A stretch of DNA of 64,000 bases from Thermococcus sp. 4557 (GTDB taxonomy: Archaea; Methanobacteriota_B; Thermococci; Thermococcales; Thermococcaceae): contig NC_015865.1 in the NCBI RefSeq assembly GCF_000221185.1, forward strand, positions 1,116,001-1,180,000. Reading direction: 5' to 3'. A model generated the notes under the pieces. That model was not told the origin of the DNA. It made no database searches and saw only the letters and a list, made by a program, of their open reading frames with translations. A program made the translations under genes and the position numbers. Position 1 is the first letter of the stretch, and every line of letters starts with the position of its first letter. Shown piece by piece: positions 1 to 64,000 of this stretch.

Positions 1-60
1 TCGAACCCCGGACCTCCCGCTTATCAGGCGGGCGCTCTGACCAGGCTGAGCCACGGGCCC
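1..60 (-). tRNA. tRNA-Ile (GAT), 3' end cut by the window edge
   Basis: On the minus strand the sequence begins GGGCCCGTGGCTCAGCC and folds as acceptor 5' strand, D-arm and anticodon stem CCCGC/GCGGG around the loop CTGATAA, which gives anticodon GAT. The T-arm begins CGGGGTTCGA and runs off the window at base 1, so the 3' half of the acceptor stem is not visible. It lies 13 bases downstream of the tRNA-Glu gene on the same strand and may share its promoter. Confidence 0.93.
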
Positions 61-73
61 AGGAGAAGGATTC

Positions 74-151
74 TGGTGCCCCGGCCGGGATTTGAACCCG
101 GGTCGCGGGATCGAGAGTCCCGCATGATTGACCGGGCTACACCACCGGGGC
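74..151 (-). tRNA. tRNA-Glu (CTC), CCA encoded
   Basis: Read on the minus strand, the acceptor strands GCCCCGG and CCGGGGC pair and are followed by discriminator A and an encoded CCA (bases 76-74). The anticodon stem CGGGA/TCCCG holds the loop CTCTCGA, giving anticodon CTC. The T-arm CCGGG/CCCGG holds the loop TTCAAAT. No intron is present. An AT-rich stretch with TTTTTAAAC about 30 bases upstream (near 179-188) is a plausible TATA box for this gene and the tRNA-Ile gene behind it. Confidence 0.95.
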
Positions 152-503
152 GTGTCCGAGATTAGGGAGGAGGGAGGGTTTAAAAAGTTTTCGGTCGGGC
201 CCGGCGGGAGGGGGCGATGGGGCCCTAGATAGAGGGGAATGGAACAGGTCGTGGGATTTGAGCAATCTAAGGGTACATAAAAGGGCATCAGACGCGGCTG
301 CTGTTACAATCTACACCAACACCGGCCGATTTAACAACGACTAACGTTCCGTGTACAAACCGGAGTACCCCAGATGGTTAGAAAGCTTTAAGAGCGTGGA
401 GCCAATAAGCCGCAATGGAATCTCCAAGGTGATGCAATAATCCAGCGGGGGATTTAAATCACGAACCATGGATGAGGTGTAACAAGGGGAGCCGGTGGAA
501 ATC
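152..503. other. Intergenic region between tRNA genes and polysaccharide cluster
   Basis: No credible gene is seen here. The left end should carry the minus-strand tRNA promoter. At about 447-456 the sequence GGATTTAAATC looks like a plus-strand TATA box, about 25 bases before base 478; with the GGTGG at 493-497 it would serve the short reading frame at 504. The antisense open frames here have no ribosome site and no recognisable protein pattern. Confidence 0.5.
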
Positions 504-656
504 ATGGGGCAGAGGGTTCTGGTCGTGATCCCAGCGTACAACGAGGGGCCGGAGGCAGGGTCGGTTAGGGCAGTTTCTTTTGATGGTAAACACGCAAACA
601 GAGCAACCCTCCGATCTCCCGAGGGAATGGCAGCACATTATGTCGCGGGGGTTTAA
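504..656 (+). pseudogene. Relic of a family 2 glycosyltransferase N-terminus
   Basis: The ATG at 504, with GGTGG ribosome site at 493-497, opens a 50-codon frame beginning MGQRVLVVIPAYNEGP. This is the classic first strand and V-I-P-A-Y-N-E motif of GT2 dolichol-phosphate sugar synthases. After about 25 residues the similarity fades (EAGSVRAVSFDGKH) and the frame stops at 654-656, inside the start of the next gene. The best reading is that an intact GT2 gene once began here and lost all but its first codons by deletion or recombination with the next GT2 gene. Expression as a short peptide cannot be excluded because promoter and ribosome site look intact. Confidence 0.6.
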
Positions 657-1589
657 TAGGATGGAGAGAAAGGTCAGCCCCGAGGACGTCACAATCCTCA
701 TCCCAACCAGGAACGAGGAGGATGGAATAGGGGAAGTCATTGATGGGTTCAAAAAACTGGGATACACCAACATTCTAGTCATAGATGGCCACAGCACCGA
801 CAGGACGAGGGAGATAGCAAAGGAGAAGGGTGCAACCGTTGTAGTGCAAAGCGGAAAGGGCAAGGGACAGGCCGTTGCAGAGGCGTTCAACCTCATCGAC
901 ACTGATGTAATCGTCATGATCGACGGGGACGGGACGTACGACCCCAAGGACATCGGGAAGATGCTTCAGCCGATTGAGAGGGGCATAGCGGAGCATGTGA
1001 TCGGTAACAGACTGGAGAACTTTGAAGATGGGCTTTTACCCGGCTTAATCTGGTTGGGAACAAGATATTCAACGCGCTCTTCCGGTTCATGTACGGGGTC
1101 AAGGTTCACGATCTCTTAACAGGATACCGGGCCCTGACGAAGGAGCTCTACAAGAGCGTGGAGCTTGAGAAGCACGGATTTGAGATCGAGACGGAGCTCA
1201 CAGTTGAGACGATAGCCAAGGGGTTCCGCATCGCGGAGGTTCCGATAAGCTACCGTAAGAGGAAAGGTGAGGCAAACCTCCACCCGATAAAGGACGGCTG
1301 GAGGATAGGGAAGACGATAATAGAGCTTATGGTCAGGTATAATCCGGGGAGGTACCTGTACCTCCTGGGATTCCTTGCCCTGCTGGTGGGCTTCATAACC
1401 GGGGTCTACGTGATACAGGAGTGGCAGAGGGGGGTAACTCACTACCTGCTGGCACCGCTCACATCGATTTTCGTGATCACGGGGATTAACCTCGTGATAT
1501 TCGGGTTCGTCACGGGGTACATATTCAAGAGCATGGCGGGTTTGAAGAGGGAGATAAGGGAAGTGGGGCTGAAGATAAAACAGAAGTAA
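583..1589 (+). pseudogene. Family 2 glycosyltransferase (dolichyl-phosphate sugar synthase type), frameshifted
   Basis: The first frame (583 to about 1030) carries GT2 landmarks: VTILIPTRNEEDGIGEV, the DGHSTDRT loop and the DxD-type IDGDGTYDP. The second frame (from about 1030 to 1589) continues the same protein: LNLVGNKIFNALFRFMYGVKVHDLLTGYRAL, then two C-terminal membrane helices near 1350-1420 and 1450-1530. The switch lies at about 1027-1035, where adding one base to the GG of GATGGGCT restores a continuous protein. Family members attach a sugar to dolichyl phosphate or a lipid-linked glycan at the membrane face. The gene is either a recent pseudogene or contains a one-base sequencing error. 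The start is unsettled: TTG 580, ATG 583, or ATG 640. wecC follows 21 bases later. Confidence 0.82.
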
Positions 1590-1610
1590 GATATTGTGGA
1601 GGCGAAACCC

Positions 1611-2867
1611 ATGAAAATCTCAGTCCTCGGTCTCGGATACATAGGCCTTCCAACCGCGCTCCTGTTTGCAGCAAGCGGTCACGAGGTCATCGGGGTTGAT
1701 GTGGACAAAAGAAAGGTGGAGCTCCTGAATTCGGGGGAGCTTCCTTTTCAGGAGCCGGGACTCGATGAGCTCTTTGAAAAGGCCCGGGGCAACTTCAGGG
1801 CCAGCACCCAGGTTGAAGAATCTGACGTCTTTCTAATCGCAGTCCCAACACCGCTTGATGAACACACTAAAGCGGCCGACCTCAAATACGTCAAATCCGC
1901 CGCGGAGATGATATGGCCCCACCTCAGGGAAGGGAATCTGGTCATACTGGAGTCCACGGTCCCGCCTAACACCACGGAAAGACTGCTTATCCCGATACTC
2001 GAAAAGAGCGGACTAAAGGCGGGAACTGATTTCCACGTCGTCCACTGCCCAGAGCGCGCCATTCCGGGGAAGACCATCCACGAGATGATCCACAACGATA
2101 GGATAATCGGTGGAATAACCCCCGAGTCGGCGGAACTTGCCAAAGAGCTGTACTCCTCTTTCGTTAAGGGCAACATATACCTGACCGACGCCACCACAGC
2201 GGAGTTCGTGAAGCTTATCGAGAACACCTACCGCGACGTGAACATTGCCCTCGTCAATGAGCTCGCCCAGATCGCCGAGGAATATGGTATCAACATCTGG
2301 GAGGCCATAGAGCTGGCGAACAAGCACCCAAGGGTGAACCTCCACAAACCGGGGCCGGGTGTTGGTGGTCACTGCATAGCCATCGACCCATGGTTCGTTA
2401 TCCAGGACTCCTCGAACGGGAAGATGATAGCGCTTGCCAGGCACGTGAACGATACGATGCCCAACTACACCCTCCGCAGGGTCAGGAAAATGCTGAGGGG
2501 GATTGAATATCCCACGATCACGGTCTTCGGCGTCGCTTACAAGGGGAACGTTGATGACGCCCGTGAGACCCCGGCGCTGAGGTTCATACGGCTGGCCGAG
2601 AACGACGGATTACGGGTTAAGGTCTACGATCCGTTCGTGCAGGAGTTCGAATACCCTCTGCTGAGCCTTGAGGAGGCCGTTAAGGACAGCGACTGCATTG
2701 TTGTGATAACCGATCATGAGGTGTTTAAATTCCTCGACCCAGAAGAGATCGGGAAGCTCATGAGGCACAGGTGCGCCTTCGATGCCCGCAACATCCTTGA
2801 TCACGAGAAATGGAAGAGGGCAGGGTTTGAGATCAGGGTGCTTGGAAATGGGAAGGAAGACCTATGA
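1611..2867 (+). CDS. wecC: UDP-N-acetyl-D-mannosamine dehydrogenase
   Basis: This NAD-dependent enzyme oxidises UDP-ManNAc twice to UDP-N-acetylmannosaminuronic acid for surface glycans. The N-terminal Rossmann motif is GLGYIGLPTALLFA. The central part has the LESTVPPNTTE segment. The catalytic region reads GPGVGGHCIAIDPWF with the nucleophilic Cys, and a C-terminal UDP-binding domain begins near VFGVAYKGNVDDARETP. The IDPWF ending of the active-site motif is typical of WecC rather than UDP-glucose dehydrogenase. ATG 1611 was chosen because GGAGG at 1598-1602 sits 8 bases before it; the in-frame GTG at 1596 overlaps that site. No classical WecB epimerase is found in the window; the following DUF354 gene overlaps this one. 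Confidence 0.93.
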   Translation: MKISVLGLGYIGLPTALLFAASGHEVIGVDVDKRKVELLNSGELPFQEPGLDELFEKARGNFRASTQVEESDVFLIAVPTPLDEHTKAADLKYVKSAAEMIWPHLREGNLVILESTVPPNTTERLLIPILEKSGLKAGTDFHVVHCPERAIPGKTIHEMIHNDRIIGGITPESAELAKELYSSFVKGNIYLTDATTAEFVKLIENTYRDVNIALVNELAQIAEEYGINIWEAIELANKHPRVNLHKPGPGVGGHCIAIDPWFVIQDSSNGKMIALARHVNDTMPNYTLRRVRKMLRGIEYPTITVFGVAYKGNVDDARETPALRFIRLAENDGLRVKVYDPFVQEFEYPLLSLEEAVKDSDCIVVITDHEVFKFLDPEEIGKLMRHRCAFDARNILDHEKWKRAGFEIRVLGNGKEDL

Positions 2868-3885
2868 CATCTGGGCGGATGTGGCCAACACCCCGCAGGT
2901 CCACGTCATCGCCGCACTGATCAGGGAGCTCAGGGAATACTCCATATACGTGACGGGATTCAATCGGGGCGAAACCGCACAACTGATACGGATGTACGGC
3001 CTCGATGGGGAGGTTTTCGGTTCAGATAGATACAACCCCCTCATGAAGTCCCTGTCATTCGCGGGAAGAACCTTCCGCCTGCTCTATAAGGCACCCAGAG
3101 CAAAGCTCCTCCTGAGCTTTGAAAACGCCATGCCAATCCCCGCGGGGAAGCTGAGGGGGACGAAAGTTGTCCTGATGCTGGACAACGACCTGAAGTTCAT
3201 CGGGGAGAAACCCCTGTTTCAGAGGATCGAGTCCAGGATAAAGAAGATGGCCGACGTCGTTCTCGTTCCAGAGGTTGCGGAGGAGCCGTTTAGGGAATAC
3301 TTTGGGAACAGGGTAAGGACCTATCCAGGTTACAAGGAGCACATATACCTGGCCGACTTCGAGCCGGATCCCCGGTTCCCTGAGGAGAGCGGGATTCCAT
3401 TCGATGAGTACGTCGTGCTCAGGCCGGAGTCATTGACGTCCCTCTACGTCCTCCACGGGGAATCGCTGGTACCTGAACTCCTGAGGCTCTTTGAAAGGGA
3501 GGGTATAAACGTCGTGTACCTTCCCAGAAATGAGGAGGAGAGGGCGCTGGCAAACGGTTTCGGCAACGTTTACATTCCTCCAAAAGCACTCGATGGGCTG
3601 AACCTAATCTACCATTCAAAGGCAACCCTTACAGGCTCGGGAACGATGGCCAGGGAGGCAGCGGTTATGGGTGTGCCCGCGGTGTCGTTCTTCCCGGGCG
3701 AGAGGCTGCTCGCCGTGGACAGGGATTTGGTTGAGAGGGGAGAGATGCTGCACTCAAGGGAACCGGGAGAGATTGTGGAGTATGTTTTGAATGGCAAGAG
3801 AAAGAACAGCGCACAGGAGCTTGAAAAGGCGAAGAAAGTTAAAAGGAAGGTAACCCAGCTGATAATGGAAGTGGTCGGGGGTTAA
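2848..3885 (+). CDS. DUF354 family protein, UDP-GlcNAc 2-epimerase-like fold
   Basis: A 345-residue protein opening MGRKTYDIWADVANTPQVH, the N-terminal signature of DUF354. That family is predicted to adopt the two-Rossmann GT-B/UDP-GlcNAc 2-epimerase fold, but no activity is firmly known. The C-terminal half has a glycine-rich GSGTMAREAAVMGVPAVSFFPG segment, like the nucleotide-sugar site of WecB-type epimerases. The chosen ATG overlaps the end of wecC by 20 bases, so the two are probably translated together; an upstream ATG at 2782 lies deep inside wecC and is unlikely. The neighbour suggests a role in making or using UDP-ManNAc or its uronic acid, which is inference only. Confidence 0.8.
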   Translation: MGRKTYDIWADVANTPQVHVIAALIRELREYSIYVTGFNRGETAQLIRMYGLDGEVFGSDRYNPLMKSLSFAGRTFRLLYKAPRAKLLLSFENAMPIPAGKLRGTKVVLMLDNDLKFIGEKPLFQRIESRIKKMADVVLVPEVAEEPFREYFGNRVRTYPGYKEHIYLADFEPDPRFPEESGIPFDEYVVLRPESLTSLYVLHGESLVPELLRLFEREGINVVYLPRNEEERALANGFGNVYIPPKALDGLNLIYHSKATLTGSGTMAREAAVMGVPAVSFFPGERLLAVDRDLVERGEMLHSREPGEIVEYVLNGKRKNSAQELEKAKKVKRKVTQLIMEVVGG

Positions 3886-3890
3886 TCCCA

Positions 3891-5057
3891 ATGAGAATCC
3901 TGACAATTGCACCGTTTTATAAATTCTTCATCAAAGATTTTTCAGGAGCACTTTCTAAGGAAGTGGAGAGTATAGATGTTTTAGTCCACCACAACCGCCT
4001 TTCCGAGCTCGCTCCATATATGCCCCTTTCCTATTTTAGACATGTCGAGAAGTTCTCCAAGAAAAACCTTGTTGACTTAACAGGGATTCCCTCCAACGTC
4101 AGAGTCCACGTTGTTTCTACCGTTTACTTCACGCCCGATGGGAGGAACACCAAACTTGGCGACAAGCTTGCTAAGCTCTTTGACCGTTACATCAAAAGGC
4201 ACAAAATTGAGTTCGACTTGATTCATGCCCACTTCACGTGGCCGAGTGGATACGCTGGCGTAAAGTTGGCAAAAAAGTATGGTGTTCCCTCCGTAATCAC
4301 CGTCCATGAGAACCGCGATTGGTTCCTAGAAGAGTACAACTCAAAGAACGAAAGAATATATTGGACGTGGAAGAATGCTGATGCTCTAATCCGAGTCAAC
4401 AGGGCTGATGTCCAGCTCCTTAAAGAGTTTAATTCCAACGTGTTCTACGTTCCAAATGGCTTTGACCCAAAAAGGTTGCCATTTATGGACAGGAAAGAGG
4501 CAAGATCAATCTTAGGACTACCTTATGGCAATAAAGTGGTGTTCAGTCTTGGCAATCTAATCGAGAGGAAAGGCTTCCAGTACCTCATTGATGCGATGTC
4601 AATAGTTGTGAGAGAGAGGGATGACGTTGTGTGTTACATAGGAGGTAACGGTCCTCTCAAGGACAGATTACAGAAACAAATCAACGAGCTTGGTCTCCAA
4701 AAGCACGTCCAGCTACTTGGCTTTGTCTCGGATGACGAGTTGAAATACTGGATGAACGCCGCGGACATATTTGTGCTACCGAGTCTGAGCGAGGGGAACC
4801 CAACGGTTATGTTTGAGGCCCTTGGAGTGGGACTTCCCTTTGTGGGAACAGCAGTTGGGGGGGTTCCAGAAATAATAACCTCCAAAGACTACGGTTTACT
4901 ATGCCCCCCCAAAGACCCAAAGTGCCTAGCTGAGAAAATTTTAACAGCCATCGAAAAATATCAGAGTCGGAAGAACATAAAAAAGTATGCAGAACAGTTC
5001 ATATGGGACAATATTGCAAGACGGATTATAGAAGTATACTTAGAATTGACAAGGTGA
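3891..5057 (+). CDS. GT4-family glycosyltransferase
   Basis: A 388-residue GT-B retaining glycosyltransferase. The N-terminal acceptor domain contains HAHFTWPSGYAGVKLAKKYG and VITVHENRDW. The C-terminal donor domain contains FSLGNLIERKGFQYL, then VLPSLSEGNPTVMFEALGVG, which carries the E-x7-E motif of GT4, and GTAVGGVPEII. It starts 6 bases after the DUF354 gene and continues the operon. It should add a hexose or similar sugar to a lipid-linked glycan at the cytosolic face. Base composition is more AT-rich than upstream genes, which marks the beginning of a composition shift that deepens in the next two genes. Confidence 0.87.
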   Translation: MRILTIAPFYKFFIKDFSGALSKEVESIDVLVHHNRLSELAPYMPLSYFRHVEKFSKKNLVDLTGIPSNVRVHVVSTVYFTPDGRNTKLGDKLAKLFDRYIKRHKIEFDLIHAHFTWPSGYAGVKLAKKYGVPSVITVHENRDWFLEEYNSKNERIYWTWKNADALIRVNRADVQLLKEFNSNVFYVPNGFDPKRLPFMDRKEARSILGLPYGNKVVFSLGNLIERKGFQYLIDAMSIVVRERDDVVCYIGGNGPLKDRLQKQINELGLQKHVQLLGFVSDDELKYWMNAADIFVLPSLSEGNPTVMFEALGVGLPFVGTAVGGVPEIITSKDYGLLCPPKDPKCLAEKILTAIEKYQSRKNIKKYAEQFIWDNIARRIIEVYLELTR

Positions 5058-5063
5058 AATACT

Positions 5064-6623
5064 ATGAACCACATACCAATTATTCGAAGAATTCACATGT
5101 ATTTGCTTGGAATTCTCCTCTTGATAATTAATATTGGGGTTTTTTTGCCCAATTCTCCTGGATATGCGTATAATCCGCACCATATTGCAAATTTGTTTCT
5201 GCCAAATTTTGGATTAGACTTCGAGTATTCAACATTCCCCTATTATGCCAGATCCGTTCTCACCCAATATGTACTTAATAAGGCAATACTCATCCTAGTT
5301 GCCAATGAAGACCCATTGATATTAGATAGAACAATATTTTTAGTATCAACCCTTTTTAGGATACCTGCGTACATAATATTACTAACACTATTACAATTTG
5401 AAGACAAGAAATTAAACAAAAGCATGATCATTGGTCTTTCGATTTTATTTACAATCACCATTTCGTGGTCAGGAATTCCTTTGATGTTAATCTCCACAAT
5501 CTTATGGTCACTTATTAGAACTTCGAGCCCCTTAAAAATATTGATACTCGGAATTCTATCTTATTTAGCATTGTCTTTATACTGGCATAGTGCTGGTATG
5601 ATAGGATTCTCGTTGATAGTAGCATATATAATTGTTCATCTAACCTTTTCAAACAAGAAGCATACCATACAAAAATGGGGAATTTACACATACATTTTGA
5701 TAACTGTTATATCATGGATTTTTATTAGGGGGTTGACCTATGGGGGTGCATTTCGCGATGTTATTATTCTTGCTAGAAACGTCTCAATCAACTATATACT
5801 TAGAGGAGTATTCTCTAAAGGCAATTTTGTACCAAGGGACTACATATTCAGCTCCAAATTTTTTATTCCAAGCGAAATCATCAATTTCGGACTATATATT
5901 TCATACGCAATAATAACATTAATATCTGTTCTGATTTTATATCACAATCTCTGGCAGATAGATAAAGCATCTACTGAGAAAACAACAAGCCTTTTGATGG
6001 TAATACTACTTGGGAATATTTTATTTATGGGTGCATATTTTTCAGCAACCTTCATATTCCCCCCGGTAGTATTTCAAACATTGCTATATCCATTTGTTGT
6101 TACATACATACTTTCAGGACTACATCCACTAAAGAACACACTCAAAATCAAACTGATATCGCTATTTTTAGTAGGAACTCTAGTCGCTTCTTTTGGATTA
6201 GGGACGCTCCAAATTATGTACACCAGTACATTTGAAGATACTAGAGGTGAGACTTCATTTGATATGTATTTTCCTAGCATAGAGTGGATTTCTCATCACA
6301 TACAGGACATATCTATAATCTCCGATGGTAACACTGGAGGATATTACCAGATAATTCTCTCCAAATATCATCTATATGAGACATCGAGAGTCAAAATATT
6401 TAAGTGGGGAATAACTCTCAGAATTTATGAAAATCTTGTTCAGGGAAAGTACAGAAATGAGAAGTCATTACTAGTTGTGAATACGTTGCTCTTTAAAAAG
6501 CATCTACGGCTAGTATCCCTACAAGCATGGAATAGGTTTAAACCGCTCCCTTCAGGATCTTATATTGTACAGAATAATCTTTTAATGATATACAATGATA
6601 ACAACATAGTTATCCTGTACTGA
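5064..6623 (+). CDS. Polytopic membrane protein of a glycan cluster, function unknown
   Basis: A 519-residue protein with many hydrophobic segments, about ten predicted membrane helices, starting with MYLLGILLLIINIGVFLP. No family motif is recognised. Its place between a GT4 gene and an alkaline-phosphatase-fold gene suggests a polymerase, ligase or GT-C type sugar transferase, as inference. Residues around NPHHIANLFLPNFGLDFEY in the first outside loop could be the functional loop. The coding sequence is strikingly rich in A and T compared with genes on either side of the cluster, which points to acquisition from another genome. The start has GGTGA at 5052-5056; the next gene begins 11 bases after its stop. 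Confidence 0.75.
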   Translation: MNHIPIIRRIHMYLLGILLLIINIGVFLPNSPGYAYNPHHIANLFLPNFGLDFEYSTFPYYARSVLTQYVLNKAILILVANEDPLILDRTIFLVSTLFRIPAYIILLTLLQFEDKKLNKSMIIGLSILFTITISWSGIPLMLISTILWSLIRTSSPLKILILGILSYLALSLYWHSAGMIGFSLIVAYIIVHLTFSNKKHTIQKWGIYTYILITVISWIFIRGLTYGGAFRDVIILARNVSINYILRGVFSKGNFVPRDYIFSSKFFIPSEIINFGLYISYAIITLISVLILYHNLWQIDKASTEKTTSLLMVILLGNILFMGAYFSATFIFPPVVFQTLLYPFVVTYILSGLHPLKNTLKIKLISLFLVGTLVASFGLGTLQIMYTSTFEDTRGETSFDMYFPSIEWISHHIQDISIISDGNTGGYYQIILSKYHLYETSRVKIFKWGITLRIYENLVQGKYRNEKSLLVVNTLLFKKHLRLVSLQAWNRFKPLPSGSYIVQNNLLMIYNDNNIVILY

Positions 6624-6634
6624 GGTGATTGACC

Positions 6635-8062
6635 ATGTCTTCCCAAAAAAAGATTGTAATAATCGGAATCGACGGAGCTAACAAAACAACAGCTAAACTT
6701 GTTGGGATAAAAGACCAACTCCACGATTTTATATCAACCATACCTCCATATACCCCGCCTTCATGGACATCAATTATTACAGGAGTTAACCCGGCCAAAC
6801 ACGGAATTATAGGCTGGCAGAAAGTCAATATGAAGGACAATAGAATTGGCTTGTTCAATTCAAAAGACGTTAAATATCCCCGTCTTTCAGAAATCCTGAA
6901 TAAAGCAAATTTAAGAAGTGTTCTAATAAATCTCCCAATGACGTATCCTTTCACAGGGATCAAACAAAAAGACAATACTATTATCGTTTCAGACTGGGCT
7001 GCTCCCGAACAAGCAATATACCCTCAGAAACTGGAGGAGAGATATAAGGAATACCTAATTGACCCTCCTCACGAGTGGGCAAAATACGGAAAAAAAGAGT
7101 ATCCACGGAGAGTTGAGGAATACACAGAAACAAGATTGAACCTCTATTATGACCTGCTTGAAAGGACCGACTGGAGTCTCTATTTCATAGTTTTCAGCGA
7201 AACCGATTGGTTTTCCCATATATTCCCCCAGATACTATACGAAAAAGACGTCCATCTTGTATCCCCAACTTTCAAGCACATACTAAAATTCATTGAAACT
7301 GCCAAGTCAGTAGCCGACTTCCTCTTTATAGTTAGTGACCATGGATTTGAGGTAAAGAACAAAATATTCTATGTAAACAGCGCTCTTGCAGAAAATGGGT
7401 TTATAAGATATAGCAAAAGCAAAGCAATATTCTTTAACCATATCAAAAATAGAATACCAAAGAAAATACTGAATAATATCGTCAGGAGAACCAAAGTCTC
7501 TGCAAGTTCCCTCAGCTACATTACTCAGAGTGCAGATGCATTTATGGTAGAACCTGCTAACTGGGGCATCTATGTGAAAGATAAAAGCAAAATTAACGAG
7601 ATAAAAAAGGTATTAAGTAAATACGACGAGATCTTAGACGTTATTGAAGTTTCAAGGATCTACCACGGGAATTACCTAAACAGAATGCCTAATCTATTTG
7701 TAATTCCAAAAAAAGGCGTCGAGTTTTCACATGAACTTAATGGAAAATTGACAGAAAACATCTACAAGGGAGACCACGAAATCCATGGCATCTTCTCAGT
7801 CACTGGGAGGACAATTTCAGAGGACATTAACTTCAGTAGGGTACCTACTGTTTATGATATCACCCCAACAATCTTGCATATCTTTGGATTACCGATTCCA
7901 AATGACATGGACGGAAGAGTTTTAATGGAGATTTTTGAAGAGGGCTCAGAATTTGCTAAGAGAAAACCAAAATATCTTAATTTGAGTTATCAGGGTAAAG
8001 AACGAGAAAACGAAAGACTAAAGAAAGCCATACATGGTTTAAAACTCAAAGGCAGGATCTAA
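6635..8062 (+). CDS. Type I phosphodiesterase/nucleotide pyrophosphatase, alkaline phosphatase superfamily
   Basis: A soluble 475-residue enzyme of the alkaline phosphatase fold. Metal-site motifs are visible in order: IIGIDGANKTT near the N-terminus, PPSWTSIITGVNPAKHGI with the likely Thr nucleophile, FSETDWFSH, VSDHGFE, and the late GDHEIHGIFSVTG. Relatives split phosphate mono- or diesters of nucleotides, phospholipids or glycan phosphates. In this cluster it may modify or recycle a phospho-sugar, which is inferred. ATG 6635 was chosen over TTG 6629 because GAGGTGA at 6623-6629 is the ribosome site. The gene is as AT-rich as its upstream neighbour and ends the plus-strand operon. Confidence 0.85.
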   Translation: MSSQKKIVIIGIDGANKTTAKLVGIKDQLHDFISTIPPYTPPSWTSIITGVNPAKHGIIGWQKVNMKDNRIGLFNSKDVKYPRLSEILNKANLRSVLINLPMTYPFTGIKQKDNTIIVSDWAAPEQAIYPQKLEERYKEYLIDPPHEWAKYGKKEYPRRVEEYTETRLNLYYDLLERTDWSLYFIVFSETDWFSHIFPQILYEKDVHLVSPTFKHILKFIETAKSVADFLFIVSDHGFEVKNKIFYVNSALAENGFIRYSKSKAIFFNHIKNRIPKKILNNIVRRTKVSASSLSYITQSADAFMVEPANWGIYVKDKSKINEIKKVLSKYDEILDVIEVSRIYHGNYLNRMPNLFVIPKKGVEFSHELNGKLTENIYKGDHEIHGIFSVTGRTISEDINFSRVPTVYDITPTILHIFGLPIPNDMDGRVLMEIFEEGSEFAKRKPKYLNLSYQGKERENERLKKAIHGLKLKGRI

Positions 8063-8205
8063 CTAATTAGCTGAAACTAGCCTAACTTTAAAGATTTATT
8101 CCACATTCCTATTTCAATACACAAAAACACAATATATTCCATTGCACTTTGTTGCAAACAACACAGAGCTCTAGAATCAACATAATACTAAATCAAACCC
8201 CCAAA
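8063..8205. other. AT-rich intergenic gap
   Basis: This 143-base segment separates the end of the acquired-looking glycan operon from the truncated 3' end of the flippase relic on the other strand. I see no gene or clear repeat. The border with the relic at about 8206 is where flippase similarity stops, so it may be a recombination junction. Confidence 0.4.
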
Positions 8206-8450
8206 TTACCACCCTTTCCTGTAAAATGCCACCTCCCTTGGCAGGGAATTTGAGAATCCGAGCATAACAGCAACGAGGGCCACGTTCAGGATGGTCAAAG
8301 CCAGATTGAAAACACCGTACTCTTCAGTGGAAAAGTACCTCGCTATAATCGCCCTGCTCAGAAACCCGAAGAACATCGAGATAACCGTTCCCGCAAAGAC
8401 AATCCCCGCCCTCCCGCAATCCTCTGCAGAGCCTGGCTTGCCTCGCTCAT
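8206..8450 (-). pseudogene. Oligosaccharide flippase (Wzx/MOP family) N-terminal relic, copy 1
   Basis: The minus-strand ATG at 8450, preceded by GGTGGCTCCC, encodes MSEASQALQRIA. The reading frame must then shift by one base near 8425 to continue GIVFAGTVISMFFGFLSRAI, then ARYFSTEEYGVFNLALTIL and SLPREVAFYRKGW before a stop at 8206. This is the first helix pair of a polysaccharide flippase, normally about 400-500 residues long; only about 80 residues remain. The gene is therefore both frameshifted and truncated. No complete flippase is present elsewhere in the window. Confidence 0.83.
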
Positions 8451-8462
8451 GGGAGCCACCTT

Positions 8463-8511
8463 TTTGACTCATTTGACGCATGGATGACTTATATTTGACT
8501 CACGATGAGTC
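8463..8511. repeat. Clustered 9-base repeats and a short inverted repeat
   Basis: TTTGACTCA occurs at 8463-8471 and 8494-8502, with the variant TTTGACGCA at 8472-8480. The last copy overlaps a perfect inverted repeat GACTCA-CGA-TGAGTC at 8497-8511, which covers the stop codon of the ATPase gene. The spot may act as a terminator hairpin or a protein binding site between that gene and the relic. Confidence 0.4.
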
Positions 8512-9909
8512 TTTAGCCTTCGAAATGGGCCCGTTCAGAGTTTCCCTCTTGGAATTCGAATTCTCAAAGTCCCCCAGGTCCCACAGGAGCCAGCCCTCAC
8601 CCCGGAGGGTTTCCTTACTTTCAATGCCCTTCGCTATCAAACCGTAATACTTCTGCCAGTTTTCCAGCCCCACAAGCCCGCTTTTGCGCTCTAAATCTTT
8701 TAAAATTCCCCTCGCCTCTTTCTCCCTCAACTCCTTCCACTTTACCTCCACCAGCAGGGCCTTATTCTCCCTTTTGTCCAGTGCAACGAGGTCAATTTCC
8801 TCATTTTTATGCCACCACTTTCCGATCTTCGTGAACTTAAACGGCAGCTCCCCATGCTTGTTAAGTTCCATTAGAAACTCTTTGGCTGCTTTTTCGAAGG
8901 TCTTTCCAAGGTAGGTGTTAAAGTTCCTCAGGAAATCCTGAACTGCCGGCTCGGGGTTGAGGGAGTCTATATCCTCATAGTGCGGACTGACGAAGCGGTG
9001 GTAAAAACGGAAGTATTCATCTTCTATAACATAAATCCCCCTCTTGGCTTTCCTTTCTGTTATTGGAACTTCCCGCTTCACAATTCCAAGATTTGAGAGC
9101 ACCCTGAGATATGCAGATAGGTCTTTGGCCTCCATCCCAGCGTACTGAGCGATCTCATTAAGCCGGGTTTTTCCCATGGCTATGGCCTCGATGATCTGCA
9201 TGTATCTCGTTGGATTCCTCAGTTCCTCCATGAGGAGAAGCCTCGCCTCGTTGAAAAGAAATGCACTCGGGTCAAAGAAGTTGTTGATGATTTCCTCATC
9301 GCTCCCAGTTTTGAAGAACTCCATGTACTTGGGAATCCCCCACGTAACCCCATAGAGTCTCAAAAGCCTCTCAAAGTCCTTTCCAAACCATTCGGCCATA
9401 TCGAAGAAGCGGAATGGTTTGACCTTCAGAACCCCACTTGCCCGCCCGTAGAGGGGACTCTTGTAGCTGAGAACCTCACGCTCCATCATTCCAACGCTCG
9501 AACCGCAGAGGATAATGGTAATCTCTGAACCCTCAAGCACTATATCCACTACCTCCTGAAACTCGGATGTAACACCCTTGTCCGCCTCTATTAAGTAGGG
9601 GAACTCATCAAGAACCACCAAAAGCTTTCCATGCCCGCTTAGGAACTTAAATGCATCACTAAAGCTTTCGAATCTCACCGGAGTACCGATAAAAGAGCTT
9701 ATCTCATGAGAAAATCTCTCAAGGTCTTTCTCATATCCCCTCTGGGAGCAGAGAAAATATATGCCCCTTTTGTTCTCCAGGAATTTTCTCAAAAGGGCTG
9801 TTTTTCCCACCCTTCTTCTCCCGTAAACCACAAAAAGTCGAGAGCCTCCCCTCCACGCTCCCTCCAGGACTTCGAGCTCTCTCTTCCGGTTTACAAATTT
9901 TCGAATCAT
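8500..9909 (-). CDS. Archaeal ATPase with DUF234 C-terminal domain
   Basis: A 469-residue protein starting MIRKFVNRKRELEVLE, a hallmark of the archaeal ATPase family (PF01637). The Walker A motif is YGRRRVGKTALLRKF, Walker B is LLVVLDEFPYLI, and ILCGSSVGMME follows as sensor. A winged-helix region lies around LNEIAQYAGMEAKDLSAYLRV. The C-terminal DUF234 portion resembles a restriction-like nuclease fold (EIDLVALDK and ALLVEVKWK). Members are numerous in Thermococcales, often near mobile or variable loci, and their role is unknown. ATG 9909 is preferred over 9924 because the TATA box at about 9933-9943 predicts a transcript starting at about 9911. It is bracketed by flippase relics. Confidence 0.88.
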   Translation of the reverse strand: MIRKFVNRKRELEVLEGAWRGGSRLFVVYGRRRVGKTALLRKFLENKRGIYFLCSQRGYEKDLERFSHEISSFIGTPVRFESFSDAFKFLSGHGKLLVVLDEFPYLIEADKGVTSEFQEVVDIVLEGSEITIILCGSSVGMMEREVLSYKSPLYGRASGVLKVKPFRFFDMAEWFGKDFERLLRLYGVTWGIPKYMEFFKTGSDEEIINNFFDPSAFLFNEARLLLMEELRNPTRYMQIIEAIAMGKTRLNEIAQYAGMEAKDLSAYLRVLSNLGIVKREVPITERKAKRGIYVIEDEYFRFYHRFVSPHYEDIDSLNPEPAVQDFLRNFNTYLGKTFEKAAKEFLMELNKHGELPFKFTKIGKWWHKNEEIDLVALDKRENKALLVEVKWKELREKEARGILKDLERKSGLVGLENWQKYYGLIAKGIESKETLRGEGWLLWDLGDFENSNSKRETLNGPISKAKDSS

Positions 9910-9932
9910 GATTATAATAAACATGATTCGAA
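9900..9932. promoter_or_regulatory. Perfect 11-base inverted repeat over the ATPase start
   Basis: TTCGAATCATG at 9900-9910 and CATGATTCGAA at 9922-9932 are perfect inverted arms around an 11-base AT-only spacer. The site covers the predicted transcription start and both possible start codons (9924 and 9909) of the ATPase gene. The TATA-like TATTTAAATAT lies directly beyond it at about 9933-9943. This geometry fits an operator that blocks initiation, perhaps bound by the neighbouring regulator or by the ATPase itself. Confidence 0.6.
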
Positions 9933-10002
9933 TATTTAAATATTTTGGTTTTAGTAACCTGACCCCCTCTCCGTCCTTCAGGATGGGAGGAGGTCAGTGC
10001 AC

Positions 10003-10938
10003 TCACTTCCCTTCACCGAAGTACATTTTGAGGATTTCTTTCACTTCTTTCATAGAGGGGTAGGGGTATCTTTTAACCTCTTTACCCTCAAGATACCCCA
10101 ACAATTCTCTCACGCTGATGTCGTATTTTCTACCAAATTTTAAAAGCTTCTTTTGATTTATTTTACCCTTATGCCCCAACAAGAGGACGATTGAATACAG
10201 AATTGTTCTTGGGCTGAAATCAATTAGCAATGCATGCACAATAACCTCTTCCAGAGAAAGCTCCTCCGCTTTCTCAGAATAATAATAGTGATACTGTCCG
10301 GTTCCAATAAGCTCCACCCCAAAATCGCTGAATCTTTCAAGCCCGGTTAGATGGAAGTTTCCAACATCTTTCCCCTTATACCCCCTCGTCAACATAATAA
10401 ATTCTCCAACTCCACTCCACACTAGGATGGAGTCCTCGGAGAATTCTCTCGTTTTGATGGAATTTTGCAACTCATAAAATTCCTCTGCAAACTCGTGAAA
10501 CAGGCTATATCTCTCCACTAGAAAATACTTTTCATCTTTCTTCCCGATAAGACCGTAATTGGACAGCCCGTCAATCACGTAATAGAGGGTGCTCCGGGGA
10601 AGGTTGCTCTTTATGAGGAGCTCATGGGCACTTAACGGAGCGTCTCTGAGAACTGCGAAAATGGGGAGACTCTTCCCGCTCAGAATCTCATCAAGGGGCA
10701 TATGGCCAAACTTGAAAACAAGTCTTTTAAAAAGCTCCGCGGCTTTTGCATCACTTAGCGAGACCACCCTGTGTTTTCCTCTTTTTTCGGTCCTTATCAA
10801 ACCCGTTCTTTCAAGGGATGCAACAAGAGTTGAGGTTCGGGAGAGTGATAAGTCTAGTTCATCAGCCAGCCCGCTTACGCTTCTCTGTCCTCTAAGTTTC
10901 AAAAGTACTCTAACCTCCATTTTTGAAAGGATTCTCAT
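10003..10938 (-). CDS. Transcriptional regulator with two winged-helix domains
   Basis: A 311-residue protein. The first winged helix (about residues 1-65) reads LSKMEVRVLLKLRGQRSVSG followed by LADELDLSLSRTSTLVASLE, MarR-like. The second (about 85-150) reads FAVLRDAPLSAHELLI and RSTLYYVIDGLSNYGLIGKK. The C-terminal half has no recognised motif and may sense a ligand or partner. ATG 10938 is favoured over TTG 10944: the TATA box TTATATATAATA near 10954-10965 lies about 25 bases before it, so the mRNA is probably leaderless. It lies upstream of the ATPase gene in the same orientation, and both promoters share AAAACCAAAA just before the TATA box. Confidence 0.75.
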   Translation of the reverse strand: MRILSKMEVRVLLKLRGQRSVSGLADELDLSLSRTSTLVASLERTGLIRTEKRGKHRVVSLSDAKAAELFKRLVFKFGHMPLDEILSGKSLPIFAVLRDAPLSAHELLIKSNLPRSTLYYVIDGLSNYGLIGKKDEKYFLVERYSLFHEFAEEFYELQNSIKTREFSEDSILVWSGVGEFIMLTRGYKGKDVGNFHLTGLERFSDFGVELIGTGQYHYYYSEKAEELSLEEVIVHALLIDFSPRTILYSIVLLLGHKGKINQKKLLKFGRKYDISVRELLGYLEGKEVKRYPYPSMKEVKEILKMYFGEGK

Positions 10939-10991
10939 GTCCAAAAATTAGAAAGTATTATATATAACACTTTTGGTTTTCTGGACGTCCA
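10939..10991 (-). promoter_or_regulatory. Promoter and candidate operators of the regulator gene
   Basis: Read on the minus strand: the palindrome TGGACGTCCA (10982-10991), then AAAACCAAAAG, then TTATATATAATAC as TATA box, then TTTTTGGAC directly before the ATG. TTTGGAC therefore occurs both upstream of the TATA box and at the transcript start, which would suit autoregulation by a dimeric winged-helix protein. The 10-base AAAACCAAAA is also found at the ATPase promoter (about 9946-9955) and may be an extended BRE. Confidence 0.5.
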
Positions 10992-11039
10992 AACAGCCGG
11001 CTTTTATCTTTCCTGGGTCTCTGGTCGAAAAATGATACG

Positions 11040-11071
11040 CCCCCCGATACACTCCGAACTGGTTCGGGGGG
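11040..11071. repeat. GC-rich inverted repeat
   Basis: CCCCCCGA at 11040-11047 pairs perfectly with TCGGGGGG at 11064-11071 around a 16-base loop. It lies between the regulator promoter and the second flippase relic, and could be a terminator hairpin or the end of a lost element. Confidence 0.45.
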
Positions 11072-11099
11072 TATTGTTCATAAGTCCTTCGTTTGGGCA

Positions 11100-11186
11100 A
11101 CCGGAAAACATCGAAATTACCGTCCCGGCAAAAACAATCCCCGTCCCCCTGGCGATCTTCTGCAGAGTCTGACTTGCCTCGCTCAT
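11100..11186 (-). pseudogene. Oligosaccharide flippase N-terminal relic, copy 2
   Basis: The minus-strand ATG at 11186, preceded by the same GGTGGCTCCC as copy 1, encodes MSEASQTLQKIARGTGIVFA and GTVISMF in one open frame. Similarity to flippases stops abruptly at about 11100 and the frame wanders on to a stop at 11004. The DNA is similar but not identical to copy 1 at 8360-8450, so these are two diverged paralogues, each cut off, and not one gene split by an insertion. It begins 62 bases after the aglB stop on the same strand, so it was probably once the last gene of an aglB-flippase operon. Confidence 0.78.
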
Positions 11187-11248
11187 GGGAGCCACCTGTA
11201 ATTATGATGGCTCTGCGATGGCATTATGAGGCTTTTGAGCCCTTAATA

Positions 11249-13615
11249 TCAGCCGTTCGCCAGGATGTCGTCTATCCTGAAAACCCCCCTATCCAGCACC
11301 GTCTTCTTCCGGACGTAGGTGTACCTCACGACGACGCTTCCGTTGATGTCGTCGGGGAGAACAAAGGAATCCCTCCCACCGACGCCGTACCACTTCTTGA
11401 AGACGAGCGTGCCGTTGTCGAGGTAGCCGTAGACCCCAAGGCCGGTTCCGGTGGCGTTGGTGAACCTGAGAACGACGGAGCCGTTTTCCGCGGCAACGAC
11501 GACGTTCGGATGCCTGAACCGGAAGATCTTCACGTAGCCGCCGTCGGAGTACACGAGGGTGTAATTCCTGGGACAGTCATCGGTAAACATCAGCCGCGCC
11601 AGGGGGGTGTCGAAGGCCCTGCCGTTCATGAGAACCGCGTAGCCGTAGTTCAGGTTTATGTAAACGTAGACGTCGGCGGTGGGGCGGCCGGAGAGGGCCA
11701 CCTCGTCCAGCCTTTCACCGGCCTCAACGAAAACCCTCTCGGGCAGCAGGAAGCGCCCGCCGATGTTCACCTTGACGTCCCACCTATCCTTCCCCGGAAC
11801 GGCCATCACAGAGTAGGGGCCGCTGGAGAACACGAGGATCGATCCGCGGGAGGGCACCCTGTGAAGCACCACGAGGCCGTACTCGTCCGGGGAGACCCTC
11901 GCCGTCTCCATAACGGCCCCGAACTTCATCAGGGTGTCGTAGGAGACGATGACGTAATCAACGCCGAGCTTCATCAGGTCGTTTTCCCCCTTGAGACCGA
12001 GGTAGTACTTGGCCACCCATTCTCGCGGCCCTCCCTGCGCAACGGGGGCCCTCATCGAGTAGTACGTCACCCAGTGGCCCTGATCCCACCAGGTGAGGAC
12101 GACGTCGTTGGGGTTGGAGACGTTCCCGAGGTAGGTGAGGGCGGACTCCCAGTTGCCGGTCATGAAGGGGTGGACGCTCAGCGTTGTGCCGGTTCCCTGG
12201 TATGCAGATATCAGGGGGACGCCAATCAGGAGCAGGGAGAGGGCAGCGGAGAGCCATTTCCGTTTGTTCTCAGTGATACCCTCAATCCAAGCATCCGCCG
12301 TATCATAGAGGGCCACCAGCCCAATGCCGGTCATAGCGGCCACTGCGAGGGAGGATATGAAGAGGAACCTGGTCCAGATGACAGCCATGGGTATCATGAC
12401 GATGGCGGTGCCCAGGAGGAGGAAATCGGCGGGCCTGGGGCGCCTGAGGAAGCGGATGAGGAAGAGCGGCACGAGAAGTCCCGCGATGCCGTAGGCCTCC
12501 CACCAGTCATCGAAGGCCGTCCTCTGGGTTTCGGCTATCGGGCTCTCCGGGAAAATGCGAAGGATGGCCCCGTTTATGACGCCGTAGTACCTGACGGCCA
12601 GCCAGAGCGCCGCGGCCGTCCCGATGAGGACTATCAGCGCCCTCTGTTTTCTATCACGGACGAACCTGGAGAGAATCGCCAGGGCGATGACGGATGCCAT
12701 GGCGAGGGGAAGTGCGTATTTGAGGTACAGAAGGATGAACAGGTCCCTGATGAACCCGAACTGGACCCCGAGCTCCTCGGCCAGCTTTCTCCCTAGCCAG
12801 TGGGTGGCGCCCACCATGCCGTACCCGAGGTGGGGGCCTATCGAGTTTGCTAGAAGGGCGCCGACGGCCAGGGATGCGAGGAGGGCCAGGGAATCCCGGA
12901 GGTACCTGTCCCTCCCGAGGAGGAACGCACCCACGGCGAGGAGGAGGGCGTTGGCGGCAACGAGTGCGAATATGGGGTAGTACGCCTGCCAGAATGCCGC
13001 GGAAAGGCCGGCGAAGATCCCGGGCAGGAGATAGAGTGCCAGCCGGACGTTCCTCCACCGGGGGCCCCTGAGGGAAAGGGGAACGGCGGTTCCAAGGAGG
13101 GCCGCGCTGTATAGGAAGAGCATGTAGTTGTCGCCGCGGTAGTAACCGGCCATCGAGCGGAAGACGTGGCCGAAGCTCACGGCCAGGAGAAACGCCGAGA
13201 GGAAGGCCTCTCTCTTGCCGTAGAGCCTCAGCACGGCGAGGTACGTGAACAGCACGGTGAGGACGCCGAATACAACCGGCGTTATTCTGAAGGCGTTGTA
13301 GAGCGAAACGCCGAAGGGGGAGAGGAGTTTATAGAAGTAGGCGGGTGTCATCCACAGACCGAGGGGGTGGAATCCGCCAATCTGGTACCCGTAGGGGCCC
13401 AGGGCGTGCGTGAAGAAGTTCACCCACTCTCCCTTCTCCAGAGCATACCGGATGTAAGCGAGGTGGAAGTATGGATCGTAGCCGAGGAGGTACTCAAAGC
13501 GCAGGGGGATGAGCCTGAAGGCGAGGGCGATAGCGGTTACGATAGGGGCCGCGAACTTGGGCTCGATGATGGTGTGCAGAAAGGATGCTATTTCAGACCT
13601 CCTCCACCGTTCCAT
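11249..13615 (-). CDS. aglB: AglB/STT3 oligosaccharyltransferase, paralogue 1
   Basis: This membrane enzyme transfers a glycan from dolichyl phosphate to Asn in N-x-S/T of secreted proteins. The 788-residue protein has a polytopic N-terminal half and a soluble C-terminal half. Catalytic features: GYDPYFH in the first outside loop (Asp47), GYYRGDNYM near residue 160 for the second metal site, SPIAETQ as the T-I-x-E-like motif, and WWDQGHWVTYYS near residue 508, where most relatives have WWDYG. The RBS GAGGGGA lies 6 bases before the ATG, and a TATA-like CTTTTATTA is near 13665. A second AglB of the same length is at 35060; both are short relative to the roughly 970-residue AglB-L type. Confidence 0.93.
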   Translation of the reverse strand: MERWRRSEIASFLHTIIEPKFAAPIVTAIALAFRLIPLRFEYLLGYDPYFHLAYIRYALEKGEWVNFFTHALGPYGYQIGGFHPLGLWMTPAYFYKLLSPFGVSLYNAFRITPVVFGVLTVLFTYLAVLRLYGKREAFLSAFLLAVSFGHVFRSMAGYYRGDNYMLFLYSAALLGTAVPLSLRGPRWRNVRLALYLLPGIFAGLSAAFWQAYYPIFALVAANALLLAVGAFLLGRDRYLRDSLALLASLAVGALLANSIGPHLGYGMVGATHWLGRKLAEELGVQFGFIRDLFILLYLKYALPLAMASVIALAILSRFVRDRKQRALIVLIGTAAALWLAVRYYGVINGAILRIFPESPIAETQRTAFDDWWEAYGIAGLLVPLFLIRFLRRPRPADFLLLGTAIVMIPMAVIWTRFLFISSLAVAAMTGIGLVALYDTADAWIEGITENKRKWLSAALSLLLIGVPLISAYQGTGTTLSVHPFMTGNWESALTYLGNVSNPNDVVLTWWDQGHWVTYYSMRAPVAQGGPREWVAKYYLGLKGENDLMKLGVDYVIVSYDTLMKFGAVMETARVSPDEYGLVVLHRVPSRGSILVFSSGPYSVMAVPGKDRWDVKVNIGGRFLLPERVFVEAGERLDEVALSGRPTADVYVYINLNYGYAVLMNGRAFDTPLARLMFTDDCPRNYTLVYSDGGYVKIFRFRHPNVVVAAENGSVVLRFTNATGTGLGVYGYLDNGTLVFKKWYGVGGRDSFVLPDDINGSVVVRYTYVRKKTVLDRGVFRIDDILANG

Positions 13616-13785
13616 TAAAGTCCCCTCTTACCTCCGGTTATCCCACAGTTCACTACCATCGCAGAGTAATAAAAGCGTTGCGCAGCCGCCACGGTTTTGC
13701 ACGTCCGCGTCGAGGGTGCGGGAGCCCCCGGGTAAAAATTATTTCGAACCGTTTCAAAAAAATTTTGCTATAAATAAAAGCAAAG

Positions 13786-13797
13786 GTTTATATAGTT
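13786..13797 (+). promoter_or_regulatory. TATA box and BRE of the structured RNA
   Basis: AAAGG followed by TTTATATAG forms a good archaeal BRE/TATA element centred at about 13791. A start 26 bases downstream falls at 13817, exactly the first base of the closing stem of the RNA candidate. Confidence 0.6.
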
Positions 13798-13816
13798 AAA
13801 GACCCTATAGGTATTT

Positions 13817-13977
13817 GAGGAGTGTCTCGCGGGGGAGACTGAAGCGAAAGCTTCACCCGGCTGCGGACCTGAACTGATAACGCGTCCATGATTCGTGAGG
13901 GGTCGTGGATTGCATTTAATGGCGAAGGTCTGTAAAGAGTGGAACTTAACTCCAGCCTTTCCGACGGGGCACTCCTC
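13817..13977 (+). ncRNA. Structured small RNA candidate, 161 bases
   Basis: The outer ends GAGGAGTG (13817-13824) and CACTCCTC (13970-13977) pair perfectly, extended by T13816-A13978. Inside are the hairpin TGAAGC-GAAA-GCTTCA (13840-13855) with a GNRA tetraloop and a longer hairpin at 13924-13961. In the latter, GAAGG pairs CTTTC, CTG pairs CAG, and GAGT pairs ACTC, with a U-C mismatch and a TAAA bulge. A small TCTC/GAGA stem lies at 13825-13838. No long reading frame fits. The size and GC-rich stems recall Pyrococcus hgc-type RNAs, but I cannot assign it to a known family. It could instead be an H/ACA-like guide or a regulatory RNA. Confidence 0.65.
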
Positions 13978-14090
13978 ACTTCTTCTAACGTCCCTAAAAA
14001 AGCCAATTGCCGAAAACATCACGTCTGGAAGAGTCTTCTGATCACGGGGTCCGGGATGATGTATTCCCTTCCCAAAGGTCAAAAAGCATT

Positions 14091-14117
14091 AGACCCCACC
14101 TGTTTCAGGTAGGGTCT
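14091..14117. repeat. Palindromic 27-base repeat, copy A
   Basis: The arms AGACCC-c-ACCTG and CAGGT-a-GGGTCT pair around a TTT loop, giving 11 base pairs and one mismatch. A second copy lies at 14166-14192. Copy A matches the reverse complement of copy B at 24 of 27 positions and its direct strand at 23 of 27. The two copies bound a 102-base unit. Confidence 0.75.
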
Positions 14118-14165
14118 CATTGTTAATAAGGATTGCGATTTGATGCACCGCAAGGCCAGAGAAGT

Positions 14166-14192
14166 AGACCCCACCCGAAACAGGTAGGGTCT
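14166..14192. repeat. Palindromic 27-base repeat, copy B, at a gene end
   Basis: The arms AGACCC-c-ACCCG and CAGGT-a-GGGTCT pair around AAA. The copy begins within the stop codon of the nucleotidyltransferase gene (14192-14194), so it may form that gene's terminator hairpin. With copy A it could be the terminal repeats of a very small non-autonomous element. The 48 bases between hold no gene. Confidence 0.7.
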
Positions 14193-15187
14193 CACTCACC
14201 CCTCTGTATCTTCGCGTGCCCGCCGACGAGGCTCTTCCTGAGCTCGAGGTTTCTTATCTCGCACTTCTCGTCGATGATGGAGCGCCAGATGGTGGAGTTT
14301 TTGATAACGGTGTTCCTGAAGATTATGGAGTCGCTGACGTCGGAGTTCTCGATGACGCAGTTCTCGCCGATGTAGGCGTAGGGGCCTATTATTGACCTCC
14401 CGAGTATCTTGGCGCCCCTCTTTATGACTACCGGGGGAATGATTTTCGCGTAGGGGCTTATCTGAATCTCCTCGACGTGGCTCTCGCGCAGGAGGGTCTT
14501 GAGGGCCTCGAGGTAGCTGTCGGCCGAGCCTATGTCGTACCAGTACTCGGAGAAGCGGTAGGCCTTAATCGGCTCGCCCCTCTCGAGGAGCCACTGGAGG
14601 AAGTAGCCGGGGGAGTCGCGGTTGCCGTTGGAGAGGTACTCTTCGATGCGCTCCATGACGGTCCTAGGGAAGACGTAGACGCCGGTGCTTATGAGCGTCG
14701 AGCGCGGCTGGGCCGGCTTCTCCTCGAAGGATATAACCCTGTCTCCTTCCAGGACCACCACACCGTAGCGCTTCGCCAGTTCGAGGTCGCCGACGTCGTA
14801 GACCGCTATCAGCGTCCTGCCGTCGTAGGCCCTCAGAAAGTCCCTCAGGCCGAAGGAGAAGAGGTTGTCGCCGGCGATGACGAGGTAGTCGTCGGGGCCG
14901 AGCTCCTCCACGGCCTTCTTCATGGCCCCTATCGTGCCGAGCTTCTCCTCCTCGTGAAGGGTGTCCTCCACTATAAGGCCCACGCCGTGCTTCTCGGCGT
15001 AGGGGCGGAAGTGGGCCTCGAAGAAGCGGTTGGTTGAGATGTAGGTCTCGAGCTCCAGCTCCATAACGCTCTCCAGGATGTAGTCGAGGATCACCCTGTT
15101 CCCGACTGGAAGCAGGGCCTTCGGGTTGTCCTTGGTTATGGGCCAGAGTCTGGTGGCGTAGCCGCCGGCCATTATGAGGACTCTCAT
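14192..15187 (-). CDS. Sugar-1-phosphate nucleotidyltransferase with left-handed beta-helix tail
   Basis: The enzyme joins a sugar 1-phosphate to a nucleoside triphosphate to make an activated sugar. The signature MRVLIMAGGYATRLWPITKDNPKALLPVGN is the G-G-x-G-T-R-L-type loop plus the P-K-x-L substrate segment. IAGDNLFS is the metal-binding region, and FEEKP and YWYDIGSADSYLEA are later family motifs. From about residue 245 there are hexapeptide-like repeats (IIPPVVIKRGAKILGRSIIG and onward), as in RmlA/GlmU-like archaeal enzymes. The exact sugar cannot be read off; glucose or N-acetylglucosamine are likely. The RBS GGTGAT lies just before the ATG. It is divergent from the epimerase gene, sharing a TATA-rich spacer. 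Confidence 0.9.
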   Translation of the reverse strand: MRVLIMAGGYATRLWPITKDNPKALLPVGNRVILDYILESVMELELETYISTNRFFEAHFRPYAEKHGVGLIVEDTLHEEEKLGTIGAMKKAVEELGPDDYLVIAGDNLFSFGLRDFLRAYDGRTLIAVYDVGDLELAKRYGVVVLEGDRVISFEEKPAQPRSTLISTGVYVFPRTVMERIEEYLSNGNRDSPGYFLQWLLERGEPIKAYRFSEYWYDIGSADSYLEALKTLLRESHVEEIQISPYAKIIPPVVIKRGAKILGRSIIGPYAYIGENCVIENSDVSDSIIFRNTVIKNSTIWRSIIDEKCEIRNLELRKSLVGGHAKIQRGE

Positions 15188-15278
15188 TGATTATCACCAT
15201 CCAGGGGTTATCAAGACCGTCATAGGATGGGTCCAAACGTATTTAAATAATTTTGTCTCATCATCGGTGGTGGTACGA
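15188..15278. promoter_or_regulatory. Divergent promoter region of nucleotidyltransferase and epimerase
   Basis: GTATTTAAATAATT at about 15238-15251 is a near-symmetric TATA element that could serve the epimerase (start about 15270) and perhaps the nucleotidyltransferase on the other strand. GGTGGTGG at 15266-15273 is the epimerase ribosome site. Joint control of two nucleotide-sugar genes is plausible. Confidence 0.45.
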
Positions 15279-16232
15279 ATGAAAGTCCTCGTTACGGGAG
15301 GTGCCGGGTTCATAGGCTCACACCTGGTGGATAAGTTGATGGAGCTCGGATGGGAGGTCAGGGTTCTCGACGACCTCAGCGCGGGCAGTCTGGAGAACAT
15401 AAGGCGGTGGCTGAACCACGAGCGCTTTGAGTTTATCGAAGGGGACATGAGGGACCCGGGAATCGTTGGGGAAGCCGTTGAGGGCGTCGATGCCGTCTTT
15501 CACCTCGCGGCGAACCCGGAGGTTAGAATAGGCTCCCAGAGCCCGGAGCTGCTCTACGAGACAAACGTGCTGATAACCTACAACCTGCTCAACGCGATGA
15601 GGGGTTCAAGCGCCAGGTACCTCGTTTTCACCTCCTCCTCAACCGTCTACGGCGACGCGTCCGTGATTCCGACGCCGGAGGACTACGCCCCGCTCGAACC
15701 GATAAGCGTCTACGGCGGTGCGAAGCTCGCGGCCGAGGCTTTAATCAGCGGCTACGCCCACACCTTCGGGTTCAGGGCCCTGATCTTCCGCCTCGCCAAC
15801 ATCATAGGCGAGCGCTCGAACCACGGGGTCATCTACGACTTCATAAACAAGCTCAGGAAGAACCCGGGGGAGCTCGAGATACTCGGCGACGGCACCCAGA
15901 GGAAGAGCTACCTCCACGTGAGCGATACGGTTGAGGGCATGCTCCACATCTTCGAGCGCTTCAAGGGGAGCGACAGAACCGTCGACTTCTACAACCTCGG
16001 CAACGACGACTGGATAACCGTTCGGGAGATAGCGGAGATAGTCAGCGAGGGGATGGGGTTAAAGCCAGCCTTCAGGCTCACCGGCGGCGTCGATGGGGGC
16101 CGCGGCTGGAAGGGGGACGTCAAGTTCATGCGCCTGAGCATAGAGAAGGCGAAGGAAACCGGCTGGAGTCCGAGGCTCAACAGCTACGAGGCTGTCCGGA
16201 GAACGGTCGGGGAGCTCCTCAGAACGGTTTAA
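15279..16232 (+). CDS. NAD-dependent nucleotide-sugar epimerase (UDP-glucose 4-epimerase type)
   Basis: An extended short-chain dehydrogenase of 317 residues. The Rossmann motif is VTGGAGFIGSHLVDKL, the Asp for NAD ribose is in VLDDLSAG, HLAANPEVR follows, and the active-site strand is FTSSSTVYGD with the catalytic pair in VYGGAKLAAEA (YxxxK). The C-terminal part binds the nucleotide sugar. It likely interconverts UDP-glucose and UDP-galactose or the N-acetyl forms. ATG 15279 was chosen; the longer frame from 15174 runs through the promoter and is not credible. It supplies sugars for the nearby glycosyltransferases and AglB. Confidence 0.9.
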   Translation: MKVLVTGGAGFIGSHLVDKLMELGWEVRVLDDLSAGSLENIRRWLNHERFEFIEGDMRDPGIVGEAVEGVDAVFHLAANPEVRIGSQSPELLYETNVLITYNLLNAMRGSSARYLVFTSSSTVYGDASVIPTPEDYAPLEPISVYGGAKLAAEALISGYAHTFGFRALIFRLANIIGERSNHGVIYDFINKLRKNPGELEILGDGTQRKSYLHVSDTVEGMLHIFERFKGSDRTVDFYNLGNDDWITVREIAEIVSEGMGLKPAFRLTGGVDGGRGWKGDVKFMRLSIEKAKETGWSPRLNSYEAVRRTVGELLRTV

Positions 16233-16247
16233 TTTCAGTTCTGTTCC

Positions 16248-16487
16248 TCATTTTATTACCTCGTACACCTTTCTCGCCACGATGAAGGCGAAGGCGAGGA
16301 GGAGAAGGTAGGCGGAGAACTTCAGCGAGTCCTTGACGTCCCTCGGGAGGTAGAACTCGCCCACCTCCAGGGTTATCAGGATTCCTATGAGGGCCACCGT
16401 CAGGAATATCTCTGTTGATGGGCTGAGGAGGGCGGTGGCGACCAGCCAGAGGGCCAGGAACAGCACGACGTTCTCCCTCATAGCCAT
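16248..16487 (-). CDS. Small membrane protein, unknown
   Basis: A 79-residue protein with three hydrophobic segments (VVLFLALWLVATALL; IFLTVALIGILITLEVG; FSAYLLLLAFAFIVA) and a basic end. No family is recognised. The start overlaps the end of the upstream gene by 10 bases (its ATG lies within the last codons), so the two are translationally coupled; ATG 16481 is an alternative. Its stop lies 15 bases past the epimerase stop on the other strand. Confidence 0.7.
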   Translation of the reverse strand: MAMRENVVLFLALWLVATALLSPSTEIFLTVALIGILITLEVGEFYLPRDVKDSLKFSAYLLLLAFAFIVARKVYEVIK

Positions 16488-17197
16488 TTCTCGATCCCAC
16501 CGAGACGCTCTAGGACGATTTTCACGTGCTCACTGCCCCGCTCGACGGAAGACACCTTCAGCAGCTCCCCTGTCCCCATGGCGACCGCCAGGAGAACCGC
16601 CGACGAGACGGGGTCCGCATAGACCGGACCATCGCACATGGGTCTCACGAAGACCTCGATTCTGCCGTCTTCCTTTTCAAAGACCTCCGCGGAACCAATG
16701 CCCAGGGCGCTCAGAACTGAAGAAACGGCGGACGATGCGTATCCAAGCCCCGTCCCTGCCAGCTCCCCGACGTTCTCAATCGTGTACTCAACGATTCCCC
16801 ATCCCGCGGGGGGGCTTATCAGGACGCCGCTCTCGCGCTCGGAACCCGCAACGAATACCGTACCCTCCCCAAACCTGCCGAGGTGGGGGGAAAAATCGGA
16901 GGACTTTGGCAGGAAGACCGCACCCTTCGGGAGGTTCTCGTAGGGGGGAACTATTACGGGGTTCCCCTCGAGCTCAAGGTCGCGCCGCAGGGTTTCGAAG
17001 AAGTCGCAGGAGGGGCCGCATGTGAGGGGAAGCACCTCCCTGCCAACCTGGCCACCCAAGGGCAGGACGGCCGCGACGAGGCCGAGGATTATCGTCCCTA
17101 TCCCCAGGTTGACGAGAGCTGTAGTTCCGCTGGTGCCCCCGTAGTACCAGAGGAGTACTCCAGCCACAGTGAGAACGCCACCGAGTAGCCTGCCCAT
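16478..17197 (-). CDS. Membrane-anchored protein of unknown function
   Basis: A 239-residue protein with two N-terminal membrane helices (LLGGVLTVAGVLLWYYG and LVNLGIGTIILGLVAAVLPLGG) followed by a soluble region of about 180 residues. The region includes LTCGPSCDFFETLRRDLELE and a C-terminal part that may pack against the membrane (SSAVLLAVAMGTGELL). It belongs to no family I recognise. It is divergent from the secreted Ig-like protein and MoxR operon across a 42-base spacer and forms a two-gene unit with the small membrane protein. Shared control with the MoxR operon is possible but unproven. Confidence 0.72.
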   Translation of the reverse strand: MGRLLGGVLTVAGVLLWYYGGTSGTTALVNLGIGTIILGLVAAVLPLGGQVGREVLPLTCGPSCDFFETLRRDLELEGNPVIVPPYENLPKGAVFLPKSSDFSPHLGRFGEGTVFVAGSERESGVLISPPAGWGIVEYTIENVGELAGTGLGYASSAVSSVLSALGIGSAEVFEKEDGRIEVFVRPMCDGPVYADPVSSAVLLAVAMGTGELLKVSSVERGSEHVKIVLERLGGIEKWL

Positions 17198-17239
17198 TTT
17201 AACACCGGGACAAATAAACTTAAAAGGTTTTTATGCCTT

Positions 17240-18994
17240 ATGGGCATGATGCCGATGCGGAGAGCCGCACTTTTAATAATCGCGTTCATAATCATCGGAT
17301 CGCTCCCCCCCACAGCGGGGAAAGCCGTCGAAGCCCCCACCCAGAGGGACGTTTTTCTGTACGACTACTTCTCACAGGTCCTCACCAGGTTCGAGTACTC
17401 CCTGAGGTACGCCCTGGCCAACGAGAGCTACTCCCTCACCCTGGCCAACACCACGTTCCAGGAACTGGAGCTCCTACACGAAGAGAGCCTGTACTACGGG
17501 GAGAAGGGCGTCAATCTAACCGTGATGCACGTTCTCCCCCCTTTCTACGAGTTCTCGAAGCAGCTGATGATCCTTGACGAGCTCACGCTCCAGTTCCAGA
17601 CCGGCGGCGACCCGGAGCTGGCGGCAGGGATTCTGGGAACCGCGGGGAAGATGGAGGCGTTGCTGGACGCCATAGAGGGCATGAAGCTGAGGAACGGAAC
17701 CGAGGTTCTGGTTTTCGACACGTCAGGGGTTCGAAAACGGCTTGAGGAGATAAAGGCCCTCGCATCGAAGGTGCCGCAGACCGGGGAGTTCACCCTGGGG
17801 GTCTCTGACAGGAACCCGATGCTCAACGGGACCGTCACGATATTCGGAACCTGCCCCCTCAACGGAACGGTCACCATAGTAATCACGGACGGGAGCTCCA
17901 CGGCCCTCCTGGCCGTCATGCCCTCGAACGGCTTCTTCTCGAAAGAATACCGCTTTGAGGAGCTCGGGACGTACGAGATATACGCCACCCAGGGCGGCGA
18001 GAGATCAAACACGGTCAGCGTCACGGTGGGGAAGATATCCACAGCCTTCGTGGTCGATGGGACGTACTCCACGTTCATCAACGGGACGATAGAGCTCCGC
18101 GGAAAGCTCGTGGACTACTACGGGAGGCCCCTCGGGGAGAGGAACGTCTCCATAGGAAATTCCACGGTGGTAACGGGGCCCGACGGGGATTTTTCCAGGA
18201 GGTATCGTTTGAACAGGGCAGGAACGATTAAGGTTACGCTCACCTTCGGGGGAGACGAGGTTCACGAGGGCACTTCGAGGGTGGTAACCCTCGTCTTCAG
18301 GAAGTACCCGGTCTCGATAGGCCTGGACGGCCCCACAGAAACCGCCCCCGGGAAGGAGGTCGCCTTTGAGGGAACCATAGACCCCGCACTGGAAGTCCCG
18401 CTCACCGTTTACATAAACGGCTCCCCGGCATTCAACGTCACGCCCTCGAACGGCACGTTTTCGTTCACTATCACCCCGGAAAAGCCGGGGACCCTGGAAA
18501 TACATGTGGAGTTTCCCGGCAGCGACGTCTACGCCGGGGCATCATCAAACGTCATCGTGCTGGCGGTGATCCCGCCCGAGAGCATGGCCGCGCGCTACCT
18601 GGTCATCGGAGTCCTTACGGTTGCCCTTGTGGCTGCGGTCATCGTGATGAGGAAGAGAGAGGAAACCGGCGGGGGAGGACGCGGAACGTCCCATCAAACC
18701 CCATCCCGGGACGAAGGGCCCGCCCCCATGGGGGAGCCGGTTTACGTGCCGGATGACGTTGGTGAGGCCTACAGACTCCTGAGGAGGAGGCTGAGGGACG
18801 CCTTCGGAGTTGGTGAGAACCTGACGCCAAGGGAGGCCCTGAGGGCCCTTGAGGGATGGAAGCTGTACCCCGTCCTCGAGAGGGTCACCCTGCTCCACGA
18901 GAAGGCGGTCTACGGGGAGGTGGAGCTGGGAGAGGATGAAATCAGGGAGTTCCGGGAGGGCGTTGAGAAACTCCTCGGGGGTGACGGGCGGTGA
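17240..18994 (+). CDS. Membrane-anchored protein with Ig-like domains and DUF4129-like C-terminus
   Basis: A 584-residue surface protein. It has an N-terminal signal (RRAALLIIAFIIIGSLPPTAG), an alpha-helical region to about residue 180, and then three beta-sandwich repeats rich in N-x-T/S sites, with openings such as NGTVTIFGTCPLNGTVTI and FEGTIDPALEVPLTVYINGS. A membrane helix follows near 455 (YLVIGVLTVALVAAVIVM), then a cytosolic tail. The tail ends with EAYRLLRRRLRDAFG and LTPREALRALEG, as in DUF4129 proteins next to MoxR operons. The start is uncertain among ATG 17240, 17246 and 17249; the TATA at about 17219-17227 favours a leaderless start near 17246. It overlaps the next gene by 4 bases. 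Confidence 0.78.
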   Translation: MGMMPMRRAALLIIAFIIIGSLPPTAGKAVEAPTQRDVFLYDYFSQVLTRFEYSLRYALANESYSLTLANTTFQELELLHEESLYYGEKGVNLTVMHVLPPFYEFSKQLMILDELTLQFQTGGDPELAAGILGTAGKMEALLDAIEGMKLRNGTEVLVFDTSGVRKRLEEIKALASKVPQTGEFTLGVSDRNPMLNGTVTIFGTCPLNGTVTIVITDGSSTALLAVMPSNGFFSKEYRFEELGTYEIYATQGGERSNTVSVTVGKISTAFVVDGTYSTFINGTIELRGKLVDYYGRPLGERNVSIGNSTVVTGPDGDFSRRYRLNRAGTIKVTLTFGGDEVHEGTSRVVTLVFRKYPVSIGLDGPTETAPGKEVAFEGTIDPALEVPLTVYINGSPAFNVTPSNGTFSFTITPEKPGTLEIHVEFPGSDVYAGASSNVIVLAVIPPESMAARYLVIGVLTVALVAAVIVMRKREETGGGGRGTSHQTPSRDEGPAPMGEPVYVPDDVGEAYRLLRRRLRDAFGVGENLTPREALRALEGWKLYPVLERVTLLHEKAVYGEVELGEDEIREFREGVEKLLGGDGR

Positions 18995-19989
18995 ACAAGA
19001 CCGTCAAATACATGATACTGCTGCTCCTCATATTCACGTTCATCACAATGCCGCTGACGGTCCCGCTCTTCAAGAGCTCCACGGAGTACAGCATGTTCAA
19101 CACGGACTGGGACGGCACCTCGAAGTTCGCCCGGCTGGCATACCGGGGGGGCAGGACCGTCGTGCCGATCCTGGGACCCTTCGACACGGTCAACGTCAGC
19201 GAACTGAACGGCGTCCTGCTCATAATCGGGCCCAACATGACGTTCACGGGGGAGGAGATAAACCAGATAAAGCTCTTCCTGGAGCGCGGCAACACCCTCC
19301 TCATAGCGGACGACTTCGGGACGGGGAACGAGATACTCCGGGGGCTGAACCTCCCTGCAGGTATCTCCAGGTACCCCCTCAGGGACTTCTTCTACGAGGG
19401 CGACGACAGGCTTATCGTGTCCGTTAGGATAGAGGACCCCCTCCTCGCAAGGAACGTGACGAAGGTTGTCACCAACGACCCCTCCGCAATAATAGTCGCC
19501 CGCAGTGGAGAGACCTACGCGAGTAAGGTGGCCATGGTGAACTTCCACAGGCGGATGTTCCCCCTGCTGACGGAGATGAGGTACGGAAAGGGAAGGGTCA
19601 TCATACTCTCGGACCCGGACATACTCATAAACCAGTTATACGGGGAGAACGAGCCCTTCCTGAGAAACCTGATCGAGTACCTGGGTGGGGGCACGTTCTA
19701 CTTCGACGAGGCCCATCACCCCGATTTCAACATGTACACCGCCGGCACCGTCACGGTGACCCGGCTGCTTCCAAGGGCCCAGGCCATCAAGCTCATGCTT
19801 ATCGTTGCCGCCCTCATCCTCCTGAGGGAAACGGGGGTCTTCGGCATCCTCGGGGGGTTCGTGTGGCGGCACGTATCGCGCTTCCTCAGACGGAACGAGA
19901 GCGTTGAGGAGCTCGCCCTGACCCTCGCCAGGGAGAGGGGCTGGGACGAGAGAGAGGTAATGGAAATGCTGGAACGGATGGGTGGTTGA
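18991..19989 (+). CDS. DUF4350-like membrane protein of the MoxR operon
   Basis: A 332-residue protein beginning with a membrane anchor (YMILLLLIFTFITMPLTVPL). The outside domain is like a glutamine-amidotransferase fold (LLIIGPNMTFTGEEINQIKLF, GNTLLIADDFGTGNE, MRYGKGRVIILSDPDILIN). A second helix lies near residue 270, followed by a short cytosolic tail. DUF4350 proteins commonly sit beside MoxR and DUF58 genes; their role is unknown but linked to membrane-protein assembly. The start is GTG overlapping the previous gene by 4 bases (GTGA), so the operon is tightly coupled. Confidence 0.8.
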   Translation: MNKTVKYMILLLLIFTFITMPLTVPLFKSSTEYSMFNTDWDGTSKFARLAYRGGRTVVPILGPFDTVNVSELNGVLLIIGPNMTFTGEEINQIKLFLERGNTLLIADDFGTGNEILRGLNLPAGISRYPLRDFFYEGDDRLIVSVRIEDPLLARNVTKVVTNDPSAIIVARSGETYASKVAMVNFHRRMFPLLTEMRYGKGRVIILSDPDILINQLYGENEPFLRNLIEYLGGGTFYFDEAHHPDFNMYTAGTVTVTRLLPRAQAIKLMLIVAALILLRETGVFGILGGFVWRHVSRFLRRNESVEELALTLARERGWDEREVMEMLERMGG

Positions 19990-19990
19990 G

Positions 19991-20911
19991 ATGATACTGG
20001 AAAAGATCCGGGCAGAGGTAGGAAAGGCGATAGTAGGAATGGACGACGTTATAGAGCTGATGACGATAGCTCTGATAGCCAACGGGCACGTACTCCTGGA
20101 GGGAATCCCGGGAATAGCCAAGACCACGCTGAGCAGGAACTTCGCCCAGACGCTGGGCCTCAAGTTCACAAGGATCCAGATGACCCCGGACCTGCTGCCC
20201 GCCGACATAATAGGCCACACCTTCTACGACATGCGCAAGGGCGAGTTCAAGATAAGGAAGGGCCCGATATTCGCCAACGTGGTTCTGGTGGACGAGATAA
20301 ACCGCGCCTCACCCAAGACCCAGAGCGCCCTCCTGGAGGCGATGGAGGAGAGACAGGTTACCATAGAGGGTCTGCCCCTGAAGCTGCCCGAACCGTTCAT
20401 AGTGCTGGCCACGATGAATCCCGTGGAGATGGAGGGCGTCTACGAGCTGCCGACGGCCCAGGTTGACCGCTTCATGATGAAGATAGACCTCAACTATATC
20501 TCGGAGGAAAGCGAGAAGACAATGCTGAGGAGAAAGAGTCTCGGGGAGTTCTCAGAGGCGAGCCAGGCGGTTCTCAGCAGCGAGCTGGCCAGGGCATTCA
20601 GGGAGGTTCGGAGGGTCCACGTGAGCGACGCGATAATCGACTACATCTACGGAATACTCAAAGAGACGAGGCTCGACGAGAGGGTGATCCTTGGAGCTTC
20701 CCCGAGGGCGGGCGAACACCTCCTCTACGCCGCTAGGGCCAAGGCATACCTCGAGGGCCGGGAGTACGTCATCCCCGACGACGTCAAAGAGCTCGCCGTA
20801 CCGATACTCTCCCACAGGATAGTCGTTAAACCCGAATACGAGGTTGAGGGCATGAACGGAAAAGACATTGTCGGGGACGCTCTGGAAAGGGTTGAGGTGC
20901 CAACGGAATGA
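19991..20911 (+). CDS. MoxR-family AAA+ ATPase
   Basis: A 306-residue AAA+ chaperone-like ATPase. Walker A is LLEGIPGIAKTTLSRNFA, Walker B is NVVLVDEINRASPKTQSALL, followed by EAMEERQVTIEG and a sensor region LATMNPVEMEGVYELPTAQ. A C-terminal lid includes GASPRAGEHLLYAARAKAYL. MoxR proteins work with DUF58 and von Willebrand-like partners to activate or assemble other proteins. ATG 19991 lies just after the stop of the upstream gene (19987-19989); GTG 19982 is an alternative start. It overlaps the DUF58 gene by 4 bases. Confidence 0.92.
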   Translation: MILEKIRAEVGKAIVGMDDVIELMTIALIANGHVLLEGIPGIAKTTLSRNFAQTLGLKFTRIQMTPDLLPADIIGHTFYDMRKGEFKIRKGPIFANVVLVDEINRASPKTQSALLEAMEERQVTIEGLPLKLPEPFIVLATMNPVEMEGVYELPTAQVDRFMMKIDLNYISEESEKTMLRRKSLGEFSEASQAVLSSELARAFREVRRVHVSDAIIDYIYGILKETRLDERVILGASPRAGEHLLYAARAKAYLEGREYVIPDDVKELAVPILSHRIVVKPEYEVEGMNGKDIVGDALERVEVPTE

Positions 20912-22191
20912 AGAGGGCAGAAGTGGTACTCTCGCTGGCGGCAGTGGCAGGGGCGACCGCATACCTAACGGGCAGCCCGGCCGGGGCCCTTGTCGCGGCC
21001 ATGATGATGGCCCACTACGCCCTGGCAAGGCTGGGCTTCACACCGGACGTCAGGATAGTCCGGGAGCTGCCGGCAAGGGGGATGGAAAAGGAGCCGGTGA
21101 AAGCCAAGATAGAGGTCACCAACGAATCGAACATGGGAGGTACGCTGCACATAGCCGAAACCTCCGAGAAGCTCTTCGCCAGAGGGCTGAAAATCCCCCT
21201 GAGGCCGGGAGAACGGAAGTACCTGGAACAGACCATCGTCCCACAGTCAAAGGGCAGGGTGCGCCCAAAGGCAAGGGCGGTGTTTGAAGACCCGCTCGGG
21301 CTCTTCAGGAAGGAGTTCCCCGTCGAGGAGCACGGGGAGATGACCGTTCTCCCCTCGCTCAGGAGCATACGCGAGGCCATGCGTGAGAGGCATCAGGTTG
21401 AAGCCCTCGCAGAGGCGGAGAAGGCCCTGGGGGTTGGAGCGGAGGTCCTGGACTTCGAGGAGCTGAGGGAGTTCCTGCCCGGCGACGACATATCCAAGAT
21501 AGACTGGAAGGCAACGTCGAGGCTGCAGACCATCATAGTGAGGGTTTTCAAACGCGAGACCCTGAGCGACATCTACATCCTCGTCAACGTCGACGGGAAG
21601 TTCCGACGCGAGATAAAGAGGGGCAAGATAGACTACCTCGTCCTCATAATCACCCAGCTCACCGCGTACTTCAGAAAGTTCGGTCACACGGTCAGGGTCG
21701 TCGCCTACGATGACGCCGGGGTGGTGGGGGTCATCGAACACGCGGCGGATCCCCTCATCGTCACATCAAAGCTCGATCTCAGGGAGGAGAAGGGTCTGCC
21801 GCCCCTGAGGCCGGCGAGTCCATCCCCCGCGTCCTCAATCGGCAAACTGGCCCTCAAGCTCAGGAGGGGCTCCACGGCCACCGGGATCGTGAAGGCGGCG
21901 ATGGGCATCGAACCCGGGGCCTACGTGGTTATGGTGGACGACCTCGGCCTGCATCCCGGCGAGATCATCAAGGCGGCCAGAATCCTCAGGAGAAAAGGGA
22001 ACAAGGCAGTACTGATTTACCCCAACCCAATCCTCTTCGCAGACAGAAAAGGCCTGGGTGAGAGGGAGCTGGAATCCCTGTACACAGCGTACCGCGAGAG
22101 GAAACGGGTCATGAGGAAGGTCATGGGATGGATCAACGTTATCGAAGTGGGGCCGGGAGACGTCCTTCCGAAGGTGGTGAGAAGGCTATGA
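20908..22191 (+). CDS. DUF58 domain protein, MoxR partner
   Basis: A 427-residue protein with two N-terminal membrane helices (RAEVVLSLAAVAGATAYLTG and the next), a beta-sandwich region and then the DUF58 signature FREFLPGDDISKIDWKATSR-like (here LREFLPGDDISKIDWKATS). A von Willebrand-like region with LVNVDGKFRREIKRGKIDYL follows. DUF58 proteins are usual partners of MoxR ATPases. The ATG overlaps the MoxR stop (ATGA), and the stop overlaps the next start in the same way, so all genes from 17240 to 23538 behave as one operon. Confidence 0.9.
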   Translation: MKRAEVVLSLAAVAGATAYLTGSPAGALVAAMMMAHYALARLGFTPDVRIVRELPARGMEKEPVKAKIEVTNESNMGGTLHIAETSEKLFARGLKIPLRPGERKYLEQTIVPQSKGRVRPKARAVFEDPLGLFRKEFPVEEHGEMTVLPSLRSIREAMRERHQVEALAEAEKALGVGAEVLDFEELREFLPGDDISKIDWKATSRLQTIIVRVFKRETLSDIYILVNVDGKFRREIKRGKIDYLVLIITQLTAYFRKFGHTVRVVAYDDAGVVGVIEHAADPLIVTSKLDLREEKGLPPLRPASPSPASSIGKLALKLRRGSTATGIVKAAMGIEPGAYVVMVDDLGLHPGEIIKAARILRRKGNKAVLIYPNPILFADRKGLGERELESLYTAYRERKRVMRKVMGWINVIEVGPGDVLPKVVRRL

Positions 22192-22742
22192 TCGGGCTGG
22201 TGTCGTCAATCCTCGCCGCAGTGGTGCTCGGAAACCCCGCGTTCCTCCTGGTCATCCCGGTCTACCTCATACGAATAAAGAGCCGGAACGGAGCGCTGGT
22301 GGCGTTCTACGCCTACGCGATCATACTCACCACCACCCTCCCAAGCGCGTCTGTTTACGAAGCGGCGGGCCTGAAGGCGGCAGTCGTGGCCGGCATCTCC
22401 GTTTTCCTCTCCCTCGACGAGACTCTGAGGGGAATCCGCTTTGACAGGGACACTATGATTGTTTCCGGTATCCTCGTGGCAGCGGCGCTGAACGACTACA
22501 CTTTCATGACCGCACTGGCCGCGGCGGCATTCTACACCGCCCACCAGAACTTCGGGAGGGTTTCAGCTTACCTCGCGGGCTGGGCTGGGGGCTCCGCACT
22601 CCTCCTGTACCTGGCCAGGGAGAGGCTCGCCGACCCCGCGGCCCAGGCGCTGGTGGTGATCGGACTCGGCCTGATATTCCTGCTCTTCGCCGAGAGGCGG
22701 GACGTGGAGTTCCTGGAGGCGGGTCTGCGTGAGGAGGAGTGA
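22188..22742 (+). CDS. Small polytopic membrane protein in the MoxR-archaeosortase operon
   Basis: A 184-residue protein with about six hydrophobic segments, such as MIGLVSSILAAVVLGNPAFL, LVAFYAYAIILTTTLP and ALVVIGLGLIFLLFAE. No family is recognised. The chosen ATG overlaps the DUF58 stop by 4 bases; the longer frame from 22128 lies inside the DUF58 gene. It overlaps the archaeosortase start by 14 bases, which suggests that it works with one or both neighbours, for example as a membrane scaffold. Confidence 0.75.
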   Translation: MIGLVSSILAAVVLGNPAFLLVIPVYLIRIKSRNGALVAFYAYAIILTTTLPSASVYEAAGLKAAVVAGISVFLSLDETLRGIRFDRDTMIVSGILVAAALNDYTFMTALAAAAFYTAHQNFGRVSAYLAGWAGGSALLLYLARERLADPAAQALVVIGLGLIFLLFAERRDVEFLEAGLREEE

Positions 22743-23538
22743 GGGTTTTCTGATATTCACCCTGATAACCTCCGCGGCGATCTTCGGGGCAACACAGACC
22801 CTCCCCACACTATACTTCGGGCTGATCTACGGCATGGTTCTCTTCACATTCCGGGGCAACATCCGGGAAAAGCCCCTCCGGCTGGACGCGTATACTATCG
22901 CAGGTATCCTCCTAATCGGCGTCTCGCCCATGTTCCTGATTTACAGATGGGGGGACAATCCAAGCCCATCAACATTCCAGGCAGTTTTGTTCCTCGGCGT
23001 CTCCCTCGTTCTGTTTGATGCAAAAACGATACTCGTGCCCTCTGCGGTGCCTGTACTCGAGGTGTTTCTAGCGGCGGTTCTCAGGCTCCGGGAAGGGGTC
23101 GAACTGCTGAACCTCCTGAGCGGCGCGTTCGTTGACATCACCTCCCACCTCGTACGGGGCCTGGTAGACGTCTTCAACGTCCCCATCATCGTTAGGGGCA
23201 ACGTTGCTGTCGTGCGCAGCAGCATGGTGATAATAGGCTCCGGCTGCTCCGGGCTGGACGCGTTTATCCTGTACCTGCTCGCGGCAGGACTTCTGATCCT
23301 CCTCAGGAAATCGGACGGAAGAGAGGCTTCACTTCTGCTCCTCGGGGCCCTGGGGATAATCCCCCTTAACGCGGTCAGGATATTCACGCTCCTTGTCATC
23401 GGCTACCACAGCGGGATATCGTTCCTGGAGCTCTTTCACTCACACATAGGGGACATGATGTTCGTTGCATACGTCTTCGGATACTGGTGGTGGGTTCTGA
23501 AACGCCCAAAGAACGCTGAGAAAGCAAAAAACGGGTGA
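22729..23538 (+). CDS. Archaeosortase/exosortase family transpeptidase
   Basis: A 269-residue polytopic protein with the catalytic triad of the family. Cys173 lies in IIGSGCSGLDAF, Arg217 in IPLNAVRIFTLL, and His237 or His239 in LFHSHIGDMMF. Archaeosortases cleave a C-terminal tail from secreted proteins and join them to a membrane lipid. The start is GTG at 22729, overlapping the previous gene. It is the last gene of the MoxR operon. The gene just downstream on the opposite strand encodes a secreted protein with a sortase-type tail, which makes it the obvious candidate substrate. Which archaeosortase subfamily this belongs to cannot be told by eye. Confidence 0.88.
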   Translation: MRRSEGFLIFTLITSAAIFGATQTLPTLYFGLIYGMVLFTFRGNIREKPLRLDAYTIAGILLIGVSPMFLIYRWGDNPSPSTFQAVLFLGVSLVLFDAKTILVPSAVPVLEVFLAAVLRLREGVELLNLLSGAFVDITSHLVRGLVDVFNVPIIVRGNVAVVRSSMVIIGSGCSGLDAFILYLLAAGLLILLRKSDGREASLLLLGALGIIPLNAVRIFTLLVIGYHSGISFLELFHSHIGDMMFVAYVFGYWWWVLKRPKNAEKAKNG

Positions 23539-23552
23539 GAGAGGAAAGCCGC

Positions 23553-24458
23553 TCACCGCCTCCCGAAGAGCAGGATGGCACCAACAACCAACAGCACCAC
23601 CAGCGCCGCCCTTGACAGGTCACCGCCGAAGAAGGGAACCTGGGAAACATCAACCGCGGGCGAATAGTCGATCTTCCCGTCGCCCACCTCATCATCAGTT
23701 GTGACATTGGACATCACATCCATGGCGAGATAATAATATTGCGTATACCATTCAGTACCGTATTTCGTCCTGTTGGCGATCAAAGCGTAGGGATAGAAAC
23801 TGTTCACCCCCGAACCGGGCTGGAGGTACAGCTCGTCCCGTCTAACCCTGAGTTCAACAACCCCATTATCGTAGTTGACCGCGGCGAGGTCATTTGAGCT
23901 GTTGACGTTCCCCTCGCTAACCGAGTTGTAAACCCAGAACGCGGCGTTTGAGCCGCTGATGATTGAGTTTCCGGAAATTCTGCTGAGATTAACCACGATC
24001 TCCCTCTGCCAGACCTTTGAGGTCTGAACGTCGCTGCCTAGGGGATTCCACGGGGCCCCTGAACCGGTGTAGATGGTCGGGTCAAACCCATTTTTCCCTC
24101 CCTGGTACTGTTCATTGCCGAGGGCGATTATCACAAGGGGAGACTCAGGGCTGTCAAACACCGCGGGACTGTTGAGAACCATCAGGAAGAACGCGTACGT
24201 ATCATCGAACGTTATCATGAAGTACTTGATATCATAGCCGGGGTTATCACCCCCGTACTGGTTCAGGTCGTCCGACAAATCATGAAAAACCCAGACCCCA
24301 TTTACGTACCCGGATTCCCCTGGGGATATCCCGGAATTCTGAATATCCAGCTCGGAGGGCCAATCGGAGGGATCTCCATCAACTGTAATGGGGTATGCCC
24401 CAACGATACCTGCTTCCATCAGCAGTAGCATCAAAAACAACGCCCCGACCCTCATCAT
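23553..24458 (-). CDS. Secreted protein with sortase-type C-terminal tail, candidate archaeosortase substrate
   Basis: A 301-residue protein with signal peptide MMRVGALFLMLLLMEAGIVG, mature start near AYPITVDGDPSDWPSEL, and a beta-rich body. The tail is a three-part sorting signal: a short motif VPFFGG, a hydrophobic stretch LSRAALVVLLVVGAILLF and a basic end GRR. This is the layout of archaeosortase and exosortase substrates. ATG 24458 follows GGGGGGTT at 24461-24466; the longer frame from 24602 is not credible. It is convergent with the archaeosortase gene, 14 bases apart. The N-terminal part resembles sugar-binding or DOMON-like domains (TVDGDPSDWP). Confidence 0.78.
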   Translation of the reverse strand: MMRVGALFLMLLLMEAGIVGAYPITVDGDPSDWPSELDIQNSGISPGESGYVNGVWVFHDLSDDLNQYGGDNPGYDIKYFMITFDDTYAFFLMVLNSPAVFDSPESPLVIIALGNEQYQGGKNGFDPTIYTGSGAPWNPLGSDVQTSKVWQREIVVNLSRISGNSIISGSNAAFWVYNSVSEGNVNSSNDLAAVNYDNGVVELRVRRDELYLQPGSGVNSFYPYALIANRTKYGTEWYTQYYYLAMDVMSNVTTDDEVGDGKIDYSPAVDVSQVPFFGGDLSRAALVVLLVVGAILLFGRR

Positions 24459-24479
24459 CAACCCCCCACGGGCCGATTC

Positions 24480-24495
24480 GTTGATATTCATCAAC
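24480..24495. promoter_or_regulatory. Inverted repeat in the leader of the candidate sortase substrate
   Basis: GTTGAT-ATTC-ATCAAC is a perfect 6-base inverted repeat. It lies between TATA-like sequences (AAAATATAAG at about 24497-24506, GTTTTAAATAGG at about 24515-24526) and the ribosome site of the minus-strand gene at 24458. It may be an operator or an mRNA hairpin. Confidence 0.4.
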
Positions 24496-24677
24496 TTATA
24501 TTTTGTTGTTAACCTATTTAAAACATGCTCTAACCACCGCAAATAAATAGATACGTTGAAAGAAAAGAAAAAACAGCCCCATAACTTGATGTTTTTAACC
24601 AAAATCCCGGCGGATCGAGGTGTCGGTCTAAGAAACCATTTTAAACCCAGTATTTTACTCCGGGTAAGGTGGATGGA

Positions 24678-25667
24678 ATGGGCCTGAAGAGGTACTGGGA
24701 TCTGCTCACAATCATCGCCCTCTCGATCATCCTCGACCTCCTCATATTCTATGCCTCGGACAGTTTAGCGAGAAAGGCCCTAGGCCTCGCCTTCGTCCTC
24801 TTCTTCCCGGGCTACGTTTTTATAACCGCCCTCTTCCCAAACAGGCCCGAGCTGGACAACCTTGAAAGGCTCGCCCTCAGCTTCGGCCTGAGCATAGCGG
24901 TAGTACCCCTCATCGGCCTCGGCCTGAACTACACCCCCTGGGGCATTCGGCTTATCCCCATCCTGGTGAGCCTCACCGCGTTCAACATCGTTTTCTCCCT
25001 CATCGCCATCCACCGCAGGACAGGGGCCTTCGAGCCCTGGATCCCCTGGATAACCCTCGAACAGGTCAAAAGAGAGCTCGAATGGGATGAGTCGAGCAAA
25101 CTCGACAGGGCCTTGACGGTCATCCTGATAATCGCCATCATAACATCCATCGGAACCCTCGGCTACGTGGTAACCCACCCCAAACAGGGGGAGGCATTCA
25201 CAGAGTTTTACATCCTCGGACCCGAGGGCATAGCCGACAACTACCCGACGGAGCTCAGGGTCGGTCAGAACGGGACGGTGATAATAGGGATAGTCAACCA
25301 CGAGCACCGCAACGTAACATACCACGTCCAGATATGGCTGGTGAACCTGACGTGGGACAACACCACCAACACCACGATAATCCACGGGATGTACCCGATG
25401 CCCGGCTGGTTCAACGTGACGCTGCCCAGCGTCCCGGTCAACATCGAGGGCAACTGGACGCCGCAGTTCGAGACCAACTACACCTTCAGCATCGAGGAAC
25501 CCGGCAAATGGCAGGTGTGGTTCCTCCTCTTCAAGGACGATGAACCCGAGCTCCCCCCAGCCCCCGCGGACGGGAACTACGCGGAAACCCCCGCGAAGGA
25601 CCTCATACTGGAGGCAATAAACGGGACGGTCCAGAGCCTCAAGCTGAACGTGGAAGTTAAGCCATGA
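24678..25667 (+). CDS. DUF1616 membrane protein
   Basis: A 329-residue protein with four N-terminal membrane helices (LLTIIALSIILDLLIFY; ALGLAFVLFFPGYVFITALF; FGLSIAVVPLIGLGLNYT; LIPILVSLTAFNIVFSLIAI) and a further helix near 155. An outside domain follows that is rich in N-x-T sites (EFYILGPEGIADNYPTELRV). The FFPGYVFITALFP segment is characteristic of DUF1616. These proteins are common in archaeal surface-glycan regions; the function is unknown. ATG 24678 was chosen over GTG 24669 because GGTGGA at 24668-24673 is its ribosome site; TATA CATTTTAAACC is near 24636. Confidence 0.85.
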   Translation: MGLKRYWDLLTIIALSIILDLLIFYASDSLARKALGLAFVLFFPGYVFITALFPNRPELDNLERLALSFGLSIAVVPLIGLGLNYTPWGIRLIPILVSLTAFNIVFSLIAIHRRTGAFEPWIPWITLEQVKRELEWDESSKLDRALTVILIIAIITSIGTLGYVVTHPKQGEAFTEFYILGPEGIADNYPTELRVGQNGTVIIGIVNHEHRNVTYHVQIWLVNLTWDNTTNTTIIHGMYPMPGWFNVTLPSVPVNIEGNWTPQFETNYTFSIEEPGKWQVWFLLFKDDEPELPPAPADGNYAETPAKDLILEAINGTVQSLKLNVEVKP

Positions 25668-25677
25668 CGCGGCGCGC

Positions 25678-27939
25678 TCAGCCGGTTTCCAGGACCGTTA
25701 TCCTGTCGCCGGGACTGAAGCCGTTGCCGTCGGAGGGGTCGAACTTCAGACCGGGCCAGACGTCACCGTCCGCCTCCTCCCACAGGCCAACGATGTAGTG
25801 AACATCGGAGTAATCCCCCCTGATCCTCGGATAAACTTCATTCACGAAGTACCAGACCCCGGCTATTGTTGAGTCCACGTTCGTTCCTGCAATAACAAGG
25901 ATGGGCGTGCCCCGAAGGTTCTCGACGGCCTGAATAACAAAGTATCCCTCCCCCACGTCCCACCAGTTCTCAGGGGCCTCCGGGAGGGGATAGAGGCGCA
26001 TCGGGGTAGAAACCCCATCAGGGCCCAGAGAAACCAAAAGGGAGCCGGAACCCCCGAGAATGACCGTACAGTCGTTCGAACCCGCCCCAATAAGGATGAG
26101 AGATGTGTCTGAATCCAGGAGGCCACCGCACTCGGCATCATTCATCAGAGACAGGGAGTACACCCCGCTTAAAATCTGCACAGAGTACCTCGTTTCCGCT
26201 TCCCTGTCGGGCGAGCCGAAGCCGGAGGTCCGGAGGGAGAAAAATGAGCGGCCGGCCAGAGACCCCAGCGTGGACGTGGAGTACCACGACCGGTAAACCC
26301 TGAAATCGTCGGAGGAGAGAACAAGGTAAGGATAGCTGGAGTCCCACGCGGTGGTTTTGGTCCCGGGAGATACCGCCCGGAAGAAGTTTAGCAGCACGAA
26401 GCTCCTGAAATCCGAGGCGTCCCTCCACGCGACGATTCCATCGTTCTTCAGATGGTAGAGGGACACGTCCAGGGCCTCGTCAGTAATCACCGCATCGTAG
26501 GTATAGAACGCCGACGGCCTGGCCACGTTCATGCCGCTGATGAATATCAGGGAAGCCAGGAGAATCGTCAGTCCAATTCCCGAAAACTTCGCCGAAAAGG
26601 AGTTGAACTCATCGGGAAGATGCCGGAGATCCTCGTGGATTATCCTGGCCACGAGGGGGGCGCCAAAGACCGGAAAGTACTGGAGAACCCTGACGAGCCA
26701 GTTGCTGAAGCCCCAGCCCCCCGCGGTCCTCGGCATGAGGAACGAGATCGCAAGCATCGCGCCCCCGATCAGCATCCACGAAACCGCCAGGACCTCCAGG
26801 GTCTGGAGTTTTCCGCCGCGAATCCGATCGAGGAGGGAATACACAAGCATGAAGCCAAAAAAGATGTTTCCAAGCTGGAAGAACACGAAGGCCAGCAGAG
26901 ACCCGCTGTAAACGGTGCTGTAAACGGCCGAGTTCAGCAGGAACTGGAGATACACCGCGACTCCCCACGCCAACGCGGCCAGGAGCAGGATAGGGACGAA
27001 GAACCTGTTCACCATACCCACGAGGAACCCCCAGGCTCTCACAAGCAGCCCTCTCCTCCGGCGAAGGAACGAAACCACCAGCCACACAAAGGCGACGGTT
27101 AGAAGATAACCCCCGACCGCAAGGAGCTTAAAAAGCCCCTGCGACAGGTGGAGGGCACTCACGAGCCTCATGTTCTCCACAATCCAGATGACCGCACCCA
27201 CCATCCTGCCGTACGGGGGGAACCAGAGGACCGTGAGCAATCCGGCGAGCGAAGATAGGGCGACGAGCAGAAAATTCCTCCTCCATAGCCCGTTGGAGAG
27301 GTCCTCGGACAGCGACATGTAAACCGTGTAGAGCATCAACAGCACCGAGAAGAAAACAAAGGAGAGTATATGGATCAAAGCCATGAAGACGAACAGAAGC
27401 GGCAGCACGACGAAGTCAGCATCCCGAATTTCCCTGTGGCTGCTCAGATAGTAAACGGTGACAAGGAGTCCCCAGAGGAGCCCAAGCTGCTGGGGCCTCA
27501 CCTCCAGTCCGGCCCAGATGTAGTAGCTCGAAAGGAAGAGCAAGAGGACCGACAGTATTGATACCTCCCGGGAGAGACCAACCCTGCGGTAGAACCAGTA
27601 AACGACGGGAACGTACATGACAAACACCGCAAGTGAAAACGCGATGACGAGCCGCAGGGGCTCCAAACGGAAGGTATGGAATATCCCCATCAGGAGGAAG
27701 GGGAGGACAAAGCCAGAGAACGGCCACTTCCTGTAGAAATACACATCCCCCATCAGGGACATGTAATAGCTCTCATCGAACGCCGTGAAGTACCTGCCGA
27801 AACCGCAGCGTATAGAGCACCCAAGAACAAACGCGAGAAACGCCAGGAGAAGAAGCCGCCCTCCCCAGCCCAGTTTACCCCACAGGATAACCGAGACAGC
27901 CCCCAGAATGAAGATAAAGGTAAGCACCGCCACTTCCAA
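25678..27939 (-). CDS. Polytopic GT-C-like membrane protein with a shared C-terminal surface domain
   Basis: A 753-residue protein. About 450 residues form roughly twelve membrane helices, with an acidic first loop (RYFTAFDESYYMSLMGDVYF) of the kind used by GT-C sugar transferases, though no family can be named. The remaining part is outside. The last 150 or so residues form a domain also seen at the ends of two other proteins here: LILIGAGSN, NWWDVGEGYFVIQAV, AGTNVDSTIAGVWYFV, DVHYIVGLW and DGNGFSPGDRITVL. The start is a TTG at 27939, six bases after the upstream gene's stop; GTG 27933 is an alternative. It lies second in an apparent operon. Confidence 0.75.
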   Translation of the reverse strand: MEVAVLTFIFILGAVSVILWGKLGWGGRLLLLAFLAFVLGCSIRCGFGRYFTAFDESYYMSLMGDVYFYRKWPFSGFVLPFLLMGIFHTFRLEPLRLVIAFSLAVFVMYVPVVYWFYRRVGLSREVSILSVLLLFLSSYYIWAGLEVRPQQLGLLWGLLVTVYYLSSHREIRDADFVVLPLLFVFMALIHILSFVFFSVLLMLYTVYMSLSEDLSNGLWRRNFLLVALSSLAGLLTVLWFPPYGRMVGAVIWIVENMRLVSALHLSQGLFKLLAVGGYLLTVAFVWLVVSFLRRRRGLLVRAWGFLVGMVNRFFVPILLLAALAWGVAVYLQFLLNSAVYSTVYSGSLLAFVFFQLGNIFFGFMLVYSLLDRIRGGKLQTLEVLAVSWMLIGGAMLAISFLMPRTAGGWGFSNWLVRVLQYFPVFGAPLVARIIHEDLRHLPDEFNSFSAKFSGIGLTILLASLIFISGMNVARPSAFYTYDAVITDEALDVSLYHLKNDGIVAWRDASDFRSFVLLNFFRAVSPGTKTTAWDSSYPYLVLSSDDFRVYRSWYSTSTLGSLAGRSFFSLRTSGFGSPDREAETRYSVQILSGVYSLSLMNDAECGGLLDSDTSLILIGAGSNDCTVILGGSGSLLVSLGPDGVSTPMRLYPLPEAPENWWDVGEGYFVIQAVENLRGTPILVIAGTNVDSTIAGVWYFVNEVYPRIRGDYSDVHYIVGLWEEADGDVWPGLKFDPSDGNGFSPGDRITVLETG

Positions 27940-27945
27940 CTTGCT

Positions 27946-28677
27946 TTACCCCCCTGCCTCCAGAAGGGCCCTCAAGGAGTATTTCTCGCCGGAACTGGAG
28001 ACGACAACGACCCGTATCTCCACGGGGTGGGGAACGTACTCCACCTTGAGTGTTCTCAGAGAGATCACGTACCCGTCACCATCGCGGGTTAGGTTGAATT
28101 CCCTGTGGACTTCTATGAGCCTGTCCCCGTCTTTCCTCCGGGAAACGTCCGAAATACTGGTTCCATCAGTGGTGTTGACGATAATTGAGGTCCCGTTGGC
28201 AACATACATAAGGGGAAAGTTCTCCAGAACGTGGATAAGATCGTCCCCGGTGAGGTTGAATCTCGTGAGGTCAATGCCGTACGCCCGCGGGGCACCAACA
28301 ACGTCCGAAGAGCCGTTCACCCTCAGAACCCTCGTTTCATCCAGCAGTACGCGCTCGGAGTAGTTAACTGCATCGATGGAAAAGCTGAACTGAACCCTCT
28401 GGATATCACCCGGATTCAGGGTGACCTTACCGGTTTCTATCGAGGAGTTATCGAGATACACCGTATACACATAGGTACTGACGCCCTCCTCATGGGACTC
28501 AATAAGGAACGCAAGCTCGTACGTCCTGTTCGGCTCAACCCTGGGGAAGACGTCGCTTTCAAAATAGACCTTGGTGTAACCCTGAGAATGAGGCTGATTG
28601 AGCGTCACAACCAGCAGGGAAGCCCCCAACAGCACCACCGCAATTAGAGCCAGAGGATAAATCCACCGCCGCTTCAT
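27946..28677 (-). CDS. Membrane-anchored extracellular protein, unknown
   Basis: A 243-residue protein with an N-terminal anchor (WIYPLALIAVVLLGASLLVVTL) and an outside beta-rich region with several N-x-S/T sites. The region starts like the outside part of DUF1616 proteins (VYFESDVFPRVEPNRTYELA). No enzyme motif is seen. ATG 28677 follows GTGGGGGT and is preferred over GTG 28689. The gene leads a two-gene unit with the GT-C-like protein. Its product could be a subunit or partner of that protein, by position only. Confidence 0.7.
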   Translation of the reverse strand: MKRRWIYPLALIAVVLLGASLLVVTLNQPHSQGYTKVYFESDVFPRVEPNRTYELAFLIESHEEGVSTYVYTVYLDNSSIETGKVTLNPGDIQRVQFSFSIDAVNYSERVLLDETRVLRVNGSSDVVGAPRAYGIDLTRFNLTGDDLIHVLENFPLMYVANGTSIIVNTTDGTSISDVSRRKDGDRLIEVHREFNLTRDGDGYVISLRTLKVEYVPHPVEIRVVVVSSSGEKYSLRALLEAGG

Positions 28678-28790
28678 ACAGACCCCCACGTGTCCCTCCG
28701 TTCAGGATAAACCCCCGAGAATTTAAAACTTTTGCCAGAAGTTAGAACAAAACCTGAAAAGGAAGAAAAAGGAAACCTTCAAGATTCACT

Positions 28791-31328
28791 TCAGTCCCAG
28801 TAGTAGCAGTAGCAGCTCGGGATGCTGTCGGTCCAGATGACATCTCCAGGCTCAAGGCCAAAGAGTCCTGGGTCGCTCATGTACATGATGTGCAGTATGT
28901 CGTCGCCGGTGCTGAAGCCGTTGACGTCGTCCGGAGCGCCTCTGATCCAGGCGGGAGCGAATATGGACTCCTCCCAGTATACGTAGTCGTCACTGCTCTC
29001 TCTCCACTCTCCCACTATGTATCCGCTCGGCGGAAGCGGCTGGTGGCCGTATCCCATGTAAATTATCCAGTCAACGAGCCAGGAAGCTGCGACAGTACCG
29101 TCAACGCCGGCACCTTCAATTGAAAACACTAGGACGCCGTCGTCGGTGGTGAACCACTGGATGACGAATATGTCCCTGCTGACATCGTACCACTGCTCGT
29201 CCGGCCCGACCCACTCGACAACGGTGCCGTTCGGTAGCACGAACGCATCGTACATTCCGTTCTGAGGCGGCCTTCTGACGACTGGCGCTATGCCCTCGGT
29301 GTACTCGTAGTATCCGAGCGGCAGGTTGACTCCACTGCCGCCGACGAGGATAACGATGTCTCCCGGCTGGAGGCCAGGCATCTCACCGGTGGTGAGGTCA
29401 ACGTACTGCGGGTTGTCGTCGAAGATGACCCTGCTGGCGTTGGCACCGGCCTGGCTGAGGTAGAACAGCACACCGAGGTTGTCGGCGGCCAGGGTGCCGT
29501 GGCCGGTGGTTATGACCGGGTTCTGGTCGGCGTCGAAGCTCCATCCGAAGTACGGCTGCGGTGAACCGAGGGCCCAGCTTCCGCCGCCCTCGACTATGTA
29601 CCTGGCGTTCTGGAGAACGTCACAGAGGCCAAGCTCAAGGCAGATGGCCCTGCGGACCGTGAAGTCCTGGGAAGCGACCTGTATCGGGTCGTACCTCTCA
29701 AGCTGCTCGCCGTGGAGCTCGTAGATGGCCTCGAGCTCGATGGTCTTCTCCATGCCCTGGAGGTACAGGTACTCGCGGAGTATCTGGCTGAGGTTGTAAA
29801 CGTAGAGCGTGGTGATGTTGTTGTCGAGCTCGTTGACGGCGTAGAACGTGTCGCAGTCCTTCACGTACTCGTTGATGACATTGAAGCTGAAGAGGGCGAA
29901 ACCGGGCTTGGTGAACTCGTCCACATGGGTGTACGTCACTATGAACCTGAACTTAATCATCGTGACGCCGCTGACGGAGAAGTTAACGGAGGTCGTGTTC
30001 CACGGGGTGTCGTCGGCCTCGGTGAAGCTCAGGAGGTCAATCCAGTTGGTGCTCCAGCCGTTCGTTGGGTCGTACACCTTGTACTGGAGGGTGACGGTGA
30101 CGTTCGGGTCGAGGGCCAGGGCATAGGTGAAGGTGGCGTTAACGGTTCCGGTGTAGGTCTTAACGTCAGCGCTGGTGTTGTCGATGAGCCGCATGGGGTC
30201 TGTCATTATGTAGCTGTTGTTATCTATCTCGTAGCCGGTCGGGTAGGTAGTGAGGGCCCATCCATAGCCCATGTTGTAGTAGGCGACCATGTCGGCAGGC
30301 TCGGCGTGCACGAAGCCATGGTCCTCATCTAGATCCCATCCCTGGAGGTAGTCATTGGCACCCTCGGGAACCTTTCTGGTGAAGTTCTCGGTGATAACAC
30401 CCCAGCTGACTTCACCATCGCTGATGAGGATGCACTCCTTGTAGGTCTGGAAGTACTCGGCCGGGAGCCAGTACCTGAGCTGGTTGTCCACGAATATCTT
30501 AATTCCCTTGAAGGTCAGGTTCTGGTAGCTGAGGTTCCAGGCGTAGACGTTGTAGTCGAACCTGCTGTCCCTACAGTCAAGCGTGTAGCTGAGCGGATAG
30601 CTTATCGTATACACAGGACCGTCCTCAAGGTACTTGACGAAGGTCTTCTTGAGATCGCCGTAGTTGATAATGTCATAGTGCTCATCTGGGCTGCAGCCAC
30701 CGCACTCGGAGTCGTTGTAGTGCCATTTAATGAGGAACGGCTTCGGCAGGTTGAGCGGTGGCTTGGGACCCTTGATGACAACCGGTGCAGTGCCCGAAGA
30801 CCTCGGGTTTCCACCGACGTAGGTACCAACGCTAACGGTATAGGTTCCCGGAATCTCCGGGTTCTTAAGGCCGCCGAGAACTATCTCAACCGTGTCAGTA
30901 GTAGCTATCGGTATGTTGACGTAAATGAACACCGACTGGACGTTTGGATCGGACGGATCCTGCTGGTAGCGTACAACGTTTACAACATTGCCGGTCTTGT
31001 CAGTTCCGTTGATCTTGAATGAGACCAATGAGACCTGAGTAACGTCGAACGGAGAAATCCCAGTAAAACCAACCTTGATGAGTCCCTGCCCTCCACCTGG
31101 AAGGTCCAGGAGCGAGTTGTTGAAGTACAGGGTCAGTTCAACATTGGTGGCGTTTGTAGTGTCGTTGGATAGCTGGGGTGGAGCTATGAAGTTGATGTCA
31201 GGCAATGAGTCATCCGCAAGCGGCTGGAACGTTATCGGTGTGGTTGGCACTGAGATGCTTACTGCCGCGGGCACTGCAGCTGCTAAAACAAACAAAGCCA
31301 ACAATAAACTAAGGGTTTTCCTTCTCAT
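28791..31328 (-). CDS. Large secreted surface protein with shared C-terminal domain
   Basis: An 845-residue protein with signal peptide MRRKTLSLLLALFVLAAAVP and no further membrane helix, rich in beta strands and N-x-S/T sites. The Cys residues (SECGGCSP, TLDCRDSR, KECILISD, SCYCYYWD at the very end) suggest disulfides. The last 200 residues contain GDIVILVGGSGVN, EQWYDVSRDIFVIQWF, EGAGVDGTVAASWLVDWI, SGYIVGEW and DDVNGFSTGDDILHI, matching the domain in the genes at 25678 and 58916. It may be a component of the cell envelope or an extracellular complex. The strong promoter (TATA near 31394-31403) and GAGGTGAAT ribosome site suggest high expression. Confidence 0.8.
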   Translation of the reverse strand: MRRKTLSLLLALFVLAAAVPAAVSISVPTTPITFQPLADDSLPDINFIAPPQLSNDTTNATNVELTLYFNNSLLDLPGGGQGLIKVGFTGISPFDVTQVSLVSFKINGTDKTGNVVNVVRYQQDPSDPNVQSVFIYVNIPIATTDTVEIVLGGLKNPEIPGTYTVSVGTYVGGNPRSSGTAPVVIKGPKPPLNLPKPFLIKWHYNDSECGGCSPDEHYDIINYGDLKKTFVKYLEDGPVYTISYPLSYTLDCRDSRFDYNVYAWNLSYQNLTFKGIKIFVDNQLRYWLPAEYFQTYKECILISDGEVSWGVITENFTRKVPEGANDYLQGWDLDEDHGFVHAEPADMVAYYNMGYGWALTTYPTGYEIDNNSYIMTDPMRLIDNTSADVKTYTGTVNATFTYALALDPNVTVTLQYKVYDPTNGWSTNWIDLLSFTEADDTPWNTTSVNFSVSGVTMIKFRFIVTYTHVDEFTKPGFALFSFNVINEYVKDCDTFYAVNELDNNITTLYVYNLSQILREYLYLQGMEKTIELEAIYELHGEQLERYDPIQVASQDFTVRRAICLELGLCDVLQNARYIVEGGGSWALGSPQPYFGWSFDADQNPVITTGHGTLAADNLGVLFYLSQAGANASRVIFDDNPQYVDLTTGEMPGLQPGDIVILVGGSGVNLPLGYYEYTEGIAPVVRRPPQNGMYDAFVLPNGTVVEWVGPDEQWYDVSRDIFVIQWFTTDDGVLVFSIEGAGVDGTVAASWLVDWIIYMGYGHQPLPPSGYIVGEWRESSDDYVYWEESIFAPAWIRGAPDDVNGFSTGDDILHIMYMSDPGLFGLEPGDVIWTDSIPSCYCYYWD

Positions 31329-31650
31329 ACCATATTCACCTCTCTATCCCGGTACCGGGGGGTAACCCCACTCGACATATAGTGTTTTAGAATATATAAG
31401 CTTTTCTTTGATTAACAACACTCATATACTAGATTGTAATTCGTAACCCGACAATTGTGCGTAGATTACGTGTAAGATTTAAGAATAGAAAAACATTAAA
31501 TTTAGTAGGTTCTTAACATTGATGATTTCTAGTCGTAATCATGATATGGAGTAATTGTTTACCATGTGCCACTTCTGATTCAATGGGATACAATAATACA
31601 TAGTCCGGGACCAATTCCTAGCACCCTAGGTAACATTCAAAAACCAGTCA
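31329..31650. other. Intergenic region with promoter of the large secreted protein
   Basis: Read on the minus strand, CTTATATATTC near 31393-31403 is a good TATA box, putting the transcript start near 31370 and leaving a 40-base leader with the 12-base palindrome CCCGGTACCGGG (31348-31359) and GAGGTG. The rest, to 31650, is AT-rich without a credible gene. Its right end adjoins the 3' end of the GT4 gene. Confidence 0.55.
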
Positions 31651-32724
31651 TCAAATATCGGGTCGATATTCAAACCCCACGCGCGCCAGTATCGACATCT
31701 TCCTCAGGAGCTTTGGGTTGTCCATTACCCACCTCATGGCATCAACAAGGGCCGACACGCTCAGATCCTCCAGAACGAATCCGTTCCTGCCCGACTCAAC
31801 GAGAAACTTTGCCCCCACGTTGGGCGACACGATGACGGGAACACCGAAGGCAAGGGCCTCGGCGACCACCATTCCAAAGGACTCGAAAGAAGAGGGAAGA
31901 ACGAGAACCCCTGCTCGCGAGTATATTCCCGCCAGTTCCTCAGGGCTGTTGACCCTGCCAAAGAACCGGACCCTCGAACCGAGGCCGAGCTCAAGGGCCA
32001 GCCGCCGGTACTCATCAAGAAGATCCCCGTCCCCGACGACCCAGAGCTCCCACTCCGGAAACTCGGCTGAGAGCCTGGAGAACGCCCTGATCAGGAGATC
32101 GAGGTTCTTGAACCTGTGATACTTGCCAATCTGCCCAACGAAGAGAACCACTTTTTCCCCGGATCCACCCTTCTGAAAGGAGGAGCGCCCGGGAAGGTCG
32201 ATTTTCGGGGGCGATATACCTGGATTGTAACCGAGTCCGCGCAGATGCTCCCAGACCGTTTTTGAAACGGCGATTATCTCTGCCCCGCGGAGGGTGAGCC
32301 TTTCCAGGGTCGCGGAGTATATTGAAGAAACGAGGTCAAGCAGCCTGGCGCCCTTCTTGAGTCCAACGGTGTGGTAAACTACAGTTACCGGAATTCCCCG
32401 GAGCTTCGCCAGGAAGGACGCCACATCGGCAGCGAAGGGAACCGGAGTGTGCGCAATAACCATGTCCGCATCCCGAATCATCGCGGCTGCCCTCAGGACG
32501 AACCGCAGGCTCAGGGGGGTGTTGGAGAGTATCACCCCTGGCCTAACGCGGTGAACCCGTATCCCCCCAACGTCCTCAACACCACCCTTCCCCCGGGTCA
32601 TGCAGAGAACCTCGACCTCGTTCTCACCGGACAGCGCCCTGGCCATGTCGAGGGCGTATCTCTCCAGTCCGCCGCCCTCGGGATAGAAATAGGGAGAAAC
32701 GATGAGGATCCTGCGCCGTCCCAT
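31651..32724 (-). CDS. GT4-family glycosyltransferase
   Basis: A 357-residue GT-B enzyme beginning MGRRRILIVSPYFYPEGGGL with the usual GGxERY motif. VIAHTPVPFAADVASFLAK and VYHTVG lie in the acceptor half; LFVGQIGKYHRFKNLDLLIR and VLPSSFESFGMVVAEALAFG (E-x7-E) lie in the donor half. The C-terminus ends quickly after FEYRPDI, somewhat short for the family, so a small 3' truncation is possible. The ATG at 32724 shares one base with the stop of the upstream GT2 gene. It is the last gene of the minus-strand glycosylation operon. Confidence 0.86.
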   Translation of the reverse strand: MGRRRILIVSPYFYPEGGGLERYALDMARALSGENEVEVLCMTRGKGGVEDVGGIRVHRVRPGVILSNTPLSLRFVLRAAAMIRDADMVIAHTPVPFAADVASFLAKLRGIPVTVVYHTVGLKKGARLLDLVSSIYSATLERLTLRGAEIIAVSKTVWEHLRGLGYNPGISPPKIDLPGRSSFQKGGSGEKVVLFVGQIGKYHRFKNLDLLIRAFSRLSAEFPEWELWVVGDGDLLDEYRRLALELGLGSRVRFFGRVNSPEELAGIYSRAGVLVLPSSFESFGMVVAEALAFGVPVIVSPNVGAKFLVESGRNGFVLEDLSVSALVDAMRWVMDNPKLLRKMSILARVGFEYRPDI

Positions 32725-33842
32725 CAATGCTCCCCCTTCAGCATGTAGATGCTGACGAAGAACGAGAAGAATATCACCGACAGCCCCAGGGTCGTTAGGG
32801 TGAGCACTAGGACGGCCTCCCTGAGCATGAAGAGGGCCCCGTAACCGGACGAGCTCCACTCCATGAAGATATAAATTCCCAGGAGCACGCCGACGATGAA
32901 CATCAGGCCGCCAACGAGCAGCCCCTCCTCGAGTATGGAGTACCTCATGAAGAACCTCGTCAGACGGGTGGGCTCGTCGAGACCCTCTTTAACGGCGTAG
33001 ACCCTGGCTGAGATTCCAAACCCAAGTATCTGGAAGCCAAGCAGGGTCAGTGCGCTACCGAGGATCAGGGTGTGAAGCCTCTCCGACCTGATGAAGTAAG
33101 CGTACCCCATCAGGACAACTCCAGCCAGCATGAAAACTACTGCTGGAAGGAGGAAGAGGTACGAGGGGGAATAGAGGAGCATGAGCCTCAGGTGCCTCCA
33201 TCCATCCCTAAAGGAGCTGAGCTTGGATTCCCCAATTCTCGGGTGGTACTTTATCGGAACCTCCACCGTACGAAGGCCTCTCTTTGCAGCCTCGATCACC
33301 ATCTCGCTGGCGAACTCCATCCCCTTGCACTGGAGGGGGAGTTTTTCAAGGGCGTCCCTTCGTATCGCCCTCATGCCGCAGTGGGCATCGCTTATGCCCG
33401 CCTTGAAGAGGAAGTTGAGTATCCACGTGAGGAGGGGGTTCCCAATGCGTCTGTGGAGCCACGGCATGGCCCCATCGTCCATCTCCCCCTTAAGGCGAGT
33501 CCCCATGACGAAGTCCGCTTCCCCTCTGAAGAGGGGTTCCAGGAGCTTCGGGATGTCCTCGGGGTCGTAACTACCGTCGGGATCCATCATCACGATGAAC
33601 CTGCCCCGAGCGTTTCTGAAACCCGTCAGGTATGCATCGCCGTAGCCCTTCCCCTCCTGCCTTATCACGCGCGCCCCCATGGATTTCGCTATCTCCGGCG
33701 TCCTGTCTGTGCTCTTATCAACGACCACGATCTCATAGGGAACGCCCATCCTTTCGAGGACATCCTTTATACGGGGCAGCATTATGGATATTGCCTCTTC
33801 CTCGTTCATGGTGGGCAGTACTACCGTTATCTCAGGCTCCAT
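32724..33842 (-). CDS. GT2 dolichyl-phosphate sugar synthase-like glycosyltransferase
   Basis: A 372-residue enzyme with the catalytic domain MEPEITVVLPTMNEEEAI, IVVVDKSTDRTPEIAK, VMMDPDGSYDPEDIPKLLEP and a later GMRAIRRDALEKLPL segment. Four C-terminal membrane helices follow (for example YLFLLPAVVFMLAGVVLMGY). It should load a sugar from a nucleotide donor onto dolichyl phosphate for use outside the membrane. ATG 33842 starts 11 bases before the end of the upstream GT4 gene; the longer frame from 33896 lies inside that gene. A family member with two C-terminal helices lies frameshifted at 583-1589. Confidence 0.88.
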   Translation of the reverse strand: MEPEITVVLPTMNEEEAISIMLPRIKDVLERMGVPYEIVVVDKSTDRTPEIAKSMGARVIRQEGKGYGDAYLTGFRNARGRFIVMMDPDGSYDPEDIPKLLEPLFRGEADFVMGTRLKGEMDDGAMPWLHRRIGNPLLTWILNFLFKAGISDAHCGMRAIRRDALEKLPLQCKGMEFASEMVIEAAKRGLRTVEVPIKYHPRIGESKLSSFRDGWRHLRLMLLYSPSYLFLLPAVVFMLAGVVLMGYAYFIRSERLHTLILGSALTLLGFQILGFGISARVYAVKEGLDEPTRLTRFFMRYSILEEGLLVGGLMFIVGVLLGIYIFMEWSSSGYGALFMLREAVLVLTLTTLGLSVIFFSFFVSIYMLKGEH

Positions 33843-34956
33843 TGGCAACACCTTTGTAATACCTTTCAAGCTGATTTGCAACGTTGTCCCAGTCATATCC
33901 GCGGGCGTATGAAACGGAAGGACGCCTCATGCGGTGAGAGTCCTCCCACACTAATAAGAGTTTCCTTGCAAAGTCCACGGGGGTAGGGTCACTGACGTGA
34001 CCATTTCTTCCCGCGATGATGAGGTCGGCGGAGGCGTTCATTGGGGCACTGACAACGACCGCCGGAACGCCGGCAGCGTTGGCCTCCAGCACGGCTATCC
34101 CGAATCCCTCCCTGATGGAAGGGAACGCAAAGACCCGTGAGGATTTGACGACGGAAACTACCTCCTCAAAACTCGGAAGAAAGCCGAGGAAGTCCACGTT
34201 CTTCTCAACCCCCAGTTCGCGGGCCATCCGCTCAAGCTCTCCCCTCATGGGACCGTCCCCCACGATTCCAACCCGGAACAAGGGAACGTCACGCAGTATT
34301 ATGCGCAGAGCCTCGAGGAGGAGCCCCACGTTCTTGTGCTCGATGAGGCGACCAACGAAGACCGCGTCGTACCGCAGTTCGGGATGGGGCTCAACCGAGC
34401 GTATGAGGCCGAAGTCTATGCCGTTGGGAACGAAGCCAAAGTTAAGCCTCGCCAGCTCCTTCAGCCTGTCCAGCGTGTGCATGGAAACGGCGAGGTGATT
34501 CTCAGTCAGCCGCAGGAGGTTCCTCTCAATGGCCCTCCCCACCGAAGACCCCACAGGAATGTATTCCCCCCAGTAGTCGCCCCAGTACTCGTGCCAGGTT
34601 ACAACGAAGGCCGCCGAGTCCCCGAACCTCAGACGGGACGGGTATGCGTGAAGGTAAGGAAACTCCTGGCAGTCCACCACATCGTACGAGTCAACCTCCC
34701 CCATGAGCACCCTCAGGGAAAATTGCAAGGCCTCGAGGGGACTCCTTACACCGCCCCTGTACAGCTCAACGGGCTTCCCCAGGCCGTGGATCGTTATCCC
34801 ATCCCGCTCAATAGTCCCCCTACCCCCCCACCATCCAAAGGTGTACCAGTGAACCTCGTGCTTCCTGGCCAGCCGCTTCCCAAGTTCGTAGAGCCTTCGC
34901 TCCACGCCTCCCTTGACCTCGGGGTAGAGGGCATCGTAGATGAACGCTATCCTCAT
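33832..34956 (-). CDS. GT4-family glycosyltransferase
   Basis: A 374-residue GT-B enzyme: MRIAFIYDALYPEVKGGVER, acceptor-domain segments VTWHEYWGDYWGEYIP and LAVSMHTLDRL, donor-domain FVGRLIEHKNVGLLLEALRI and VFAFPSIREGFGIAVLEANA (E-x7-E). It is the first gene of a three-gene minus-strand unit (GT4, GT2, GT4) with overlapping ends. It is divergent from the second aglB gene, so glycan assembly and transfer genes share a 103-base promoter region. Its likely role is adding one sugar to the lipid-linked glycan. Confidence 0.88.
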   Translation of the reverse strand: MRIAFIYDALYPEVKGGVERRLYELGKRLARKHEVHWYTFGWWGGRGTIERDGITIHGLGKPVELYRGGVRSPLEALQFSLRVLMGEVDSYDVVDCQEFPYLHAYPSRLRFGDSAAFVVTWHEYWGDYWGEYIPVGSSVGRAIERNLLRLTENHLAVSMHTLDRLKELARLNFGFVPNGIDFGLIRSVEPHPELRYDAVFVGRLIEHKNVGLLLEALRIILRDVPLFRVGIVGDGPMRGELERMARELGVEKNVDFLGFLPSFEEVVSVVKSSRVFAFPSIREGFGIAVLEANAAGVPAVVVSAPMNASADLIIAGRNGHVSDPTPVDFARKLLLVWEDSHRMRRPSVSYARGYDWDNVANQLERYYKGVANGA

Positions 34957-35059
34957 TCCGGACTCTCCCCACTAGAGCTAGTAACCCACCCAATTTAAAA
35001 ATATCCCCTCACACGATGAAAACACAATACTTTTTAATACTCCAGCCGAAGGTATCCCC
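34957..35059. promoter_or_regulatory. Divergent promoter of GT operon and second aglB
   Basis: TACTTTTTAATA at about 35028-35038 sits about 26 bases before the GTG at 35060, so the aglB mRNA is probably leaderless. AATTTAAAAATAT near 34992-35004 is a second AT box that can serve the minus-strand GT operon. Confidence 0.5.
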
Positions 35060-37426
35060 GTGGGGATTCAGGTGGATGCGCCAAAAACCAAGGAGCCCCG
35101 GGTCGGCCCGGGGGACCTTATAAAAACAAGGTATCTTCTTCCCGGTATAATACTCCTAGCCCTCACGCTCCGTCTGATACCCCTGAGGTTCAGCTACTTT
35201 CTGGGCTACGACACATATTTCCATGCGGCATACGTCGAGTACTCCACCGCCCTCGGGAGCTGGGTAAACTTCTTTCCCTACGCCAACGCTCCCTGGGGAA
35301 TGCTGATTGACCAGTTCCATCCGAAGGGGTTCTGGATGCCGCCCCTTTACCTGTACAAACTTCTCTCCCCCTTTGGGGTATCCCTCGATGAGACATTCCG
35401 CGTGACCCCCGCAGTAGTGGGCACCGTGACCATCATCCTCGTGTACCTCGCCATCAAAGACCTGTACAGCAACACAGAAGCCGCTCTCTCCGCCGTATTC
35501 ATGGCGATCTCCTTCGGACACATCTTCCGCTCGATGGCGAACTACTACCGCGGCGACAACTACCTGCTGCTCTGGTACTCCCTGGCACTCCTGGGGATCG
35601 GGTTGGCGCTCTCCCCAAAGCTCAGGGAGAAGCTGGGACGCGGGGTGCTCATCCTCTACCTGATTCCCGGGCTCGCGGCAGGGCTGGCGGCCGGATTCTG
35701 GAGTGCTTACTATCTGATATTCGTGCTCCTGCTCGCCAACGCAGCATTCCTCGCCCTGGGGGGCCTGCTCCTCAGAAAGCCCAGGGCTTTCATTGATTCC
35801 CTCGCCCTGACACTCTCAGCTGCAGTGGGTGCCCTGGTGGCAAACTTCCTCGGCCCCCACCTCGGGTACGGCATGTTCGGCTGGAACCGTCCGGACGGAG
35901 TTGCGGCCGCAGAAAAGCTGGGCCTGGAGTTTGGATTGGTGAAGGACGCCTTCCTGCTCGCATACCTGAAATACGCCGTTCCCCTCGTGGTGCTGCTGAT
36001 AGTCCTCCTCCTCGCGGCCTCACACGTTCTGAAAGATATCCGCCACAGGGCGGCCCTCGTAGCCGTCATAACGCTCGCTGGGGTGATCGTGGCGATCCAC
36101 TACAGGGGCTTCGTGGAGGGCGTGTTTCTGACGTTCCTCCAGAGGTTTGGGGACGAGGCCATAGCCGAGACCCAGAGGACGTCCCTGAGGGACGCATGGA
36201 TCTCCTACGGAACCCTCCTGCTCGCAGCCCCCTTCTTTGCCCTCCGCATGAGGCCCTCGCGGATTAAACTATCCGACTTCATCGTTCTGGGCTTCGCAAT
36301 TCCAGGGGTCATTATGATGGCCCTCTGGACCAGATTCCTGTTCATCGGCTCGCTGGCGGTGGCGGTTCTGGCAGGAATCGGGACGGTCGAGCTGATGAAT
36401 CTCCTGAGTGAGAAAGGTATCAAGAACAGGAAATACATCGCCGCAGCGGTGGTGGCACTCCTGATAATACCGCCGGGCGTCCTGGGGGTCCAGCACACAC
36501 TGAACGCAAGGCCCTTCGTGAACGAGAAATGGGAGACCGCCCTCAAGGCGCTCGGGGAAACGTCCAACAAAAACGATGTCGTCCTCACCTGGTGGGATCA
36601 GGGGTACTGGGTGACGTACTTCTCCCACAGGGCAACTCCCTCCAGGGGCGTGCCTGACCAACTGACGGCAAGGTACTACCTCGGCCTCGTCGGCGAGGAG
36701 GAGCTGATGAACCTCGGCGTTGATTACGTCATAGTCTCCTACGACGCTGTTCTCAAGTTCCCGGCGGTGCTGAAGACTGCAGGAGTTCCGGTTAAGGACT
36801 ACCCAATGGTACCGATCCCCCTGGTTGAGGAGAGCGGGAACACTCTGATCTTCGCGCAGGACGGGTACTCAATAACGGCCCGGCCTGAAAAGAACGGCTG
36901 GAACATCGTGGTCAGCGTGGGTGAAGGTGCGTTCTCACCGCTGGGGGCCCTCGTGGAGGGCGGACATGGGCCGAAGGCTGTAAACGTCACAGGGGGCCCA
37001 AAGGCGGAGGCCTTCGTGTACATAAACCTGAACTACGGCTACGCAGTTCTTATGAACTGGAAAGCTTTCAACACAACCCTCGCAAGGCTGATGTTCACGG
37101 AGAGCCTGCCGGGATACAGCATGGTGTACTCCGACGGAGGATACGTCAAGATTTTCAGATTCGAACACCCCAACGTGGCCGTTGTTTCCAGGGAGGGACG
37201 TGCCGTCCTGAAGTTCACGAACGCCACCGGAACGCGCCTGGTACTCGAGGGCTTTATGGACAACGGAACCAGGGTCTTCGAGGAGAGCTACGACGTGACG
37301 GGGTTGGATGAGTTCTCCCTTCCCCCGGAGCTGGAAGAGGGCGCCGTCGTAAGGTATACTTACGAGAGGAACGGAAAGGTGCTGGATAGGGGCACATTTA
37401 GGTTACACGACGCTTGGGGACAGTGA
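35060..37426 (+). CDS. aglB: AglB/STT3 oligosaccharyltransferase, paralogue 2
   Basis: A 788-residue membrane enzyme that transfers glycan to Asn of secreted proteins. The first-loop motif is GYDTYFH (Asp51), the second metal site is in NYYRGDNYLLLW, the T-I-x-E-like motif is DEAIAETQ and the catalytic motif is WWDQGYWVTYFS near residue 511. The C-terminal part is soluble. The start is taken as GTG 35060, directly at the expected transcript start. Compared with paralogue 1 (11249-13615) it has exactly the same length, and the same WWDQG variant, with many substitutions elsewhere. The two may serve different glycans or targets. Confidence 0.92.
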   Translation: MGIQVDAPKTKEPRVGPGDLIKTRYLLPGIILLALTLRLIPLRFSYFLGYDTYFHAAYVEYSTALGSWVNFFPYANAPWGMLIDQFHPKGFWMPPLYLYKLLSPFGVSLDETFRVTPAVVGTVTIILVYLAIKDLYSNTEAALSAVFMAISFGHIFRSMANYYRGDNYLLLWYSLALLGIGLALSPKLREKLGRGVLILYLIPGLAAGLAAGFWSAYYLIFVLLLANAAFLALGGLLLRKPRAFIDSLALTLSAAVGALVANFLGPHLGYGMFGWNRPDGVAAAEKLGLEFGLVKDAFLLAYLKYAVPLVVLLIVLLLAASHVLKDIRHRAALVAVITLAGVIVAIHYRGFVEGVFLTFLQRFGDEAIAETQRTSLRDAWISYGTLLLAAPFFALRMRPSRIKLSDFIVLGFAIPGVIMMALWTRFLFIGSLAVAVLAGIGTVELMNLLSEKGIKNRKYIAAAVVALLIIPPGVLGVQHTLNARPFVNEKWETALKALGETSNKNDVVLTWWDQGYWVTYFSHRATPSRGVPDQLTARYYLGLVGEEELMNLGVDYVIVSYDAVLKFPAVLKTAGVPVKDYPMVPIPLVEESGNTLIFAQDGYSITARPEKNGWNIVVSVGEGAFSPLGALVEGGHGPKAVNVTGGPKAEAFVYINLNYGYAVLMNWKAFNTTLARLMFTESLPGYSMVYSDGGYVKIFRFEHPNVAVVSREGRAVLKFTNATGTRLVLEGFMDNGTRVFEESYDVTGLDEFSLPPELEEGAVVRYTYERNGKVLDRGTFRLHDAWGQ

Positions 37427-37457
37427 GCTTTTAAACCCCCCACCCCATTCTTTTTCC

Positions 37458-38285
37458 ATGCTGAGAAAAATCGGCCTGATCTTCGACATGGACGGCGTTC
37501 TTTACAGGGGGAACAAACCGGTTGACGGTGCCAGGGAGCTGATAGGATTCCTGAAGGATAAGTGTGTTCCGTTCATCTTCCTCACCAACAACTCCACAAA
37601 GGACCCCTCCATGTACCGGGATAAGCTCATCTCGATGGGCATAGACGTCCCCGAGGAGGCGATAGTAACCTCCGGCATGGCAACGAGGCTCTACATGGAA
37701 AAGCACCTCGAACCGGGGAAAATCTTCGTCATCGGCGGGGAAGGGCTGCACAGGGAGATGGAGCGCCTCGGATGGGGGGTCGTTGGCGTAGATGAAGCCA
37801 GAAGGGGAGGATGGAAAGAGGTCAAATACGTCGTCGTCGGTCTCGACCCGGAGCTGACCTACGAGAAGCTCAAGTACGGAACGCTGGCGGTAAGGAACGG
37901 CGCGATGTTCATAGGCACCAACCCCGACACCACTTACCCCGCGGAGGACGGCATCCACCCGGGGGCCGGGGCGATAATAGCCGCGTTGAGGGCCTCAACG
38001 GGTGTGGAGCCGCTGGTGATAGGCAAGCCAAACGAGCCTGCCTTCGAGGTGGCCAGGGAGAGGCTGGGGCGATTCGGGGACGTTGATGAAATCTGGATGG
38101 TCGGCGACAGGCTCGACACCGACATCGTCTTCGCCAAACGCTTCGGCATGAAGGCGGTAATGGTCCTGACTGGCGTAAACGCGCCGGGGGATGTTGAAAA
38201 AACCGGCATAGTCCCAAACATCATCCTTCCGAGCGTGAGGGAGCTCCTCGACTACCTGAAGACCTTCGTGGAGGCATCGGAATGA
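37458..38285 (+). CDS. HAD-superfamily phosphatase, NagD type
   Basis: A 275-residue hydrolase. Motif I is IFDMDGVLYRG with the nucleophile Asp, motif II is FLTNNSTK, the long cap region includes VVVGLDPELTYEKL, motif III is around GKPNEPAFEVA, and motif IV is MVGDRLDTDIVFAKRFG. This is the HAD-IIA (NagD) arrangement; relatives act on nucleotide monophosphates or other small phosphates. The exact substrate is unknown. It overlaps the ferritin-like gene by 4 bases (ATGA). Confidence 0.9.
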   Translation: MLRKIGLIFDMDGVLYRGNKPVDGARELIGFLKDKCVPFIFLTNNSTKDPSMYRDKLISMGIDVPEEAIVTSGMATRLYMEKHLEPGKIFVIGGEGLHREMERLGWGVVGVDEARRGGWKEVKYVVVGLDPELTYEKLKYGTLAVRNGAMFIGTNPDTTYPAEDGIHPGAGAIIAALRASTGVEPLVIGKPNEPAFEVARERLGRFGDVDEIWMVGDRLDTDIVFAKRFGMKAVMVLTGVNAPGDVEKTGIVPNIILPSVRELLDYLKTFVEASE

Positions 38286-38716
38286 AACTTGGGGAACTCC
38301 TTGAGAGGCTGGTCTGGCAGGAGAACGAGCTGTACAACCTTCACAAGCTCGGTGAGACCTTCGCCACATTTGAGAGGCCCGATCTGGTGGAGACGTTTCA
38401 GCTGATGGCGGAGGAAGAGCTTAGGCACAGGAGAACCCTCGAGACACTGCTCGCCGAGGGAAGTTTGGAGGGAACCGCGGTTATAGACTACCTCGATTCC
38501 CTGTCCCTCGAACCGATGCTGGGGGATGGGAGGGCAAAGCCCGAGAGCCTCGAGGAGCTGATTCTGGATGCCCTCGTAAGGGAGAAGCACGCCCACGAGC
38601 TCTACACAAAGCTCGCCCAGATACTGGACGGTTCCCTGGGACACATATTCAAAATGATGGCCGGGGAGGAGCTAAAACACGCCTACCGGCTTAAACTGGT
38701 CTACGAAACCCTTTGA
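38282..38716 (+). CDS. Ferritin-like diiron protein (rubrerythrin-type domain)
   Basis: A 144-residue four-helix protein with paired metal-ligand motifs: an early E (WQENELYNLH), AEEELRHRRTL (ExxH), REKHAHELYTKL and GEELKHAYRLK (ExxH). There is no rubredoxin-like Cys domain, so it is the bare erythrin part. Relatives handle peroxide or iron. It is coupled by overlap to the upstream phosphatase. Confidence 0.8.
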   Translation: MKLGELLERLVWQENELYNLHKLGETFATFERPDLVETFQLMAEEELRHRRTLETLLAEGSLEGTAVIDYLDSLSLEPMLGDGRAKPESLEELILDALVREKHAHELYTKLAQILDGSLGHIFKMMAGEELKHAYRLKLVYETL

Positions 38717-41638
<2,922 letters not shown>

Positions 41639-41774
41639 CGCCGCTTCATCCCCTTTTCTGTTCAACATTTTTGTGTCAACACATCCTTTTTAAGCCAAAA
41701 GTTTTAACTTCTGCCACTCAGACGAAAGCCTTAATTAGGTTTCACCCGAACACTGGGTATTCGGAGGTGTTGTC

Positions 41775-42236
41775 ATGGACAAAGTCTATCTCACGTGGTG
41801 GCAGATTGACAGGGCCATCTTCGCGCTCGCAGACAGGCTGAGGGAGTACAAACCCGACGTTATCGTCGGCGTCGCGAGGGGCGGACTCATCCCGGCCGTG
41901 AGGCTCAGCCACATCCTCGGCGATCTGGAGGTCAAGGTCATCGACGTCAAGTTCTACAAGGACATCGAGGAGAGGATGGAGAAGCCGAAGATAACCATCC
42001 CGCTCCACGGCTCGCTGGAGGGCAAGAAGGTTGTCATCGTCGACGACGTCAGCGACACGGGGAAGACCCTTGAAGTCGTCATCGAGGAGGTCAAGAAAGC
42101 CGGAGCGAAGGATGTCAGGGTGGCCTGCCTCAGCATGAAGCCCTGGACGAAGGTGGTTCCGGACTTCTACGTCTTCCGCACCGACAAGTGGATAGTCTTC
42201 CCCTGGGAGGAGTTCCCGGTCGTTGTGAGGGAGTGA
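41775..42236 (+). CDS. Purine phosphoribosyltransferase (xanthine-guanine type)
   Basis: A 153-residue enzyme with the PRPP loop VVIVDDVSDTGKTLEVV and the early pyrophosphate loop GVARGGLIPAVRLSHIL. It likely salvages a purine base with PRPP; the substrate (guanine, xanthine, hypoxanthine) cannot be fixed by eye. The RBS GGAGGTG lies 6 bases before the ATG. It stands alone between the reductase gene and a small membrane protein gene. Confidence 0.88.
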   Translation: MDKVYLTWWQIDRAIFALADRLREYKPDVIVGVARGGLIPAVRLSHILGDLEVKVIDVKFYKDIEERMEKPKITIPLHGSLEGKKVVIVDDVSDTGKTLEVVIEEVKKAGAKDVRVACLSMKPWTKVVPDFYVFRTDKWIVFPWEEFPVVVRE

Positions 42237-42398
42237 GTTTCTTTTTCTTTGCTATTGCCCTCCAATTGTTACTTCACGTGGCTCTTCACCCCGCTTTTGG
42301 TTCCCCAAATAGCGGACACACCAGATACCCTTCAACTCAAAAAGAAGTTTACTAACTGAGAGAAAACGATTTATAACGTGAACGTTCAATGGGATAAC

Positions 42399-42869
42399 AT
42401 GAAAGGCCAAAGGGTACTGCTCATCCTGACCCTCTCTTTGATTATTTCTTCCTCAGTGATTGGCTGGTCAGTGGTATCAATATCCATGAATGAGATGAGA
42501 AAAGCGGGGACGTCAGATTTTGCTTCTATCTATCGGAGCCTGCACTTGGGCCTTCTGATTCCTGCGGCGCTCTTCTTCTGCTTCGGATACCTCCTCGGGA
42601 AGCTCCTCGGTAAGGACAGCTTTGTGAGCATTGGGATTCCGGTATGGGTACTCTCATTCTTCCTCACGCTTCCCCTTTCGACACCCCTTGATGCAATCCT
42701 AATACCCTGGGAGGTCTCGCCGGAAGGAGTGTGCCGCAGGGCGCCGTACCTTCCCGAGGAATACCTGCTGCCCATAGCGCTCACGGCCGGTGCCTCAATG
42801 CTGCTCATAATAGGCTGGGCAATGGCGGTAACAGGGAGCAACACCAGCAAGGACTCGAAATCTCTTTAA
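42399..42869 (+). CDS. Small membrane protein, unknown
   Basis: A 156-residue protein with four hydrophobic segments: VLLILTLSLIISSSVIGWSV, LGLLIPAALFFCFGYLLG, SIGIPVWVLSFFLTLPLS and LLPIALTAGASMLLIIGWAM. No family is recognised. ATG 42399 was chosen instead of GTG 42378 because GATTTATAAC near 42368-42377 is a TATA box about 26 bases upstream, so the mRNA is probably leaderless. Its stop lies 30 bases before thpR. Confidence 0.7.
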   Translation: MKGQRVLLILTLSLIISSSVIGWSVVSISMNEMRKAGTSDFASIYRSLHLGLLIPAALFFCFGYLLGKLLGKDSFVSIGIPVWVLSFFLTLPLSTPLDAILIPWEVSPEGVCRRAPYLPEEYLLPIALTAGASMLLIIGWAMAVTGSNTSKDSKSL

Positions 42870-42899
42870 CCCCCTCACCCAACTTTTCTCGGTGGTGAT

Positions 42900-43454
42900 A
42901 TGAGGGCGTTCATAGCCATTGAGGTTAGCGATGAGGTTCGCGACAACCTCGTAAAGGCCCAGGAGAGGATAGGGAGCAAATCCACCAAGATAAAGTTCGT
43001 CGAGAGGGAGAACTTCCACGTCACGCTCAAGTTCCTCGGGGAAATTGACGAGATAACTGCGGAAGAGGTAAAGAAGGCCCTGGAGGAGATAGCGAAGAAG
43101 CACAGGAAGCACCGCGTTAGGGTGAAGGGGATAGGCGTCTTCCCAAACCCTAACTACGTCCGCGTCATCTGGGCCGGCATAGAGAACGACGAGGGCATAA
43201 AGGCGATAGCGGCCGACGTCGAGAGGGAGATGAGAAGGCTGGGCTTCAAGAAGGAGAAAGACTTCGTGGCCCACATAACCATCGGCCGCGTCAAGTTCGT
43301 GAGGGACAAACTCGAGCTGGCGATGGCGCTCAAAGACCTTGCCAACGAGGACTTCGGCGAGTTCGATGTCGAGGCCATAGAGCTGAAGAAGAGCACGCTG
43401 ACGCCGAAGGGGCCCATCTACGAGACAGTTGCGAGGTTCGAGCTGGCCGAGTGA
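42900..43454 (+). CDS. thpR: RNA 2',3'-cyclic phosphodiesterase
   Basis: A 184-residue 2H phosphoesterase. The two catalytic HxT/S motifs are [11 protein letters not shown] and [11 protein letters not shown]. The protein opens [17 protein letters not shown], typical of ThpR (LigT). It opens 2',3'-cyclic phosphates and may ligate tRNA halves in vitro. The gene is followed 9 bases later by cca, so the two RNA 3'-end enzymes are probably co-transcribed. The RBS GGTGGTG precedes the ATG. Confidence 0.93.
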
Positions 43455-43463
43455 GGTGTGGAG

Positions 43464-44834
43464 ATGGACGTCGAGGCCGTGCTTCAAGAAGTTCTACCGA
43501 GAATACGCCCGACGGACGAGGAGAGGGCCTTCGTGGAGGGCCTGATGAGGGAACTGGAGGGCACAGCGGAGGAGACTGTAGAAAGCCTGGGCCTCGACGT
43601 TAGGCCCTACTTCGTCGGCTCGCTCGCGAAGAACACATACCTGGCCGGAGACCATGACATTGACCTATTCTTAGCCTTTCCCCTCGATACTCCCCGGGAT
43701 GAGCTCCGGGAGGAGGGCTTGAGGCTCGGGAAGACGATTGCCGAGAGGCTCGACTCCTACGAAATTGCCTATGCCGAGCACCCCTACGTGAGGGCTAGAT
43801 ACAGGGGAGTGAGCGTTGATCTCGTGCCCTGCTACGACGTGGAGAGCTGGCGGGATGTGAAGACTGCCGTCGACCGCTCGATACTCCACAACCGCTGGGT
43901 CCTTAAGAACCTCGAGGGCAGGAACGACGAGGTCAGACTGCTCAAGCGCTTTTTGAAGGGCATAAACGCCTACGGGAGCGAGATTTACGTTAGGGGTTTC
44001 TCAGGCTATCTGGCCGAGATTCTGGTCATAAAGTACGGCTCGTTTCTGGATGTGCTAAAGAACGCCGACTTCATGCTGAGGCAGAAGATAATAGACCCTG
44101 GAAACTGGCTCAAACAGGAGTACGAGGTGGCCATGAGAACCGTCCGGCGCGAGGCCGAGGCGGATAGACCCCTGATAGTCATCGACCCCGTTGACCCTAG
44201 GAGAAACGTCGCGGCGAACCTGGGCTGGGAGCGCTACGGGGTTTTCTACTTCAAGGCACATCAGTTCCTGGAGAACCCATCCGAGGCGTTCTTCTTCCCA
44301 CGGGGGCAGAAAAGCGGAAGCTACCTCTCCGAGCTGAGGAGGAAGGGAACCCACCTCGTGACGCTGGTCTTTGGGACCCCGGACCTTGTGGAGGACATCC
44401 TGCTCCCCCAGCTGGAGAGGAGCGCCCGGGGCTTTGAGAAGGTCCTCTCGAGGGAGGGTTTCAAGGTCCTCGGCTGGAACGTCGGGCACGAGGGCAGCAA
44501 AGCCTTCATAATGCTCGAGGTGGACAGGAGGGAAAGGGAGAGGGTTATGATAAAGCCCGGGCCCGAGTTCTTCACGGAGAGGGGCCGGGACTTCTACCTG
44601 AAGAACGAGAGGGTGTGGCTGAGGGGAAGGAGGCTCTACGCGGAGAAAAGGGTGAAAGAGAACATCGTCGATGTTATCCTCGAACTCCTGGAGAAGAATC
44701 AGGTTGCCATGGGGAAGAACCTGAGGGGGGCCATAAGAAACGCGGAGATTCTGCTAGACTACGTCCCGAATGAGCTGGAGAAGGAGGCCTACCTCTTCCT
44801 GAGCAGAGAGAAGTGGAATCTGAAGCAACAGTAA
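43464..44834 (+). CDS. cca: CCA-adding enzyme (archaeal class I tRNA nucleotidyltransferase)
   Basis: A 456-residue enzyme that builds or repairs the CCA end of tRNA. The nucleotidyltransferase signature is FVGSLAKNTYLAGDHDIDLF (GS plus DxD), with the third acidic residue in GVSVDLVPCYDV. Archaeal-specific segments follow, such as RLLKRFLKGINAYGSEIYVR and GFSGYLAEILVIKYGSF. ATG 43464 is preferred to GTG 43458 because GAGGTG lies just upstream. It forms an operon with thpR. Confidence 0.95.
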   Translation: MDVEAVLQEVLPRIRPTDEERAFVEGLMRELEGTAEETVESLGLDVRPYFVGSLAKNTYLAGDHDIDLFLAFPLDTPRDELREEGLRLGKTIAERLDSYEIAYAEHPYVRARYRGVSVDLVPCYDVESWRDVKTAVDRSILHNRWVLKNLEGRNDEVRLLKRFLKGINAYGSEIYVRGFSGYLAEILVIKYGSFLDVLKNADFMLRQKIIDPGNWLKQEYEVAMRTVRREAEADRPLIVIDPVDPRRNVAANLGWERYGVFYFKAHQFLENPSEAFFFPRGQKSGSYLSELRRKGTHLVTLVFGTPDLVEDILLPQLERSARGFEKVLSREGFKVLGWNVGHEGSKAFIMLEVDRRERERVMIKPGPEFFTERGRDFYLKNERVWLRGRRLYAEKRVKENIVDVILELLEKNQVAMGKNLRGAIRNAEILLDYVPNELEKEAYLFLSREKWNLKQQ

Positions 44835-45089
44835 AAACGTTTTTCGCCCCTTCAGCTTCCTGTTTGCATTATCGAGTATTCCACGGATCCCCAGGTACTC
44901 TTTTCCCCCGAGTTTACCGAGCAGGTGGCCCAAGGGAAATGCTTCATCACCACAGGTATTTTTCTCCCTCTTTCTGTCCAATCCATCCACCTCCCACACT
45001 GGCGAGCGAGCATCATCAATATACCCCCAATGCTTTTAAGCGTTAGGCCAACAAAATTAGAAAACCTAAAGTAAAAGGTGATGCAAATT
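44835..45089. other. Intergenic gap with weak coding traces
   Basis: The gap lies between the convergent cca and GH57 genes. On the minus strand there is a TATA-like CGCTTAAAAGC near 45033-45043 and a GGGAGGTGG before ATGGATTGG, but the open frames there are short, conflict with each other and match no family. I see no terminator hairpin. Confidence 0.35.
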
Positions 45090-46817
45090 TCATAACCTGT
45101 GCTCACACCATTCGCGATTCTCCCAGTCACCGTGAACCTCGCCCGGGATGTGGCCGGTATCCGCAACGGCCCAGTCGAGGTTGTAGTTCCCCATGAGGGC
45201 CCTCAGCTCACCCCGCAGGTCGCGCTTTCCAACGTAGAGGGCCGCCCTGGTGACGACGTTGTAACCGCTGTTGGGAGCCTCAGGTTCCAACGCATCGAGC
45301 CACGCTTTTTCGCCCGCCTCCCAGCCCTGCAAGGAGGGGATCGCTCCAAGGTTCCAGAGGTGATAGAGGTTCTCGAAGTTTAGGAGTTTGAGGTATGCCT
45401 CCACGAAGAGGCTCTGGAGTTCACCGCCTTCGAAATAATCCATCAGCTCAACGAGTGCCTTCGCCATGACCGAGACGTTGCCGAAGGCAACGCGCGTGTC
45501 GAGGTTCTCCCAGAAGCGCGGGCAGGAGTGGTTGGCGAGGAGCATCAGGTAGTAGATCCTTCCGAGTTTTAGGGCGTTCCCCTCGCCGTTGGCCGGCTCG
45601 AGAATGTAATCGAGTGAAGTTTCCATGCCGAAGTAATCGTAGTAGTCCCTGAAGAAAATCCTCGCGTAGCGGACGAGGAACTCCTCAGCGTCGGCCCCAA
45701 GCCCTTCGAGGCCCTTCAGAACCCCCAGCCTGACGGTTCTGTTGAGCTCCTCAAAGAGCCTCGTGAAGGCGACCTTCCAGAGCTGAGAGATTTTCCTGCC
45801 GTTCACTTCTCTCGCGAAAACCTTTCCATCGACCCTCCTGTATCCCAGCCACCGGGAATCGCTCGTCTTGCCGTCCGTGCTCAGGTCGAAGTAGTCGCTC
45901 CAGGCGGAGTAGTCCTTAACCCCCATCTCAAAGGAGCACTCGCCGTCCAAGCGCTTGAACTCGCCCGAGAGCTTCCTCCTCACGAACTCCATCGCCGAGA
46001 CCCGCTCGACGCCGCTCCTCTCAAGCCCCTCCATCCAGGCAGTGAAGCGGTCGAGCTGTGCAGGGTTTCCGAGGAGGCTCTCAAGGTCGCTGGCGGTGAA
46101 GATTAGATAGGGAACGCCGAGGTTCTCCTTGTGGTCATCGCGGTGGGAGAGGGTCGCCGAGACCAACCCCTGAACGTCGAGGGTGTTGAAGGCAAAGGCG
46201 TCGCTTATGCCCCACTCCCTTCCGAAGACGAAGGAGTTTGAATAGCGGTTGCAGGAGTGCTTCGCCTGGGGAAGGTCGTAGAGGAGCTGCCTCTCGTCGA
46301 GGAGGAAGACCAGCTTCCTGTCCGTTTGGGACTCGATTATCTGGGCCGTTCTTCTCGTTATCACTGCCTCAGGAAGCCAGTAGCCGATTACGGGCTTATC
46401 ATCCATCAGCGGGGCGTAGAAGTCAAAGGAAACCCTCGCCAGGATTCTCTGCTCAAACTCATCAAGGTGGGGAACTATCGGGTGGAATGGCGTTGTAGGG
46501 ACGGCGTCAAATCTCCTGAGAAGCTCGACGGCCTCTTCAAATGCACCCTTATGGTAACGGAGGAGCATCAGAAACGTGAAGGGCTCTATGTCTATGCTCA
46601 CCCCCTTCATGCGCGAGAGGGTGTCGGCTATGTGCTCATAGGAGTAGAGCATTGCCCTCGTCCAGTTCTCGCCCCTGACCTCCTCTCCCCGGATTTTTAT
46701 CGCGACGGGGCTCTTCCTCTCCTCGTACTCTATCGGCCTTGACCCGCCGCCGTCCTTAACGTAAACTATGTCGCCGGGCTGGTAGGCGTGGAAGTGGTGT
46801 GCGTACTTCATCTGCAT
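45090..46817 (-). CDS. Glycoside hydrolase family 57 protein
   Basis: A 575-residue protein opening MKYAHHFHAYQPGDIV, the first conserved GH57 region with catalytic-face His residues. VIGYWLPEAVITRRTAQII is the W-L-P-E region, and FGREWGISDAFAF and TASDLESLLG follow in the barrel. GH57 enzymes act on alpha-glucans (amylases, branching enzymes, glucanotransferases); the specificity here is not clear. A motif almost identical to the Thermococcales glycolytic motif overlaps the predicted transcript start at 46820-46836, so control by TrmBL1/Tgr, possibly encoded at the end of this window, is likely. Confidence 0.88.
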   Translation of the reverse strand: MQMKYAHHFHAYQPGDIVYVKDGGGSRPIEYEERKSPVAIKIRGEEVRGENWTRAMLYSYEHIADTLSRMKGVSIDIEPFTFLMLLRYHKGAFEEAVELLRRFDAVPTTPFHPIVPHLDEFEQRILARVSFDFYAPLMDDKPVIGYWLPEAVITRRTAQIIESQTDRKLVFLLDERQLLYDLPQAKHSCNRYSNSFVFGREWGISDAFAFNTLDVQGLVSATLSHRDDHKENLGVPYLIFTASDLESLLGNPAQLDRFTAWMEGLERSGVERVSAMEFVRRKLSGEFKRLDGECSFEMGVKDYSAWSDYFDLSTDGKTSDSRWLGYRRVDGKVFAREVNGRKISQLWKVAFTRLFEELNRTVRLGVLKGLEGLGADAEEFLVRYARIFFRDYYDYFGMETSLDYILEPANGEGNALKLGRIYYLMLLANHSCPRFWENLDTRVAFGNVSVMAKALVELMDYFEGGELQSLFVEAYLKLLNFENLYHLWNLGAIPSLQGWEAGEKAWLDALEPEAPNSGYNVVTRAALYVGKRDLRGELRALMGNYNLDWAVADTGHIPGEVHGDWENREWCEHRL

Positions 46818-46819
46818 TG

Positions 46820-46836
46820 TCTCACCGGGAGTGATA
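46820..46836. promoter_or_regulatory. Near-perfect Thermococcales glycolytic motif (TGM)
   Basis: The sequence TCTCACCGGGAGTGATA matches the known TGM consensus TATCAC-N5-GTGATA at 11 of 12 fixed positions. It lies between a TATA-like AAATAAGTG (near 46846-46854, minus strand) and the GH57 start codon at 46817. A TGM downstream of the TATA box is the arrangement for repression by TrmBL1/Tgr without sugar. Confidence 0.7.
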
Positions 46837-46891
46837 CATCGCGGACACTTATTTGGGTTTCGGAGAAATTAGAGGGCATTTTTACCCAGAT

Positions 46892-47251
46892 ATGCCCGAT
46901 AGATTAATAAACCTGTGCATTGAGATTCCAGCGGTGGGGAAGATGGAGCGCGAATTTAGGAAGATTCTAGGCGAAGACTTAGCCAACTACCTTGAACTCA
47001 TGAGGGCAAAGCTGGCCTTCGCCGAGGAGCTGTACGGGATAAAAATGAACTACGTGCCCCTCATCACGGAAGGGGAGATAGTGATCCTCGATAAGAACGA
47101 CGGGAAGATCAAATGGCTGAAGACCAAAAGACCACTCACCATTGAGGAGTTCAAGGCATTGGCGGATAAGATAAAGGACAACCTCGAGTCGGGGTACGTG
47201 GAAAGCCTTCTGGCGATGAACATGTCCTGCGTCAACGGGCCAGGTGAATAA
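46892..47251 (+). CDS. Small protein of unknown function
   Basis: A 119-residue soluble, mostly helical protein (AVGKMEREFRKILGEDLANY, then LTIEEFKALADKIKDNLE). No family is recognised. ATG 46892 was chosen; a TTG at 46853 in the same frame would overlap the divergent promoter of the GH57 gene. Divergence from the GH57 gene could mean shared regulation. Confidence 0.6.
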   Translation: MPDRLINLCIEIPAVGKMEREFRKILGEDLANYLELMRAKLAFAEELYGIKMNYVPLITEGEIVILDKNDGKIKWLKTKRPLTIEEFKALADKIKDNLESGYVESLLAMNMSCVNGPGE

Positions 47252-47281
47252 TCTTTTAAATCCTCCCCCTTAATCCATGCG

Positions 47282-48118
47282 ATGAACCGCTCGGAGCTCG
47301 TGCTTCTCGGCATCACGGCGATATGGGGCTTCACGTTCCCGGCCATGAAGGTTAGCCTCGATTACCTTCCCCCGATTCTATTCCTGGCGTATCGCTTCGG
47401 GATAGCATCCCTCTTGATGCTCATCCTCTTCCGCTCGAAGGTCCTCAGGAGAGAGACGTTCAAGGAGGGCTTCGTTCTGGGAACGACACTCTTCTTCGGC
47501 CACGGCTTCCAGATAGTGGGGCTCAAATACACCACCGCCTCAAACTCCGCCTTCATAACGTCCCTCTACGTCGTCTTCACGCCGTTCATAGCGTATTTCA
47601 TTCTCAGGGATAGACTCAAGCTCAGGGACGCCGCCTCACTCGCAATAGCGCTGACCGGTCTCTACTTAATTTCCGGAGCGAGCCTGAACTTCAACTACGG
47701 CGACCTGCTCACCGTCCTCTGCGCCATCAGCTTCGCCTTTCAGATAGTCCTGGTCCAGAAGTTCGGGGAGAAGGACTACCTGAGCTTAGCCTTCTGGCAG
47801 ATAACCTGGAATTTCGTCTTTTCGCTGGTTTTCGCCCTCGTAGCCGAGCCGTTCACCTTCCCCACAGACCCGCTGCCGTGGGCTGGGGTGCTCTACACCT
47901 CCATCTTTGCCACGGTGATAGCGTTCACACTCCAGGTGAAGCACCAGAGGAACACGAGGGCGCACAAGGCGGCGCTGATTTACTCCGCGGAGCCAATATT
48001 CGGCCACATAGCGGCGTTCATAACGATAGGGGAAATCCTAAGCGCCAAGGGCTACCTGGGTGCGGCGCTGATAATGGCGGGAATATGGAACGAGATTAGA
48101 AAAGATGAAAGAGGCTAA
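47282..48118 (+). CDS. EamA/DMT-superfamily transporter
   Basis: A 278-residue permease with ten membrane helices in two EamA repeats: the first opens LVLLGITAIWGFTFPAMKVS, and the second includes GDLLTVLCAISFAFQIVLVQ. EAMA-type signatures such as ALIYSAEPIFGHIAAFITIG-like appear near the end. The substrate is unknown (metabolites or amino acids in relatives). TATA CTTTTAAAT at 47254-47262 lies about 25 bases before the ATG, so the mRNA is probably leaderless. Its stop overlaps the stop of the convergent gene at 48115. Confidence 0.9.
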   Translation: MNRSELVLLGITAIWGFTFPAMKVSLDYLPPILFLAYRFGIASLLMLILFRSKVLRRETFKEGFVLGTTLFFGHGFQIVGLKYTTASNSAFITSLYVVFTPFIAYFILRDRLKLRDAASLAIALTGLYLISGASLNFNYGDLLTVLCAISFAFQIVLVQKFGEKDYLSLAFWQITWNFVFSLVFALVAEPFTFPTDPLPWAGVLYTSIFATVIAFTLQVKHQRNTRAHKAALIYSAEPIFGHIAAFITIGEILSAKGYLGAALIMAGIWNEIRKDERG

Positions 48119-49533
48119 ACCTTGAACTTTGCCTCGCCGACGCCTATGTTGGTCTCAACCCTGACGATAACTCCGCCGCTCTCCATTGCCTCCCTGATGG
48201 AACCATCCTCGTCCGGAACTTCAATCGTTCCGGTGCCCTTCCCTTTCAGCTTCTTTGAGCCATCCACGAGTTTGGGCTTCTTGATGTCTGCCACCTCGAC
48301 TTTGCTGGGCAGGGCGAGAACCCTGAGGCGCAGCAGCATCGCGTCATTCTTGGAGGTGTTCTCAATCCTCACCTTCAGCTTACCATCACCGGCCCGGGCA
48401 TCGACGACCTTTATGGGGCCCTTCTTCCTCATCAGAAACAGCGCCACCAGAACCACCAACACCGCGGCCAGGCCGATGTAGATATAGCGGTTCTCCTCTC
48501 CCCCCGTCACGCCAGGGCCCGGGGCCGCGCTGACACCGGCCATCTCGGGGGTTACTTCAAGGCTCTTAACCTCCGTCCTGGCATAGAGCTGCCCGTTTGA
48601 GTAGAGGAGCATCCGGAAGGAGTACGTCCCAGGCTTCCAACCATCGGTGGGGACGTAGTTGTACTTGAACTCCGTGTCATTGAGGGGAAGGAGGGGTATC
48701 TTTGAGACGCTGACGTTCTCCAGCGGCTTCCCATTATAGGCAACGCTGAGGACTATCTCCGCGTTCTTAAGGGGCCGGAACAGGTTGCGGACGGTTGAAA
48801 CGACGTAGGTGTAGCCTATCCTGCCCTCGGCGTTCGTGGCGGGAGCGGCGTCAAAGGCCAGGAAGTAAACCGTCCTGACAACCAGTTTAACCCCCTTCTC
48901 TTCGTTCGGGCCGACCTCGAACTCAGTGGAGTTCAGGAAATTGCCGGCGAGGTACGCCTCAACGCGGTACTTTCCGGGTGCCACCACCGCCTCCAGCCTG
49001 CCGGTGTCCGTGCGTTCTATCGGATACTTGGAGGGAAGGGAAAGAAGCACGGTATCAACCGGGACCACGTTTCCGGTAACGTCAACCACAACCACCCGAA
49101 CGGTTGAACCCTCGCCCGTCACCACCACTGTGGCCTTTAGGGCGCCCGATGGCGTTGCTATGCTCTCGTTTCCAACCTGCTTTATCTCCTCACCGCCCAC
49201 CACAACGGTGTAGTTCCCGGGGGGACAGTTTGGAGCAGCTTTTAGGGTGACGTAGACGACCTTCCTTTCTCCAGGCTCAAGTGTGAACTCGTTCTCCGAG
49301 AACTCCACCCTCAGAAGGTCAGTCTGGGGATCCACCTGATACACCATTCTAACGTGGATGGTTTCGTTGGAGGGGTTGCTGATGACGACCTTCGAGCCGC
49401 TGACAGTGCCCCCAATGGGAACCTGGTACGTGTGCGCGTAGAAATCGCCCGAGACACCGATGTACGCCGCGACCATTGAGGCAGTCAAAAGAACCAGGAG
49501 GAGCGGCAACAGACCCAGCACCACCCGCTTCAT
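48115..49533 (-). CDS. Membrane-anchored secreted protein with NEW3/COG1470-like domains
   Basis: A 472-residue protein. The signal peptide is MKRVVLGLLPLLLVLLTAS. Beta-sandwich domains follow (NPSNETIHVRMVYQVDP; TLEPGERKVVYVTLKAAPNC-like NEW3 pattern; GKYRVEAYLAG). A membrane helix lies near residue 365 (YIYIGLAAVLVVLVALFLMR), and a cytosolic beta domain of about 90 residues ends the protein. Such proteins may link envelope components to the cell. ATG 49533 follows GGGGGTGG; an earlier ATG at 49560 would place the ribosome site inside the gene. Confidence 0.8.
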   Translation of the reverse strand: MKRVVLGLLPLLLVLLTASMVAAYIGVSGDFYAHTYQVPIGGTVSGSKVVISNPSNETIHVRMVYQVDPQTDLLRVEFSENEFTLEPGERKVVYVTLKAAPNCPPGNYTVVVGGEEIKQVGNESIATPSGALKATVVVTGEGSTVRVVVVDVTGNVVPVDTVLLSLPSKYPIERTDTGRLEAVVAPGKYRVEAYLAGNFLNSTEFEVGPNEEKGVKLVVRTVYFLAFDAAPATNAEGRIGYTYVVSTVRNLFRPLKNAEIVLSVAYNGKPLENVSVSKIPLLPLNDTEFKYNYVPTDGWKPGTYSFRMLLYSNGQLYARTEVKSLEVTPEMAGVSAAPGPGVTGGEENRYIYIGLAAVLVVLVALFLMRKKGPIKVVDARAGDGKLKVRIENTSKNDAMLLRLRVLALPSKVEVADIKKPKLVDGSKKLKGKGTGTIEVPDEDGSIREAMESGGVIVRVETNIGVGEAKFKV

Positions 49534-49655
49534 CGAACCACCCCCACCAATTTTAAACACTTAAAGTATTTAAACCCTGTGGTGAACCGCCGTGGCAGAA
49601 GACGGCTTGAGAACAGAAAACCTGCAAAAATCAAAAGGGGAAAGATTCAGAGGCT

Positions 49656-50735
49656 TCAGGCGTTGGTCACCTGGAAGTATACATGTCCAACGTAGGTATC
49701 CTGGGCGATGTTGCTGCCAACGTCGAGCCAGAGGTAGGCATAGTGGTGGGCACCGTTGCCGGCGCTGGCGTCACCGTCACCGGTCGGACCGTTCTGGTTG
49801 TCGAGCCAGACGGTGTAGGTAGTGGCTATTGCACTGGCGGAGCCGGCATCATTGTTGGCGTTTATCTTGAGGAGTATCTTCTTGTCTCCAGGTGTTGCAG
49901 TGGTAACATTAACATACCCGGTACTGTCAGTGACACCAATCCACTGCGTATCACTCTTGACGTTGACATCGTAGTTACCGTTGCTGACGACGTAGACGTC
50001 CAGGTATCCAGTGTTCGGCGAGGTCACCGGGTTGTTGTTGCTCTGCGGGCTGACGATTCCAAAGGCGAAGTTCGGGGTAACGTATATCTCACCGTACCAG
50101 TTGATGGTGTATCCATAGCCGGTGTATGGGTCGCTCTCACTGTTGCTGTCATCGATAACCTTGACCTGGAAGTCCCAGTCACCAGTAGCAACTCCATCGT
50201 TGGCCTCCTTCGCGGTCTTACCAACGATTATCTCGACGCTGAACGTTCCGGTGCTCTGCTCCCAGACGTCCGGGTCGCTCTGGTTCACTATCTGCCAGGT
50301 TCCAAACGTGGTGCCAATCTCGCTGCCGGTGGCGTCGTAGAACTTCCAGGTTCCTGGCTGGTCGCTGTACGGGGTTCTGACGTACTTTAGTATCACGTAG
50401 CTGCTGGAGCTTGTATCTCCGGCAGGAAGTCCTCCGGCCTGAGTATTGTCCGTGTCGTAGTAGAACCAGATGGTTATCTCCTTTATATCGTCCATTGTGT
50501 TGAGGTCGCTTACGGTTATGTTTATCCAGTACTTGTTCCCTGGAGTCGCCTGGGTAGTCTCGGTCTTACCGTCCTGCTCGTAGAACTTAACGTCCGTGAC
50601 CTGCGGGGCCACTGCTCCAATGCTGAACTGTCCGCCGCTGTTGGCCTCGGTGTCCGCGCTGACAAAAGGCACCGCTACCAGAGCCATGCTAACAAACATC
50701 ACGAAGAGGGCCTTCCACACCTTCGCCCCTGCCAT
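49656..50735 (-). CDS. Secreted beta-rich surface protein, unknown
   Basis: A 359-residue protein with signal peptide VWKALFVMFVSMALVAVPFVSA and a mature chain rich in Thr, Ser, Asn and Asp. It resembles S-layer or pilin-like proteins in composition (APQVTDVKFYEQDGKTETT; GYLDVYVVSNGNYDVNVKSD). No membrane helix or sorting tail is seen at the C-terminus (VGHVYFQVTNA). The ribosome site GGAGGGAGGGGTC lies before the ATG. Function unknown, probably extracellular. Confidence 0.72.
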   Translation of the reverse strand: MAGAKVWKALFVMFVSMALVAVPFVSADTEANSGGQFSIGAVAPQVTDVKFYEQDGKTETTQATPGNKYWINITVSDLNTMDDIKEITIWFYYDTDNTQAGGLPAGDTSSSSYVILKYVRTPYSDQPGTWKFYDATGSEIGTTFGTWQIVNQSDPDVWEQSTGTFSVEIIVGKTAKEANDGVATGDWDFQVKVIDDSNSESDPYTGYGYTINWYGEIYVTPNFAFGIVSPQSNNNPVTSPNTGYLDVYVVSNGNYDVNVKSDTQWIGVTDSTGYVNVTTATPGDKKILLKINANNDAGSASAIATTYTVWLDNQNGPTGDGDASAGNGAHHYAYLWLDVGSNIAQDTYVGHVYFQVTNA

Positions 50736-51134
50736 GACCCCTCCCTCCTCGGAAGGAGCTGTTCAAATTCGATCATTGGGGGGTTCGATTTCAGCAGGGG
50801 CAAGTTCAAATTTTGGCACAATTTTTATCTCCGTGAATATATACTAAGGAAATGTTATTTAAAATTTTCGTTACTAAAAGTCCCGATAATAAAAAAGTTC
50901 GCATTATTTCAGCATATTTTCAAACAAACGTAATTGATATAATAAATTGAAAGATATCCAAAACCTTAATGCGCAACATGTGGTATCTTCAAAAAAGCAA
51001 AATCCTAATTGGGAGAGAATTGCAAATACTGCATACCAAATGTAAAGTAGCATGTGATGTCTCCATCACCCAGGGAGCTGACCCTTGGTCGGGGACACGA
51101 AAACCTTATAAGCTCGCTCCCCAATTTTGCCCCG
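50736..51134. other. Long intergenic region between secreted protein and ileS
   Basis: At the left is the minus-strand leader of the secreted protein gene, with TATA-like TTAGTATATATTC near 50834-50847 and a 75-base leader. That leader contains TTCAAATT twice (near 50763 and 50802) and a small hairpin CTCC-TTCCGA-GGAG near its ribosome site. From 50860 to 51090 the DNA is AT-rich with no gene seen. CTTATAAG at 51105-51112 is the ileS TATA box. Confidence 0.5.
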
Positions 51135-51188
51135 ATGCCCATGAGGGGGGAGTGTTTTATCCTTCGCTTCGCCCGTTTCGCGGCTTGA
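51135..51188 (+). CDS. Leader peptide candidate upstream of ileS
   Basis: TATA CTTATAAG at 51105-51112 predicts a transcript start at about 51134. The ATG at 51135 therefore sits at the very 5' end and opens a 17-codon frame (MPMRGECFILRFARFAA), stopping at 51186-51188. The second ATG at 51141 would give 15 codons. The run AGGGGGG near the start can pair with CCCCCT at 51191-51196, just past the stop. After 54 bases comes the ileS start with its own GGAGGG site. Translation of the leader could sense amino-acid supply; it holds one Ile codon and several Arg and Phe codons. Confidence 0.5.
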   Translation: MPMRGECFILRFARFAA

Positions 51189-51242
51189 GTCCCCCTGTTC
51201 TAGGGTAGTCCATCCTAAAGATCATTTCTGGAGGGTTTTGAC

Positions 51243-54200
51243 ATGATAAAGGAACCGGAGTTTAGGGAGTACACCCCAGGGAAGCTTGAGGAAAAGGTCG
51301 AGCGATTTTGGGAGGAGAACAACACCTACGAGAAAGTGAAATCCCTGCGCCAGAACGGCCCGAAGTACTACTTCCTCGACGGGCCGCCCTACGTCAGCGG
51401 TGCAATACACCTCGGAACGGCCTGGAACAAGATAATCAAGGACATGATAATCCGCTTTAGGACGATGCAGGGCTACAACGTGCGCAGACAGCCAGGCTTC
51501 GACATGCACGGCCTCCCGATAGAGGTGAAAGTGGAGCAGGCCCTTGGCCTCAAGATAAAGAAGGACATAGAGACGGAGATAGGAGTGGACAACTTCATCA
51601 AGAAGTGCAAGGAGTTCGCCCTCAACAACCTCAAGGTCATGACGGAGCAGTTTAAGATGCTCGGCGTCTGGATGGACTGGGACAACCCCTACATGACCAT
51701 AAAGAACGAGTACATCGAATCAGGCTGGTTCACGCTCAAGAGGGCCCACGAGAAGGGCCTGCTTGAGAAGGACAAGCGCGTCCTCCACTGGTGCCCGCGC
51801 TGTGAGACGGCCCTTGCCGAGCATGAGGTCCGCGGAGAGTACAAGATAAGGAAAGATCCGAGCATATACGTAAAGTTCCCGGTTGAGGGCAAGGAGAACG
51901 AGTACCTCCTCATCTGGACGACGACACCGTGGACCCTCCCGGCCAACCTTGCCGTCACCGTTCACGCGGACTACGACTACGCCAAGGTCAGAGTTGAAAC
52001 TGAGAACGGAGAGGAATACTGGATAATAGCGAAGGCCCTCGTTGAGAGGGTCCTGGGCGAAGTCGGCGTCAAGGGCGAGATAGTTGAGGAGTTCAAGGGC
52101 GAGGAGCTTGAAGGCATACGCTACGTCCACGTCCTCATGGACGAGTATCCAGCCCAGAAGGAATTCCGCGAGAAGTACGAGTGGGCGCACCGCGTAATCC
52201 TCGGCGAGCACGTCACCCTCGGCGACGGTACGGGTCTGGTTCACACGGCACCGGGTCACGGTGAGGAGGACTACGAGGTCGGAAGGCAGTACGGCCTGCC
52301 GGTTTACAGCCCGGTTGACGACGAGGGACGCTACACCGAGGGCCACTGGAAGGGAACCTACGTCAAGGACGCAGACCCGGAGATAATAGAACACCTCAAA
52401 GAGAAAGGCTACCTCGTGAAGGCCGGAACGATAGAACACAAGTACCCGCACTGCTGGCGCTGTAAGACCCCGCTCATATTCCGCGCCACAGACCAGTGGT
52501 TCCTCAAGGTGAGCAAGGTCAAGGACCTCATAATCAAGGAGAACGACGAGAAGGTCACCTGGTACCCCGACTGGGTCAAGGTCAGGTACGACAACGGCGT
52601 CATGAACTCGGGTGACTGGGTCATAAGCAGGCAGCGCTACTGGGGAATACCTCTACCGATATGGCAGAGCGAGGACGGCGAGATACACGTCGTTGGAAGC
52701 TTCAAGGAGCTCGTGGAGCTCAGCGTTGCGATAGAGGTTAACGGCGAGAGGATAGAGCTTCCGGAAAGCTACGAGGAGAAGCTCAAGGTCATAGAGGAGA
52801 AGCTTGGCCCGGAGGACCTGCACAGGCCCTACGTCGATGCATTCATCATAAAGGTCAACGGCAAGGAGATGAGGCGCGTTAAAGACGTCGTTGACGTCTG
52901 GTTTGACAGCGGAATAGCGAGCTGGGCCTCCCTCGACTACCCGAGAACGGAGGAGAACTTCAGGAAGCTCTGGCCGGCAGACTTCATAGTCGAGGGTGAG
53001 GACCAGGTCACCAAGTGGTTCTACTCCCAGCAGGCGGCTTCAGTTATAGCCTTCGACACCGTCCCCTACAGGCACGTGGCGATGCACGGCTACGTCCTAG
53101 ATGAAAAGGGCGACAAGATGAGCAAGAGCCTCGGCAACATAATAAGGCCGGAGGAGGTCGTCCAGAAGGAGGGAAGGGACCCCTTCAGGTTCTACATGCT
53201 CTGGGCCACCAACCCGTGGGAGAACCTGCGCTTCAGCTGGAAGGGCCTCGAGCAGGTCAAGAGGATGCTCAACATACTCTGGAACGTCTACGTGCTCAGC
53301 GCCACCTACATGAGCCTGGACAATTTCGACCCGACGAAGCTCAAGCCGGAGGAGCTTCCGTTCCGCGAGGAGGACAGGTGGATACTCAGCAGGGTCAACA
53401 GCCTCGTGGGAGACGTCACCGAGGGCATAGAGACCTTCAGGCTCACAAAGGCGACGAGAGCGATATACCACTTCGTCGTTGAGGACCTGAGCCGCTGGTA
53501 TGTAAGGCTCATCAGAAAGCGCATGTGGGTCGAGGGCGACGACCCGGACAAGTTAGCAGCTTATTACACCGTCTGGAAGGTCTTCGACGTCCTGCTGAGA
53601 CTCATGGCACCGTTTACCCCGTACATAGCGGAGGAGATATACCAGAACATGCTCAGGCCGTTCGTCGGAGTGGAGAGCGTCCACATGCTCGACTGGCCGG
53701 AGGTCGAGGAAGAGGCAAGAGACGAGGAGCTTGAGAGGGAGATGGAGTACGTCAGGAGGATAGTCGAGGCCGGCTCTTCAGCGAGGCAGAGGGCCAAGAT
53801 AAAGCTCCGCTACCCGGTCAGGAGGATAATAGTAGAGACCGAGGACGAGACGGTTAAGAAGGCCGTCGAGAGGCTCAACAGAATACTCCGCGACCAGCTC
53901 AACGCCAAGGAGGTCGTCGTCGGCAAGGTCGAGCGCGAGCTCGTCATAAAGCCCAACTTCGCCAAGGTCGGGCCCGAGTTCAAGGGTGACGCCAAGCTCG
54001 TCTCCCAGTGGATAGCCGAACACGGCAGGGAACTCTACGAGGCCGGCGAGATGGACGTCGAGCTCGAAGGAAAGACCTTCCACCTCACGAGGGAGCACCT
54101 GACCATCGAGGAAAAGCTGCCTGACTTCTTTGTCGCCGAGGACTTCGAGGGCGGAAGGGTCTTCGTGGACAAGACCCTCACCAGGGAGCTCCTCGCTGAA

Positions 54201-54446
54201 GGCCTCGCCAGGGAGTTCGTCAGGAGGATACAGGAGATGAGGAAGCGCCTTGATTTGGACGTCAACGACAGGATAGTCGTCACCATAGAGACCACCGACG
54301 AGAACCGCGAACTGCTCGAGGAGAACCTCGACTACATAAAGAAGGAGACCAGGGCGACCGGGGTGGTCTTCGGCGAGGCCAAGGGCTACGTCGTCGAATG
54401 GCCCGAGGTTCAGGCGAAGATAGGGATTGAGAAGGTGGAAGGGTGA
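51243..54446 (+). CDS. ileS: Isoleucyl-tRNA synthetase
   Basis: A 1067-residue class I synthetase that charges tRNA-Ile with isoleucine. The HIGH-type motif appears as VSGAIHLGTAWNK, the editing domain contains LIWTTTPWTLPANLAV and HTAPGHGEEDYE, and the second motif is DKMSKSLGNIIRP. The anticodon-binding helical domain starts near FDPTKLKPEELPF. Length is usual for archaeal IleS. The start ATG follows GGAGGG at 51230-51235. A leader ORF and hairpin precede it (51135-51200). Confidence 0.96.
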   Translation: MIKEPEFREYTPGKLEEKVERFWEENNTYEKVKSLRQNGPKYYFLDGPPYVSGAIHLGTAWNKIIKDMIIRFRTMQGYNVRRQPGFDMHGLPIEVKVEQALGLKIKKDIETEIGVDNFIKKCKEFALNNLKVMTEQFKMLGVWMDWDNPYMTIKNEYIESGWFTLKRAHEKGLLEKDKRVLHWCPRCETALAEHEVRGEYKIRKDPSIYVKFPVEGKENEYLLIWTTTPWTLPANLAVTVHADYDYAKVRVETENGEEYWIIAKALVERVLGEVGVKGEIVEEFKGEELEGIRYVHVLMDEYPAQKEFREKYEWAHRVILGEHVTLGDGTGLVHTAPGHGEEDYEVGRQYGLPVYSPVDDEGRYTEGHWKGTYVKDADPEIIEHLKEKGYLVKAGTIEHKYPHCWRCKTPLIFRATDQWFLKVSKVKDLIIKENDEKVTWYPDWVKVRYDNGVMNSGDWVISRQRYWGIPLPIWQSEDGEIHVVGSFKELVELSVAIEVNGERIELPESYEEKLKVIEEKLGPEDLHRPYVDAFIIKVNGKEMRRVKDVVDVWFDSGIASWASLDYPRTEENFRKLWPADFIVEGEDQVTKWFYSQQAASVIAFDTVPYRHVAMHGYVLDEKGDKMSKSLGNIIRPEEVVQKEGRDPFRFYMLWATNPWENLRFSWKGLEQVKRMLNILWNVYVLSATYMSLDNFDPTKLKPEELPFREEDRWILSRVNSLVGDVTEGIETFRLTKATRAIYHFVVEDLSRWYVRLIRKRMWVEGDDPDKLAAYYTVWKVFDVLLRLMAPFTPYIAEEIYQNMLRPFVGVESVHMLDWPEVEEEARDEELEREMEYVRRIVEAGSSARQRAKIKLRYPVRRIIVETEDETVKKAVERLNRILRDQLNAKEVVVGKVERELVIKPNFAKVGPEFKGDAKLVSQWIAEHGRELYEAGEMDVELEGKTFHLTREHLTIEEKLPDFFVAEDFEGGRVFVDKTLTRELLAEGLAREFVRRIQEMRKRLDLDVNDRIVVTIETTDENRELLEENLDYIKKETRATGVVFGEAKGYVVEWPEVQAKIGIEKVEG

Positions 54447-54494
54447 TTAGACCTCACTCGCCTTTCTGATTTTTCGTTTTCCCATTTGGTGTAG

Positions 54495-55508
54495 TCACTT
54501 TTCTACCCCGTAATCACCTTTGTCTTGGCCATCAAGTTTTATTCCATGAAACTTCAATCTTGCCCAACCACCGAGTGTTCCGAGGGGGGCAAAGATTACC
54601 GTAAATATGTACAAAAGCCTAAACATCGTCAACAAAGATTCTTTGATAAACGACGCACTATAACTCTCCGAGATTAGCATTAAGCCCATCATCGCCCCAA
54701 GCCCATAAAGAACGCCGTAAAACAAGCCCCAGGCCCCGCTTTCGGCGTATTTTCTCTCCAGCAGTCCCTCTTCCACGAGCTTCTTCGTTACCTTGTAGTC
54801 TTTTTCAGACACAAGCGCGAAAAGCGCCCCAATTAGTGTGCTGAGGGCTATATTCTCGATTACGAACAGGTACAGCCCAGACGTGACCGCTACAAAACTT
54901 ACAACGGCTCTGATTTTAAGCATCCTGTCCGATATCTCATACCTATGAGCCATCATGGAGTAGTACCAGCTTGCCAGAACGAAGACGTAAAGTCCCATTG
55001 AGACGCTCTTTTCCAGACTTACCCCCGAGGAGTAGGCAATGATGAACACGAGGAGAGACGTTGAAAGCTCTTTAAGGAAGTTTCGCCAGGAATAGACGAC
55101 TTTCTCAAGTTTTTTCTCACTCTTCTCCTGCAGATTTGCCACAAGGAACAGCACAACTGAGCAGATTAGAAACAAAAAGCCAAGCATCTTAACGATTGGG
55201 ATAAAAGACGTGCCCGGTTTTGCAAACGCTACATAGATAAGCCCAAATAAAAGCAGTGCGAACCCAAACGAAATCAGAATAACCAGCATGAGCCGCATGT
55301 AAGACGATTTTAAAGATTGAGACCATCTCTGTCCTTTATCGGACCTTTTCCGGAGGATATGTGCTAAGGTGTAGAGAAGCGACAGGAGGCCCGCAAATAG
55401 GAAGCTTTTCCATAATGAAAGCGAAAGTGCATAGTGAAATAAAGCAGTCAGGAAAACCACCCCAACGAGAAAGTTTAGAAGGAGGAAACGTTTCTCCCTC
55501 CCATCCAT
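54495..55508 (-). CDS. Polytopic membrane protein, unknown
   Basis: A 337-residue protein with about nine hydrophobic segments, for example LLLNFLVGVVFLTALFHYAL, LMLVILISFGFALLLFGLIY and LLTMFRLLYIFTVIFAPLGT. No family is recognised. The composition is more AT-rich than surrounding core genes. It begins just after the stop of the gene at 55510, forming a two-gene unit of membrane proteins. Confidence 0.68.
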   Translation of the reverse strand: MDGREKRFLLLNFLVGVVFLTALFHYALSLSLWKSFLFAGLLSLLYTLAHILRKRSDKGQRWSQSLKSSYMRLMLVILISFGFALLLFGLIYVAFAKPGTSFIPIVKMLGFLFLICSVVLFLVANLQEKSEKKLEKVVYSWRNFLKELSTSLLVFIIAYSSGVSLEKSVSMGLYVFVLASWYYSMMAHRYEISDRMLKIRAVVSFVAVTSGLYLFVIENIALSTLIGALFALVSEKDYKVTKKLVEEGLLERKYAESGAWGLFYGVLYGLGAMMGLMLISESYSASFIKESLLTMFRLLYIFTVIFAPLGTLGGWARLKFHGIKLDGQDKGDYGVEK

Positions 55509-55509
55509 T

Positions 55510-56013
55510 TCATCTCACTTCCCCAAATCTTTTGGAGAACGGCTTGTAGCCAACGAGCTTTCCGATGAGGAGCGTTGTAAAGCCAAACCCCAACGTAAGG
55601 AGGAGAAATAATCCAATATTGCTCCTAACCTCGTCCCTGAAGACCGAAAGGGAAAGGATAAAGCCTACCGCAAGGCCGATCCAGAAGTACGTTATTTGGG
55701 GCCCATAATAAAGCAGTTTGTCAGTAAAAGCGTAGAATGTTGCAGCCACGCCCGCGCCGGCAAAGTAGGAATACGCGAGGTGCTCATTGTACGGGTAAAT
55801 TAGGGAGCCTATCAAGAATATTGTTGCAAAATTCCACAGGAGGGTTACAACTCTGTTTTCAAACCGCTTTGGAAGCACTGCACGAAGGAAGAGGAGCGAA
55901 ATGAGGATTACCAGCGTTAGATAGCCCATCTCTCTAAAAGGAACGAGAATGTTAAGTACCCCCACACCAATAGAGAGGAAAATGACTGAAATGAGCACAT
56001 AAGGCGTTCCCAC
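55510..56013 (-). CDS. Membrane protein, unknown
   Basis: A 167-residue protein with about six hydrophobic segments (YVLISVIFLSIGVGVLNILV; GYLTLVILISLLFLRAVL; ITYFWIGLAVGFILSLSVF). No family is recognised. The start is GTG 56013, supported by GGAGGTGA about 7 bases upstream. A TATA-like TACTTATAG at about 56055-56063 and an inverted repeat just upstream (56067-56089) form its promoter. It leads the unit with the 337-residue membrane protein. Confidence 0.68.
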   Translation of the reverse strand: MGTPYVLISVIFLSIGVGVLNILVPFREMGYLTLVILISLLFLRAVLPKRFENRVVTLLWNFATIFLIGSLIYPYNEHLAYSYFAGAGVAATFYAFTDKLLYYGPQITYFWIGLAVGFILSLSVFRDEVRSNIGLFLLLTLGFGFTTLLIGKLVGYKPFSKRFGEVR

Positions 56014-56066
56014 CGCCTGTCACCTCCACTCTATACTACAATGAGCAGCCAATCACTATAAGTATT

Positions 56067-56089
56067 TCGTTTAAAGTTGTATTAAACGA
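56067..56089. promoter_or_regulatory. Inverted repeat upstream of the TATA box
   Basis: TCGTTTAA-AGTTGTA-TTAAACGA has perfect 8-base arms. It lies directly upstream of the TATA box of the minus-strand gene at 56013, where archaeal activators often bind; binding over the BRE could also repress. Confidence 0.5.
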
Positions 56090-56158
56090 CGCTTTTTCTG
56101 TAGTATTTTTCAGTTTTCAACGAAACAAGCATAAGTGTGCAAGCAAGGGCACAAAATT

Positions 56159-56241
56159 CATCTATCCAAAACCTTCACTTTCAGCCCGTACTCTTTGAAG
56201 CGCTCAAAATCGCTGTCACGGGTAAAGAGTTCTAGTGGACA
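56159..56241 (-). pseudogene. C-terminal relic of a PIN-domain (VapC-like) toxin
   Basis: A minus-strand frame reads CPLELFTRDSDFERFKEYG and LKVKVLDR before the stop at 56159-56161. T-R-D-x-D-F is the last conserved acidic motif of PIN nucleases, and the ending matches VapC C-termini. The first about 100 residues with the catalytic Asp residues are missing, so the toxin is dead. It follows the antitoxin-like frame at 56244 in the same direction, as in vapBC operons. Confidence 0.65.
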
Positions 56242-56243
56242 CC

Positions 56244-56405
56244 TCAACCCGAGCACGGAACCCACCCGTTCATCCATTCCTCAACTTCTTTCAGCGTTTT
56301 TCTAAGTTTCTCAACTTCTTCCTCGCTCATGCTCCCAAACGCAATCATCAGAACGTCAATGTTACCTTTCTTCTCCCGCCTTGAGAAACTCTCTCCGTCT
56401 GCCAT
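56244..56405 (-). CDS. Antitoxin-like small protein, remnant of a vapBC-type locus
   Basis: A 53-residue protein ([20 protein letters not shown]; then [18 protein letters not shown]). The small acidic helical pattern and its position upstream of a PIN-domain relic suggest a VapB-type antitoxin, possibly with its N-terminal DNA-binding part missing. ATG 56405 is a better start than ATG 56426 for length, but no clear ribosome site supports either. With the toxin truncated it may no longer be under selection. Confidence 0.5.
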
Positions 56406-56443
56406 GTTCAAAAGTAGGGCTTTCAATTACTTAACTTTTCCCG

Positions 56444-57223
56444 TTACCCAAAAACAATCCTCCACGCGACCCACAGCTGAAGGATCACGATGACCGTCAG
56501 CGCCAGCGCCGTCAGCTTTCTGCTCTTCCTCGGCCCGTAGAGGCCGGTTATACCGAACAGGAAGTTCAGCCCAGAAAGCTCAAGGAGCAAGCTTACCAAT
56601 TCCGTTTTCCGCCCAAAGGCCATTAGTTCCCCAACGAAGTCATCACCAGATGGATAGCCGGAGTGGAGCGCTATGAGCCTGACCGCGACGAGGATTGCCG
56701 TGTAGATGAGGTTCTGCTTTATGGGAACCTCAATCAGGAAGTCCCTGCTAGGTTCCCTCCCGGTAAAGAGCCTGTAAAGGGAGTGGGGGAAGATAATAAC
56801 CCAGATAAACATCGAGATGAGAAGAACGAAGAAGGCGAAGATTTCAGCGAACATCGCGACTCCGCTTAAAAGTCCCATTATCGGGTCTCCAGTCGCCAGA
56901 AGGACCCACGCAAAGAGTCCCCAAAAGATAAGGGCGTCGCCGACGATGTTGAACACCTCTTTCGGAAGGTAGAGCCTGCCGTGGGTTTTCTCGATTATCT
57001 CGGACAGTCTTTTGATGTCCTCCCGCGAATAGCCGTAGCGTTCGAGGGTCTTACCAACGAAGTGAAGCGCCACGAGGAGAAAAGGAATGAGAAGGAGGAA
57101 AATCGCGAAGATGTTCATGGCGTTTAGGTGTTCCCTTACTGGGGGAATGATAAACCAGAGGACGAGCCAAAATACGATGATGAAGACCCACGGGAGGAGG
57201 TAGTCCCTAACAAAGACCCGCAT
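56444..57223 (-). CDS. Polytopic membrane protein, unknown
   Basis: A 259-residue protein with about six membrane helices (LPWVFIIVFWLVLWFIIPP; IFAIFLLLIPFLLVALHFVG; ALIFWGLFAWVLLATGD and others) and a middle cytosolic loop KTLERYGYSREDIKRLSEII. No family is recognised. ATG 57223 is chosen in place of 57343: a TATA-like GGTTATTTAC near 57243-57253 lies about 26 bases upstream, so the mRNA is probably leaderless and the longer frame would overlap the radical SAM gene. Confidence 0.7.
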   Translation of the reverse strand: MRVFVRDYLLPWVFIIVFWLVLWFIIPPVREHLNAMNIFAIFLLLIPFLLVALHFVGKTLERYGYSREDIKRLSEIIEKTHGRLYLPKEVFNIVGDALIFWGLFAWVLLATGDPIMGLLSGVAMFAEIFAFFVLLISMFIWVIIFPHSLYRLFTGREPSRDFLIEVPIKQNLIYTAILVAVRLIALHSGYPSGDDFVGELMAFGRKTELVSLLLELSGLNFLFGITGLYGPRKSRKLTALALTVIVILQLWVAWRIVFG

Positions 57224-57339
57224 GGCCGTTAATATTCCCGGGGGTAAATAACCTTTTCGAAATCCTTGGAACTTATGCCCCCGTAAGTTGCTTACGCCCT
57301 CGGAACCAGCAACTAGGGGGATAAAATAATAGCGGGAAC

Positions 57340-58425
57340 TCACGGCAACGGAACCCTCTCGACCTCAAGCCTATCGAAGGTCGGGTACTCCTCGACGATG
57401 AAGAACCTCACGTCGCCCTCTATTGCCTCAGCCAGCTCGACGGCGACCTCTTCCGGCATCTCAATCCTGCCCTTTTCCCTGTTGATGTACAGCCACTCCG
57501 GTGGAACCTCTGCATCCTCCACGAGAAGCGCGTAGAGCTCGTCGAGGTCGTCGTATTCGGCTATGCCAAACCGGAGCGTCCCGTCCTCGGTTATCTCCAT
57601 GTAGGGTTTAGCGACCTTCCTCGCCATCCTCCTCAGCCTGTTCTTGAGCTGGACGGCGTCCTTCAGCTTGGCCGTGCACAGGTGGTAGCTCAGCGAGGTG
57701 TTCTCCTCGCCCCATTCAAGGAGCTTCAGGCCCAGCTCAAGGGAACCCTTTATGGCGGCGCTCTCGTCGCTCACCGGCTGGTAGCCCATATCCAAAAGCG
57801 TCTTGAGCGTCATCTCGCTGTACTCCAGTTCGTTCACGTTGAGGAACTTCGCGCCGAGCTCGTCGAGGAACTCAGCGTACCATCTCATCCTCTCGAACTG
57901 GCCCGGAATCGAGGGTATCTCGCCGCCGACGTCCCAGTCGAAGTCGAAGGCGTTCCTAATGTTCTCGATTTCAACTTTGAAGAGCTTTGAGTTCGGGTTG
58001 AAGAGATCAGGATGAAAGCGTATCTCATCTAAACCTGCATCGTAGAGCTTTTCGAGGTTCTTCTTCGTGGCCAAAGCTCCGGTGGTGTAGAGGTGAACGT
58101 GGAAGTCCTCGCCGAAGGCCTCCTTGAGAACCCGTATATACTCAGCCGTCCTGTCAAGCCTCGCGAGCGGGTCTCCGCCGGTAACGCCGGCCCCCCTGGC
58201 CTCCATCAGAAGGGCCTCTTCGATCACATCATCCAGGCTTTTGACGGGCCTCTCGTTGGCATAGACGACGTCTCCCCTTCTCACCTCGCTCAGCGGGCAG
58301 TAGAAGCAGTCCCTCGGGCAGACCCCGGTCGTGAAGAGGACGAGCTTCTCACCTCTAACGCAGAGCTGGCAGCCCCTGGGGAGCTCTCTCACAGCGTACG
58401 AAAAGTAAGGCGTCTCCCAGACCAT
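57340..58425 (-). CDS. Radical SAM protein (COG2108 type)
   Basis: A 361-residue enzyme. The [4Fe-4S] binding motif [10 protein letters not shown] (CxxxCxxC) is near residue 36, followed by [18 protein letters not shown] (the GGDP glycine motif) and [12 protein letters not shown]. An additional pair [12 protein letters not shown] precedes the cluster motif. Relatives of this archaeal group have no settled function. It is divergent from rnp2 across 66 bases. Confidence 0.87.
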
Positions 58426-58491
58426 CGACTCACCTCGCTAACCCTAAACGCGGGGGAGAGCTTAAAAAGGTTGGCGGGCAAAGTTGTGCAG

Positions 58492-58860
58492 ATGCCTATG
58501 AGGGAGAAGCCGAAGTACCTGCCGCCCACCCTGAGGGACAAGCACCGCTACATAGCCTTTCAGGTCATCGGGGAGAGGCCGTTTAAGAAGGATGAGATAA
58601 AGAGGGCCATATGGGATGCGAGCATCTCAACGCTGGGAACCCTCGGCTCGGCGAGGGCAAAGCCCTGGTTCATCAAGTTCGACGAGAAGAGCCAGACCGG
58701 AATCGTAAGGGTTGACAGGAAGCACGTGGAGGAGCTGCGCTTCGCCCTGACGCTGGTCACCCACATAAACGGCTCAAGGGCTATTTTCAGAACCCTCGGC
58801 GTTTCTGGAACGATAAAAAGATTGAAAAGGAAGTTCCTGGCCGATTACGGATGGAAGTGA
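58492..58860 (+). CDS. rnp2: Ribonuclease P protein component 2 (Pop5 homologue)
   Basis: A 122-residue protein reading [40 protein letters not shown] and [20 protein letters not shown], the conserved Pop5/Rnp2 pattern. It pairs with Rpp30 in archaeal RNase P to mature tRNA 5' ends. GCTTAAAAAGG at about 58460-58470 is the TATA box, 26 bases before ATG 58492, which supports this start over ATG 58498 and over the long upstream frame. The mRNA is probably leaderless. Confidence 0.93.
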
Positions 58861-58915
58861 ACTACCCCTCCCTTTCGGAAGGGTCTTCCCGCCCGAGAAG
58901 ATAAAAGGGAAAGAA

Positions 58916-61780
58916 TCACCCCATAGCGACTATTGTGATGTCGTCGCCCGCGCTGAAGCCGCTGGCGTCGCCCTGGCTTGAACCGGGAAGGGGTATATCC
59001 GAACCGAACTCTGTGTCGCTCCAAAGGCCCACGAGGTAGTTGAGATCCCCGTAGGCGTCGAGGTTCTGATAGACGTGGGTGAGGAAGTAGTACGTCCCCG
59101 CGGCGGTGCTGTCGGCATCGGTGCCGTAGATGGTCACGACCAGGGCCCCGGTGGTTCTGTCATTGAAGAACTGGATTATGAAGTATCCCCGGGTAACGTC
59201 CCACCACGGGTTGGGAACCAGCCATACAAAGTTCCCCTGCGGAGAAACTATGGTTATGTTGCCGTTACCTAGCTCCATGTGGACGAGGGCCAGGTTCTCG
59301 TACTCGGCCGTCACATCGTTGACCAGCGGGCCTCCAACGGATATAACCACGTCTCCCTTGACAGCCTCTCCCATGGAGAACTCCCCGGACAGTCTGGAAA
59401 TTGTACGGACGTCCAGGGGGAGGGTACGGGACATGTACTGCGCCGTCGAAAAGGCATCGGGACTGCTCAGGTCGTTGAACACAAGGAAAACCCTGCTGGC
59501 GTTCTGAACGGCCAGGGAATATGAGCCGATACTGGCGTACTGCTCCCCAACGGCCCTCAGGACGTCGCCTACATTAACGTCTGGCTGGTGCCTGGGGTCG
59601 ATGAAGTTCGGGTAGTAGCCGAGCGGTGAGTACCAGTAGTAAATCTGCCAGTCAGGGTACATGCTTCCAAGACCACCGGCACCCCAACCACCGGTGTAAA
59701 GGTTCCACTCGTAAGTGCTGGCAGGTTTCCTGAAAACAATCTCGCTCGCCTTCTGCCTGTTAAGAAGCATCCTATCAACCTTGAAACCCACGTAGTTCTC
59801 GATTAAATCCGAGATGTAAAGGCCCACATCCTTCCTCTCATCCTCGGTACGGATGACGAACTTGACCTCAACCGGCTGGCCGTCGAAGTACCAGTAACCG
59901 TCGTCCCTCTTCTCCAGGGTGTGACCATACCTGGTGACCTGCTCCACAGCCTTCGCCATTCCCTCGTCGATGAGCTTCATGGCATAGTTGAAGTCTCCGT
60001 TCTCCTTGAGCCCAAGGGCGCGGTAGACGGGGGTGAAGTATTTGGAGGCCGGATCGTTTGGGGTTATACCACTGAGGGCCGGGGCAGCCCCGCCATGGTA
60101 GATATTATCTACTATATACCTGCGGTTCACGAGGTAGTTGAATGCAAATCGTATCTCCCTGACCGCGAAGGGATTGAAGTAGGTCCCGGTATCAAGGGTC
60201 ACGATCGGGGCGTCCTTGTCAGGGTCATGGTAGGGATTGAGGGTCAGCTCGATGGAGGACGAGGCCACATTATAAAGACGAAGGTTGTACAGGAGGTCCT
60301 CACTAAGACCCTGGTACTTGTTGGCACCAAAGGCGACGAGACCCAAGTCGATGTCCCCGTGCGCAACCTGTAGGAGAAGGGTATCCTCGTTCTGGAAACC
60401 ATAGAACTCAATAACGTCGGCGTAACCGTCCTTCGGGAGCTTGGGGTCGTCATTGAAGGTGCTCCTCTGACCGTTGAACTTGACGAGCTTGAGGTAAAGG
60501 TTCTCCGGGGAGTACATATCAAGAATGTACGGACCGTTGCTGATCACGAAGTGGCCGTAGGTGGAGTAGAAGTCCAAGTCGGCGTTCATCCTCGATGCGG
60601 CCGAGTTCCAGTCAATGCCGGGGAAAGTGCTCATGGCCCCGCCGGAGGATATTGCCTGGATGACCTTGGAGAGGTCATCGACGTGCTCCTTTGTGAGCAG
60701 GTCGAGCTGTACAGTACTCTCATCACTACTGCTGAAGGAGTACCTGCGGTTAATTCCATAAGCGTTCCCGTTCGCCACCAGCTCTCCCATGGCCCAGTAC
60801 ATATCCCACGGCATGCTCGGGTAAAGGATGTAGTTGCCGGCGGTGATGTCGTCCGCGAATGGGTGGGCATAGCTACCGTAAACCACGTAACCGTTGTCAG
60901 TGAACTGGAAGCCGAGGAAGGTCTGGAAGGTGGCGGCCGTGTCACTCAGGGCGCTGTCGTAGTACGGATCACCAGGGACGTCCCTAAAAGCCCAGGTGTA
61001 ATAGAAAGCGATGTAGTTCTTGATGTCGTCAACGGCCATCCTCACGCCGTTCTGCCACTCACCCATGTCACAGGTGACGGTGACCTTAGCCTTGGCGGTC
61101 TCGCCAGCTTGGGCCGCAATCCAGCCCTGGGTCTGGTTGTAGATGACCGCATCGTCCGGAACGGTGAACTCGCCCCTCTCGAGGGTCCACTTGCACCTGT
61201 ACGGGACGTAGATTCCATCGAAGTTGATGGTTCCGCCGGTGTCGTGGATGAGGTCCCAGAGCCTGATGCTGTAAACATCAGTGATACCTCCAACCGGGTT
61301 TATGGCACTCATGAGGAGGGCATCCAAGGCAAGCTGCCCCACCCTCAAGCGCTTGTCCTGGGTCTTGGCGCTCATGAGGCTCCACCTGCTGGCAATACCA
61401 ACGCTCGGGTCGCTGATGATGTCGGTAACCCTCTCCTTGTTAACCGGGTAGAACTCCCAGTTCTCAACGAGGAAAATCCTGACGCTGTCCATCAGCCCCA
61501 TCGCCAGCCCAAGCCTCTGAAGGTCCCAGTACTGGTCGGTACTGTTGATGACGACGGTAGTGTTGGTGGCAGGGTCGGTGTACTGGGTCATGAGCAGGAG
61601 GTAGCCGATCTCCTTGGTGGTCCAGTTGAACATCGGTGCCAGGCTCTCCGGCGTGTAGTAGTTCAGGTCAAGGGCGTTGGCTCCGTAATAGACGTCCCTT
61701 GAGACTGCCTTTGCCTGCACCCCAGGCACGGCAGCAGCGGCCACCAGCAGAACCATCAACACCGCGGCGAACCGTTTCAT
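58916..61780 (-). CDS. Family 5 (oligopeptide-type) solute-binding protein with shared C-terminal surface domain
   Basis: A 954-residue secreted protein with signal peptide MKRFAAVLMVLLVAAAAVPG. The main part resembles SBP_bac_5 proteins: FAVREIRFAFNYLVNRRYIV, GGAAPALSGITPNDPASKYF, then a later PSTYEWNLYTGGWGAGG-like lobe. The last 150 residues are not part of that family. They hold GDVVISVGGPLVN, NPWWDVTRGYFIIQFF, YGTDADSTAAGTYYFL, DLNYLVGLW and DASGFSAGDDITIV, like the ends of the genes at 25678 and 28791. No permease or ATPase genes are nearby, so this binding protein stands alone. Upstream TATA-like sequences lie near 61825-61850. Confidence 0.82.
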   Translation of the reverse strand: MKRFAAVLMVLLVAAAAVPGVQAKAVSRDVYYGANALDLNYYTPESLAPMFNWTTKEIGYLLLMTQYTDPATNTTVVINSTDQYWDLQRLGLAMGLMDSVRIFLVENWEFYPVNKERVTDIISDPSVGIASRWSLMSAKTQDKRLRVGQLALDALLMSAINPVGGITDVYSIRLWDLIHDTGGTINFDGIYVPYRCKWTLERGEFTVPDDAVIYNQTQGWIAAQAGETAKAKVTVTCDMGEWQNGVRMAVDDIKNYIAFYYTWAFRDVPGDPYYDSALSDTAATFQTFLGFQFTDNGYVVYGSYAHPFADDITAGNYILYPSMPWDMYWAMGELVANGNAYGINRRYSFSSSDESTVQLDLLTKEHVDDLSKVIQAISSGGAMSTFPGIDWNSAASRMNADLDFYSTYGHFVISNGPYILDMYSPENLYLKLVKFNGQRSTFNDDPKLPKDGYADVIEFYGFQNEDTLLLQVAHGDIDLGLVAFGANKYQGLSEDLLYNLRLYNVASSSIELTLNPYHDPDKDAPIVTLDTGTYFNPFAVREIRFAFNYLVNRRYIVDNIYHGGAAPALSGITPNDPASKYFTPVYRALGLKENGDFNYAMKLIDEGMAKAVEQVTRYGHTLEKRDDGYWYFDGQPVEVKFVIRTEDERKDVGLYISDLIENYVGFKVDRMLLNRQKASEIVFRKPASTYEWNLYTGGWGAGGLGSMYPDWQIYYWYSPLGYYPNFIDPRHQPDVNVGDVLRAVGEQYASIGSYSLAVQNASRVFLVFNDLSSPDAFSTAQYMSRTLPLDVRTISRLSGEFSMGEAVKGDVVISVGGPLVNDVTAEYENLALVHMELGNGNITIVSPQGNFVWLVPNPWWDVTRGYFIIQFFNDRTTGALVVTIYGTDADSTAAGTYYFLTHVYQNLDAYGDLNYLVGLWSDTEFGSDIPLPGSSQGDASGFSAGDDITIVAMG

Positions 61781-61889
61781 TTATTCCCCCTCCTAGCAGT
61801 AACACAGAATAGGTTGAAAAGAGTATTTAAAAGAATTTTCTATTCAGATTTTGCTTACTCAGTATATAAGTTAGCAAAAAATGGAAACC

Positions 61890-63242
61890 TCAGCGGAGGA
61901 ACGGAACGGCCCTGTCAGCCGCCCCCTCGTAAACCCTCATGTATCTCCCGCAGGCGTTCTCCCACATGAAGTCTTTCCTCGCCCTCTTTTTCCCGTTCTC
62001 ACGGAGCTTTCTCAGGGTTGCATCGTCCAGCTCCTTGGCGAGAACCATCGCCCTGGCCAACGCGAAAGCGTCCCTCGGGGGGACGAGCAGTCCCGTGGCG
62101 TTCTCCGGGTCGGAGTTGAGGTCTATTACCGTGTCCTTTATTCCCCCGACGGAGCTGCCTATGGGGATTGCGCCGAGGCACATGGCTTCAAGCTGCACCA
62201 GACCAAAGGGCTCGAAGTACGATGGGATTATCACAAAGTCCACCGAACCGTAGAGCTCTCTTACGGTCTCCCTGCTGAGGAGCTCGGTAATCACCCTGAC
62301 GTTCTCGGGGAAGCGGTTTTGCACTGCCTTGGCCCAGGCCTCCAGGCCGGGGTCGCCCTTGCCGATTATGAGGAACCTCATGTCCTTGAAGGCAGGGTCT
62401 GAAGAGAGTATCTCTATCGCCCGGAGGAGGGTGTCAACTCCTTTCTGGGCCCTGTCGAAGCGTCCTATGAACATGAAGGCCTTCCCATCGCTCAGACCGA
62501 AGCGCGCTAAGACGCGCCTCCTTCTCTCCTCCCTGGGGAGGTCCTTCGTCTCCATGAGCTCCTCGTTCCAGAAGGAGCAGTCTATGCCGTTGAAGACGTG
62601 CGTAACCTTGCCGTCGAAGTGCCTGAAGAAATCCCACTCCTCCCACAGGTAGCTCCTGCTCACCGTCGTGACCATGTCGGCGATGTAACAGGCTGTATGC
62701 TCGGGGTCTATCTCGGGGTAGGGGGCGAGTTCAGCGAGGTTGGCTTCGCCGAAGTATTGGGCCGAAATTTTCGCCTTGTTGAGCCGGTGAACCGTGAAAA
62801 CGCTCCTTATACCGAAGTACTTCCTCATGAGACCGAGGGCAAATACTGTGTGCCAGTCGTGGGCGTGGATTACGTCAGGCTTGAAGGTTTCAATCAGCCC
62901 GTTCATCAGCCCAACGCTCGCCTTCCCAAAGAGAACCGCCTTCCTGAGCAGGCCCTCCCAGCTCGGGCCGTAAACATCCTTCTCACTGAGGAACCCCCCT
63001 CCGAGGGAGTAGACAGCAACACCGTTCTGCTCACGCTTTCTGACGGTTATATGGACCGGCTCCCCAAACGCCGAGACCCTGAATGAGCCGACGACTTCAC
63101 CGAGGTTCTTTCCGTGGTCGGGAGTGAAAACGACGACCTCGCTTCCCAGTTCGGCAAGTCCCTCCGCTATGCTGGTTATCGCCTCGGCAAGGCCGCCCAC
63201 CTTGACGGGCAGGTACTCAAACCCAAGGATAAGAATCCTCAT
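61890..63242 (-). CDS. glgA: Glycogen synthase, GT5 family
   Basis: A 450-residue retaining glucosyltransferase that extends alpha-1,4-glucan from UDP- or ADP-glucose. It opens MRILILGFEYLPVKVGGLAE with the KxGGL nucleotide-sugar loop. HAHDWHT and VTTVSRSYLWEEWDF follow, then IGRFDRAQKGVDTLLRAIEI and VIIPSYFEPFGLVQLEAMCL with the E-x7-E motif. ATG 63242 with GGTGGTG upstream is preferred to GTG 63251. It sits beside the TrmB-family regulator gene, a known Thermococcales neighbourhood for glycogen and maltodextrin metabolism. Confidence 0.93.
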   Translation of the reverse strand: MRILILGFEYLPVKVGGLAEAITSIAEGLAELGSEVVVFTPDHGKNLGEVVGSFRVSAFGEPVHITVRKREQNGVAVYSLGGGFLSEKDVYGPSWEGLLRKAVLFGKASVGLMNGLIETFKPDVIHAHDWHTVFALGLMRKYFGIRSVFTVHRLNKAKISAQYFGEANLAELAPYPEIDPEHTACYIADMVTTVSRSYLWEEWDFFRHFDGKVTHVFNGIDCSFWNEELMETKDLPREERRRRVLARFGLSDGKAFMFIGRFDRAQKGVDTLLRAIEILSSDPAFKDMRFLIIGKGDPGLEAWAKAVQNRFPENVRVITELLSRETVRELYGSVDFVIIPSYFEPFGLVQLEAMCLGAIPIGSSVGGIKDTVIDLNSDPENATGLLVPPRDAFALARAMVLAKELDDATLRKLRENGKKRARKDFMWENACGRYMRVYEGAADRAVPFLR

Positions 63243-63299
63243 TGACACCACCTACCTGATGAACCAGTGGATTGAAGATGAAGAAGGAAAAAGAGGCGC

Positions 63300-64000
63300 T
63301 CAATCGAGGAGGATGAACTTCTCGCCCTCGACGTCCTCGAAGTAGCTGCCGATGCCGCCGATCTTCCACTCCTTTCCATCGGCATTCACGGTTATGTTGG
63401 CGGTGAGCGGGGTGTACTCGTATTCGGTTATCTCCCCGTCCAGGGTCACCGGCTCCTTCGTGTCAACGAGCCTCCCGATGACCTCGATCTTCCTCGGCAG
63501 CTCGACGTACTTGAGGACGGTTATGAGCGTCCTGATGTTGACGAGGGAGAGGGGCTTCGGTGCCGCGGCGTAGTTGAGGGGCTTGATTATTTCGCTGTTG
63601 TCGAGGTAGATGGTGTAGAACCAGTGCATGTAGTTCTGGATTATCTTGGGGCTCTTGGCCCAGAAGGAGTAGAACTTCTCGCGGCGCTTGTCCTTCGGGA
63701 GGGCACCGAAGAACAGGGCGTAGTCGATGTCGCCGATTATCCAGCTGGCCATGAGCCAGGGGGCGCCCCCGCTCCTCGCGAGGATTATGTTGTTCCCCTT
63801 GAGCCAGTCGGGTATCTCATCGAAGTTGCTGATTATGACGAAGACTATGTCCTTCCTCGCGCGTATCTCGCTTTTGAGCAGCTTGAGGAACTCAAAGGGG
63901 GTGTTTATCAGAACCTCGTGCTTGGCGGTCCTTATCACGTACTCCGCGCGCTCAACGGTGTTCTCAAAGCCCTGGATGGTCCATATCTCGGGCAGATCCT
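63300..64000 (-). CDS. trmBL1: TrmB-family sugar-responsive transcriptional regulator, 5' end outside the window
   Basis: The frame is open through the window edge; upstream codons read DLPEIWTIQGFENTVERAEY before IRTAKHEVLINTPFEFLKLL, which is the TrmB region after the winged helix and coiled coil. The visible part is the sugar-binding C-terminal domain, ending with EWKIGGIGSYFEDVEGEKFI and LLD. TrmBL1 (Tgr) represses glycolytic and activates gluconeogenic genes through the TGM motif in Thermococcus. The choice of TrmBL1 among TrmB relatives rests on its neighbourhood with glycogen synthase and is moderately sure. The N-terminal DNA-binding domain is not visible. Confidence 0.78.
   Translation of the reverse strand, partial: DLPEIWTIQGFENTVERAEYVIRTAKHEVLINTPFEFLKLLKSEIRARKDIVFVIISNFDEIPDWLKGNNIILARSGGAPWLMASWIIGDIDYALFFGALPKDKRREKFYSFWAKSPKIIQNYMHWFYTIYLDNSEIIKPLNYAAAPKPLSLVNIRTLITVLKYVELPRKIEVIGRLVDTKEPVTLDGEITEYEYTPLTANITVNADGKEWKIGGIGSYFEDVEGEKFILLD

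Follow-up and report, generated by a model that had tools for sequence, protein, structure and literature searches.

A structured RNA gene of Thermococcales found near surface-glycan genes

The locus in Thermococcus sp. 4557

The window (the whole 64,000-nucleotide stretch of Thermococcus sp. 4557 DNA analysed here) carries, between two minus-strand protein genes, a structured RNA that the first-pass annotation had placed at 13817-13977 on the plus strand. The closing-stem ends GAGGAGTG (13817-13824) and CACTCCTC (13970-13977) are present and complementary, and the GAAA hairpin and the 3' hairpin described with them were likewise located. The features are listed below, where R1 is a covariance model of 14 same-genus sequences, A2 is the same-genus alignment and A3 is an alignment mostly of other genera; a second model, R2, comprised 17 sequences mostly of other genera.

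11249..13615, minus strand: divergent neighbour, a 788-aa STT3/AglB-type oligosaccharyltransferase (Pfam STT3, 1.2e-6, above the curated cut-off)
13737..13762, plus strand: conserved element AATTATTTCGAACCGTTTCAAAAAAA upstream of the promoter, where the conserved unit begins at about -80 (0.37 to 1.29 bits per base, 24 loci)
13763..13784, plus strand: inverted repeat TTTTGC-N11-GCAAA, a possible transcription-factor site, conserved in same-genus loci
13780..13794, plus strand: BRE/TATA promoter, GCAAAGG plus TTTATATA (TATA at 13787-13794), distance conserved in relatives
13816..13985, plus strand: structured non-coding RNA (fold z -5.6; R1 match of 107 bits at 13815-13985; covariation)
13817..13830, plus strand: P1 closing helix, 5' strand (double-changed pairs: 8 in A2, 6 in A3)
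13840..13855, plus strand: P2 hairpin UGAAGC-GAAA-GCUUCA, nearly invariant core with invariant alignment columns; alternative long-range pairing with P4
13863..13933, plus strand: P3, a long variable hairpin with an internal tandem-purine loop (double-changed pairs: 4+2 in A2, 8+9 in A3)
13937..13952, plus strand: P4 hairpin GAGT-GGAACTTA-ACTC, conserved loop GGAACUU (family consensus in the alignment roughly GRAACYY)
13964..13977, plus strand: P1 closing helix, 3' strand (same covariation as the 5' strand)
14192..15187, minus strand: convergent neighbour, a sugar-phosphate nucleotidyltransferase (Pfam NTP_transferase, 1.6e-42)
15279..16232, plus strand: NAD-dependent sugar epimerase/dehydratase of the same island (Pfam Epimerase, 3.1e-55)

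The RNA had been credited with a promoter of its own, and the evidence from relatives agrees. The centre of the TATA element TTTATATA lies 26 bases before 13817, preceded by the BRE-like GCAAAGG, and a TATA element was found at equal distance in 24 loci of the same genus; that fold and promoter agree on one 5' end, first noticed in the single sequence, thus holds across relatives. The RNA 3' end probably lies 6-8 bases beyond 13977 (CTCACTTCTTC), the predicted transcript is about 165-170 nt long here (about 165-185 nt for the RNA family), and the start codon of the oligosaccharyltransferase gene is about 200 bases from the RNA start. The annotated extent was right in that the RNA does lie at 13817-13977, but too narrow for the conserved unit, which covers about 13737-13985. 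With the 24 same-genus loci aligned without gaps from the RNA start, conservation began sharply at -80 and ended at the RNA 3' end (1.59, then 0.41, then 0.15 bits), leaving one conserved unit from -80 to about +171 between unconserved flanks; these sharp edges therefore mark the unit as an isolated gene. Its parts follow in the order upstream element, inverted repeat, BRE/TATA, RNA and pyrimidine-rich end. A genome-wide scan for the inverted repeat at up to 3 mismatches returned this single match, so no regulon was found, and a genome-unique repeat just upstream of the TATA element was counted in favour of the reading preferred below.

Just behind the nucleotidyltransferase stop codon, two near-identical hairpin repeats (14088-14119 and 14164-14195; AGACCCCACC..GGTAGGGTCT) are terminator-like on the minus strand, with similar sequences in three other loci (L004, L007 and L032).

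Distribution, fold and covariation

In blastn searches of 94 Thermococcales genomes with the RNA and its promoter as query, full-length relatives were recovered down to about 70% identity. The RNA was found in about 41 of the 94 genomes, covering all six genera, with R1 and R2 each identifying 41 genomes under the stricter filters that apply to covariance searches across >40 genomes, where very diverged copies may be lost; each set contained a single weak genome that the other lacked (G022 for R1, G080 for R2). The covariance models found no RNA in the other genera of a 115-genome sample of the phylum, and an exact pattern scan of GTDB contigs, which may leave out records close to the window's genome, gave four records, all from Thermococcales MAGs. 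As far as searched, the family therefore appears restricted to Thermococcales. Genomes with the RNA include those we take to be T. onnurineus NA1, T. sibiricus and T. barophilus MP, and genomes without it those we take to be T. kodakarensis, P. abyssi and P. horikoshii. In T. onnurineus NA1 the predicted ~165-nt transcripts would start on the minus strand near genome positions 1724085 and 1724398. Absence from about half the genomes means that the RNA is not essential. Two copies are damaged: that of genome G027 (L100) has lost its promoter and has a much weakened fold (-57.7), and that of G022 (L109) carries an internal deletion; both were counted in favour of the reading preferred below.

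In three loci (L008 of G026, L013 of G040 and L014 of G038), a second copy stands in tandem, about 150 bases upstream of the other; it represents a diverged subtype with an altered P4 and its own promoter.

The 161-base RNA of the window folds at -76.1 kcal/mol, compared with -52.1 +/- 4.3 for shuffled sequences (z -5.6, 0 of 200 shuffles as good), and all 39 intact members tested were more stable than their shuffles (median z -7.5, weakest -3.6). Compensatory changes in relatives, proposed earlier as a check, were found in the outer stems, which are conserved. In A2, 94.5% of pair cells were standard pairs, with 14 double-changed pairs (0 of 500 shuffles reaching this), and in A3 the values were 91% and 29 (0 of 500). 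Sliding the partners by 1-3 columns in A2 lowered pairing to 35-47%, a comparison that by its design favours the tested structures over the slid versions, since the former came from sequences within these alignments; the double changes are for this reason the stronger evidence. Covariation support falls mainly in P1 and P3, and both helices are supported by compensatory changes among the aligned sequences. G-U pairs were 2.7-4 times as frequent as A-C mismatches (GU 110/159 versus AC 26/59 in relatives), an excess that points to the plus strand as the one selected as RNA, although the element is nearly palindromic. The element is almost certainly a real structured RNA gene.

The near-palindrome with inverted termini, and the fact that the models also score the reverse strand, could be read as a MITE or transposon end whose closing stem represents terminal inverted repeats. 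Covariation, strand bias and a conserved promoter lying outside the "repeats" argue against this, as does the low copy number (one or two per genome), with copies within a genome usually divergent. Searches of plasmid and viral collections and contigs returned no match to the RNA, and a mobile-element end, which the first-pass annotation had considered as a source of refutation, is thus extremely improbable.

The core of the RNA (P2, GAAGC-GAAA-GCUUC, and P4 with its loop of roughly GRAACYY) hardly varies across the alignments. Two mutually exclusive folds fit its A2 sequences, namely local hairpins (95.6% of cells), which form a four-way junction, and a long-range P2-P4 helix (91.6%), which forms a continuous rod; because the core hardly varies, covariation does not choose between them. 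Of the 34 members scored, 26 had predicted ensembles that favoured the local GAAA hairpin (0.99 in the window), whereas the long-range form was favoured in several members of genus g5. The position of a near-invariant core beside fast-changing helices suggests that the core binds a protein or RNA partner.

Coding potential and known RNA families

The absence of a reading frame, asserted from the single sequence, was borne out in relatives: none of the six frames ran open across the RNA in more than 9 of 39, and lengths were not multiples of three, so that protein coding was rejected. An antisense ORF cluster ("c16") was set aside as a by-product of RNA conservation.

Rfam 15 includes HgcC, HgcE, HgcF, HgcG, SscA and the archaeal H/ACA families. 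At gathering score the whole window yielded tRNAs alone, and several further family members gave only chance matches at a permissive threshold; the RNA matches none of the 4227 families, and the "something new" that had been offered as one possibility is supported. The other possibility, an Hgc-type or H/ACA-like RNA, is not, with no Rfam match at gathering score and a closing stem followed in the family by CACTATTCT/CACTTCTTC without an ACA box. The Hgc RNAs (HgcC/E/F/G) and SscA of Pyrococcus and Thermococcus are alike in being intergenic, G+C-rich structured RNAs of hyperthermophilic archaea, but the new RNA gave a covariance match to none of them and is absent from the presumed P. abyssi and T. 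kodakarensis genomes. Archaeal H/ACA guide RNAs share stable hairpins and, for multi-hairpin guides, a similar size, whereas the new RNA has neither the ACA box after the closing stem nor an Rfam match; inspection by eye showed no clear K-turn or K-loop, and P3 has a symmetrical tandem-purine loop instead. A C/D box guide RNA was also rejected, as the alignments showed no conserved C/D boxes and the best Rfam C/D matches fell outside the RNA and far below cut-off.

A further comparison is with sRk48 and sRk52 of P. abyssi (PMC3124441), also thermococcal structured RNAs with a BRE/TATA, several copies and one highly conserved hairpin, but these were reported in P. horikoshii and T. kodakarensis, where the new RNA was absent. 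With filters off, the matches of R1 and R2 at both P. abyssi loci were weak and local, spanning about 50-70 bases and never exceeding 16.5 bits, and this identity was rejected. The P. abyssi sRk52 and sRk48 loci (L148 and L149), which encode experimentally known RNAs, themselves had no Rfam match at gathering score. No earlier description of the new RNA was found in the open-access literature searched, and one may exist elsewhere. The novelty claimed lies in an RNA family outside the known ones, and not in its mechanism.

Surface-glycan islands and possible function

Of 41 loci, 40 have surface-glycan or sulfation genes no more than 6 kb away, a count that is a description rather than a test because the marker set was picked after viewing the loci and those of close relatives are not independent; the remaining locus is near a gene resembling a polysaccharide flippase. 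The island genes, named by Pfam for key members and by sequence inspection for the others, include oligosaccharyltransferase, nucleotidyltransferase, sugar epimerase/dehydratase, ATP sulfurylase, APS kinase, flippase, glycosyltransferase and sugar oxidoreductase. The exact identity of the neighbours varies between genomes, and the link to the islands could be passive. No marker or partner protein gene was found constantly beside the RNA, and the nucleotidyltransferase family was present in all 25 RNA-less genomes tested, with a close homologue in 23. In one locus (L091 of G073), a sugar-nucleotide dehydrogenase gene lies 208-2785 bases past the RNA; its product of 918 aa is about double the length of its relatives and seems to carry an intein-like insertion after GGHC.

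A recurrent non-coding element at such sites may have a bacterial parallel in JUMPstart/ops, which is conserved at many different enterobacterial surface-polysaccharide clusters as a short leader upstream of an operon. The likeness is in the recurrence at surface-polysaccharide clusters; the new RNA differs as a free-standing gene that usually points against the operon. The next gene downstream is convergent in 34 of the 41 loci, which led to the rejection of a riboswitch or 5' leader, and in 25 its stop codon falls no more than 60 bases from the 3' end of the RNA; the neighbour on the other side is usually divergent. Such an arrangement would suit a cis-antisense RNA placed tail to tail against whatever glycan gene is there, pairing with its 3' UTR or causing polymerases to collide, and any 3' UTR of the convergent gene would be perfectly complementary to the RNA. 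This mechanism, however, needs neither a conserved, compensated structure nor an invariant core across six genera, 7 loci have no convergent gene next downstream, and the convergent gene differs between genomes; we regard it as unlikely.

The islands also show exchange around the gene. In G017 and G015, two relatives that lack the RNA, about 9-13 bases separate the stop codon of the nucleotidyltransferase gene from the start of the oligosaccharyltransferase gene, compared with 577 bases in the window. Among 50 RNA pairs at least 85% identical, which are not independent of one another, just 12 retained both 300-bp flanks; in the other 38 one flank or both were unrelated over that distance, and 19 of these pairs shared neither. 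The G061 locus is a chimera with a G032-like upstream side and a G000-like RNA and downstream side. Two copies in G042 (L079 9624-9790 and L112 9827-9993), 28 kb apart, are identical over the transcript alone (about 166 bases), with 74% likeness in the promoter and about 50% in the flanks, so that the identity tract coincides with the transcript boundaries; they were likely homogenised by gene conversion. Flank replacement, the chimera and the G042 copies indicate that the gene sits where island modules are exchanged. The same observations, with the closely joined genes of RNA-less relatives, would be expected of a selfish or recombinogenic cassette in which the ~250-bp unit is a homology anchor or mobile cassette for glycan-module exchange. 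Compensatory changes and the G-U excess indicate selection on the transcript instead, copies number one or two and occupy one island type, plasmid and viral contigs are without it, and neither a regularly associated transposase nor insertion duplications (checked by eye) were seen, making a cassette quite improbable.

The conserved promoter, the invariant core beside fast-changing but compensated helices, the patchy presence and the link to the islands are better explained by a trans-acting regulatory RNA or RNP than by a housekeeping RNA, a riboswitch or a transposon end. Our preferred reading, proposed from sequence comparison and held with middling confidence, is a free-standing, regulated, trans-acting regulatory RNA or RNP linked to surface-glycan expression. 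Transcription of the autonomous gene would begin at a conserved and probably regulated promoter of its own (-80 to -1), and the transcript would fold into the long closing helix P1, the long hairpin P3 and the almost invariant P2/P4 core. That core would form a four-way junction when it closes as two similar local hairpins, and a rod when it closes as a single long-range helix. An RNA or protein partner, with L7Ae and SmAP as candidate proteins, would then read the core in trans, and the outcome would be tuned expression of the putative target, the surface-glycan genes. Duplex energies between the RNA and the starts of neighbouring genes pointed to no consistent site of base pairing, with rankings that probably track G+C content, so a base-pairing mechanism is unsupported.

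The same invariant core, its twin similar hairpins, the very stable fold and the failure to find target complementarity would also be consistent with a structural RNP RNA, a scaffold or assembly component free of regulatory function, its gene having simply persisted in an island that varies. A housekeeping RNP would not usually be patchy in its presence, lost by deletion and tightly linked to glycan islands, and this too is considered unlikely. A bolder version of the regulatory reading, in which the RNA is a bistable switch for the cell surface (the core flipping between local hairpins and rod, a dedicated factor controlling the promoter, a glycan module being chosen and the gene acting as the exchange junction), is a highly speculative proposition.

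Among archaeal RNAs other than guide RNAs, few structures are well supported, and a clear genomic association is rarer still. For the regulatory RNA or RNP favoured here, the mechanism is a proposal, and since the RNA is present in the presumed T. onnurineus NA1 and T. barophilus MP genomes its function is testable. It has probably been missed because it is absent from P. abyssi and T. kodakarensis, which are among the best-mapped species. Since the search of the T. kodakarensis genome returned no copy, the RNA should not appear in the map of that species (PMC4247193). The T. onnurineus transcriptome report (PMC5316973) gives 57 intergenic non-coding start sites, of which 22 were assigned to Rfam, and the new RNA may be one of those left unassigned.
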